In this document: piece after piece, positions 1 through 32,115 of the stretch
Numbering within the stretch: position 1 is the stretch's first letter
How the letters are laid out: each line of letters begins with the position of its first letter
Origin: a virus
Strand: one strand, 5' to 3'
Virus record (IMG/VR): IMGVR_UViG_3300029319_000264
Location: 1 to 32,115 of that record
DNA: 32,115 nucleotides
Notes under the pieces: model-generated
What the model was told of the DNA's origin: nothing
The model's database searches: none
Seen by the model: the letters and a program-made list of their open reading frames with translations, nothing else
Made by a program: the position numbers and the translations under genes

Positions 1-1335
1 TTGCTCTTGCAAAACCTCATTGGCAGGCTCTGGCTCAACTCGAGCGGTGGCAGCCTCTTCAACCGGAAGGTTTGCGTACTCCCTCACATATTTCTCAAGC
101 TGGTCATCTGGCGTAATGATGCCAGCGCCGACAAGCCCAGACAAAGCACCCGAAAGCGCTGCAAGGTCTGGCGTTTCTACATCGTCATAGCCAAGAGTTG
201 GGAAGCATCGCTCTGGGAAATTATTGAGCCGCATGAGCCTGGGGATTGCTTCGTTGTTCATGATGCTGGCGATGCTGTCTAGGTAGGTGCCGAGCGCCTG
301 CGCAAAGAGCGATGTTTTTGAATCCGCCAAAGCGAAAGAGCCCACCGACTCGGTGCCGAGCAGGATGAACTCACCAAGCATACTCATTGCAATTCGAGAC
401 TGGTAGCGCTTGATGATCTCATTGACATCAATGGGCCTGCGACCGCCTGCGCTCAAGAGCTTCAGCCGGTAGCCGCTGGGGCTTCCATCCGCGAGCTGCT
501 CATGGGGGATGACCAGCCCCTCGTATTCATCGCGCCCGACCCGCTGTACTAAATCCTTCATTGCGGCCAACACGCTTCGCTCGTTGCTGCTGGCATTGCT
601 TGAGAGAATCTGGGCTGGCACCTCCATCACTGGCAGCCCTGCGAGGTCCCGGCTAATCCCGATGCCCTCATAGGTCATAATCTTCTTGGCGTAGAAGTAG
701 GAGATATAGGCATTTCTCAAAATGCTGCGCCCTTCCGGGTTGCCCTTGTGTGCGTCGGCTCGAAAAAGCAGCATCTTTTCTCGAGGTATGTAGCGCGTGC
801 GATAGCTTGGAGGCGGGTCCTGATAGAACCCGAGTATTTCCCCGTCATTGGGGTCTATATCCCAATCTGACAAACTATCCTGCGAGCGAATAGGGAACCC
901 GCGCCAGCCGATGCGGTTATCTCTGAACCGGCTCTTAAACCTCCGGTCCTCTTCGTCTGGGCCGCGTCTTATTTTGTAGGTAATTTCATGCGTCGAGAAT
1001 CCAAAGGTGAGAAAGCTTAAAATTTCGCTGAGCGTATCGGACCACGTTTCATCCATGTCTTCGAACAAGCACTCTTCGACAAACTCTGCGCACGCCTTTG
1101 ACTCTGGCGTGTCATCTGCCTCGCGAATGCTCCACACCACCTGGCGCACCAGCGTGCGGATAGCGTAGAGTACGGCACCGATAACGGGATCGTTGTTGGA
1201 CATTTCCTTGTAGACCCTGGTGGCTTTTTCGCCCCTTAAGTCGTTTAGAAATTCCTCGTATATTTTGCCGCCCTGGTACTTGAGGCCTGTGGCTCCGAGT
1301 ACGTCAATCGGGTCGTATTCTTCGTCTTTCTTCAT
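1..1335 (-). CDS. Phage portal protein, DUF935-like (partial, cut by left edge)
   Basis: Portal subunits form the dodecameric ring at the capsid vertex through which DNA is packaged and to which the tail joins. Translating the minus strand from the ATG at 1335 gives 445 codons with no stop before the edge, so the C-terminus is missing. The N-terminus has NDPVIGAVLYAIRTLVRQV, typical of the start of DUF935 (Mu gp29-type) portals. The middle has EGRSILRNAYISYFYAKKI followed by GIGISRDLAGLPV, the family's most recognisable stretch. The gene overlaps the stop of the MuF-like gene by ATGA, so it is translationally coupled. Its position just after TerL and MuF fits. Family assignment is from motif memory, not a search. 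Confidence 0.85.
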   Translation of the reverse strand, partial: MKKDEEYDPIDVLGATGLKYQGGKIYEEFLNDLRGEKATRVYKEMSNNDPVIGAVLYAIRTLVRQVVWSIREADDTPESKACAEFVEECLFEDMDETWSDTLSEILSFLTFGFSTHEITYKIRRGPDEEDRRFKSRFRDNRIGWRGFPIRSQDSLSDWDIDPNDGEILGFYQDPPPSYRTRYIPREKMLLFRADAHKGNPEGRSILRNAYISYFYAKKIMTYEGIGISRDLAGLPVMEVPAQILSSNASSNERSVLAAMKDLVQRVGRDEYEGLVIPHEQLADGSPSGYRLKLLSAGGRRPIDVNEIIKRYQSRIAMSMLGEFILLGTESVGSFALADSKTSLFAQALGTYLDSIASIMNNEAIPRLMRLNNFPERCFPTLGYDDVETPDLAALSGALSGLVGAGIITPDDQLEKYVREYANLPVEEAATARVEPEPANEVLQEQ

Positions 1336-2261
1336 CGGTTGCGACTCCCAAAAATGGCTGCGGCATCTGCCTCAACCGTGTTGATCCCTCGTTTTCGGTC
1401 CTGAGCTCTGACCTCGGCTGGCGTTGGTGCAACAAGCCCACATCTGCAATTTGCGACATGCTTAATGGGCCCAAGCCCTGGCCGCATCATCGGCGTATCG
1501 TCGGGCAAGATGAAAGGCTCATCAATCGGCACCACCACACCATTCATTTCTTGATGTCCTCGCCCGCCGTCGTTTAGCTGCGAGCGCCACTTCTTATACC
1601 GCTGCCCCGTCGCCCGAAGCCCTGCCAGTTGTCCGCCTGCTTGAGCCTGTACCATCTCGGTGCGAGCTATCAGGCTCGCCCGGCTGAATACATCACGCGT
1701 GATTGGTGGCCCGCGCTCAAGCGGCTCGAGGATCCCCCGCGTGGGCTTCTGATTCGGTGCGAGCACCTCCGCGCCTTCGGCAAAATAGGAAAACCTCAAG
1801 CGCCGCGCTAGCTCGCTATAAGTAAGCCCGGGGTCTGCTGTGAGTTGAGCGCTTAGAAACTCGCGAGTTTTCGCCCTAAACTCTTCGGTAACATTTGTGA
1901 TGAGCGCCGTCTGCTCTGTGCGCTTCTGGTCGAAAAACTGCCGAAACAAGTCAGGCGGCGTCGTGTAGCTTGGGTCGATTCGCTTGGCTGCGTCTTCCAT
2001 TTCACGGATGCCTGCAAGCGCTGTAATTTGGGCAAGCGCATCAATCGCCCGCTGGGCTGCGACCTGGTTCTTTTGCACCTTGCCCTTGAGCCGCTTTAGC
2101 TCCTCTTCAATCAGCACCTTGTAATAGGTGGAAAGAATCGCACGCACTTTGACCGCGAGCGCCTTGCTGCGCGCTTCGGCTTTGCCAGCGCCTGGTCCTC
2201 TGCGGGTCCTCGAGAAGCTTGGGTATTTTTGGCCTGGGCCCATCGCCTTCAAAAGAATCAT
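1332..2261 (-). CDS. MuF-like minor head (head morphogenesis) protein
   Basis: This is a 309-residue minor capsid protein of the Mu gpF / SPP1 gp7 type, which associates with the portal and is carried in the virion. The C-terminal third holds the family signature: ARTEMVQAQAGGQLAG, then KKWRSQLNDGGRGHQEMNG, and finally the HVANCRCGLV box near residues 270-280. The N-terminal half is helical and charged, with a basic start. The gene begins inside the TerL stop (ATGA) and ends inside the portal start (ATGA), so all three are coupled. In Mu and many relatives the portal precedes MuF; here MuF comes first. Confidence 0.88.
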   Translation of the reverse strand: MILLKAMGPGQKYPSFSRTRRGPGAGKAEARSKALAVKVRAILSTYYKVLIEEELKRLKGKVQKNQVAAQRAIDALAQITALAGIREMEDAAKRIDPSYTTPPDLFRQFFDQKRTEQTALITNVTEEFRAKTREFLSAQLTADPGLTYSELARRLRFSYFAEGAEVLAPNQKPTRGILEPLERGPPITRDVFSRASLIARTEMVQAQAGGQLAGLRATGQRYKKWRSQLNDGGRGHQEMNGVVVPIDEPFILPDDTPMMRPGLGPIKHVANCRCGLVAPTPAEVRAQDRKRGINTVEADAAAIFGSRNR

Positions 2262-3604
2262 ATCCAGTCATACCCCCGCAGATTGTCATCCGCGTTAATG
2301 CTGATATCTGGCAGCGTTCTTTCGTCCAGCTCAGTGCAAGCCCACACCATGGCATCGAGTCTGTCCGGGCTTTGCTTGGTCATCCCCGGCACGTAGTTTG
2401 TAAGCTGGTCCTCGAGCGCTGGCATGATGCCGCAGACATGAAGCCTCCCCTGCTCGAGCCTTGCAGCGATAGGCTCGGCCCTGGCGTGCTTCCCCTTGGA
2501 TGCGTGGATGAGTTTGACGGGCACCGAGCGATCTAGCTGCTCTGATATCGTGCGCCACGTCTCGCCGCCCTGGTTGCTTTCAAAAACCAACCGGTCGGCC
2601 TTGTGCAGCCTGTAAGCCTCTATCGCTCTCCGACATACAGCATCGGGGGTACCGCGCATGCTCAAATCCTCGAGGATATAGAGGTGCCCATTTGAGCAGA
2701 GCCCCGCTACCACCAGCCCGCTCTCATCCGATTCAGCCCCGCTTGTAGTCGCCGGGTCTACTGCTACAACAATCCGCCGCAGGTCCGGTGAATGCTGGAC
2801 CCTGTAAGCGTCTAAGTCTCGCCGCAAAAAGAGCGCTCCGGGCAACTCGCTCAAGAGCTCACCCTCGAGTTCTTGCCTGCCGAGCGTCGTTCCTTGGTAT
2901 CGGTCGTGGATTGCTTGGATAAAATCGCTCGAGAGATTCTGCGCGTTGTCCATGGTGCTACCCCGCGTCACATGCGTGCTCTCTAGCTGCGCGAGCTTGC
3001 GGAGCATATGCAGGGGCCTCGGGGTTGTAGTAACTACCACCCTAGGCCGGTCGCCTAGTCGCATCCCGAATTTCAACTGGTCCCAAGCGTCGAGCCGCTG
3101 CCATGCTGCAAGCTCGTCAGCCCAAGCGTAATGATGCTGGGGCCCCCTGAGCTGGTCCGGTTTCTCGGCTGTGTAGGTGGTGGCCATACTTCCATTCGGC
3201 CATGTCAGCCGCCGCTTGCTCGGCTCATACTCTGGCCGCTCATCCTCATTCGCACAAGCCAGAATCCCGCTCTGGCCTTCGACCATAACATCTCGAGCAT
3301 CGCTCGCAGACCGAGCGACTAACGCAATGCGGCACCCGGGCACCTCAAGCGCTCGCTCAATCACCCACTCGGCTCCCGTGCGAGTCTTGCCCCATCCTCG
3401 CCCCGCTTGAATCAGCCACGTGCGCCAATCGCCCACGGGCTCGAGCTGGTCTTGACGCGCTGCGAAACACCATAGGCGCATAAGCGCCTCAGCCTCATCA
3501 GGCTTGAGCCCTTTGATAAACTCATTCCTCGCCGCTTCGCTCTGCGAGCTGAGCCAGTTTATCCAAGAGCCGCTTTTTTGCGTCGGTGGTTTCAACCTTG
3601 GCAT
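2258..3604 (-). CDS. Terminase large subunit (TerL)
   Basis: TerL is the ATP-driven packaging motor and genome-cutting nuclease. The 448-residue protein has a Walker A box AGRGWGKT (67-74) and a Walker B segment YAWADE (159-164). The C-terminal RNase H-like nuclease shows AVDPATTSG (acidic D283), FESNQGG (E342) and DRLDAMVWA (D417), the usual three-acid pattern. The N-terminus, INWLSSQSEAARNEFIKGL followed by a W..RQDQL element, also matches the family. The start at 3604 is therefore kept although it overlaps TerS by 83 bases. The next Met (residue 42) would remove conserved sequence. Confidence 0.95.
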   Translation of the reverse strand: MPRLKPPTQKSGSWINWLSSQSEAARNEFIKGLKPDEAEALMRLWCFAARQDQLEPVGDWRTWLIQAGRGWGKTRTGAEWVIERALEVPGCRIALVARSASDARDVMVEGQSGILACANEDERPEYEPSKRRLTWPNGSMATTYTAEKPDQLRGPQHHYAWADELAAWQRLDAWDQLKFGMRLGDRPRVVVTTTPRPLHMLRKLAQLESTHVTRGSTMDNAQNLSSDFIQAIHDRYQGTTLGRQELEGELLSELPGALFLRRDLDAYRVQHSPDLRRIVVAVDPATTSGAESDESGLVVAGLCSNGHLYILEDLSMRGTPDAVCRRAIEAYRLHKADRLVFESNQGGETWRTISEQLDRSVPVKLIHASKGKHARAEPIAARLEQGRLHVCGIMPALEDQLTNYVPGMTKQSPDRLDAMVWACTELDERTLPDISINADDNLRGYDWI

Positions 3605-3971
3605 CTATCTCAACCTCTTGCTTTGTCTTCGGTATAAACATCGCCCGCCGCCGCTCGAGTTTCCAAGCAGCCGCTTGCCAGCTACCTGCCATCGCTGCCT
3701 TCTCAATCATCGCGAGCCATCGGTTGGTTGCCTCGCCCTCAACCTCTTTTATGCGCCTCAAAAATTCATTGTATTTTTTACTCGTTGCCAAGTTGGGCTG
3801 CTCTTCTGCTTTCTTTTTTTGCTCGTAATACCAGCCCTCGCTGAACCCAGCACAGCCGCACGCGTCCTTGATAGGACACCCCAGCCGAATCGCTTTCAAG
3901 AATCTATCTTGCATCTCCTCGGTGAGAATTTTGGGCTTGCGCCCCGCGTTGCTTTTGCGCTTCTTAGACAT
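3522..3971 (-). CDS. Terminase small subunit (TerS)
   Basis: TerS recognises the packaging site and delivers DNA to TerL. This 149-residue protein starts very basic (KKRKSNAGRKPKI). A helix-turn-helix-like segment follows at about residues 16-50, with a GCPIKDACGCAGFSEGWYYEQ core of the kind that reads '..I..ac..aGis..T.y.W'. A helical middle (FLRRIKEVEGEATNRWLAMIE) and the RRAMFIPKT stretch near the C-terminus are also typical. Its start lies 8 bases inside the end of the ParB-methyltransferase gene, and its last 83 bases also encode the TerL N-terminus. Position directly before TerL supports the call. Confidence 0.85.
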   Translation of the reverse strand: MSKKRKSNAGRKPKILTEEMQDRFLKAIRLGCPIKDACGCAGFSEGWYYEQKKKAEEQPNLATSKKYNEFLRRIKEVEGEATNRWLAMIEKAAMAGSWQAAAWKLERRRAMFIPKTKQEVEIDAKVETTDAKKRLLDKLAQLAERSGEE

Positions 3972-5139
3972 TCACTAGCTCGGCAGTCTGGCCGGTGAAA
4001 TCTTCCCAGCGTTTTATTATCACGTCACAATATGCGGGGCTCAATTCCATGCCATAGCACTTGCGGCCTGTTTGCTCGCAAGCGATTAGGGTTGAGCCGG
4101 AGCCAAGGAACCCATCGAACACGATTCCGCTGGCCTGTACGTATTCCAGCACCTTGCCGACAAGTGCAGCGGGTTTTTGTGTTGGATGAACCCTCTTTTC
4201 CCTCTCGCCGCTTTGCACCATACCCATCCATACGTGGGTAAAGATTTTTGCGCGTTTATCGGCAGAGGTCCACGCAAGCTCAAAATCGGAAAAATTATCG
4301 TCCCACTGCCTACCCTTCTTATCCCAGACCAGCCAGCAGCGCGATTCCGGGAGGACCGTTGCGTAATAGTTACATCCCCATATAACGCCAGGGGCTTTTC
4401 TCGCGTGCATGTCTATAAACTTTTTCGCCGTGTCGGTTGAATCGTCGTTCATTATCGGCGCGTAGTTGTTGGCGAGCCCTGGTGCATTCGGGCGCGGGCC
4501 GAAAGACTTTGAACCGCCAGCCACCGAAACAGGAACAGCGTCGATGCCGTACGGGGGATCTGTATGAATGAAACCGAAAGGCTCTCCATCCATCAGCGCT
4601 GCTACATCCTCAGCGCTGGTACTATTCCCGCACATCAACCGGTGATCCCCAAGCTGCCAAATCTGCCCCGGTTGCGCGGTTGGATCTTCCGGCACCTCTG
4701 GCACTTCATCGGGGTCTGTATTGCCCTCGGTGATGCCAGTCACCTCATCGACTAACGCCGTTAGCTCTGCGTCACTAAAGCCCGCCGCCTCTACCAGCGC
4801 CTCGTCTTCAATCTGCAAAGCACTAAGCTGCTTTGCCAGCGCCTCTTCATCCCACTCGGCAAGCTCGCCCGTGCGGTTATCGGCTATCGCGTAAGCCGTA
4901 GCCTCTGAGCCCTCGAGCACGGTCTTGACGATGTTGATTGAATCCCAGCCCAGAGCTCGTGCGGCCGTGAGCGTGCCATTGCCCGCAATGACGATACCCT
5001 TCTCGTTAACCACGATGGGCTTCTGTTGCCCAAAGCGCCGAAGGCTCGACTTAATGGCGTCCAGGTTTTTCGAGTCATGCGCTCGAACGTTCGCCGGGTC
5101 GCAATCCAGCTCGTCTATCATCACCCGCTCAACCTGCAT
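3964..5139 (-). CDS. ParB-like nuclease domain fused to N4/N6 DNA methyltransferase
   Basis: The 391-residue protein joins two domains. Residues 1-100 are ParB/Srx-like, with GNGTLTAARALG at 53-64 as the ParB box. From about 160 onward it is an amino-group DNA methyltransferase with the catalytic DPPYG at 194-198, HPTQKP at 318-323, and the SAM-binding DGFLGSGST at 342-350. DPPY preceding the SAM loop is the beta-class order. In phages such fusions usually sit beside the terminase, as here, and probably protect DNA from host restriction or mark it. The target sequence cannot be read from the protein. The gene overlaps the upstream nuclease gene and TerS by about 10 bases each. Confidence 0.9.
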   Translation of the reverse strand: MQVERVMIDELDCDPANVRAHDSKNLDAIKSSLRRFGQQKPIVVNEKGIVIAGNGTLTAARALGWDSINIVKTVLEGSEATAYAIADNRTGELAEWDEEALAKQLSALQIEDEALVEAAGFSDAELTALVDEVTGITEGNTDPDEVPEVPEDPTAQPGQIWQLGDHRLMCGNSTSAEDVAALMDGEPFGFIHTDPPYGIDAVPVSVAGGSKSFGPRPNAPGLANNYAPIMNDDSTDTAKKFIDMHARKAPGVIWGCNYYATVLPESRCWLVWDKKGRQWDDNFSDFELAWTSADKRAKIFTHVWMGMVQSGEREKRVHPTQKPAALVGKVLEYVQASGIVFDGFLGSGSTLIACEQTGRKCYGMELSPAYCDVIIKRWEDFTGQTAELVNV

Positions 5140-5428
5140 TCAACACCTCAATAATTGGCTCCCGCGCTCTATCCTTCCACACCCAGACCTCCTTACTTGT
5201 CCCCGGTGGCACCTCAAACGCATTGAGCGCTTCCATCTCCACTGAGCCCGGCCTGCGATTCGCCTTCACCTGGACCAATCGCGTGCCATGCGGCCCGATT
5301 GCTATAACGTCCCATTCGCCCAAGCTCGCCGCCGAGCGCGTACACTTGTAGCCCACTGCCTCGAGCCGCTTCATAGTTTTAAGCTCAAGCCGAGTGCCCT
5401 TGGCTTTGCAGTTTTTGACGCGCCCCAT
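5129..5428 (-). CDS. Hjc-like PD-(D/E)XK nuclease, probable Holliday junction resolvase
   Basis: Starting at the ATG at 5428 gives a 99-residue protein with the layout of archaeal-type Hjc resolvases. It has a basic N-terminus, KGTRLE with E15, a GYKCTRSAASLGEWDVIAIG segment with D40, and VQVKANRR with Q53 and K55. E...D...Q-x-K is a PD-(D/E)XK active site in which Q replaces the usual acidic residue, as in some resolvase and VRR-NUC proteins. Debranching junctions before packaging would fit a position next to the terminase. A longer frame reaches 5494, but the TGATG overlap with the preceding gene favours 5428. Confidence 0.72.
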   Translation of the reverse strand: MGRVKNCKAKGTRLELKTMKRLEAVGYKCTRSAASLGEWDVIAIGPHGTRLVQVKANRRPGSVEMEALNAFEVPPGTSKEVWVWKDRAREPIIEVLNAG

Positions 5429-5634
5429 CAGTGAATCCAGACCGAGCCGCCGCCTAGCTCTGGCTCGTCGTTGTACAGCGTGCCCGTGCCCCATAACCGC
5501 TCGGTGTGGCTTCGGCCCCGCTGGTAAACCGCCCGCTCAATCGCTTTGACGGTATCCGACACCAGCGATTCGCTGGGCTGCTCGCCCTCAATCCAAGCCA
5601 CCACCCACTCATTCAATAGCTCGTAATCTTCCAT
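5428..5634 (-). CDS. Small acidic hypothetical protein, first gene of packaging operon
   Basis: The 68-residue product (MEDYELLNEWVVAWIEGEQ at the start) is not recognised. It is acidic at the N-terminus and probably helical to about residue 40, with a glycine-rich tail. A strong ribosome site, GGAGGGGG, lies seven bases before the ATG at 5634. The stop overlaps the nuclease start as TGATG. These signals make it a real gene and place it first in the packaging and head operon, right behind a promoter-like element at 5657-5686. Confidence 0.68.
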   Translation of the reverse strand: MEDYELLNEWVVAWIEGEQPSESLVSDTVKAIERAVYQRGRSHTERLWGTGTLYNDEPELGGGSVWIH

Positions 5635-5656
5635 CAGATCCCCCTCCGATGCCGAA

Positions 5657-5686
5657 AATATATCGTATTTTTACGCTCTCCCGCAA
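5657..5686 (-). promoter_or_regulatory. Candidate promoter for packaging/head operon
   Basis: On the minus strand TTGCGG (5686-5681) and TATATT (5662-5657) are 18 bases apart, a fair sigma70-like pair. They lie 22 bases before the first start codon of the operon (5634). A 6-bp inverted repeat overlaps them. Prediction from spacing only. Confidence 0.45.
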
Positions 5687-5693
5687 TCGTAAA
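5670..5693. promoter_or_regulatory. Inverted repeat spanning the -35 box of the packaging promoter
   Basis: TTTACG at 5670-5675 and CGTAAA at 5688-5693 are perfect inverted arms 12 bases apart. They enclose the predicted -35 box, which is the geometry of a repressor or activator site. Confidence 0.35.
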
Positions 5694-5718
5694 GGATAAA
5701 TTCACAATTACCCGTCAA

Positions 5719-5743
5719 GTCAAAAGCCCCCCTCCCTTTTGAC
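5719..5743. repeat. Stem-loop 1 of origin-like region (8-bp perfect stem)
   Basis: GTCAAAAG (5719-5726) pairs with CTTTTGAC (5736-5743) around a C-rich 9-base loop. A GGGGGG run just after it (5746-5751) could pair with the loop instead. It is the first of three hairpins in 150 bases that carry AAAGCCC at the 5' side of the loop. Confidence 0.6.
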
Positions 5744-5795
5744 ATGGGGGGAATAAACCCCAAATCGGTACCCATTAACCCCATGTGCAAGTCAA

Positions 5796-5819
5796 CCGGA
5801 AAGCCCCTACCCTTTCCGG
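5796..5819. repeat. Stem-loop 2 of origin-like region (8-bp perfect stem)
   Basis: CCGGAAAG (5796-5803) pairs with CTTTCCGG (5812-5819) around CCCCTACC. The stem sequence differs from stem-loop 1, but the AAAGCCCC at the loop edge is retained. Confidence 0.6.
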
Positions 5820-5841
5820 AAGCCCTGGCGTTATCTCGCGC

Positions 5842-5871
5842 CTACACCGAAAAGCCCTGATTTCGGTGTAG
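5842..5871. repeat. Stem-loop 3 of origin-like region (11-bp perfect stem)
   Basis: CTACACCGAAA (5842-5852) pairs perfectly with TTTCGGTGTAG (5861-5871) around AGCCCTGA. It is the longest perfect stem of the three and again has AAAGCCC entering the loop. Confidence 0.65.
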
Positions 5872-5894
5872 CAAAATCGACCGACGCCCTGCGT

Positions 5895-5908
5895 TAAACG
5901 TACGTTTA
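5895..5908. promoter_or_regulatory. 14-bp perfect palindrome, operator-like
   Basis: TAAACGTACGTTTA is its own reverse complement. Flanking GCGT (5891-5894) and ACGC (5911-5914) extend the symmetry with a two-base offset. It is a plausible dimer-binding site inside the gene-free region. Confidence 0.45.
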
Positions 5909-5928
5909 TGACGCGCCGCATTGTGTGT

Positions 5929-5967
5929 AATTCTAGCCAATTCTAGCCATGGCTTTTGGCTAGAATT
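5929..5967. repeat. Iteron cluster A: two direct and one inverted 10-mer
   Basis: AATTCTAGCC occurs at 5929-5938 and 5939-5948, and its reverse complement GGCTAGAATT at 5958-5967. The second and third copies form an 11-bp perfect stem (5939-5949 with 5957-5967) around TGGCTTT. The 10-base period is one helical turn, as in initiator-protein iterons. Confidence 0.7.
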
Positions 5968-6037
5968 ATGAGCAGAGCACAAGGCTGCAAGGTGTTGGTT
6001 TATATACTCTTTTTATAATTACTTCTTATCCTATACT

Positions 6038-6056
6038 AATTCTCGCCATTCTAGCC
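6038..6056. repeat. Iteron cluster B: two degenerate copies
   Basis: AATTCTCGCC (6038-6047) has one change from the cluster A unit, and ATTCTAGCC (6048-6056) lacks its first base. They sit at the end of an AT-rich stretch (about 5995-6040). Confidence 0.5.
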
Positions 6057-6101
6057 GGGGGGTACCCCCTCCCATTTTCCCAGAGGGGAGGGGTACCCCC
6101 T
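6057..6101. repeat. Paired GGGGTACCCC palindromes able to form a long hairpin
   Basis: GGGGGGTACCCCCT (6057-6070) and GGGGAGGGGTACCCCCT (6085-6101) are each nearly self-complementary and also nearly complementary to each other. About 14 bases, including CCCATTTTCCCAGA, separate them. Either two small cruciforms or one larger hairpin is possible. Confidence 0.5.
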
Positions 6102-6177
6102 GTGCAGAATGGACACAATTGCTAAAACAGGGGTTAAACCACTGAAAACGTTGATAATAATTATCGCCAAAAGTTTT

Positions 6178-6207
6178 GGCTAGAATTGGCTAGAATTGGC
6201 GACAATT
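6178..6207. repeat. Iteron cluster C: three tandem 10-mers
   Basis: GGCTAGAATT at 6178-6187 and 6188-6197 is followed by the variant GGCGACAATT at 6198-6207. The unit is the inverted form of cluster A. The 15-base near-palindrome GCCAAAAGTTTTGGC (6166-6180) overlaps the first unit. Confidence 0.68.
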
Positions 6208-6216
6208 GCCAGGATG

Positions 6217-6253
6217 GGGAGCCGCCTGGGTACCGGAATCGGCGGCGGCTCCC
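6217..6253. terminator. GC-rich hairpin at the end of the replication operon
   Basis: GGGAGCCGCC (6217-6226) pairs with GGCGGCTCCC (6244-6253) around a 17-base loop, 20 bases past the stop of the minus-strand reductase-like gene. There is no clear U-tract on the minus strand, so terminator function is inferred from position and stem strength. Confidence 0.45.
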
Positions 6254-6273
6254 GTCATTTTACCTGTTTTGAG

Positions 6274-7221
6274 CTACGGGGTAAACTCGCCGTCCTCGTC
6301 CGGAATATCACACAGCCCCCACATCTGACATCCTCGGTCTGATTCTGACTCAGGTGTAAAAAGCTGATATTGCTTGCCCCCCCTCGACGTCTTTGACCAC
6401 TTCACCACTTTGTCGATATCCCAATATCCCTTATTGTCTTTTGCCAAAAAAAACTTTGGCATCTGTTTATCTGCTTGCACTTCCTCGTCATTTTTTTGCC
6501 GTCTGATCTGAACGAGTTCTTCAACATCCCTCTCAAGATCTCGGATTAATTTAATCCTTTCGGGTGTATCTTCTGCCACGGCTCGAATCTCATCTTTTCG
6601 AGACATGATGCAGGGCCAACAGCCGACTCGTTTAGCCGGGTTTTTGTCCTTTAGATAAAGCGGAGCGGGTCTAAGGTTATGCTCTGCATGTATCGCCACA
6701 ACATCAGCGACCCGCCAAGTAATTAGCGGTCGCCAGGTGGAAAGCCCTTCAACTTTAAAGGGGCTATCGTCATCCCACTCCTCAAATCTTGAGCGTGCTA
6801 CACTTTCATGCGCCCTGATGCCGACTGCATTGATAGGAGGCTTTCCGTGTTTTTTTGCTATTTGCTTAACGAAGCTTTCTTGCGGCTTGATCTTCAGTTC
6901 AATCGTGCAGAATCGAAATCTACGCGACGGAAAAAATGCTTTTTTGCGCACTAGGTCTGGCATTCCCCCAGGGTATTTTTCAGATCTGACAATGGCTATT
7001 TCTCCGAATAATGGCCGCAGAACCTCGTTGACGTATTTTGTTAAATCACCATGCTCCCACCCTGTGTCTGCCATCACAAAATAAAGCGGATTGGTTTTTC
7101 TGATCTCCAGATTATGGATCAGATAAAGCGCCATGGCGGTTGAGTCTTTTCCACCGGAGATACTGGCAACAACTGGCCTTCCGCTCTCTTTCACAAATCT
7201 TGCCCATTTACTAATTTCCAT
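6274..7221 (-). CDS. PAPS-reductase / DndC-like PP-loop protein
   Basis: This 315-residue protein belongs to the PP-loop ATP pyrophosphatase superfamily. SISGGKDST (20-28) is the nucleotide-binding loop. RFRFCTIELKIKP (101-113) has the R..CT...K..P pattern shared by PAPS reductases and the DndC sulfur-transfer protein. Further cysteines lie in GCWPC (C201, C204) and near the C-terminus (C298, C304), so a metal or Fe-S cluster is possible. Its start overlaps the end of the prim-pol gene by 11 bases, with GGGGTG before the ATG. Many phages carry such a protein without a known substrate; sulfur-containing DNA or RNA modification is more plausible here than sulfate assimilation. Confidence 0.82.
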   Translation of the reverse strand: MEISKWARFVKESGRPVVASISGGKDSTAMALYLIHNLEIRKTNPLYFVMADTGWEHGDLTKYVNEVLRPLFGEIAIVRSEKYPGGMPDLVRKKAFFPSRRFRFCTIELKIKPQESFVKQIAKKHGKPPINAVGIRAHESVARSRFEEWDDDSPFKVEGLSTWRPLITWRVADVVAIHAEHNLRPAPLYLKDKNPAKRVGCWPCIMSRKDEIRAVAEDTPERIKLIRDLERDVEELVQIRRQKNDEEVQADKQMPKFFLAKDNKGYWDIDKVVKWSKTSRGGKQYQLFTPESESDRGCQMWGLCDIPDEDGEFTP

Positions 7222-9409
7222 GATTCACCCCTTCTGATTCGATAGCCACAAAAGCCTCTCGCTTTCGTCCTGCTCCCCGATGCCCAACCTCAACAAGCGC
7301 CACCTCCTGAGCATCCACTAGCGCGCGCATAATCTCCGCGTGCTCCCTGGGCTTGAGGTTTCGAAACTTGCGCTTCAGCTCTGCGGATGTGAGCCCGCGC
7401 TCACCTGCCCGCACAATGGCTGACAACATCGTTTGACGCTGCGCGCCAAATTGGCTCGAGGTTACCCGCTCAGATACTGCGCTCACCAGACGGTTGAACG
7501 AATGGGATGTGTAGTCTATCGCCCAGCGCATGGACTCGGCGTCAATCTCCTGACAGCACTTGCTCGAGCTGATGATTGCTGCCACCCGCATCGATATCTC
7601 AACCGCACGGGCAAGCAGGACATCAAGCCCCGAGTCTGCGAGCTGGCGGCGCCGCTTGACCGTCTCCGCTTCGAAAGCATCAATCAGATCGTAGGCTTCA
7701 TCTGAAAAACCCATCTCCGTAGGCTTGGGTGCTACATCATGAACGCCGCCGACATCAAAGACGCCGCCTTTTTTACGCATGTTCTTGGCCCACCGAACTA
7801 CCGCCATTGGCGGCTCAACTCGAGCCCTCCCGCGCCGCCTGGCCTGACACTCTGCGTCAGACTCAATCACGAGAAAGCGGCCTAACATCCCCGCCTCAAT
7901 ATCCGCGTCCCCGATAGCCGAGTAGAATTGCCTCGGCGTGGTCATCGCATAGACCGTAATGGCTGGGCTTACCACCTTGAGCCGCTCTGACTCGCTGCGC
8001 TGCTTTTCTGTCAGAGCCATGGTTGAATATGCCCTTGGGCGCAGCACACCATCGAGCCGCCCGAAAGCCTCGACAAGCACCGTGACCGCCTCTTGCAGTT
8101 GAGAGTTGCCGCTCGCTTGGCAAGCTTGCAGATACTTTCCAAACTCATCGATGATGCAGATGTGAGTTGGCCTGTCCCTGAGCTCTGAAAAAACAGCGCC
8201 CGGCGACGTATAGCCGCTGCCCCCTATGAGGTCACCGAGCCCAGCCGCCTCGAGCACCTTCTCAACCGCTTTTTTGCCGTATTCTTTACCGGTGCCTGAC
8301 TTGGCCACCGTCAAAAAATAGAGGCTTGTGCAATTGCTTTCGGTGGTGATGTATCGCCGCCCAAGCACTACTGAGCCGAGCGCGAGCGCTGACTGTATGG
8401 CCATATCTACATGGGGAGCCGGGGCTGTCTCCATATACCAATCGACAAGCGAGCCGAGCACCCCGGGCACTGAGTGAAGGTGCTCCGGCAGCCCGGTCTG
8501 CTTTGCGGGTTGCCTGAGCTTCACCGGGTCAACCGCAACTTGGATTGGCTCGGCTTCTGGGTTGTTTTGCTTGTGCGTCTTCCAAATGCTCCAGACAATC
8601 CTTCGAATCTCGGAATCCTCAAGCGGCTCTGGGTTTCTCGCGTTCCACTCTGCCAGCCGGTGGTAACACTGGGCCTGGTCAAGCCCCTCTTGAATCCACT
8701 GCCCGACCAGCGAAGCGCTAGATGCGTTACGCTCCCCCGGCAGAGCTGGCGAGCCGTCATGCGGCAGCCGCACAGATGATACGTCAAAGATGATATCTCT
8801 GTAATCCTTCTGAGCCGGGTTCACCTTGCCCTGAACCGCTTGATAGAGCTTCTCGAGCACTTTGGGCGAGCGATAAGCGATATCATCAAACTCATCAACA
8901 CCATCGCAAACCTCAAGGTCATACGCCGCACGCTTAACCCCATAGCTCACGAGCTTTTCGTCTTTGTCCGCTGTACGCACGCTGCCCGGTGCTACGACGT
9001 AAGACCCGCGCTCTGGGTCCCCCTGGGGTGAATGGAATAGGTCAATGCCCTGATTGATACGGCTAGCCAGCCGCGCTTTCGGGTCTGTTCTGAAATAGAG
9101 GTGCTTACCTCTCGGCGTGCTCACCTCGAAATTCGACCGCCCAACAATGGACCGAATCAACTCTTCTTTCGCCGGGTCATCAATATCAACAACAACAAGC
9201 CCCCGCCCCGTGCGGATGCCTAGGTTGATTTGCGGGTTCTCTTCGTCAATCTCTTCTATCTCCTCCTCTGACACGGTGTTACCCGCATCGAACCTGTTCC
9301 ATCCCTTGGTAATTACTTTGTTGGTGCCACGCTCCCCGCGCAGCACTCGACCGGGGAAAAGCTCAAAAAGCTTGCCCCAGTCTGCTGGTGTAAAATTCGC
9401 CATCATCAT
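7211..9409 (-). CDS. Bifunctional primase-polymerase / DUF3987-like helicase protein
   Basis: This is the main replication protein. The N-terminal prim-pol (AEP) domain has LGIRTGRGLVVVDIDDP with the catalytic DxD, then STPRGKHLYFR carrying the conserved His. A primase C-terminal-like helical segment follows (GERNASSASLVGQWI ... EIRRIVWSIWK). The second half is a P-loop ATPase with AKSGTGKEYGKK (Walker A) and ICIIDEFGK (Walker B), as in DUF3987 phage helicases. The end resembles a winged helix (GLTSAELKRKFRNL). Of three tandem ATGs at 9409, 9406 and 9403, all follow AGGGGG; 9409 is given, but 9406 or 9403 has better spacing. A TTG at 9439 is less likely. From 9409 the length is 732 residues. 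Confidence 0.9.
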   Translation of the reverse strand: MMMANFTPADWGKLFELFPGRVLRGERGTNKVITKGWNRFDAGNTVSEEEIEEIDEENPQINLGIRTGRGLVVVDIDDPAKEELIRSIVGRSNFEVSTPRGKHLYFRTDPKARLASRINQGIDLFHSPQGDPERGSYVVAPGSVRTADKDEKLVSYGVKRAAYDLEVCDGVDEFDDIAYRSPKVLEKLYQAVQGKVNPAQKDYRDIIFDVSSVRLPHDGSPALPGERNASSASLVGQWIQEGLDQAQCYHRLAEWNARNPEPLEDSEIRRIVWSIWKTHKQNNPEAEPIQVAVDPVKLRQPAKQTGLPEHLHSVPGVLGSLVDWYMETAPAPHVDMAIQSALALGSVVLGRRYITTESNCTSLYFLTVAKSGTGKEYGKKAVEKVLEAAGLGDLIGGSGYTSPGAVFSELRDRPTHICIIDEFGKYLQACQASGNSQLQEAVTVLVEAFGRLDGVLRPRAYSTMALTEKQRSESERLKVVSPAITVYAMTTPRQFYSAIGDADIEAGMLGRFLVIESDAECQARRRGRARVEPPMAVVRWAKNMRKKGGVFDVGGVHDVAPKPTEMGFSDEAYDLIDAFEAETVKRRRQLADSGLDVLLARAVEISMRVAAIISSSKCCQEIDAESMRWAIDYTSHSFNRLVSAVSERVTSSQFGAQRQTMLSAIVRAGERGLTSAELKRKFRNLKPREHAEIMRALVDAQEVALVEVGHRGAGRKREAFVAIESEGVNHGN

Positions 9410-9458
9410 TGCCCCCTGGCATATCTCTAGTTTTTTCAATTCAGTTGATATTGTTGAA

Positions 9459-9650
9459 TTATTTAGATTTAGCCAGCTCCCGCCTCAGAATTGGGAGCCC
9501 CCGCACAATTGCAAGTCGCATAACGTCAGCCCGCGTGGCAATACCCCGGGGGCTCAATCGCTCATCATCCGCGACTTTCTCCACCAGCTCGTCACATTGT
9601 TCGAATAACTTCTGGCTGCACCGCAGCCCGTAAACCTCTGATTTTGCCAT
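9459..9650 (-). CDS. Small DNA-binding protein, possible ribbon-helix-helix regulator
   Basis: The 63-residue product begins AKSEVYGLRCSQKLFEQCDEL. A short strand-like start is followed by two helices, the second being ATRADVMRLAIVRGLPILR. That pattern and size resemble Arc/CopG-type ribbon-helix-helix proteins ('..R.eviR.Ai..gl..l'). AAGGAG lies nine bases before the ATG. It sits one base after dcm and before the prim-pol gene, where an autoregulator of the divergent promoters at 10440-10487 would fit. Function is inferred from size and pattern only. Confidence 0.6.
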   Translation of the reverse strand: MAKSEVYGLRCSQKLFEQCDELVEKVADDERLSPRGIATRADVMRLAIVRGLPILRRELAKSK

Positions 9651-9651
9651 C

Positions 9652-10395
9652 TCATATCTCTCCTTTTAATTGTTGAATTCGCAGCCCCACTTGGTACGCG
9701 ACCTGGGGCACCACTGCATTGCCTAGGGCTCTGAGCATAGCCACCCTGCCGGGAATCCCATCATCCACCGGACGAACCGAACCGAGAGCTTGCCAGGGGT
9801 ACCGAGCATCCCCAAGCGAGCCATGCTGTCGAGGCTGTGCCTTATCTTCCCCGTGCGCCCTGCCGCGCCGCCCTGATTGCTCCCGTAGGATGCCGCCGCC
9901 GGAGTCGGCAGCACGCCGAAGCCATGCGATGATAAACACTCTGTCGCGTCGGTGGCACGCCCCGACGGCTGCCGCGCTGATAGTATCCCATTCCGCATCG
10001 TACCCGCACCTGGCAAGCTGGCAGAGTACTTCGGACAATCCCCGTCCAGTGAGCGCTGGAACGTTTTCAATGATGACGAATCTTGGCAATACCAAGCGAA
10101 TGAGCCTAGCAAACTCCCTCCAAAGGCCGGAGCGCTCCCCAGCCAGCCCGGCACCGCTCCCTGCGACGCTGATATCTTGGCAAGGGAACCCCCCGCAGAT
10201 GAGCTCTGCGCCAGCAATATCCCCAGCTCTAACTGTTCTGACATCCTCAAACCTCCTCGCATCGGGCCAGTGCCTTGCCAGCACAGAACGGCAGAAAGCA
10301 TCCTGCTCGACTTGCCAGAGCGTCTCACCCACCCCGGCAGCCTCAAGCCCTAGCTCAAGCCCACCAATTCCGCTAAACAAGCTGCAAATCTTCAT
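9652..10395 (-). CDS. dcm: DNA (cytosine-5) methyltransferase
   Basis: The protein transfers methyl from SAM to C5 of cytosine. Motif I is SLFSGIGGLELGLEAAG (5-21). The catalytic loop GGFPCQDIS puts Cys72 in motif IV, IIENVPAL (108-115) is motif VI, and the C-terminal LRALGNAVVPQVAYQVG is motif X. At 247 residues it is shorter than most C5 methyltransferases, and the target-recognition part is a brief Gly/Arg-rich stretch (about 165-215). That stretch is also read in another frame by the nested ORF at 9723-10346. The gene is first in the minus-strand replication operon, behind a near-consensus promoter. Self-protection against restriction is the likely role. Confidence 0.93.
   Translation of the reverse strand: MKICSLFSGIGGLELGLEAAGVGETLWQVEQDAFCRSVLARHWPDARRFEDVRTVRAGDIAGAELICGGFPCQDISVAGSGAGLAGERSGLWREFARLIRLVLPRFVIIENVPALTGRGLSEVLCQLARCGYDAEWDTISAAAVGACHRRDRVFIIAWLRRAADSGGGILREQSGRRGRAHGEDKAQPRQHGSLGDARYPWQALGSVRPVDDGIPGRVAMLRALGNAVVPQVAYQVGLRIQQLKGEI
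9723..10346 (-). CDS. Nested ORF in a second frame of dcm, resembling the WLMGFPxGW phage family
   Basis: This 207-codon ORF lies wholly inside dcm on the same strand, shifted by one base. Its translation contains SSSLKTFQRSLDGDC, then LPGAGTMRNGILS, GVLPTPAAASYGSNQGG, GKIRHSLDSMAR, and near the C-terminus VRWMMGFPAGW. From memory these are, in order, the hallmarks of a phage protein family of unknown function often found next to phage Dcm genes ('SLKTSQ.SL ... PR.GTM.nG ... LPTP.A ... lnP.wvEWLMGfP.GW'). The match spans several separate motifs, so chance is unlikely. The same DNA encodes complete Dcm motifs in the other frame. Whether both are expressed is unknown; the proposed ATG at 10346 has no obvious strong ribosome site. 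Confidence 0.5.
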   Translation of the reverse strand: MRLPGWVRRSGKSSRMLSAVLCWQGTGPMRGGLRMSEQLELGILLAQSSSAGGSLAKISASQGAVPGWLGSAPAFGGSLLGSFAWYCQDSSSLKTFQRSLDGDCPKYSASLPGAGTMRNGILSARQPSGRATDATECLSSHGFGVLPTPAAASYGSNQGGAAGRTGKIRHSLDSMARLGMLGTPGKLSVRFVRWMMGFPAGWLCSEP

Positions 10396-10439
10396 CCTGT
10401 GCCCCGTACTTTTACCTCAAAAAAAACCTATCGATGTTG

Positions 10440-10468
10440 ATTATACGTTGCACGTTTGTTGACTGCAA
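10440..10468 (-). promoter_or_regulatory. Minus-strand promoter for dcm/replication operon
   Basis: Read on the minus strand, TTGCAG (10468-10463) and a perfect TATAAT (10445-10440) are 17 bases apart. The start codon of dcm is 45 bases downstream. This is the best sigma70-like match on this strand. Confidence 0.7.
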
Positions 10469-10469
10469 C
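10447..10469. promoter_or_regulatory. Inverted repeat between the divergent promoters
   Basis: GTTGCA (10447-10452) and TGCAAC (10464-10469) are exact inverted arms that cover both -35 boxes. It is a likely operator by which one regulator could act on both promoters. Confidence 0.4.
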
Positions 10470-10487
10470 CCCCGGATGATGTGTAAT
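10459..10487 (+). promoter_or_regulatory. Plus-strand promoter for early operon
   Basis: TTGACT (10459-10464) and TGTAAT (10482-10487) are 17 bases apart, 44 bases before the first early gene. Its -35 box overlaps that of the divergent minus-strand promoter by two bases. Confidence 0.65.
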
Positions 10488-10509
10488 GACAATGTGCCCA
10501 GAGGACCAA

Positions 10510-10529
10510 CGAACGAACGAAAGGAAAAA
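10510..10529 (+). repeat. CGAA-repeat leader and ribosome site, copy 1
   Basis: Three CGAA units (10510-10521) run into AGGAAAAA just before the ATG at 10532. This is the first of five related leaders in the early operon. Confidence 0.6.
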
Positions 10530-10531
10530 CC

Positions 10532-10900
10532 ATGAGCCGCAAAAAAGAAAACATCAAGCCATGTGTCGTAAAGAAGTCTCAGCAGTGGGAAGCAATCATG
10601 GCGGCTGTTGAAGAGCTTGAAGAAACAGGCTCTGCCCTTGGCTCAACCCTGGCCGAGTGGGCAGAATCAGCGCGCATCAACGGTTGCGATACTTTCAAGT
10701 CAGTCGGTCGATGTGGAGTCGCTGAGTATTACGATTTTTCAGATGTTGAGGGTTATTGCTCGGAAACAATCGACGACATGTGTAAGGACTGCTTGGCTCT
10801 CGAAACTTTCGACCTTGCTATCCCCGCAGATCGTCTTCAGGAGGTTACGCAAGAAGAAGCCGAGGCAGCGCAACTGGCAATTATCAAGCAGTGTCTTTGA
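10532..10900 (+). CDS. Hypothetical early protein (122 aa)
   Basis: This is the first gene of the plus-strand early operon and I do not recognise its product. It has a basic start (SRKKENIKPCVVKK), a helical segment (QWEAIMAAVEELEE), six cysteines of which three cluster at about 75-87 (GYCSETIDDMCKDCLA), and an acidic helical C-terminus. The C...C..C arrangement could bind a metal but fits no family I know. The start is fixed by the CGAA leader and AAAGGAAAAA. First-gene position behind a strong promoter suggests early host takeover or counter-defence; this is inference only. Confidence 0.75.
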   Translation: MSRKKENIKPCVVKKSQQWEAIMAAVEELEETGSALGSTLAEWAESARINGCDTFKSVGRCGVAEYYDFSDVEGYCSETIDDMCKDCLALETFDLAIPADRLQEVTQEEAEAAQLAIIKQCL

Positions 10901-10902
10901 GA

Positions 10903-10926
10903 CGAACGAACGAACGAAAGGAAAAA
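10903..10926 (+). repeat. CGAA-repeat leader and ribosome site, copy 2
   Basis: Four CGAA units (10903-10918) followed by AGGAAAAA lie just before the ATG at 10929. The block is nearly identical to copy 1 except for one more unit. Confidence 0.6.
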
Positions 10927-10928
10927 CG

Positions 10929-11147
10929 ATGAGCATTCAGGCACAAAACACCGATGAAATTGTAGAGCGCCGCTGGCGTACAAGGTCTGAACTGATTGGT
11001 AGGTGGGGCTTTACATGGGACGAAATCAAGTCGAAGCCCCTTGATTGGCTTGAATCTACTTTGGCCGATGAGCAAGAAATGTGGGCCATTGGAGAAGCAG
11101 AGCGCCGGTCCGAGCAAGCTCTCTACGGATACGAATTGTCACGGTGA
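10929..11147 (+). CDS. Hypothetical early protein (72 aa)
   Basis: I do not recognise this 72-residue product. It is charged and probably helical (RRWRTRSELIGRWGFTWDEI, then ADEQEMWAIGEAERRSEQAL), rich in Trp and acidic residues. The reading frame is open further upstream to 10608, but that part lies inside the previous gene in another frame. The ATG at 10929 directly after the CGAA leader is the clear start. The stop is followed at once by the tandem hairpin element at 11152-11198. Confidence 0.72.
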   Translation: MSIQAQNTDEIVERRWRTRSELIGRWGFTWDEIKSKPLDWLESTLADEQEMWAIGEAERRSEQALYGYELSR

Positions 11148-11151
11148 TGGG

Positions 11152-11198
11152 TGCCCCTTCGGGGGCATTAAACCGCAGGCCCCGTCCAAAGCCGGGGC
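11152..11198 (+). repeat. Tandem hairpin element, copy 1
   Basis: The first stem is TGCCCC-TTCG-GGGGCA (11152-11167), closed by the very stable UUCG tetraloop. The second is GCCCCG (11179-11184) with CGGGGC (11193-11198) around TCCAAAGC. The element fills the gap between two genes, 21 bases before the next ATG. It may attenuate or process the transcript. Without a U-tract, a simple terminator is unlikely. Confidence 0.65.
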
Positions 11199-11204
11199 AA
11201 TGAA

Positions 11205-11216
11205 CGAAAGGGAAAA
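11205..11216 (+). repeat. CGAA leader, shortest copy (copy 3)
   Basis: A single CGAA (11205-11208), preceded by a decayed TGAA, leads into AGGGAAAA before the ATG at 11219. It shows the repeat number is not fixed. Confidence 0.5.
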
Positions 11217-11218
11217 CG

Positions 11219-11380
11219 ATGAGAAAAATTGATGCTAGCGGTGAATCGGTCACAAAAGACGCCCTCGATACCATTAAAGAGATTCTCGCATTTTGGGAAT
11301 CTGGAGAGCCTATTCACCCGCGAGTTGCCGAGCAAGCGCTGTATGTGGTTAAGAGGCTCGAGCATTTTTTAGCAGACTAA
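11219..11380 (+). CDS. Small hypothetical early protein (53 aa)
   Basis: The ATG at 11219 follows AAAGGGAAAACG and opens 53 codons to TAA at 11378-11380. The translation starts MRKIDASGESVTKDALDTI and ends VVKRLEHFLAD. It is small, helical and acidic, and I do not recognise it. The leader, the ribosome site and tight packing between two CGAA leaders support a real gene despite its size. Confidence 0.65.
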   Translation: MRKIDASGESVTKDALDTIKEILAFWESGEPIHPRVAEQALYVVKRLEHFLAD

Positions 11381-11394
11381 CAAGCCAGCAAAGA

Positions 11395-11416
11395 CGAACG
11401 AACGAACGAAAGGGAA
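11395..11416 (+). repeat. CGAA-repeat leader, copy 4
   Basis: Four CGAA units (11395-11410) followed by AGGGAAG lie just before the ATG at 11418. Confidence 0.6.
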
Positions 11417-11417
11417 G

Positions 11418-11789
11418 ATGATGACTAGAGCAATTTACACTTATCGATACCGAAGCGGAACCGAAACCAGAGAGTTTCGACTTTCAGAGCGCAGCCATGG
11501 AAAGTATGTGTTCCATCATATTGACCACAACGGCCAGCCTCACACCGGGCGTTACTTCACAGATAATCTTGAAAACGTGGACCGGTGGGTGTTTTCGCGC
11601 TTGGAGGAGCTTTACAGGGTGGACACTGTTTTTCCTGGTCGCGCCCCATCCTCATCCCTTTATGTCGATGTGCACTACCGAGACGGTCGCACATTTACCA
11701 TCAAGTGCAGCCTTCTGAGTATCGACACGTTTTACGACGGAGTAGTAGAAGGCCCCCGAGGGGCTCGTGTCATTTCCAAAAACTTCTAG
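11418..11789 (+). CDS. Hypothetical early protein (123 aa)
   Basis: I do not recognise this product. The start is rich in aromatic residues and likely beta-structured (AIYTYRYRSGTETREFRLS). A His-rich patch (YVFHHIDHNGQPHTG) and a C-terminal beta-like part (SLYVDVHYRDGRTFTIK) follow. No catalytic motif or membrane segment is visible. Two ATGs in tandem (11418, 11421) follow the CGAA leader. The stop is followed by the second tandem hairpin element. Confidence 0.72.
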   Translation: MMTRAIYTYRYRSGTETREFRLSERSHGKYVFHHIDHNGQPHTGRYFTDNLENVDRWVFSRLEELYRVDTVFPGRAPSSSLYVDVHYRDGRTFTIKCSLLSIDTFYDGVVEGPRGARVISKNF

Positions 11790-11797
11790 GTGATGGG

Positions 11798-11842
11798 TGC
11801 CCTTCGGGGCATTAAACCGCAAGCCCCGTCCAAAGCCGGGGC
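11798..11842 (+). repeat. Tandem hairpin element, copy 2
   Basis: This repeats the element at 11152-11198. TGCCC-TTCG-GGGCA (11798-11811) has lost one pair from both arms, so pairing is preserved. GCCCCG/CGGGGC (11823-11828 with 11837-11842) keeps the same TCCAAAGC loop. The bases between the stems are also conserved. Confidence 0.65.
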
Positions 11843-11844
11843 AA

Positions 11845-11868
11845 CGAACGAACGAACGAAAGGGAAAA
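11845..11868 (+). repeat. CGAA-repeat leader, copy 5
   Basis: Four CGAA units (11845-11860) run into AGGGAAAA before the ATG at 11871. It lies directly behind the second tandem hairpin element. Confidence 0.6.
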
Positions 11869-11870
11869 CG

Positions 11871-12365
11871 ATGAAAATCAATCTAAAGCACGAAGCAAAA
11901 ATTGAAGCCGCCCTGGGCGCCGTGAACGGCAAAGCGGGAGCGCACGTAATCTGTGACGTTGAGCATCTGGAGGAGTTAGCCGAGCGCGCCGAGTTGGAAC
12001 TAGAGCGGCGCGGCGTGACCAAGGCAGAGCGCTCTGGTTGCGGCATGGAGTTCATCCCCGCCGGCCCATCATCGAGCTATAAGTACACCTATATTAGTAC
12101 CCGCGTGGTTCTGACACGTGGCAGCAAGGATTGGTTTCTGACCGAGTGCGGCCGCTTCGAAGGCTGGCCTGGCCAAGGTGAGCTTTTCAACCTTCGCGTC
12201 ACAGAAAGCGCCCTGGATCAAATCAAGCGGGCTGCCGTTGCCGGCTTGGTCGGAGCGGATGGCAGAGCGCTAGTAGATGACGCCGCGTTGACTGAGAAGC
12301 TTCAGCGCGCCCGCCGCGAGTGGGAAGCCGCGCAGCGCACTATTGCACGCCTAGGAGGGGCATGA
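11871..12365 (+). CDS. Hypothetical early protein (164 aa)
   Basis: I do not recognise this product. It begins MKINLKHEAKIEAALGAVNG and contains a helical stretch (EHLEELAERAELELERRGV). The Tyr/Ser-rich middle (PSSSYKYTYISTRVVLT) is probably a beta sheet, and the C-terminal helix is EKLQRARREWEAAQRTI. The frame is open upstream to 11790, but that part is the hairpin element, so the ATG after the CGAA leader is the start. It ends in ATGA overlap with the next gene. Confidence 0.72.
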   Translation: MKINLKHEAKIEAALGAVNGKAGAHVICDVEHLEELAERAELELERRGVTKAERSGCGMEFIPAGPSSSYKYTYISTRVVLTRGSKDWFLTECGRFEGWPGQGELFNLRVTESALDQIKRAAVAGLVGADGRALVDDAALTEKLQRARREWEAAQRTIARLGGA

Positions 12366-12559
12366 TGTTGGATTACAAGATGAGGAAGGTTGGCCAAACG
12401 CTCGAGATAGAGCATCTGGTTTTCGGCTGGGTGTCGCTGATTGCTGCGAACCCTGAGCGGGTTTTGATGGAGCGCCGCGACCCGGTTTCTGGTCAGCGCT
12501 CGAAGTATTGGGAAAACAAGAGCTGCTTTAAGCTCGTAAACAGTAAGAGGGCAAAATGA
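12362..12559 (+). CDS. Small basic hypothetical protein (65 aa)
   Basis: An excellent ribosome site (AGGAGGGG) precedes the ATGATG at 12362-12367, which overlaps the previous stop. The product is basic (13 or more Lys/Arg), has the core IEHLVFGWVSLIAANPERVLM, and is not recognised. It overlaps the start of recT by ATGA, so it is coupled to the recombination genes on its 3' side. Confidence 0.7.
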   Translation: MMLDYKMRKVGQTLEIEHLVFGWVSLIAANPERVLMERRDPVSGQRSKYWENKSCFKLVNSKRAK

Positions 12560-13344
12560 GTATTCTAACTATCGCACCATCAGAGCTAGACGCGGCTTTG
12601 ATGTTTTGCCGTGAGCTGGCATCGGCACAGCATGAAATCATCCCGGCAAGCTATCGCGGCAAGCCTGGGGCAATCCTGGCAGCTATTCAGCATGGAGCCG
12701 AGCTTGGCCTCAAGCCGATGCAGAGCCTGAGCGCAATTGCGGTCATCAAAGGCAAGCCAACAATCTACGGGGACTCCATGATGGCATTGTGTCGCAAGCA
12801 TCCTGAGTGCGAAGACATCGAAGAGACCATCGACAACCCCGGCACAGATAAAGCCATCGCCCGATGCACGGTGCATCGTAAAGGCTGCAAGCCAGCAGAG
12901 CGCACCTTTTCGGTTGACGACGCGAAGCGAGCGGGGCTCTGGGGCAATAAAGGCCCATGGTCATCTTACCCTGATAGAATGCTTCAGATGCGCGCTCGAG
13001 GCTTCGCCCTGCGGGATGTTTTTGCTGATGCGCTTGCTGGGTTTATCACCACCGAAGAGGCTCAAGATTATCCTGAGCCATCAACAGCAAAGCCGAAGCG
13101 AGCCATCCCTGGTGAGCCCACGGTTATCACTGCCGAGGTGCTTGAGTCGAAGGCTGCTGCGCTGCCCGCCAAGCCTGCCGTGAGCGACGATGTGCTTCGT
13201 GCCCTGGCTCATCTTGAGACCCTACAAATCAGCGAGCAGAGCGCTCTGGATTATTTGAGCCTTGAGCGAATCGAGCAAATCGAGCCCGCTCATCTCAAAG
13301 ACCTGCGCGAGCTCTACATCAACACTAAAAAAGGAGAAGCCTGA
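12556..13344 (+). CDS. recT: RecT-family single-strand annealing protein
   Basis: RecT-type proteins anneal complementary single strands during phage recombination and replication. The 262-residue protein has the family core: GAELGLKPMQSLSAIAVIKGKPTI (about 49-72), then a GLWGNKGPWSSYPDRMLQMRARGFALRDVF block (about 126-155) with the conserved W...YP.RML...ARGFALRD pattern. The C-terminal 90 residues are a variable linker and helix. No exonuclease partner is recognisable next to it, but an SSB-like gene follows at once. The start overlaps the previous stop by ATGA. Confidence 0.88.
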   Translation: MSILTIAPSELDAALMFCRELASAQHEIIPASYRGKPGAILAAIQHGAELGLKPMQSLSAIAVIKGKPTIYGDSMMALCRKHPECEDIEETIDNPGTDKAIARCTVHRKGCKPAERTFSVDDAKRAGLWGNKGPWSSYPDRMLQMRARGFALRDVFADALAGFITTEEAQDYPEPSTAKPKRAIPGEPTVITAEVLESKAAALPAKPAVSDDVLRALAHLETLQISEQSALDYLSLERIEQIEPAHLKDLRELYINTKKGEA

Positions 13345-13345
13345 A

Positions 13346-13798
13346 ATGGCAGCAGTACACTTTAACCCCACCGCCGTTGATTACGGTGAAACAAAGCAAG
13401 AAGAGCGCGTTGATTTTAATGAACTCATGCCCGACGGCGAATACCCGCTCACTGTTATCGCAACAGAAAAGCGAAAAAATCGAGCGGAAACCGGCTCTTA
13501 TATTCTTTTGACGTTCGAAGTTGCGAGCGGCAAATATCGCCGAAAGTGGGTCCGCGAGTATCTCAATCTTTGGAACCCAAACGAGCAAGCGGTTGAGATT
13601 GCCCAGCGAAAGCTAGGCCAGCTCTGCAAGGCTTTAGGCATCGAGCATCTGAGCGATACTGACGAACTCTTGAACCGCAGCGTACAAGCCAAGATTTACA
13701 CTAAGCCGGGGTCAAATGGCTATGAAGCCCAAAATGCAATCGGCGGTTATAGTGCAATGCCCGCTCAGCCTGAGCTGGATGACGACGTGCCATTTTAA
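13346..13798 (+). CDS. DUF669-like single-stranded DNA-binding protein
   Basis: The ATG at 13346 follows AAGGAG and gives 150 residues. The protein has the pattern of phage DUF669 proteins: PDGEYPLTVIATEKRKN, then TGSYILLTFEVASGKYRRKWVRE, and a helix with QRKLGQLCKALGI. It ends in DDDVPF, an acidic tail of the same type as the SSB C-terminus (DDDIPF) that recruits partner proteins. Position straight after recT supports a role as the phage SSB. The frame is open upstream to 13262, but that part overlaps recT. Confidence 0.85.
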   Translation: MAAVHFNPTAVDYGETKQEERVDFNELMPDGEYPLTVIATEKRKNRAETGSYILLTFEVASGKYRRKWVREYLNLWNPNEQAVEIAQRKLGQLCKALGIEHLSDTDELLNRSVQAKIYTKPGSNGYEAQNAIGGYSAMPAQPELDDDVPF

Positions 13799-13812
13799 CG
13801 GATAACCCTGAC

Positions 13813-13883
13813 GGTGCTGGGGGGCCGTGCGAGCCACCCCAGCGCCAGGGGGATCTTCCCGCAAGCGGGAGAGATAGCCCCCT
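13813..13883 (+). other. Two strong hairpins after the recombination genes (terminator or structured RNA)
   Basis: GGTGCTGGGG (13813-13822) pairs with CCCCAGCGCC (13837-13846), with one G-T pair. AGGGGG (13847-13852) pairs with CCCCCT (13878-13883), enclosing an inner stem ATCTTCCCGC / GCGGGAGAGAT with an AA turn and one bulge. Together they fill most of the gap between the SSB-like gene and the next gene. There is no U-tract. Confidence 0.55.
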
Positions 13884-13927
13884 TATAGCCTAACCTGATA
13901 AGATTGCCAGAGGGGAAAGGGGAGAGA

Positions 13928-14089
13928 ATGAAAATGGTTTATCTGCTAGCCGGGCTTTCTTGCCTCGGAGTCCTTTGTGTTTTTGCAATGATGATCGATG
14001 CCTCTGCGCGGCGTGAGCTTGCCCGCAGGATTGACCAAGATTTAGCGCGTAGGCAGGAACCGCGCTGGGAAGATGAGGACTGGCGATGA
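13928..14089 (+). CDS. Small single-pass membrane protein (53 aa)
   Basis: The ATG at 13928 follows a purine-rich GGGGAAAGGGGAGAGA. The product has one hydrophobic segment, VYLLAGLSCLGVLCVFAMMI (about residues 4-23). A charged, probably cytoplasmic helix follows (RRELARRIDQDLARRQE). It is not recognised. It ends in ATGA overlap with the next gene. Confidence 0.65.
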   Translation: MKMVYLLAGLSCLGVLCVFAMMIDASARRELARRIDQDLARRQEPRWEDEDWR

Positions 14090-14331
14090 GAGAAGAGACC
14101 ATCAGAATTGCAATCGAGAAAGTCAAAGCGCGCTACGGAAACCGCGCGGTCATCGTTGACGATGGCAAAACGAAAGAGCCCGCCCGAACTATAATCGCGG
14201 AAGCCGTCGAAGGGCTCGAGACTCATGGCGAACGAATCGAGGCCGCGCAAGATGCTCTGGTTGAGCATGGCGCAGCTTGGAATGACCTGGGCTGGCTAAA
14301 GAAAAAGCGAGCTGAGGCAAAGGGGAAATAA
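14086..14331 (+). CDS. Hypothetical protein (81 aa)
   Basis: The product is small, highly charged and probably helical: EETIRIAIEKVKARYGNRAVI, then EAVEGLETHGERIEAAQDALVEHG, ending in KKKRAEAKGK. I do not recognise it. It is coupled to the membrane protein before it by the ATGA overlap. Confidence 0.66.
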   Translation: MREETIRIAIEKVKARYGNRAVIVDDGKTKEPARTIIAEAVEGLETHGERIEAAQDALVEHGAAWNDLGWLKKKRAEAKGK

Positions 14332-14348
14332 CACAAGGGAAAATATCA

Positions 14349-14441
14349 ATGAGTTTTATTGAGGGGGTTATCGCCTGCGCCGTCACTGGCGTATGCGGCA
14401 GCATAGGGGTTTTTTTGTCTACTTGGAAAATGGACATTTGA
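14349..14441 (+). CDS. Tiny membrane peptide (30 aa)
   Basis: AAGGGAAAATATCA precedes the ATG at 14349. The 30-residue product, starting MSFIEGVIACAVTGVCGSIG, is almost entirely one hydrophobic segment. Its ribosome site and its place in a gap that would otherwise be 120 bases long support translation. Function is unknown; tiny membrane peptides are common in phage early regions. Confidence 0.45.
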   Translation: MSFIEGVIACAVTGVCGSIGVFLSTWKMDI

Positions 14442-14451
14442 AAAAGGGAAA

Positions 14452-14892
14452 ATGAAAATGACTAGAGCAAGCTATGGGGGCCATGAGAGCCCGCCAAGAT
14501 TGGGGCCGATAGTGCTTGGGGTTTTGACGGTTGCGACGATTGCGCATGTCGCAATCTACGAATGGGGTGATTTCAAGGTATCCAAGATGCTGCCAGCGTA
14601 TCCCGATGCGCCGCGCACTGTAGACAATAGAGGGGTGCTGCATAGCACGCATCTTGAGTCGCAGCTTGCGAAAGCACAGCGCCGCATCGCAGAGCTCACG
14701 CGGGATGCAATGCCAGAAGAGCGCGAGACCCTCGAGGAAGAGCGCGAGCGCTGGCAAGAGCAAAAAGAGCACCTACTTGCTCGAATTGCCGAGCTTGAAG
14801 AGAAGATACTTTTGGTGGTGAATGCCAATGGAGAGCACACCAGCAATGACAGCGCCTTCATTGGCCAGCTAGCAGAGGGGGTGGGGTTATGA
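14452..14892 (+). CDS. Membrane-anchored coiled-coil protein
   Basis: The 146-residue protein has a basic start, a membrane segment (LGPIVLGVLTVATIAHVAIY, about 17-36), and a long coiled coil between about residues 68 and 120 (QLAKAQRRIAEL, EERETLEEERERWQEQKEHLL, ARIAELEEKI). One membrane segment plus a periplasmic-type coiled coil resembles inner-membrane spanins. However, it lies in the early block and not with the lysis genes, so that reading is weak. Ribosome site AAAAGGGAAA; it ends in ATGA overlap. Confidence 0.7.
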   Translation: MKMTRASYGGHESPPRLGPIVLGVLTVATIAHVAIYEWGDFKVSKMLPAYPDAPRTVDNRGVLHSTHLESQLAKAQRRIAELTRDAMPEERETLEEERERWQEQKEHLLARIAELEEKILLVVNANGEHTSNDSAFIGQLAEGVGL

Positions 14893-15215
14893 GCCGAAAG
14901 AAACTATTCAAGGAAGATCACCAGAGGCTTCAAGCTATCGTGGAGACCATTATCCTGCTCGCTAATGAGTGCGCGGACCGAAGCGCTGAATACTACCGAC
15001 GCCACCAAATTGAAGGTCACGAACAAGATTTAGAGCTGAGCGACCTATTACGGGATGCGGTAACAGACCTCAAGAGCCTCGAAGAGCGCGTGGGCACTGG
15101 GTCGGTGATTGATAAAGTCATGTCACAGCGCATCGCCGAGGAGCCCGGTGTCTTCGGGATGCTATTTGGCTTCGGTGGCAAAAAGAAACGCCAGATAGGA
15201 GGGCCTGCGGCATGA
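14889..15215 (+). CDS. Hypothetical protein (108 aa)
   Basis: The product starts basic (SRKKLFKEDHQRL), is helical through the middle (IVETIILLANECADRSAEYYRRH; DLLRDAVTDLKSLEERVG), and ends in a Gly/Lys-rich tail (GMLFGFGGKKKRQIGG). I do not recognise it. It overlaps both neighbours by ATGA, so it belongs to one coupled run from 14452 to 15346. Confidence 0.68.
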   Translation: MSRKKLFKEDHQRLQAIVETIILLANECADRSAEYYRRHQIEGHEQDLELSDLLRDAVTDLKSLEERVGTGSVIDKVMSQRIAEEPGVFGMLFGFGGKKKRQIGGPAA

Positions 15216-15346
15216 TGTGTTGGTTAGGATTGCACCGATGGATTTATCACGGCGAATGGATTCGTGCCTGCTCGAGGTGCGAAGCCGTGCAAAGACGAGC
15301 AGCCGAGGGCGAGACGCGCCGCCCTGGCTGGTACTATACGCGGTAA
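15212..15346 (+). CDS. Small CxxC-containing protein (44 aa)
   Basis: AGGAGGG lies a few bases before the ATGATG at 15212-15217. The 44-residue translation begins MMCWLGLHRWIYHGEWIRAC and continues SRCEAVQRR. One C/H set near the start (C3, H8, H13) and C20-x2-C23 could form a small zinc site. Short phage proteins with the pattern 'C.lG.H.W.......C.rCg' are familiar to me. A longer ORF in the other frame (15217-15420) lacks such features and is discarded. Confidence 0.6.
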   Translation: MMCWLGLHRWIYHGEWIRACSRCEAVQRRAAEGETRRPGWYYTR

Positions 15347-15364
15347 TTTTGCCGCAGCCCCCTG

Positions 15365-15428
15365 CCCCGGTGCCAGCCTGTGAACGAAACACGCGTAGCG
15401 CTGGCGACCACCCGGGGTAGGGGTTTTT
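15365..15428 (+). terminator. Candidate terminator or structured leader before 15465
   Basis: CCCCGG (15365-15370) pairs with CCGGGG (15412-15417), and GCCAGC (15372-15377) with GCTGGC (15400-15405), with a small inner loop. TAGGGGTTTTT follows. The stem plus T5 makes this the most terminator-like element of the early operon, though the T-tract is offset by six bases. Confidence 0.5.
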
Positions 15429-15464
15429 GGGATCTTCTAACTTACAACGTAAAGGCAGAGAAAA

Positions 15465-15884
15465 ATGGGAAAACAAAGCAAGAGACCAAGAGTGATTCGC
15501 CCTTGGGATATTGAGCAAATTATTGGACTGATTGAGATTGTGGCAGAGGCTGGCGACTACCCGCGCGTAGGCTGGGCCAACATTGCAAGGCTGCACAATC
15601 AGAGATTCTTTCCGGGCATCGAGGGCCGCACACCGAAGGCCATTGAGGGCATGTTTGGTCGCATCCGTGACGGCTTTATGTACCTTCAAGACCAGCGAGT
15701 AATGGGCTTGATGGTTGAGCATGAGGCGCTCTGGCAGCGCATCGGCAGACATTCGAAAAAAGATCTAGAGGTTGACGCTCTCAAGGCTCGAGTCGAAGAG
15801 CAGAGCAAGCAGATCAATCAGCTCTTGGACGCGCTAGCCCGCCATGCCCCGGGGGCACTGATAAGCCGCCCGGGCTCTTCATAG
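15465..15884 (+). CDS. Possible Myb/SANT-like DNA-binding protein with coiled coil
   Basis: The N-terminal half reads as a Myb/SANT-type helical unit: IRPWDIEQIIGLIEIVAEAG, then PRVGWANIARLHNQRF, then GRTPKAIEGMFGRIRDG. Spaced tryptophans and a final 'GRTpkaie..f' helix are typical. The C-terminal part (DLEVDALKARVEEQSKQINQL) is a coiled coil and would support a dimer. It is the last gene of the plus-strand block and stands alone behind a hairpin, so it could be a regulator such as a late-gene activator. The domain call is by pattern only. Confidence 0.6.
   Translation: MGKQSKRPRVIRPWDIEQIIGLIEIVAEAGDYPRVGWANIARLHNQRFFPGIEGRTPKAIEGMFGRIRDGFMYLQDQRVMGLMVEHEALWQRIGRHSKKDLEVDALKARVEEQSKQINQLLDALARHAPGALISRPGSS
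15848..15874. terminator. Hairpin at the convergent end of early and lysis operons
   Basis: CCCGGG-GGC (15848-15856) pairs with GCC-G-CCCGGG (15865-15874) around ACTGATAA, with one bulge. It lies in the last codons of the plus-strand gene and 70 bases beyond the stop of the minus-strand lysis gene. It could stop transcripts from either side; there is no U-tract. Confidence 0.35.
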
Positions 15885-15942
15885 CCTCGAGCGCTTCAGA
15901 CAATAACGCAAAGATAGGCGCCGCACATAAACCACAAGCCCA

Positions 15943-16509
15943 TCACCACTCCTCGAGTAGGGTATAGCTAAACGTCTTGCATCCGGTTGTGGCAATCTGT
16001 AACCGGGCAAGGCGCATAGCCTCTTCAAAGTCAGACTCATTTGCCAGCACCTGACAACCAGCAGACCACCTATCAACGCGGGTAGAGTGCTGCCCGGCTT
16101 TGTGCAGGTTGATGCCGAAAAACCCGGTGTCCGTCGGGCCGTCGGTGTCAAACTCACCATCTCGGTTAGCGTCCCGCCATACCGTCACCTCGCCGCCGCG
16201 CTGACATAACGCCTCATACTGCCCCCGGTGCTGGTCAATCTCCCAGATTCCGCGATAATGACCAGGGCAGAGTATCGCCGTGCCTTTTACCTGAAGCGGA
16301 TTTAGCAGGTAGTATTGCCCCGGGTCGGTGGTGGCTTTCCAAAAATGGGTCATCCACTGCCCGCCCTGACGATACGCGCACCCTACCAAATCATCAAAGG
16401 CATTCGGGGCACCATTGCGCTTTCGGATGCCGAAAAGGTTTAGGTCATACTGGCCATCAAAGACCGGATATCCTAGAGCTCGTATCTGTTTGAGAACCGG
16501 GGGAAGCAT
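15943..16509 (-). CDS. L,D-transpeptidase/YkuD-like cell-wall enzyme, candidate endolysin
   Basis: The 188-residue protein has GINLHKAGQHSTRVDRWSAGC at about 132-152. This His ... Ser-x-Gly-Cys pattern matches the active site of YkuD-type L,D-transpeptidases and related carboxypeptidases. Related stand-alone proteins occur in phage lysis regions. It has no signal peptide and no wall-binding repeat. It is the last gene of the minus-strand late operon, one gene beyond the holin-like genes, which supports cell-wall degradation at lysis. AAGGCGGC precedes the ATG. The alternative is a host-wall modifying enzyme. Confidence 0.7.
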   Translation of the reverse strand: MLPPVLKQIRALGYPVFDGQYDLNLFGIRKRNGAPNAFDDLVGCAYRQGGQWMTHFWKATTDPGQYYLLNPLQVKGTAILCPGHYRGIWEIDQHRGQYEALCQRGGEVTVWRDANRDGEFDTDGPTDTGFFGINLHKAGQHSTRVDRWSAGCQVLANESDFEEAMRLARLQIATTGCKTFSYTLLEEW

Positions 16510-16524
16510 GATTGCCGCCTTATA

Positions 16525-16728
16525 TTAGAATCTTATTCTGAGACCACCGAGCGCTTCCCACTGCTTGCCGCTGTCAACAGAAGCATCAACAAACAGGCTT
16601 GCGCTTTCGCTAAGGCGAGCAGCCCCAGAAACAAAGCCCCGGGCCCTATCGCCATCAATGCCAATACCAAAATCAATCGATCCTGCGCCCGGCGCGATAG
16701 ACTCCGCCACACCGAGCGCATGGCTCAC
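16525..16728 (-). CDS. Hypothetical lysis-region protein (67 aa), beta-rich
   Basis: GTG at 16728 overlaps the holin stop as GTGA, with GAGAG upstream. The translation alternates polar and apolar residues (SIDFGIGIDGDRARGFVSG, then SASLFVDASVDSGKQWEAL) and ends in Phe. This suggests a small beta-sheet or barrel fragment. I do not recognise a family. A second frame inside it (16533-16721) encodes a hydrophobic peptide with two membrane-like segments. Confidence 0.55.
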   Translation of the reverse strand: MSHALGVAESIAPGAGSIDFGIGIDGDRARGFVSGAARLSESASLFVDASVDSGKQWEALGGLRIRF

Positions 16729-16976
16729 TTGCTCTCTAAGCTTTCGGGCTTTCCCAACGAGGATACCTCGGCGGCTGCCTGCTTGGCCAAAAGAGCACGC
16801 TTCACCGTTGCCCTACTTTGCGAATAACTAGCACCGCAGAGCGCTGAGAGAATGGGCCCGCCAATGATTGCCCATTGGCTTTCTGAGAATATGGCGCAAA
16901 GGATCCCACCGCACATTCCCAAGATAGAAATGAAAAACTCCGACGAAAACTTGCCATTGGTTTTACCCTGTATCAT
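16725..16976 (-). CDS. Probable holin (two membrane segments)
   Basis: The 83-residue protein has a short polar start. Two hydrophobic segments, FFISILGMCGGILCAIF (about 14-30) and AIIGGPILSALCGASYS (about 36-52), are followed by a basic tail with RATVKRALLAK. Size, two membrane helices and charged tail fit class II holins, and the neighbours are lysis-type genes. The start lies inside the end of the coiled-coil gene at 16963. Confidence 0.62.
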   Translation of the reverse strand: MIQGKTNGKFSSEFFISILGMCGGILCAIFSESQWAIIGGPILSALCGASYSQSRATVKRALLAKQAAAEVSSLGKPESLESK

Positions 16977-17247
16977 CTCGTTCCCTCCGGTCTCTTTCCA
17001 CTGCGTCCTTGATGTCCATTCTGCGAATTATTTCATAGGTATTACTAAGCGCTTCCCGCGTCTTTTCGCTTACGTCATTGACCCTATCGCTCAAAGCCTC
17101 AATCTTTTCTTCGTTAACCGCTAGCTTAGATGCGAGTCCATTGCCGTTATGTTTTGGGTTTCGCTTGTCACTGAATCGCTCGGCTAGGCGCATCCCAACA
17201 ACGATAGCTGCAACAACGCCCCCGCCGAGTGCCGATTCAGGATCCAC
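16963..17247 (-). CDS. Membrane-anchored coiled-coil protein of the lysis cluster
   Basis: The frame is open from 17337, but the first part overlaps the preceding gene. GTG at 17247, one base after that gene's stop and five bases behind AGAGGA, is the likelier start and gives 94 residues. The N-terminus has a hydrophobic stretch (ALGGGVVAAIVVGMRLA). A long charged helix follows (NEEKIEALSDRVNDVSEKT, then IIRRMDIKDAVERDRRERD). One membrane helix plus a coiled coil next to a holin would suit a spanin-like or holin-associated protein; no family is certain. Confidence 0.62.
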   Translation of the reverse strand: MDPESALGGGVVAAIVVGMRLAERFSDKRNPKHNGNGLASKLAVNEEKIEALSDRVNDVSEKTREALSNTYEIIRRMDIKDAVERDRRERDDTG

Positions 17248-17248
17248 G

Positions 17249-17500
17249 TCAATCCTCTTCTGCTGGGGGCTGGGCCTCTTCAACAGTGTGGCCGCCTTCC
17301 GACATCTTAACTTTGAGCGCATCAAGGGCGCTATCAATCAGCGATGTAACGCCGTCGCCCTCAAGCGGTAGTTTTACGCCGAATCGCGTACCGTCAATCT
17401 CCGGCAGTGTTGCAATTGCTTGGCATGATGCGCTTACGCTGCCTTCTGCGATTGATTTTGTAATAGTCACTTGAACGGTGTGCAGTGTTTTAGTCGCCAT
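17249..17500 (-). CDS. Hypothetical protein (83 aa) between tail fibre and lysis genes
   Basis: The product begins ATKTLHTVQVTITKSIAEGSV, a beta-like stretch. It continues with GTRFGVKLPLEGDGVTSLI and a helix, and ends in an acidic tail (EEAQPPAEED). I do not recognise it. GAGGTATT lies before the ATG, and it overlaps the end of the fibre gene by 11 bases. A fibre-assembly or minor tail role is possible from position only. Confidence 0.62.
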   Translation of the reverse strand: MATKTLHTVQVTITKSIAEGSVSASCQAIATLPEIDGTRFGVKLPLEGDGVTSLIDSALDALKVKMSEGGHTVEEAQPPAEED

Positions 17501-19379
17501 TTTCTAATACCTCGATTCGCGCCGTTAGCTCTTGAACGGCTTTGATAAGTGGCATGACAAGGCGCTCATACTGAATGCCCTGCTTCCCGCTTGGTTCAAT
17601 TACATGTCCGCTAAATCCTTCAGGCAAAGCGCCCAAGGCCGTTTCGACCTCCTGAGCAATCAGGCCGTGCTGAATTGCGTCAGAGTCAAACTCGCCACGC
17701 TCGGCAGGCTCATCCCCAGCGAAGCGCGCGTCTCTAATTTCTTCGGGCCAGTCTGCCGGATGGATTTTTTTGTAGGTCACGGGGCGCAGCGCGTTTACAA
17801 AATCAAGCCCAAGCTGGCTTGTGGTAACCTCTGTTTTGATGCGCTCATCTGAGTCAACGGTTAAAGATGTCTGACAGTGAAAGCTTGATATGCTGCTGTT
17901 TCCAAGCCTGACTTGGTTGTTTGCTGTGCCAGTTGTGCCCTCGCCGACAATGACCTGGTTGGTTCCGCTGTTTGCGCTGGGGTCAGCATTGTTGCCGATG
18001 ATTACGTTATTGGTGCCAGTAGTCAAAACATCGCCAGCCGCTCGCCCAAGAATTGTATTTTGAGCGCCCGTCGTCAAGGCGGTGCCAGCGTTGGCTCCCA
18101 CGATTACGTTGTTCTCAACAGATGTGCCGGAATCCATGCACGTAGCTGTTCCGATTGTCACATTGAGACGGGTGTCAGCGCACACCAGCTGGCGCTTGTT
18201 TGTGAACTCCAAAGCAACTGCGTCTTTTGCTGTTCTAAGCTGCAAAAGGGGCGGGTCAATAAATCCGTTGGTGCCATCGGCAACAGTTACCGCGCTATCA
18301 ACAGTCAGGTCGGTACCGTTAGCGGCGATCGCTGTAATGGTTCGAGTGTCAGAACCCACCTTGATTGATGCGCCTGCGCAAATCTCCCCCGGCGTGTTAC
18401 CGCTCCGAACCAGTGTTGTGCTCGATGCGCCGCCAGTTCCGAAGGTTCCGCTTGCTTGCGTGTCCGAGTTGCCAACAACTTCAAACATTGCATTTACGGT
18501 AGTGTCTTCTGCGCCCCGAATCTTCATTCTGCCGGTAGCGTTAGATAGGACAATCGTGCCGTTCCCGGCTGAAATAATTTCCATGTTGTCCAAACTGTGG
18601 TCGTAACGAAGCAACCCAGCCTGGGCATTTCCCGCGTCGGTAAAAGCAATGCCGCTGTAAGGGTCGGTTGATTTAGACATCAAAGTAATGCCGCTCCGGC
18701 CATCACTCTCAACAACGATGTCGTTCCAGTCAGCGTGAACTTGGGTATGCCCGGAATCACCGCTTTTAACGTGAAGTCCGGGGGAAGCGCAAAGAGGTGC
18801 ATCTTCGCCAATCCCAACTTTATTGTCGTTGTCGATTCGCATCGACTCAGCGCCGCCGGTTGTGAAGCTGATGTATTGGCCGCTGCCGGATGATGCGCTA
18901 AGTTTTAACGGGACTGTGAGCGCAGAAACATTAGCTGTCGAGCCGGTGCCTGCAAACTCTAGCCGATTGGTATCAGCTTGATGCAAGCGAATTTGCGAAC
19001 CATTGCTTCCGTCTGCGTTTAAAGCAACAAGGCAGCGGTCTTTAGAATTGCTGCTGCTGTTTTCAATGAAGAGGGCTGGCGAGCTGTTCGCTGTTGGGTC
19101 AATCGACATCCCCGTTGACCCGCCGGTACCGACGATATGCAACGGTGCTTTTGGAGTAGCCTCTCGAACCCCAACAAGACCGGATGATTCGTTGTCGGCC
19201 TCGGTGAAAGAGCCAAGAAAAACCAGCTTGTTTGCATTCGTTGTTGTGTCTACTTCAATGAAGTCTTCGCCAGTCGTCCCATCTTCGAACAACAGCGCCG
19301 GGTCTAGATTCGTTGTCAATTCCGTTGGCGGCGAAGCTACATCGCTGCCGCCCATCCCAATTTGAACAATCTTAGGCAT
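17490..19379 (-). CDS. Tail fibre/spike with C-terminal S74 intramolecular chaperone
   Basis: The 629-residue protein is the likely host-recognition fibre. The body is rich in Gly, Ser, Thr and Asn, with repetitive beta-type segments. These include short NNVIVGANAGTALTTGAQN-like units near 420-480 that resemble left-handed or trimeric-adhesin repeats. The last 130 residues match the Peptidase S74 chaperone: VDSDERIKTEV (catalytic Ser of the S-D-E-R-I-K motif), LDFVNALRPVTYKK, IQHGLIAQEVE, and YERLVMPLIKAVQEL. In this family the domain folds the trimer and then cuts itself off. GGGGG precedes the ATG. Confidence 0.88.
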   Translation of the reverse strand: MPKIVQIGMGGSDVASPPTELTTNLDPALLFEDGTTGEDFIEVDTTTNANKLVFLGSFTEADNESSGLVGVREATPKAPLHIVGTGGSTGMSIDPTANSSPALFIENSSSNSKDRCLVALNADGSNGSQIRLHQADTNRLEFAGTGSTANVSALTVPLKLSASSGSGQYISFTTGGAESMRIDNDNKVGIGEDAPLCASPGLHVKSGDSGHTQVHADWNDIVVESDGRSGITLMSKSTDPYSGIAFTDAGNAQAGLLRYDHSLDNMEIISAGNGTIVLSNATGRMKIRGAEDTTVNAMFEVVGNSDTQASGTFGTGGASSTTLVRSGNTPGEICAGASIKVGSDTRTITAIAANGTDLTVDSAVTVADGTNGFIDPPLLQLRTAKDAVALEFTNKRQLVCADTRLNVTIGTATCMDSGTSVENNVIVGANAGTALTTGAQNTILGRAAGDVLTTGTNNVIIGNNADPSANSGTNQVIVGEGTTGTANNQVRLGNSSISSFHCQTSLTVDSDERIKTEVTTSQLGLDFVNALRPVTYKKIHPADWPEEIRDARFAGDEPAERGEFDSDAIQHGLIAQEVETALGALPEGFSGHVIEPSGKQGIQYERLVMPLIKAVQELTARIEVLENGD

Positions 19380-19380
19380 C

Positions 19381-19692
19381 TTAGAACCCCCGCCCTTCTG
19401 CGTTAACAGTACCGCCCGAGCTGGTCCCCACGTACGTCAACTTGAATTCCGAAATTGGGAATCCAAAAGCGATAGCCGTAAGATCGTTGGCTGCGACGGC
19501 TTGACTCTCTAACTCTCGGTAGGTCCCGCCCGGGTCTTTGTAGTGAACTTTTGCCGTGCCCGCTGTTGTAGCAAAGACGAAAAAAACAGCGCCGCGCTTG
19601 GCGGTGTGGGGGCACTGCCCCTCGAGAATATCGGTCTGGCTTGTCGTGTAAGCCTTGCCGGAAACAGTTACGCCTCGTGTAGCCATGGTCAT
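19381..19692 (-). CDS. Hypothetical virion-associated protein (103 aa)
   Basis: The frame reaches 19746, but GGGAGG sits directly before ATGs at 19692 and 19686, so the shorter start is chosen. The product is a compact beta-rich protein (TRGVTVSGKAYTTSQTDIL; GAVFFVFATTAGTAKVHYK; EFKLTYVGTSSGGTVNAEG). It looks like a small structural or decoration-type protein. It is first behind the late promoter at 19813-19841 and directly before the fibre gene, so a fibre-associated role is possible. I do not recognise a family. Confidence 0.65.
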   Translation of the reverse strand: MTMATRGVTVSGKAYTTSQTDILEGQCPHTAKRGAVFFVFATTAGTAKVHYKDPGGTYRELESQAVAANDLTAIAFGFPISEFKLTYVGTSSGGTVNAEGRGF

Positions 19693-19761
19693 TTTCCTCC
19701 CGTCAGGGTCAAAGCGGCTGGGCTGCCATGTGCCTGCCGCCTCCAAAATCTTATCATAAGC

Positions 19762-19800
19762 GGCCCCCTCTGGAAGGGAAAAAGTAAACCAGAGGGAGCC
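19762..19800. terminator. Hairpin between tail-tip and fibre operons
   Basis: GGCCCCCTCTGG (19762-19773) pairs with CCAGAGGGAGCC (19789-19800), with one mismatch in 12. It lies 98 bases past the stop of the large tail protein. It also falls within the leader of the transcript predicted to start near 19805, so it may act on either. No U-tract is seen. Confidence 0.4.
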
Positions 19801-19812
19801 TAATCCCCGGAC

Positions 19813-19841
19813 ATTGTACAGGGATTATTTATTATCGAAGG
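19813..19841 (-). promoter_or_regulatory. Candidate late promoter for fibre and lysis genes
   Basis: On the minus strand a -10 box TACAAT (19818-19813) lies six bases after a 13-bp element, CGATAATAAATAA (19837-19825). The same 13 bases occur at the same distance from the -10 box of the capsid promoter at 31488-31516. The position equivalent to -35 (CCTTCG) is poor, so the shared element may replace it. A TAATCCC/GGGATTA stem (19801-19827) overlaps it. Confidence 0.55.
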
Positions 19842-19897
19842 TGCGCGGGTCGAGCTGTGGGGATGCCCGCCCGCGCCATCATGAGCATTGGGGTGGC

Positions 19898-22885
19898 TCA
19901 TGAGATTTTTCGTCCGCTAAAAAAAGACTCATTGATCCGCACAATCGGGCTAGCATCTGTCCATGTGATTGTGACGCTTACGGTCTCGCCTTTTGCCAAC
20001 TCGGCAGATTCTGTGCCGAGCGTAAACCGCCGTCGTTTATTTGCGCTGGAGCTGTTAAGCTCATCAAAGAGATTCATCACCGACAGAGTGCCCGCTGTGC
20101 TTGCTGTCAGCGTAAAAGATACCGAGCGAGCAGGGTTCGACGGGTCTACGTTCAGAGTGCTGGAGAATGCATAGGTCCCAGCCTCTGGCGCTGTGAATAC
20201 GCCGGTGCTGTTGTTGTAGTTGGAGCCATAATCGTGGGCCTCGGTGTTGAATACAATAGAGTCGCCTGAGCTGCTCGCGGTAAAGCTTGAACCTGTGCGC
20301 TTTGCCGCAAAGCTGGGCTTTTCTTTCGCAAGCGCGATGTCATCCCAAAACCCTTCGTCCCCTGGGTTAGCTGCCCGGCTAAGCTCTACGCTTGCATAAG
20401 CAGCATCCGAAGGCGGCGATGCTACGCCGCTGATATTAACCCACTCAGAATCCGTTGGGCTTGCGCTGTAGACGGTGGTGCTCGCCGTGCTATTGGCTGA
20501 TTTGTCATAGTCCCACCAGAAAATCTTGAGCGTGATAGCGTGCGAGCTGTCATGAAAGACCCAAGCGCTCGCCCTGTATGGTTTGTATTCCGATATTGGC
20601 ACTTTATCGGTCATCACCGTAGCAACGGTAGACGTATCAAGCGTGTTGAGTCTGTAGCGTCCAGAGTGAACCCCGCTAGGCCCGGAACGCTTCAAGTCTG
20701 TTCCGATTGTCCCAGATGTCACGGTCCACCCTGGACACATTTGCCCTGGATCATCCCAAACATCAAAGCCAGGATTCCAAAGCAGATTGGCCCCTGGCTG
20801 CAAGGCTTGTTTGTCAATTTGCTCGATGCCGATAGCGCCAAAGCGCCGCAAGTCATGAACGCTGGTTACGGATGAGCCATCCGTTACTACCTTCGCAAGT
20901 CTAAGCTCACCCGCTGCTAGGTCTGGCTCTGCTGCGCTGGTGGCCACCTCTTGCTTGATGATGCCGCCGGTCATCATGTTTAAGCCCAAGTAGGTGTGCT
21001 TGCTCGCCGTCATTGTGAGCGCGTGAGCCTCATTGCTCGAGAGCGTAAGCCCCGACGCGGCAGCGATGCCCCCGGCGATGCTCACACCAAGGCCGCTTGT
21101 GGCTGTGACAGCCATCGAGCTTGCTTGATTGTCAATCAGAGCTCTATTCATGGTGCCGGAGCGGGACGCAATCATCTGGGCCGGTGGTATCCTGCCGAAG
21201 TCGCTAGTCACCGCCCTCGGGGGCTTGCTCGTAATCGTCACGCTCGGTGGGCTTGACTTGGTGGCATAGCTCAGCTCAAGCTCAATACCTATCGCATCAC
21301 CGAGCGGCAAAATTTCGCGCTTGGTAATCTCAAACTTGACGGTTGAATCTAGCCCATCAAGTCCAAGCTCGGTTGATAAGAACAAGTTATTGTCAATGGA
21401 TACCAGGTCCCCGATCTCAAGGTTCAGGTGCTCTAGCCCGACAAGGATAGATACCAGGGGGCACGTATTTGAAAATCTATTTACGACGTACTCGCCAAAC
21501 TCAAAGGCCGGGGTCGCGTCGATAATAACCCCGATATTATTACCGCCCGTAGTGGCCCCGCCGGTATCAACCTCGGTGCCCGCAAAAGGCCTTGATACCA
21601 GCGTGGTATTGAAGCCAAGAGGCCCGGAAACTGTAGAGCCTGTTAGGTCCCCATCATGGTCGCGCTCTGAATGAATGGTGGGGGCAGAGCTAACGGTGAA
21701 GGCTGTCGTGCTCTTCAGGATTTCCGAATTGTACAATGCATAGAATGGGCGACTTGCTGACACTTTCGCATCGGCTGGTTGCGAGCCGCCAAGTAGCCCG
21801 CCCCGGGTCCCGGATATTCCGCCCTCGCCTCCGATTGACGCAAGAGCAGTAGCGCCGCCGGTCAAAGTGTCTGCGAATACCATCGAAGAGCCTGATAGGT
21901 AATTGACCGTATGCGAGTAATCCGAAGCGCCTAGGTTGGTGGCTGCCGTGTTGTCACTCTGCATCAACAGGTCGGTGCCTGAGATTTTACCGAAGGCTGT
22001 TTTCACCTCAGTGATGATACCTTGTGCCGGGTCGAGCTGTTGAAAGTCGGTGTATTCGTCGGTTGTAAAATGCTTAGTTACTGCGGCGCTTGAGTCATAA
22101 CGAACAATCTTGATATCGCCGCTTGCCGGGTCATGCACGAGAGTTGAGCGCGTTAGCCTCATTGTCTCATTTACGAAATTCTCAATAGTGATTTCTTGAG
22201 ACGCGAAAGCGTTAGGCGCATCTTCTGGGCTGCCGTCAAAGCTCTCCACCCCAATGCCATCTTGAAGCGCCGGTGGTGCGCTAAGCCCAGTGTTGTAGGT
22301 AACGATTGAACTGAAGTTGTAGTGGCTTATGTCGGTGTGGTTTGACGGTGTGAATGATGCCGTGTCAATATCGCCAGACGCTACCCCGCAATCTTGGAGC
22401 ATTTGAGAGACCACCGCGAACGGGTGTTCGCCCAGATATGTGCGGTACGTCTTCACGCCTTTTAGTTGATGCGTAAAGGCCCGAGCTTTGATGATGATGC
22501 GCCCTTCTTGGGGTATCACTGAAATAATCGGGCCTTTGAAGATGCCGACAAAATCCGAGAGCGCGAGCTCTGTTTCTCCAAGCTTCACGGTGATGATTTT
22601 TTCATTGAAGCTTTGCGAGGAGACTAGGCCACGTATTTTGCCATCATCAACAAGGGTGAAAGTCATCTCCCCGTGCTGCACCTTGCGCGATACGGGATCG
22701 ACTGACTGCGAGACGGATGTTACCTCGCCCAAGATAGGATCGCCCGTTACGGTGCTATCTAGCGCCTCTGGCGAGTTGTGAAAGTCCATGGTGGTACCGC
22801 TCAAGGCAATGGAGCAGTGTACTACGGGCTCTACAGTGGCCCGGCTCATGGCTTTGATGAAATTAGCGTTGAGCGTAAAGGCCAT
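19898..22885 (-). CDS. Large tail-tip/hub protein with carbohydrate-binding-like and C1q-like C-terminal domains
   Basis: The 995-residue protein is the biggest in the window. The first 400 residues look like a phage tail-hub protein: beta-rich, beginning AFTLNANFIKAMSRATVEP, with GEMTFTLVDDGKIRG and SDFVGIFKGPIISV. Residues of about 690-855 resemble a CBM-like jelly roll (ANLLWNPGFDVW ... GFWDDIALAKEKP). The last 130 match a C1q/TNF-like fold: VFNTEAHDYGSNYNNSTGVF, APEAGTYAFS, LAKGETVSVTI, ESFFSG. It sits straight after another tail protein (stop TAA touching ATG), near the tape measure. The C-terminal modules suggest surface-glycan binding. Confidence 0.78.
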   Translation of the reverse strand: MAFTLNANFIKAMSRATVEPVVHCSIALSGTTMDFHNSPEALDSTVTGDPILGEVTSVSQSVDPVSRKVQHGEMTFTLVDDGKIRGLVSSQSFNEKIITVKLGETELALSDFVGIFKGPIISVIPQEGRIIIKARAFTHQLKGVKTYRTYLGEHPFAVVSQMLQDCGVASGDIDTASFTPSNHTDISHYNFSSIVTYNTGLSAPPALQDGIGVESFDGSPEDAPNAFASQEITIENFVNETMRLTRSTLVHDPASGDIKIVRYDSSAAVTKHFTTDEYTDFQQLDPAQGIITEVKTAFGKISGTDLLMQSDNTAATNLGASDYSHTVNYLSGSSMVFADTLTGGATALASIGGEGGISGTRGGLLGGSQPADAKVSASRPFYALYNSEILKSTTAFTVSSAPTIHSERDHDGDLTGSTVSGPLGFNTTLVSRPFAGTEVDTGGATTGGNNIGVIIDATPAFEFGEYVVNRFSNTCPLVSILVGLEHLNLEIGDLVSIDNNLFLSTELGLDGLDSTVKFEITKREILPLGDAIGIELELSYATKSSPPSVTITSKPPRAVTSDFGRIPPAQMIASRSGTMNRALIDNQASSMAVTATSGLGVSIAGGIAAASGLTLSSNEAHALTMTASKHTYLGLNMMTGGIIKQEVATSAAEPDLAAGELRLAKVVTDGSSVTSVHDLRRFGAIGIEQIDKQALQPGANLLWNPGFDVWDDPGQMCPGWTVTSGTIGTDLKRSGPSGVHSGRYRLNTLDTSTVATVMTDKVPISEYKPYRASAWVFHDSSHAITLKIFWWDYDKSANSTASTTVYSASPTDSEWVNISGVASPPSDAAYASVELSRAANPGDEGFWDDIALAKEKPSFAAKRTGSSFTASSSGDSIVFNTEAHDYGSNYNNSTGVFTAPEAGTYAFSSTLNVDPSNPARSVSFTLTASTAGTLSVMNLFDELNSSSANKRRRFTLGTESAELAKGETVSVTITWTDASPIVRINESFFSGRKIS

Positions 22886-23818
22886 TTATTCCCTCGAGAG
22901 AAATGGGGGCTGCTCGGTCATGCCGAAAGCAAGCCGCCGCTCGGTGGGTCCTACTAGCGGAAAGTTTAGCCCTGCATCATCCAAAATCATCAGCTGACTT
23001 TTAGGGCTGCTTGATGGGGTCTCAACGTAAACAAAAGGCCGCGTCCCTTCATTGATATCATTGAACCAGTCATCAATGACCGTGATTTCGGCGGATGCAG
23101 AGATAGATGCTTGAAAGGCCCGTACTGCCTGGCCCCTGTAAAAAGTGTAACGCTTCGTGATTCCCGAATTGCTCACGTAGTCACTAACCAGACTCTGCTC
23201 ATTCTTGTTGTTGTATGGCAAGTCTGGGTTTCGCTGGAGTTGGTAGCGCCTGCCTAGAATAATTTCGCCCACTTCAGGGATATAGGAGCCAGATGACTTT
23301 GTGAGCTTTAGCCGCACATATTGAACGTTCGAATATCTCTGAGCGGTGCCGCTCGAGCTGTAGGCTGTGCCGCCGCTCTCTGAGTTGAGATTGAAGATTG
23401 CATATCTCGAATCAGCAGAGCCCCCGGATATCGTAAAGGCTGCGATGCGCTTCTGGTTCGAAGAGAAATCCTCGCTGTCTGCAATCTCAATAGCCGCTGT
23501 GGTCAGGCTGAGACTGTTGAAGTTGTGGCCGAGCAGTATAACGGTGTCAAAGGTGATGCCGGTCGCAAAATAGAAATTGTAGTATTTTGTAGAGTCCGAA
23601 GCGCTGGCGCTAGCATACTTGGTCAACAAGCTCCCAAGGTCATCATATGCGCGGGCCGCTGGGAAACTCGAGTCTGTCTTGTCTGTGTCTACGTGCTCCC
23701 CGTCAGCCGTGAAATGCGCATCCGAAGCGGTGCCCGCCTGTTGTACTACGAACATGGGCTTGTCATTTGTAAAGCCGGTAGTCTCTGCGCTGGTCAGCGC
23801 TGCCGCAGAATACGCCAT
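22886..23818 (-). CDS. Tail protein, probably tail-tip component (310 aa)
   Basis: The gene follows the tape measure (TGATG overlap) and precedes the large hub protein. The middle looks like a beta-sandwich of the kind that binds ligands on tails: FDTVILLGHNFNSLSLTTA, then NVQYVRLKLTKSSGSYIP and VGEIILGRRYQL. The pattern 'D..iLlGHNf' with 'yvRl.l..s.g...i.EI.lG' is seen in distal tail proteins with discoidin-like folds. The C-terminus has TEQPPFLSRE. A distal-tail role is inferred from order. Confidence 0.7.
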   Translation of the reverse strand: MAYSAAALTSAETTGFTNDKPMFVVQQAGTASDAHFTADGEHVDTDKTDSSFPAARAYDDLGSLLTKYASASASDSTKYYNFYFATGITFDTVILLGHNFNSLSLTTAAIEIADSEDFSSNQKRIAAFTISGGSADSRYAIFNLNSESGGTAYSSSGTAQRYSNVQYVRLKLTKSSGSYIPEVGEIILGRRYQLQRNPDLPYNNKNEQSLVSDYVSNSGITKRYTFYRGQAVRAFQASISASAEITVIDDWFNDINEGTRPFVYVETPSSSPKSQLMILDDAGLNFPLVGPTERRLAFGMTEQPPFLSRE

Positions 23819-25305
23819 CAGAACATTCCTTGCGCTTTGAGGTCTCGAAGAGCAGGCACCACGTTTTGACGAACGAAGCGCTTAATTTCTGCCCGGCTCT
23901 GCGGCATCGTCGAGTTGAGCTCTATGTTCACAATCTGAGAGCCAAGGCCGCCACCACCGCCACGCCGCAAGCTGTCGGTCTGCTCTTTGGTCAACACAAA
24001 TTCGCCGGGTTGTAGCATTGTAGGAACGCTATCCCGGCCCTGCACGCCGCCGGTAACTAAACCGCCGTCCTGCATGCCCTCAAAGCCCATCTGGATAAAC
24101 CCGCGAATAAGGCCAAACATCGCCGCCGCTGCCGCCGATGCCACCACCGGCCCAGCAAAGCCAAACGATGCTGCCGCGTTCGCTGCACCAGTAGCCGCGC
24201 TTGCCATGACTTGCTTTTGCATGGTCTCGAGCGCGATATCGATGGCGGATGCGCTCGCTGCTTTCATGGCTGCACCAAAGCGGCTCTGCCCTTCCTCTGC
24301 TGCGCCGAACGCGCTAACAAACGCCGAGCCGATGGCATCCGCGCCAGTCACCGCCGCGTCAACCTGCTCTTGGGTTCGCTCTGCTGCTGCCTGGGCTTGC
24401 TGCTCTTGCGCTTCGATAAGTGAGTTGGTCAAGTCAATCCGGCGCTGAAGGTTTGCGGCTGCTGTTTCCTCGATGCCCGCTTGTATGCGCTCCTCGAGCG
24501 TGGCGATAGTTTGTAGGTGCGCCTTTTGTTTTTCCTGCGTTGCCACAAGCTTCTCATATGGCTTGTTGAGCCCGGCGGTTGCGGTGCCGAGCGCTTTGAC
24601 TGCGCCCACCGAAACCTTGCCGATTCCTTCTTGCACCGCTGTTGAGATTGCGTTGGTTCGCGCCTCAAAGTCTTCCTGCTCTCGGCCGAGCTTGGCAAAT
24701 TCTTTCTGGGCTTCAACAAGCGCTGGCTTGTATTCGTCCGAAAAGAGCGAAGCAAACTTTAGAAAGGCCGCCGTGACCGCGATCAACCCTTGCTCAAATT
24801 TGGTCGAGATATCCCGGGCAAGGTTAAACGCCCCGGCCACGCCCTGCGTGATAGCGATTGCCATCTTCTGGAAAAACTCAACTAGACCGATAGCCAGGAT
24901 TTGCTGATTGGCTGCTAAGAAGTCACGCGCCCTTGTAATCAGTGGGGCAAACTGATTGCCAAGGGCAACAAAGACATTCAAGAGAACGTCCCCCATGCGA
25001 GCCGCAAGCGCGTTGACCGAATCAGTGATTTGCCCAAAGCTTTGAACCAGCGGGTCGTTAGCGCTGCGGAACGCTAGGGATTTCTCTATTGCAGCAGTCG
25101 CCACCTCTTTGAATTTTTTGAGAACCTCGAGACCCTGGTTGATGCCCACCGCTGCGACGGTAAACCCTTTAAACGCGGCTGCGCCCATGCTGCCAAATTT
25201 CTTGACGGCTGCGAGCGCTTTGTTGGATTTCTTGCCGACGTCTTCGATCTCGGCGCTGGCATTGTCCTCGGCGGTTATCTCTATTTTTGCTTCAACGTCT
25301 GCCAT
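23818..25305 (-). CDS. Tape measure protein
   Basis: The tape measure sets tail length and enters the tail lumen. The 495-residue protein is rich in Ala and helical, with a hydrophobic mid-section (GLVEFFQKMAIAITQGVAGA) and a charged coiled coil (HLQTIATLEERI ... EQQAQAAAERTQEQVD). Its end has the common signature GLVTGGVQGRDSVPTMLQPGEF, then VLTKEQTDSLRRGGGG. Gene order (tube protein, chaperone pair, tape measure, tip) is classical. At about 0.15 nm per residue the tail would be roughly 75 nm, short for a siphovirus. AGAGGG precedes the ATG. Confidence 0.88.
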   Translation of the reverse strand: MADVEAKIEITAEDNASAEIEDVGKKSNKALAAVKKFGSMGAAAFKGFTVAAVGINQGLEVLKKFKEVATAAIEKSLAFRSANDPLVQSFGQITDSVNALAARMGDVLLNVFVALGNQFAPLITRARDFLAANQQILAIGLVEFFQKMAIAITQGVAGAFNLARDISTKFEQGLIAVTAAFLKFASLFSDEYKPALVEAQKEFAKLGREQEDFEARTNAISTAVQEGIGKVSVGAVKALGTATAGLNKPYEKLVATQEKQKAHLQTIATLEERIQAGIEETAAANLQRRIDLTNSLIEAQEQQAQAAAERTQEQVDAAVTGADAIGSAFVSAFGAAEEGQSRFGAAMKAASASAIDIALETMQKQVMASAATGAANAAASFGFAGPVVASAAAAAMFGLIRGFIQMGFEGMQDGGLVTGGVQGRDSVPTMLQPGEFVLTKEQTDSLRRGGGGGLGSQIVNIELNSTMPQSRAEIKRFVRQNVVPALRDLKAQGMF

Positions 25306-25753
25306 TTCTTGCCCTCTTCGCTTGCCGCTCCATCTCTGCCTTCTGCTTTTTCGCCCTCTCTAACTCCACCTGTTTGATCGTCTGCGCCACCAGGTCAATG
25401 GCTTCATAAACAAAGGCAGGCTCTTCATCTAAGCGGCTGCCCCCATAGGGAAGTATCCGATAGTCCCGCCAATCGCTAAACCACTTAACGTGCAGAATAG
25501 AGTGCCCATCAAGCTGGGACCACGGGCACCGCCGAAGGCTCGGGGCAAACTCAAAGGCCAGATTGGCGCTCTTTTCTTCGTCACAATTTCGCGCATCCCT
25601 GAACTCATCCCCATCCGCTGCCTCTGGACCTTTGCACTTTGAGCATCCCCAACCTAGAGCCTTGTGGCCGCTCGAGAAAAAACGAGCAGCCAGCTCTATT
25701 TTTTTCGCATCCCCTCCGAGAGCGTAGAAACCTCCGTGAGCGCCGCGTAGCAT
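25292..25753 (-). CDS. Tail chaperone T-extension, probably made by -1 frameshift from the upstream gene
   Basis: This frame alone would start at 25753, but it makes better sense as the C-terminal part of a fusion. The A7 run at 25705-25699 lets ribosomes leave the chaperone frame before its stop and continue here at KKIELAARFFSSGHKALGW. The product has Cys pairs (WGCSKC, later RNC and RRCPW) that could hold zinc, and a basic helical end (KQVELERAKKQKAEMERQA). In lambda the equivalent GT fusion brings the tape measure to the tube protein. It overlaps the tape-measure start by 14 bases. Confidence 0.8.
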   Translation of the reverse strand: MLRGAHGGFYALGGDAKKIELAARFFSSGHKALGWGCSKCKGPEAADGDEFRDARNCDEEKSANLAFEFAPSLRRCPWSQLDGHSILHVKWFSDWRDYRILPYGGSRLDEEPAFVYEAIDLVAQTIKQVELERAKKQKAEMERQAKRARNGRR

Positions 25754-26055
25754 TCATCTATAAGGCTCTGTTCTGCGCGCTCCCATAATGCCTCCCCGGT
25801 CTCGATAGGCTGCCCCAGAATATCCTCGCATTGATGGAGCCGAACCACTCGAGCCTTGATGATGCGCTCAATGGCCGCCTCTGCGCTCTTGAGGCTCACC
25901 TTGCCATCTCTGCCGAGCGCCGCCCTCTGCGCTGCCCTTAGCTCGCCGCCGGTCATCGGTGCGAGCTCTATGCTCATTTGGTCAGCCTCTGGCTTGTCTC
26001 GGTTGCCGTTCCATTCTGGGACGTACTCACGCAAATCCTCTTCTCTTGCTTCCAT
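25696..26055 (-). CDS. Tail assembly chaperone (G-like)
   Basis: The 119-residue acidic protein lies between the tail tube and tape measure genes, the fixed place of tail chaperones. It reads YVPEWNGNRDKPEADQMSIEL, then TGGELRAAQRAALG, and a helical C-terminal part. It ends GMRKK-stop, and the two Lys codons are part of an A7 slippery site, so a longer GT-type product is expected from a fraction of ribosomes. AAAGGGAAAAAC precedes the ATG at 26055. Confidence 0.82.
   Translation of the reverse strand: MEAREEDLREYVPEWNGNRDKPEADQMSIELAPMTGGELRAAQRAALGRDGKVSLKSAEAAIERIIKARVVRLHQCEDILGQPIETGEALWERAEQSLIDECYAALTEVSTLSEGMRKK
25699..25705 (-). other. A-AAA-AAA slippery site for -1 programmed frameshift
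   Basis: On the minus strand the codons are CGA AAA AAA TAG, where the A of CGA plus AAA AAA make an X-XXY-YYZ heptamer immediately before the stop. Slipping back one base reads AAA AAA ATA GAG and enters the 25292-25753 frame. Location and neighbours match known tail-chaperone frameshifts. Confidence 0.85.
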
Positions 26056-26079
26056 GTTTTTCCCTTTTTAGTTTTGATG

Positions 26080-27255
26080 TCATGATTGGTTCCAAAGCAG
26101 CGTCAGCTCATCGCCGCCGCTACTGCCTAACGATGTGAACGGGATGTTGAGAATTGCTTCTTCTGCCTCTGGTACGTCGATAGCTCCAAAGTCTAGCTCG
26201 CAAGTTGACATCGCTACCAGCACCTTTTTGGTGGCAACCCCACCAAGCGTTACCATGATAGGCACGCTTGAGAATGTTGGGTCGGTGGTGGTGATGTGGA
26301 CATAGCGCTGGGCCAGCGACTTGATAAAGTCTTTTCGCGCTCTAACCGTCACGCTGCCCGTGACCGAGCGGAACCCTGCAACAAAATCACTGGTCCCTTT
26401 TTCAAACGCTTCATCCGATAGCGGCTTGATGTTGTTCGTCAAGGTCATGTCAAAAGCAGTAATCGGGAGCGTTACACTGTTAAGCGTAAGGCTGCCGCTG
26501 ATCCCGTTGATGGGGATTCCTGACGTGGTTTCCGTATATGTTGACGGTGTAACAGCTGCATCATTGCTCCAACTGTGATCGGAGTTGATGGTCAAAGCGT
26601 TATCGCCAGTTTTTGCCGTAATGGTTCTTTCCGCGCTGTTAAGGCTAATGACTGAGCCAAGCATAAAGTTAACACCCTCGCCCGAGTGTACGGAAAGCGC
26701 GCTTGTAGTAGAGCCAGCACCATCAGCGGCGCCCGTGCCCGTTAGCGCGTAATTGAACGCGCCACCGCTAAAGCTTATACGGGGCTCCTCTCCGCCGCTC
26801 GCTGATATGCTCATCTCTTCGACGTATGCACCAAAAAGGTCCTCTCGAAACACGCCGTTCGCTGTGCGGGCAATTCGGCACGTCGGCAGAGCGTTGGAAT
26901 CACTAAGCTTGTAGGCGTTAGTTGAAAACGCGCCAAACGTGCCACCCATCGCCGCTTCAATTAGCGGGCCAATGTCTGGAGCCTCGGTCCCACCTGCTGG
27001 CAGAAGATAGCTTTCACAACTGAAGCTTACCTCCTGCTTGCCCGTGATGCGCTCGAGCACTGAGCGGCTTGCTCGAGAATCCATTCGATCGGTGCGCGCA
27101 ACAGTAAACTCGATGGATGATGCAAGCACCTTAGCAGCGTCCCCGCCAGCCAAAGCCTCTTGCGACGCAGTGCCATATGCCCCACCCGCTGCGCTTTCTG
27201 CCTTGCAGAAAAATTTAAGATTGCGGCCTAATGCGTGATCTGTTGTTGCTCCCAT
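26080..27255 (-). CDS. Major tail tube protein
   Basis: The 391-residue protein has the look of a tail tube subunit with an added domain. The start is GATTDHALGRNLKFFCKAE. It continues with VLASSIEFTVARTDRMDSRASRSV, ITGKQEVSFSCESYLLPAG and, later, PINGISGSLTLNS and SVTVRARKDFIKSLAQRYV. Gly/Ser/Thr-rich beta segments dominate. It precedes the chaperone pair and follows the connector genes, the normal place. At 391 residues it is longer than simple tube proteins (about 150-250), so an extra surface domain is likely. GAGGAGAGC precedes the ATG. Confidence 0.75.
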   Translation of the reverse strand: MGATTDHALGRNLKFFCKAESAAGGAYGTASQEALAGGDAAKVLASSIEFTVARTDRMDSRASRSVLERITGKQEVSFSCESYLLPAGGTEAPDIGPLIEAAMGGTFGAFSTNAYKLSDSNALPTCRIARTANGVFREDLFGAYVEEMSISASGGEEPRISFSGGAFNYALTGTGAADGAGSTTSALSVHSGEGVNFMLGSVISLNSAERTITAKTGDNALTINSDHSWSNDAAVTPSTYTETTSGIPINGISGSLTLNSVTLPITAFDMTLTNNIKPLSDEAFEKGTSDFVAGFRSVTGSVTVRARKDFIKSLAQRYVHITTTDPTFSSVPIMVTLGGVATKKVLVAMSTCELDFGAIDVPEAEEAILNIPFTSLGSSGGDELTLLWNQS

Positions 27256-27258
27256 GGG

Positions 27259-27444
27259 TCAGCTCTCCTCGCTTTGTGTTTCGTCTTGTTTCTTTTTGCG
27301 CTTTGGCTTTGGCTCTGCTGTCTCAAAGCGCCCACCGTCAATCAATGCTTTTGCAATCTCTGAGGGAAACTCTACCACGTCACCCGGCTGGATGGGTTTA
27401 TCGTCAATCCTGATAGGTATTTCGCTGATAAGCCTGATTCGCAT
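27259..27444 (-). CDS. Small hypothetical protein with basic tail (61 aa)
   Basis: MRIRLISEIPIRIDDKPIQ begins a small beta-like domain with PGDVVEFPSEIAKALIDGG, then EPKPKRKKK and an acidic end. Small proteins of this form ('v....G.v.e.pe..A..Li..G.a') often sit among head-tail connector genes. The protein at 28932-29129 shares the plan, including the PKPKRK-type tail. It probably joins the connector or tail assembly; function is unknown. Confidence 0.66.
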   Translation of the reverse strand: MRIRLISEIPIRIDDKPIQPGDVVEFPSEIAKALIDGGRFETAEPKPKRKKKQDETQSEES

Positions 27445-27452
27445 GTTATCCC

Positions 27453-27908
27453 CTAACTTGATGCCGTGCTTCGCAGATACTTGATTTGCACCTGCATCAA
27501 CACCGAACCATCCCCGTGCGCGTCTGGGTCGCCTTCATCTGTTTCATATTGTGAAATGGTTGTGCTGATTGCATTGCTGCCTCGAGTTGTGTCCGTGTTG
27601 AGCGCTGCGATTAAGTCATCCACCAGATTGTTTAGCTTGGTCTGCCGGTCTGCGAGCGTAGTGCCTGAGACATGGCCAATCACCGAGACCGCCATGCTGC
27701 AATAAATATTGCCACCGGGCTGGTGCTGCACCGTCTCAACCCCGGGCACGTATCCAATGAAAGGCCGCTCCCCGCTCTTCACGTCGAAGTAGCCACGTGC
27801 CAAAGCCTGCACCGTGTCTACCGAGGTCTTAAACCCGTTGCCGGTGGTAACGCCCTCAAAGGTTGTCTGGAGATTATCCAAGATAAGCTTGCGCGCTGGT
27901 GTTCCCAT
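27453..27908 (-). CDS. Probable tail terminator / minor tail protein
   Basis: The 151-residue protein begins GTPARKLILDNLQTTFEGV and has the fold pattern of tail terminators: an N-terminal helix, a beta core (RPFIGYVPGVETVQH; MAVSVIGHVSG), a helix with LNNLVDDLIAALNTD, and a final strand with VLMQVQIKYLR. It lies between the HK97 gp10-like gene and the tube gene, where the terminator normally is. TGATG overlap joins it to the upstream gene. Confidence 0.66.
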   Translation of the reverse strand: MGTPARKLILDNLQTTFEGVTTGNGFKTSVDTVQALARGYFDVKSGERPFIGYVPGVETVQHQPGGNIYCSMAVSVIGHVSGTTLADRQTKLNNLVDDLIAALNTDTTRGSNAISTTISQYETDEGDPDAHGDGSVLMQVQIKYLRSTASS

Positions 27909-28525
27909 CAGGTAGCCCTCGCCGCTGCCTCTTTGGCCGCCTTCATCACGCTTTCAATCTCGTCTTTGATATTTGGAAGCGCGAGCTCTACCGCTTCCCC
28001 CAGATAATTTGTCGGCTTGATTTTAACGAAGGCCATCAGAGTATAGGCAAGCTCACCGCTGTTTTTGTCCACAAGATAGCCGCGCAATCTGCCCGGGGCT
28101 GTGCTCACTGGGGGGAAGAACTTGAGCTTGGTTCGCCCGGGGTCAAACTCCCTCGGAGCAATCGCGGCATTGTTTCGGATGATGGGGCTGTAGCTATAAT
28201 TCGGCACCGCCAAAGCTTTGACCCTGCGCGGCCTAATCACGCCACCATAGTGGTGAATCAGCGAGTAAGGCACGGTCGATGTAACATCAATCACGAACTT
28301 GTTAGCCGATGTTTTGAGCGGGCCTGGGGTGAAACTATTAGCCAGCCTGCCTTTGGCTCTGCCGTATTTATTGAGCCGCAAGCCCACTACCTCATTGACG
28401 GAGCCTTGAACCTGCTGAGCTGCGCGCAACATCCCCATAGTGAGCGCTGGGCCTAGCTCGCTGGAAAACTTGCGGGCAAATTCTCTGATTGAGTCATCCA
28501 CCTCGACTTTGAAAGGCTCGGCCAT
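27908..28525 (-). CDS. HK97 gp10-like head-tail connector / tail completion protein
   Basis: The protein has the pattern of gp10-type neck proteins: a long N-terminal helix (VDDSIREFARKFSSELGPAL), then VQGSVNEVVGLRLNKYGRAKG, and TSTVPYSLIHHYGGVIRPRRV with the family's 'vpYa..vhyGg...p' segment, and a C-terminal helix. The frame also allows a TTG at 28531 with a TTGA overlap; ATG at 28525 is preferred. The position after the gp6-like adaptor fits. Confidence 0.7.
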   Translation of the reverse strand: MAEPFKVEVDDSIREFARKFSSELGPALTMGMLRAAQQVQGSVNEVVGLRLNKYGRAKGRLANSFTPGPLKTSANKFVIDVTSTVPYSLIHHYGGVIRPRRVKALAVPNYSYSPIIRNNAAIAPREFDPGRTKLKFFPPVSTAPGRLRGYLVDKNSGELAYTLMAFVKIKPTNYLGEAVELALPNIKDEIESVMKAAKEAAARAT

Positions 28526-28527
28526 CG

Positions 28528-28932
28528 TCAATCGTCCAGGTTGTCAAATTGATTAAGCCTAAAGGGAGTCAGCGGCTTGTCTTCGTCTTCTTGGATTGTC
28601 TCTTTTCCGGACACAGAGCCACCGCCGAAAAAGGCTCCGGTATCACCTCGAGCAGCCTCGGCCCTGAGCTCTTTGAGTAGGTCCCGATAAAACTGGGTCT
28701 TCTGCGAACGGGAGCCGCCAAGACCTAAGGATCCCCGGTCAATCTCTCGAGCAAATTTGGCCAGGATGCCCTCAATGGCATCAATAGCCGCAAGCGTCGG
28801 ATCGGGCCGCGCCGTGAGCAGAGCGTCTAGCGTCTCATTGCTCAAGAGCTGGTCGTTAGTATCGACATCGCCGATGCGAAATCTAAGCCGGTCTCGGTCT
28901 GTCCCCAGGCTGTCCGAATATGACCAGCTCAT
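28528..28932 (-). CDS. Head-tail adaptor (gp6/gp15-like)
   Basis: The 134-residue protein starts SWSYSDSLGTDRDRLRFRIGD, the 'R..iGD.d..dqlLsdeel...l' pattern of phage adaptors that bind under the portal. Helices with AIDAIEGILAKFARE and FYRDLLKELRAEAARG follow, then an acidic tail. TAATG overlap links it to the gene before it. Confidence 0.75.
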   Translation of the reverse strand: MSWSYSDSLGTDRDRLRFRIGDVDTNDQLLSNETLDALLTARPDPTLAAIDAIEGILAKFAREIDRGSLGLGGSRSQKTQFYRDLLKELRAEAARGDTGAFFGGGSVSGKETIQEDEDKPLTPFRLNQFDNLDD

Positions 28933-29129
28933 TACTCAACCCTTTTGCGAGGTCTCCCGCGTTTGCGCTTTGGCTTTAGGTCAGCGGCTAGCAAATGGTC
29001 GGGCACCTCTACAAGCGCGCCCGACCGAAGCATTCGCTGGAACCCCGGCCACTGCCGAGCCTCTGGTATTGGAGTCCAGGGCTCGACGGTTCCGGTGTTG
29101 GTCTTCACTCGTTTGAGAGCGAAAATCAT
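28932..29129 (-). CDS. Small protein ending in an AT-hook-like motif (65 aa)
   Basis: The frame opens at 29141, but the TGATG overlap with the capsid gene sets the start at 29129. The 65-residue product begins MIFALKRVKTNTGTVEPWT and contains RMLRSGALVEVPDHLLAAD. It ends KPKRKRGRPRKRVE, where GRP flanked by basic residues is the core of an AT-hook that binds the minor groove of AT-rich DNA. It lies between capsid and adaptor genes, an odd place for a DNA-binding tail. It may be a head-completion protein. Confidence 0.68.
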   Translation of the reverse strand: MIFALKRVKTNTGTVEPWTPIPEARQWPGFQRMLRSGALVEVPDHLLAADLKPKRKRGRPRKRVE

Positions 29130-30067
29130 CAGCCTACACACTCATTAAAGAATACGCCGAGGTCTGCGCCGGTCACCTTAAAATCAAAGGTGCTCACCGC
29201 CTCGATGCGCTCTGAGTGATTCTGGTCCATGCGATACCGAAGCGCACGGATTGGCTCAAACTCAAACATATAGCCACCAGCCGGAGTCATGAGACCCGGA
29301 TTCGGTGGACGGTAAACCAACAGAGCATCATCAGGGTCGAAGACATAACTGAAGTTTGCCGTTGCGCCTTCATTTGCCGTGTTAACAATTGAGCCCGCAA
29401 CCAACACCTCATCAACGTCAAAAAGCGCCGCGAGCAGATCGGTGGTTACAACGCCCCGCTGAGTGAACTTGACCCTGTCCAATATGTCATCGCTATCACG
29501 GAGCGCCGTAAAAACGTCGCGTCCCAAAACGAGAACATTCGGCTTGCGCCCAGTCTTGGAATAGACCGCATCTTGCTGGGTCTGGATGTCCTTGATTGGC
29601 GTGCCACCGGAAGCGCTCCAAAGAGTCCCGGGGGTGATATCCCCGCCGGTAGTTGAACCGGTCCATGTGTTAATGGTGAAAGCCGCCGCCGCAAACTCTT
29701 GGTCCCGCTTCTGAAGAAGCTTTTCGGTGACGTAGGTTGCTGCACTCGTAAGAATGTTAACACCTGCATCTGAGTTAGCTTGAACCAAATCATCAACATC
29801 CATATGGACGCCGAACTGGTCGCAAGAGTAGGTTTGCTGACTTAGCGTAAAGTTAGCACCAGCCGTTGGCGAGCCTGGGGCTCTCAGCTCGGCAACACCT
29901 CTGAGATAGTCTGACTTGGTGAAAACATGGTACTTGTTGCTAAGCTTATCCACGCTGACACGGTTGAAAATTTTATCGGCGATAAAGGCCGTTTGCTCTT
30001 GCGCGTACGCCAAACTGATGTTGGTCAAAGCTTGGTCAACATGCACTTCTGAAGTAGTAATAGGCAT
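29129..30067 (-). CDS. Major capsid protein
   Basis: The 312-residue protein shows the pattern of major capsid proteins of the 'HK97 fold, lambda E-like' group: VHVDQALTNISLAYAQEQTAF, then IADKIFNRVSVDKLSNKY, TKSDYLRGV and TYSCDQFGVHMDVDDLVQANS. Later come GRKPNVLVLGRDVFTALRD and the P-domain-like segment with RYRMDQNHSERIEAVSTFDF. An AAGGAG site precedes the ATG. The genes before it (decoration, scaffold-like, protease) and after it (adaptors) complete the head module. Confidence 0.87.
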   Translation of the reverse strand: MPITTSEVHVDQALTNISLAYAQEQTAFIADKIFNRVSVDKLSNKYHVFTKSDYLRGVAELRAPGSPTAGANFTLSQQTYSCDQFGVHMDVDDLVQANSDAGVNILTSAATYVTEKLLQKRDQEFAAAAFTINTWTGSTTGGDITPGTLWSASGGTPIKDIQTQQDAVYSKTGRKPNVLVLGRDVFTALRDSDDILDRVKFTQRGVVTTDLLAALFDVDEVLVAGSIVNTANEGATANFSYVFDPDDALLVYRPPNPGLMTPAGGYMFEFEPIRALRYRMDQNHSERIEAVSTFDFKVTGADLGVFFNECVG

Positions 30068-30077
30068 CGTTTACTCC

Positions 30078-30452
30078 TTACGCCTGCTTGCCGTTTTTCT
30101 GGAGAAGGATGGAAACGATATCCCCGTCCGCTGTTGGATCTTCGAGTGCAACACCCATGCGGAAAGACCCGGTGTCGGAAACCTTGCCCGCTGAGTTGGT
30201 GTCGCACCCGACGTTGTAGCCCGCGCCCAGGCCCGACTCTGTGCCGATGTAAAGCTTGGTTACGCCGTAGACGCACACGCTCGCCGCCTGGCCTGCGGTT
30301 GGCTTGTTTTGCAGAACACCAATGGGGTTTCCATCGTCGCCGGTCAAAACTGCCTTACCGTTGGTATCGACCGCTACGAAATAATATTGCTTGGCTGACA
30401 AGTCAGCGCCCGCCTCGAGCGTGATGGTCAGTTTGCTTTGTTCAAACGCCAT
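30078..30452 (-). CDS. Capsid decoration protein, DUF2190-like
   Basis: The 124-residue protein is a compact beta-rich domain: LEAGADLSAKQYYFVAVDT, GNPIGVLQNKPTAGQAASV, GVTKLYIGTESGLGAGYNV and GVALEDPTADGDIVSILLQ. This is the characteristic run of DUF2190 phage proteins ('G.l...p.aGe.a.V...G...v'), regarded as head decoration or fibre proteins. It directly precedes the capsid gene, as usual. GGAGGG lies eight bases before the ATG. Confidence 0.83.
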   Translation of the reverse strand: MAFEQSKLTITLEAGADLSAKQYYFVAVDTNGKAVLTGDDGNPIGVLQNKPTAGQAASVCVYGVTKLYIGTESGLGAGYNVGCDTNSAGKVSDTGSFRMGVALEDPTADGDIVSILLQKNGKQA

Positions 30453-30454
30453 GA

Positions 30455-31414
30455 TCAGCGCCCTCCGTTCTGACGCTCTTGGTTGTAAGCCTGGTAGAGC
30501 GCTGGATTAGTTTGAATGGTTTTTGCAATCGCCTGCGGCATGCTGAGGGAGCCCCCCGACTTTTCAACTTCCGATTTTGCGATTCGTTGGATTTTGGCCC
30601 ATGGGTCACCGCCGGACATGTCCGGCACTGAGCGCCCAGCCTCAACAAGCAGCGCGCCGCCCTGGAGCGCTGCGCTGGAAGCCTCGAGGGCTTTCTCTAC
30701 GCGCTCGCCTAGGTCGCTATCAGTCGCCTTAACTGCAATCATCAAGTCCACCACCTCGTCGAGACTGTGGCCTGGAATGTTGCAAAGCGTCTGCTCTGCT
30801 TTGGCGAGATACTCACGCCGCGCACGCTTGGCGATTTCCTCGCCTAGCTGCTTCTCGAGCTTCTCGCTCTTTTGCGTCAGCTCTTCTTTAGCCTTCCAGA
30901 TAGCGTCAATGGCTTGGCGAGCAGCAGGGGGCAGAGTCTCAAGAGATTTCTTGAGTTCATCATCCTCTTTTTTCTCTTTGTGATAAGGCTTCTCCACGTC
31001 TTCCATGGCCTTTTCCTTTTCGTCCTCTTCGTGCTCAGCCTTTTCTTTCTTGTCTTCGTGCTCGGCCTTTTCCTTCTTGTCCTCGTGCATGCCCTTGGCA
31101 CCCGAAGCGCGACCGAGCGCACTAAGCGCCTCGCCGACTGGCATCATGTCCGAATATGCCTCGAGCAGCTTCATCGCTGCCATGATTGCCGCTTTGGCAT
31201 CTGCGGGCATGTGCTCCATTTTCAAAATGCTCTCGAGCTTATCCACGGCCTCGCTTGAGCCTTCAGCTTTGAGCACTTCAACCAAGACTTCATCCATCTG
31301 GTCACCTCTTGCTTTCATCACCGGAAAGCGTCGTTTCAAATTGGCACCGCGCTCAACGAGAGACACCTCAAGCGTCTTGACGTCTTTGAGCGAAGTGATG
31401 CGCCGCTTCTTCAT
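30455..31414 (-). CDS. Scaffold-like head assembly protein with charged repeats
   Basis: GAGG at six bases before the ATG at 31414 sets the start (the frame opens at 31426). The N-terminus has TLEVSLVERGANLKRRFPV, the 'vSLV..GAN...f' segment found in phage protease and scaffold proteins. The middle is very charged, with two copies of HEDKKEKAE then HEEDEKEKA. Helices with ELTQKSEKLEKQLGEEIAKRARREY follow, as in capsid scaffolds. It is transcribed from a strong promoter at 31488-31516 and lies between the XkdF-like protease and the decoration gene. Scaffold is the best reading. Confidence 0.72.
   Translation of the reverse strand: MKKRRITSLKDVKTLEVSLVERGANLKRRFPVMKARGDQMDEVLVEVLKAEGSSEAVDKLESILKMEHMPADAKAAIMAAMKLLEAYSDMMPVGEALSALGRASGAKGMHEDKKEKAEHEDKKEKAEHEEDEKEKAMEDVEKPYHKEKKEDDELKKSLETLPPAARQAIDAIWKAKEELTQKSEKLEKQLGEEIAKRARREYLAKAEQTLCNIPGHSLDEVVDLMIAVKATDSDLGERVEKALEASSAALQGGALLVEAGRSVPDMSGGDPWAKIQRIAKSEVEKSGGSLSMPQAIAKTIQTNPALYQAYNQERQNGGR
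31030..31083 (-). repeat. Tandem 27-bp repeat inside the scaffold-like gene
   Basis: Two 27-base units (31030-31056, 31057-31083) differ at three positions and encode the repeated EDKKEKAEH unit. They are a likely spot for length changes. Confidence 0.7.
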
Positions 31415-31487
31415 CGCGCACCTCATTTCGATTTTTGGAATTTCGTCCTGAACTCGGACTGGTCAGCCTGGTCTCGGCTGTGGGTTC

Positions 31488-31516
31488 ATTATCTTTATTT
31501 TATTTATTATCGTCAA
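31488..31516 (-). promoter_or_regulatory. Late promoter for capsid and tail genes
   Basis: On the minus strand TTGACG (31516-31511) and GATAAT (31493-31488) are exactly 17 bases apart, with an A/T-only spacer, 74 bases before the scaffold-like ATG. The 13-mer CGATAATAAATAA (31512-31500) recurs upstream of the fibre operon. This is the strongest promoter-like site on the structural side. Confidence 0.7.
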
Positions 31517-31519
31517 GCA

Positions 31520-32115
31520 CTATTTAGTATCTATGAATTCCACCTCTGGCATATCATCCTCGCTCATCTCCTCTCGCTGGCCAAAGCCGCCGATTGAGAA
31601 CGCGTTTAGCTCCTCCTCTTGCACTTTCGCCCACGCTTCGGGCTCGAGCTTAACGCCGAGAATCCAAGAGCCAGAGTGAACAACATCATCCCCGAATGGC
31701 ACCCGGTTGGCCTTGTGCGGCTCACCCGCCATCGCGGCTTTGTAGTCATCGGCGCTGGGGTAAGGCTGAACCCAGCTCTCAACCACTTGGGCATCAAGCC
31801 GCCCGTTATGCTCGAGGCCGATGGTTCTAGATGTTGCCAGGAAGTCGTGAGCCGTTTCTTCAATAACCGCCGGTGGCACATGGTCGCCCTGCCCATCGAC
31901 AATATAGGGGTCCAACACAATCCCATAAACGATACGCTTGGCCGTGTCCTGCTTTGCGATGGTCACTGATTTCTTGGCCTGCTCGCGCTCGTATTGGCCG
32001 AGAATCTTATTGGCCCATCGCTCGCCCGCCTTGCCGCCCCATAGCAGATTCGCAATCAGCCCCGCGCCTGGATAGCCCGAATCCTTCGGGTCGCGGTTGG
32101 CCGGTGCTTCGAGGT
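31520..32115 (-). CDS. XkdF-like serine protease / prohead protease (partial, cut by right edge)
   Basis: The protein is open from the right edge; a GTG at 31966 is not the true start, because the frame continues upstream with LWGGKAGERWANKILGQYE. The C-terminal domain matches the XkdF putative serine protease family: KRIVYGIVLDPYIVDGQGDH, VPPAVIEETAHDFLATS, RTIGLEHNG, VVESWVQPY, GSWILGVKLEPEAW and LNAFSIGGFG. In PBSX the equivalent xkdF lies between the portal and capsid genes, and here the portal runs off the other edge, so the order is conserved. It probably matures the prohead. The 5' end is missing. Confidence 0.8.
   Translation of the reverse strand, partial: LEAPANRDPKDSGYPGAGLIANLLWGGKAGERWANKILGQYEREQAKKSVTIAKQDTAKRIVYGIVLDPYIVDGQGDHVPPAVIEETAHDFLATSRTIGLEHNGRLDAQVVESWVQPYPSADDYKAAMAGEPHKANRVPFGDDVVHSGSWILGVKLEPEAWAKVQEEELNAFSIGGFGQREEMSEDDMPEVEFIDTK

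Follow-up and report, generated by a model that had tools for sequence, protein, structure and literature searches.

Palindromes of two kinds in a probable iteron origin of a tailed phage and its relatives

To our knowledge, the origins of primase-polymerase phages have been little mapped. Stem-loop origins behind such primases are described for pRN1 and for phage BIP-1, and in the pRN family a variable stem-loop lies within conserved flanks (PMC4234260). The ssi sites of RSF1010 provide a precedent for stem-loop initiation behind primases of this sort (PMC4434180), and the primases of NrS-1 and pRN1 are reported to recognise GTG (PMC8718748).

The DNA analysed here (the window) is a linear IMG/VR record of 32,115 bases from a tailed phage. 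Its minus strand carries, in this order, genes for a C5-methyltransferase, a small ORF, a primase-polymerase and a PAPS-reductase-like protein, then an intergenic region, ORF68, ORF121, and the genes for a ParB/methyltransferase, TerS and TerL. The intergenic region (5635-6273, 639 nt) thus separates the primase-polymerase operon from the packaging genes, and its features are collected in Table 1 together with those of the adjacent genes. Iterons of the TTGGCTAGAATT type, set in 10-bp steps, flank the AT-rich stretch on both sides, and from this anatomy the region is probably an iteron origin. The GC skew showed no turn at the intergenic region, Rfam gave no family match there at gathering scores, and positions 5400-6300 had no match in the phage collection; the weak matches returned for H3-M of locus L117 against phages and for 5705-5885 against plasmids were taken as chance. 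PDB sequence searches gave no match, ORF121 resembled Pfam Hjc at E=0.08, below the cut-off, and the AlphaFold models were too poor for use (mean pLDDT 46 for ORF121 and 38 for the primase). In the open literature we found no description of the palindromes reported below, most subscription papers lying outside that coverage.

Table 1. Features of the intergenic region of the window and of the genes around it.
Feature	Position	Strand	Remarks
ORF121, conserved small protein	5129..5494	-	12/14 records; weak Hjc-like signal only
ORF68, first gene downstream of the palindrome cluster	5428..5634	-	
H1 hairpin, GTCAAAAG / CCCCCCTCC / CTTTTGAC, GTCAA before	5719..5743	+	
M, ACATGG-N33-CCATGT, core CCCC..GG; the cluster's most conserved element	5742..5786	.	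alignment A1
H2 hairpin, CCGGAAAG / CCCCTACC / CTTTCCGG, GTCAA before	5796..5819	+	
H3 inverted repeat, CTACACCGAAA / AGCCCTGA / TTTCGGTGTAG; TACACC-N16-GGTGTA	5842..5871	.	
Iteron cluster A (TTGGCTAGAATT family, 10-bp steps, cruciform)	5928..5968	.	
AT-rich stretch, possible unwinding element	5993..6052	.	27% GC; second lowest among the 60-nt windows of the record
GGGGTACCCC-type inverted repeat inside the iteron region	6059..6100	.	
Iteron cluster, PAPS-side end of the intergenic region	6159..6207	.	
PAPS-reductase-like gene, separating primase from origin; not present in L007	6274..7221	-	
Primase-polymerase/helicase (Prim-Pol, PriCT_1, DUF3987)	7211..9439	-	Pfam above cut-offs; PHROG DNA primase and helicase families

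Compared with the published accounts of these systems, the locus shares with RSF1010 ssiA and ssiB, the sites of the RepB' primase, short hairpins of about 20-25 nt beside what its anatomy suggests is an iteron origin, as well as an archaeo-eukaryotic-type primase with a helical (PriCT-like) domain; however, RSF1010 has one site per strand and up to four palindromes occur here. As in pRN1 and BIP-1 (ORF904-type), a primase-polymerase and helicase (Prim-Pol, PriCT_1, DUF3987) is encoded nearby and, in eight relatives, a stem-loop adjoins the 3' end of the replication operon. In contrast, the pRN1 stem-loop is essential and about 100 nt long, whereas the present elements measure 24-45 nt; iterons, not described for pRN1 in the accessible part of the source, are present here, and the cluster of the window lies on their far side. 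NrS-1 likewise has a phage primase-polymerase, which starts at specific template motifs, but TTTGGTTA is absent from the window, and the sole fit is the GTG at the M foot.

The preliminary description of this DNA had listed three consecutive stem-loops with different stems and the same AAAGCCC at the loop edge. Exact stems of 8, 8 and 11 bp are indeed present at 5719-5743, 5796-5819 and 5842-5871 (H1, H2 and H3). Positions 5700-5900 hold three exact hairpins (stem of at least 8, loop of 3-12), compared with a mean of 0.0235 and a maximum of 2 in 2000 dinucleotide shuffles, none of which gave three. Besides 5723, 5800 and 5851, AAAGCCC has only four further plus-strand sites in 32 kb, and the AAAGCCA loop reported for the iteron cruciform was found again on the minus strand (5939-5967). 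The 7-mer does stand at all three loops, but in H3 its register differs: AAAG belongs to the stem and CCC to the loop in H1 and H2, whereas only AAA is in the stem in H3, a shift by one. The idea of a constant loop on changing stems likewise holds for H1 and H2 and fails for H3, whose loop differs in every other copy. Since the H3 loop reads AAAGCCC in the window alone, we dropped the three-way loop identity for it; judged from the copies compared, AAAGCCC in H3 is a coincidence, the loop not being conserved. The three stem-loops are thus of two different kinds, the H1/H2 hairpins and the H3 inverted repeat. A 45-nt inverted repeat between H1 and H2, here called M, was missing from the earlier list.

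The queries for relatives in viral contigs were four proteins, namely the primase, the ParB-methyltransferase, the PAPS reductase and ORF121, as well as DNA patterns of H3, H2, M and H1. We compared 14 records, several of them short fragments: G000 (the window), G001 = L006, G002 = L007, G003 = L009, G004 = L012, G005 = L114, G006 = L115, G007 = L117, G008 = L350, G009 = L351, G010 = L352/L382, G011 = L354, G012 = L355 and G013 = L356/L383. On the terminase strand the palindromes run H3-H2-M-H1 in the window and L007, H2-H3-M in L117, H2-M in L114, H3-M in L009, L012, L350, L351, L354 and L355, and M-H3 in G010; in G013, H1 is far from M, with direct repeats in between. A stem-loop lies directly downstream of the replication operon in eight relatives, where the first hairpin starts 4-7 nt past a stop codon, next to the 3' end of the operon, but not in the window and L007, where all the palindromes stand past the iterons, ahead of ORF68. 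The region is 86.5% identical between the window and L007 (M core 64%, H3 80%, H2 100%), and the neighbouring stretches (5635-5718 plus 5872-5927) are 95-98% identical. As read from these sequences, the arms, the lengths and some loops are held and the cores are not. All four palindromes are lacking in L115, which retains TGTGACACGACC, read as the right M arm and its flank (arm remnant TGTGAC); because of this remnant we take its state to be a loss and not an empty site. Presence, order and orientation vary among these uncultured phages, natural loss included, offering ready comparisons for the contribution of a stem-loop to an iteron origin. The iterons themselves (TTGGCTAGAATT, ACTTCTGTCC, AATACGCCGC and CACTACAAA; compared at window 5928-6207 and L012 1425-1680 and in L115, L117 and L383) differ completely between relatives, and the palindromes stay. 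Short repeats of the CGGCCCAA type occur beside M in L350, L355 and L114 (before M), and also in G013 (L383 near 5350), which has a different replicase.

H1 and H2 have a common architecture, in which an AAAG/CTTT top encloses a C-rich stretch of 8-9 nt and the outer stems (GTCA- and CCGG-) are exchangeable. Hairpins of this type, defined by a stem of at least 6 ending in AAAG/CTTT and a loop of 6-11 with at least 70% C, number 2 in the window, compared with a mean of 0.015 in 200 whole-window shuffles. When 148 related loci were searched (1.11 Mb, partly redundant), such hairpins were confined to the origins of the window, L007, L114, L117 and G013. H1 is carried by the window, by L007 (24 nt, with a changed loop) and by G013, where it has a CCCACCCCC loop and the same GTCAA flank in the presence of a different replicase (L383 5935-5959); H2 is carried by the window, L007, L114 and L117. 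On the C-rich strand GTCAA directly precedes H1 in all its carriers (window, L007, G013) and H2 in the window and L007, and GTCG(T) stands before H2 in L114 and L117. Read on the terminase strand, the H2 loop has CCCC in L114 and L117 and ends in GGGG in the window and L007. The stem pattern CCGGAAAG-N4-14-CTTTCCGG is no marker by itself, being common with other loops among the listed viral and genome contig matches. The H1 stem pattern was found in five stretches of viral_contigs, with an origin setting in G013 only; the other four (gene context viewed for two of them) were read as chance or as a plain long hairpin.

H3 was found in 10 of the 14 origin regions, one copy having one changed arm base, and measures 28 nt in 10/10 copies with the spacing left free from 2 to 40. 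Its loop is not conserved, and the inner pairs are lost in several copies.

An exact M occurs once per record in 12 of the 14 records; one arm base is changed in L006, and M is absent altogether from L115. In the cellular genomes of two classes no M was found (0/369 and 0/385), and M is an exact sequence tag for this phage group. It is 45 nt long in all six loci found without use of its length (window, L007, L009, L012, L114 and L117), a count that omits the 6 of 12 exact copies found by the fixed-length pattern. Hardly any change is seen in its arms and in the CCC/GG core pairs, and the rest of the core changes. As reported for the pRN family, the M core is variable within conserved flanks between the window and L007. 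Selection on the fold, as proposed in the preliminary description, was not borne out: compensating changes, the absence of which that description had itself named as speaking against it, were absent, and the stems are conserved by sequence. A single pair of M was changed on both sides, which is at chance (420/500 shuffles reach 1), RNAalifold gave no compensatory pair for M, and a structure kept while the sequence changes, the pRN1/BIP-1 criterion, was not found for M. Folding summed over 13 M sequences was better than that of core-shuffled versions (0/300 reach the observed total), but at least three single sequences (L009, L354 and L352) do not fold better than shuffles. All 12 exact copies of M have a GTG overlapping the foot on one or both strands, and 7/12 have it on both. 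GTG was found within 13 nt 3' of H3 in 1 of 19 strand readings and within 13 nt 3' of H1 or H2 in 0 of 14, H1 and H2 being in this respect unlike the RSF1010 ssi sites as described. L114, L350 and L355 have the asymmetric core of M in the orientation opposite to that of the other loci. M lies upstream of the ORF121/ParB/terminase block in 13/13 loci, and in G010 and G013 divergent genes stand on either side of it.

We then looked for a phage protein distributed like M. Matches to the primase were found in 11/14 records, to ORF121 in 12/14 and to the ParB-methyltransferase in 6/14, and an HTH protein in 3 of the 18 loci examined; the ParB-methyltransferase was rejected as binding partner since 8/14 records, some of them fragments, gave no match. 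The replicases of G010 and G013 are of another type, with DUF5906, and unmatched to the window primase, and M is kept in both, together with H3 or H1. The TerS proteins form at least three groups: those of the window and L007 are 37% identical and H1-H3 and M are common to both, the TerS of G010 has no BLAST similarity and M is present, and that of L115 is 97% identical to the TerS of M-bearing L009. L115 and L114 have primases that share 97% identity, and L114 carries M and H2. Across these records no single tested phage protein tracks M, and a strict need for M by the primase or TerS does not seem to exist. Four cultured phages with primases 35-37% identical had none of these elements in the stretches read.

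Our preferred reading is tentative, with a chance slightly below even: on the comparisons above, the palindromes may serve the replication origin as accessory sites for single-strand initiation or loading, similar to those of RSF1010 or pRN1. An initiator would bind the iterons and melt the AT-rich stretch, and the palindromes would fold on the exposed single strands and mark the loading place of the primase/helicase or of a host priming protein. H1 and H2 would be recognised via the C-rich loop (G-rich on the opposite strand) and the GTC(AA) flank, and M via its arms. The elements would assist initiation and not carry it, because they are interchangeable and are dispensed with in at least one lineage. 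We favour this reading because of position, primase class and published precedents. Iterons, AT-rich DNA and the primase gene adjoin the palindromes; M is single-copy in 12 of the 14 records and missing from the cellular genomes; H1/H2-type hairpins are confined to origin regions; the M sequences, taken together, fold better than core-shuffled versions; GTG overlaps the foot of M; and the variable core of M (64%) sits in conserved flanks (95-98%). Against it stand L115, without palindromes despite 97% primase identity to L114, the presence of M with non-matching replicases in G010 and G013, the lack of compensatory changes, of GTG 3' of H1/H2 and of a turn in the GC skew, and the cultured phages with related primases in which the elements were not found. 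We stay below an even chance because the GTG rule fails for H1/H2, covariation is lacking, other replicases occur and the elements have been naturally lost. Rather unlikely in our view is a shared, replicase-independent origin module, in which interchangeable palindromes, their arms constant and their cores or stems exchangeable, would serve phages with different replicases and terminases alike. They would then be read by a host factor or a novel structure-specific protein, and the cores would be swapped as cassettes between close relatives.

The palindromes may be priming or protein-binding sites, both of which had been proposed. The main rival to the origin-site reading, somewhat unlikely by our estimate, is that a dimeric phage or host protein binds them as double-stranded inverted repeats, at the origin or at a packaging-operon promoter, the hairpins being incidental. 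It holds this place because of the fixed spacing and the use in both orientations: length is fixed and the spacer variable (H3 28 nt in 10/10, M 45 nt in six loci), covariation is lacking in M, both orientations of the M core are found with respect to the terminase genes, a pattern that fits a DNA site better than an RNA, and M is upstream of the ORF121/ParB/terminase block in 13/13 loci. However, the unrelated outer stems and similar loops of H1 and H2 are the reverse of what is expected of an operator, and no protein is common to all (ParB-methyltransferase 6/14 and ORF121 12/14 records, HTH 3/18 loci). A role in transcription, as terminators or as leader hairpins where the replication operon ends or ahead of the late operon, would agree with a first hairpin 4-7 nt past a stop codon in eight relatives and with a cluster that precedes ORF68 in the window. 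Yet no T-run follows any of H1-H3 or M in the window, for which reason intrinsic terminators were rejected, and a terminator scan of 5500-6400 called none of the four. The window cluster is moreover beyond the iterons, hundreds of nucleotides past the PAPS stop, and M lies between divergent genes in G010 and G013 and occurs in both orientations, all of which makes this explanation improbable.

A packaging site (pac or cos) read by TerS, another of the functions proposed earlier, would suit the position of the cluster between origin and terminase genes and the way in which both window ends are joined in L007, as in a circularly permuted or concatemeric genome. We rejected it as very improbable, there being no co-variation with TerS: the palindromes are kept with TerS proteins 37% identical (window/L007) and with the G010 TerS that lacks BLAST similarity, whereas M is missing from L115, although its TerS and that of L009, in which M is present, are 97% identical. 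There is also little probability that the palindromes are small mobile or neutral sequences, functionless and piling up in a tolerant intergenic region. Their presence and order do vary among the loci, and L115 is without the whole set, but each record has a single M rather than many, the M arms are invariant while the core changes, lengths are fixed, and the right-arm remnant in L115 (TGTGAC) looks like a loss rather than an empty site.

Some further observations were made on the genome and its relatives. Positions 6220-7423 of L007 bridge the left and right ends of the window over about 1.2 kb; since L007 joins these ends, a genome size of about 33.3 kb and a circularly permuted or concatemeric state are probable. 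The PAPS-reductase-like gene (window 6274-7221; L007 1093-1096) has been gained or lost between near relatives, and the primase match contains one in-frame TAG in G003, G009 and G012. Finally, two type-P5 twister ribozymes scoring above the Rfam gathering score lie on the plus strand of the window (11143-11196 and 11789-11840), about 650 nt apart within the small-gene region of the phage.

Follow-up and report, generated by a model that had tools for sequence, protein, structure and literature searches.

Does the gene annotated as a DNA cytosine methyltransferase (dcm) in this phage encode a second protein in another reading frame and, if so, what does that protein contribute to the enzyme? 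The window, a virus record analysed over its full length of 32,115 bases, reads as a tailed phage, judging from recognizable genes for terminase, head morphogenesis, the major head protein, RecT, and tail proteins. Within dcm, on the minus strand, the +1 frame is open over 207 codons (10346–9723) and carries a series of motifs from SLKTFQRSL to WMMGFPAGW, in the order reported by the first-pass annotation. The same bases are read as SVRPVDDGIPGR in the Dcm frame and as VRWMMGFPAGW in the nested frame, as had also been noted there; the TTG at 10346 is merely the first possible start. The locus very probably encodes a C5-methyltransferase that is split into alpha and beta chains as in M.EcoHK31I; its beta chain would be made from an internal start of its own. 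The assignments are as follows:

9652–10395 (−): alpha, the annotated dcm, 247 aa (PF00145, E 1e-40 over residues 1–159; phrog_363, E 2e-71)
10177–10185 (−): alpha motif IV, catalytic PCQ (from sequence)
10060–10068 (−): alpha motif VI, ENV (from sequence)
9940–9954 (−): alpha motif VIII, HRRDR (from sequence)
9706–9735 (−): alpha motif X, LRALGNAVVP, immediately following beta motif IX (from sequence and the fixed IX–X spacing in relatives)
10252–10257 (−): putative Shine-Dalgarno sequence of beta, AGGAGG, within the dcm codons ARRF (perfect; 7-nt spacer to the ATG at 10244)
9723–10244 (−): beta, the nested +1-frame gene, 173 aa from ATG 10244 (phrog_1008; stop depletion; substitution pattern)
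9984–10076 (−): conserved block of beta, SSLKTFQ...GTMRNG, over alpha motifs VI–VIII (beta alignment)
9789–9911 (−): target-domain segment of beta, LPTPAAASYGSNQGG... (homologous same-frame segment in the single-chain relatives L024, L028, L029, and L124)
9735–9785 (−): beta motif IX, SVRFVRWMMGFPAGWLC (its place between target domain and motif X in single-chain relatives; weak match to DRM, 4onq)

Alpha carries motifs I–VIII, including the PCQ and ENV expected of PF00145, and motif X. A motif IX in the same chain is likewise expected of that family; its pattern is absent from the Dcm frame of the window dcm, and the complete motif set is found only in the alpha and beta pair, where WMMGFPAGW of beta represents motif IX. 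The nested frame of the window matches the phrog_1008 profile (E 5e-13 and, in a second comparison, E 2e-13).

In the proposed enzyme, alpha would provide the cofactor-binding and catalytic motifs I–VIII and the C-terminal motif X, and beta, with a separate start (ATG 10244) and Shine-Dalgarno sequence inside the dcm coding sequence, would provide the target-recognition segment and motif IX, filling what alpha is without. Both the distribution of the motifs and the internal start signals are evident in the sequence itself; we infer that beta is translated and that the two chains would join to form a single active enzyme that works by the usual mechanism of catalysis and whose target sequence would be recognized by the segment in beta. 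As an orphan phage enzyme, it would probably modify the phage DNA against host restriction.

The phage also encodes a ParB-like domain fused to a DNA methyltransferase domain (3964–5139, −; phrog_498, phrog_620) and thus carries a second methyltransferase. A PAPS-reductase-like gene (6274–7221, −; PF01507, phrog_424) is located near the methyltransferase and adjoins a primase/DUF3987 gene. A 21-base leader, ACGAACGAACGAAAGGAAAAA, occurs in four plus-strand copies (10509–10529, 10906–10926, 11398–11418, and 11848–11868) with 0–2 mismatches, none being expected by chance; the first two copies end within a few bases of the start codon (ATG) of a gene on the plus strand, as a ribosome-binding leader shared between genes would.

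Selection on the nested frame

The +1 frame was open over 207 codons in none of 5000 synonymous reshufflings of the window dcm, which had a mean of 5.7 stops in this stretch, and the 173 codons from ATG 10244 were open in only 1 of 5000. Because reshufflings almost never open the frame, a chance origin is excluded. Among 71 distinct related dcm genes, the +1 frame contains 8 stops between motifs VI and X versus 172.4 expected, and 67 of the genes lack any +1 stop (8.3 expected), whereas the +2 frame of the same region shows no depletion (471 versus 499 expected). In the seven single-chain relatives used as a control, +1 stops are present in every gene (23 versus 33.8 expected).

The substitution patterns point in the same direction. 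In 30 independent pairs, the difference at four-fold sites is 0.296 in the overlap, defined as the region from ENV-24 to just beyond motif VIII, versus 0.439 upstream, which corresponds to a ratio of 0.68 (95% interval 0.55–0.82). Downstream of motif VIII, a frame-neutral nucleotide alignment of 32 independent pairs yielded 465, 260, and 278 differences at dcm codon positions 1, 2, and 3, respectively. Most differences fall on dcm position 1, which is the wobble (third) position of beta, indicating that this segment evolves as coding sequence of the nested frame and that the target domain in the Dcm frame is a passenger. The first-pass annotation had proposed dual coding and had seen in it an explanation for the short, Gly/Arg-rich target domain of Dcm; the former proposal is supported by both the +1 stop depletion and the substitution pattern, the latter by the substitution pattern, and the codon-position comparison that it had suggested for both frames reveals a nested frame that is constrained beyond motif VIII. 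At the level of sequence, both frames are demonstrably under selection; the nested frame is real and usually missed in annotation.

It is highly improbable that the open +1 frame is a mere by-product of codon bias and relatedness and not a gene. When alternate-frame translations were compared with synonymous shuffles in a profile test, the +1 frame won in 51 of 51 cases but the +2 frame also in 47 of 51, as such a by-product would lead one to expect; since this result implies that shared ancestry inflates the test, it is not counted as proof. Codon choice for ENV showed no GAA/GAG skew and only a mild enrichment of AAC. The stop depletion, however, is specific to +1 and far weaker in the single-chain relatives, and the substitutions follow the wobble position of beta.

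Motif IX and the target domain

The single-chain relatives (L024, L028, L029, and L121–L124) combine motifs I–VIII, the target segment, an EWLM.LP.GH-like motif, and the GNG(V/A) of motif X in one frame; the target segment of most of them contains LPTPxAxSYGSNQGG. Counted back from the GN of motif X, the EWLM motif is 18 residues away, which is where motif IX belongs. The modelled structure of L124 can be aligned with M.HhaI over its whole length (Z 22.3 over 247 residues, 1–381 versus 10–326), its target domain being of low confidence. In a profile comparison, the target segment of the nested family joins that of the single-chain family (probability 98.7).

Motif IX is present in the nested frame of all 71 non-monomer genes (64 by the strict pattern, 7 by eye) and in the Dcm frame of none of them; the one gene with this motif in the dcm frame is the single-chain L024. 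The distance from the Pro of motif IX to the GN of motif X is 9.67 codons and constant in 52 of 64 relatives. Together, the homology with the single-chain enzymes and the distribution of motif IX indicate that alpha obtains its missing parts, the target segment and motif IX, from the nested protein. The first-pass annotation had assigned the nested frame to a phage protein family of unknown function that accompanies cytosine methyltransferases; the association with these enzymes holds (phrog_1008), but its function can be assigned, since it carries what this Dcm is missing, namely the target segment and motif IX.

A comparison of the beta profile with PDB sequences returned only motif IX of plant DRM (4onq), a match that makes sense but is not significant. 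The AlphaFold model of beta alone, folded from an alignment that left out three rows from annotated phage records, has a pLDDT of only 57, and no claim is therefore made about its fold; an alignment that combined alpha, beta, and the single-chain forms put beta in the wrong place and was not used. Beta matched no Pfam family. Nothing corresponding to its N-terminal half is present in the single-chain relatives seen, which suggests that this half arose by overprinting.

In L028 (970–2400), L033, and L045, several LPTPxAxD-like repeats follow one another in tandem within the target-domain segment; they might act as recognition modules. L053 was considered as a single-chain exception and ruled out; its motif IX is in the beta frame, and the beta ORF stops before motif X.

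Probable internal initiation and alternative readings

Beta of the window probably starts at ATG 10244, giving 173 aa. A Shine-Dalgarno sequence of at least 5 nt followed by an ATG in a +1 frame open to motif VI is present in 18 of 70 relatives versus 1.3 expected, and the corresponding count for the +2 frame is 0 versus 1.5 expected; the remaining relatives may rely on weak Shine-Dalgarno sequences, GTG or TTG starts, or coupling. The beta starts cluster approximately 59 and 25 codons upstream of ENV, and in several relatives (L052, L054, L076, and L118), a +1 stop immediately precedes the Shine-Dalgarno-led ATG at −25. Both the enrichment of such starts and the stops directly upstream of several of them favour internal initiation over frameshifting. 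The start of alpha (10396–10420, −) has a weak Shine-Dalgarno sequence (GGGGCACAGG before the ATG) versus the perfect one of beta, a contrast that might set the ratio of the subunits.

Programmed ribosomal frameshifting after motif VIII, which would produce a single alpha–beta fusion chain and no separate beta, is improbable. It would agree with the existence of single-chain homologues and with the order of the target-domain segment and motif IX behind motif VIII, but it conflicts with the conservation of beta far upstream of motif VIII (the SLKT...TMRNG block) and with the enriched internal starts, several of which directly follow a +1 stop. Moreover, motif X remains at its fixed spacing in the alpha frame and would be missing from a fusion that ends at the beta stop. 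Even less probable is that beta is a separate phage protein of other function that merely overlaps dcm. The unmatched N-terminal half and the absence of a Pfam family would fit such a protein, whereas the absence of motif IX from alpha and its presence in beta in every non-monomer and the union of the same segments in single-chain relatives argue against it, as does Mycobacterium phage JangDynasty (L006), where the beta frame, annotated as a DNA methylase, contains motif X as well.

Distribution and relation to known split enzymes

A search of phages with the nested protein yielded matches on the same strand and in the same place as a dcm, and nearly all relatives found share both the position inside dcm and the +1 frame. 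The consensus of the nested family has matches in 654 of 50,697 phage records, and all 67 aligned beta proteins match phrog_1008. An automatic classifier detected the second frame at +1 in each of 80 viral loci chosen by their Dcm protein alone and placed in the same nested +1 class 70 of the 77 loci that the nested family retrieved from bacterial and archaeal genomes (many phyla, one archaeon); these counts are descriptive, because the beta profile was built partly from the same loci and the single-chain L123 was mislabelled as nested. Four of the 77 loci are without an alpha match; here, the beta match is near the end of the locus, and alpha may be cut off.

The family nearly always occurs nested, partly overlapping, or, as its C-terminal half, within a single-chain enzyme, and the suggestion of the first-pass annotation that it may exist elsewhere as an overlapping gene is supported. 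The database search that it had called for recovered nested copies and single-chain counterparts of the C-terminal half, but no truly stand-alone copies among the relatives found; their absence does not refute dual coding because the evidence lies in codon-level selection. Some records, such as Pseudomonas phage phPA-G (L004), have the nested frame as their annotated gene, others have the Dcm frame, and in JangDynasty, both frames are annotated as overlapping DNA methylases, the nested one carrying motif IX together with motif X. In L034 (725–1757), three different frames appear to be used, one by alpha, one by a short beta consisting of target segment and motif IX, and one by a tail resembling motif X; this is possibly a decayed or error-containing copy.

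M.AquI and M.EcoHK31I are exceptions to the single-chain C5 enzymes; the large subunit of M.EcoHK31I comprises motifs I–VIII, motif X, and a predicted target domain, and its small subunit motif IX only, whereas the small subunit of M.AquI comprises motif IX and a portion of the variable region (PMC3404938). The window resembles M.EcoHK31I (E. coli, YGGCCR), at the sequence level, in the combination of a large chain with motifs I–VIII and X but no IX and a smaller chain with motif IX, and also in the nesting of the small-chain gene within the large-chain gene in another frame. Lee, Kam and Shaw reportedly found in 1995 that the beta gene of EcoHK31I lies wholly within alpha in another frame and encodes 176 aa (173 in the window). 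M.EaeI is a two-polypeptide C5-methyltransferase of the same type. By contrast, the target domain of M.EcoHK31I has been placed in the large subunit, which is itself a prediction, whereas homology and the substitution pattern place that of the window in beta. Unlike M.EcoHK31I, the window enzyme would be a phage orphan, and the likeness between them concerns the motif layout.

M.AquI (CYCGRG) is, like the window enzyme, naturally split into alpha and beta, but its beta also carries motif X, which in the window is in alpha; JangDynasty resembles AquI, the window does not. The library label of phrog_1008, “DNA methyltransferase”, is general and mentions neither nesting nor a subunit role. The hidden HNH endonuclease of the ShiLan type is likewise encoded out of frame within a phage methylase gene that it overlaps but, unlike beta of the window, represents a homing insertion unrelated to methylation (PMC11855218).

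The open literature searched contained no report of the nested alpha/beta arrangement as widespread in phages. Although the kind of enzyme is already known, as a rare one described in the 1990s, its breadth (654 phage records and many bacterial phyla) appears to be under-recognised. There is a slightly better than even chance that a large class of phage and bacterial “dcm” genes is organised predominantly by nested dual coding; the annotated Dcm would then be a single subunit of an alpha/beta enzyme that requires both chains, the “target domain” in its frame would be a passenger, and the N-terminal half of beta would have been overprinted on the catalytic motifs VI–VIII.

Many phage and prophage annotations as “DNA cytosine methyltransferase” appear to describe half an enzyme. 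Predictions of specificity from the Dcm frame would read passenger sequence, and a dcm cloned after recoding of its codons would lose the second subunit. Among long overlaps between phage genes on the same strand, the locus is also an unusually clear example, and it belongs to a deep family in which selection on two frames is measurable.
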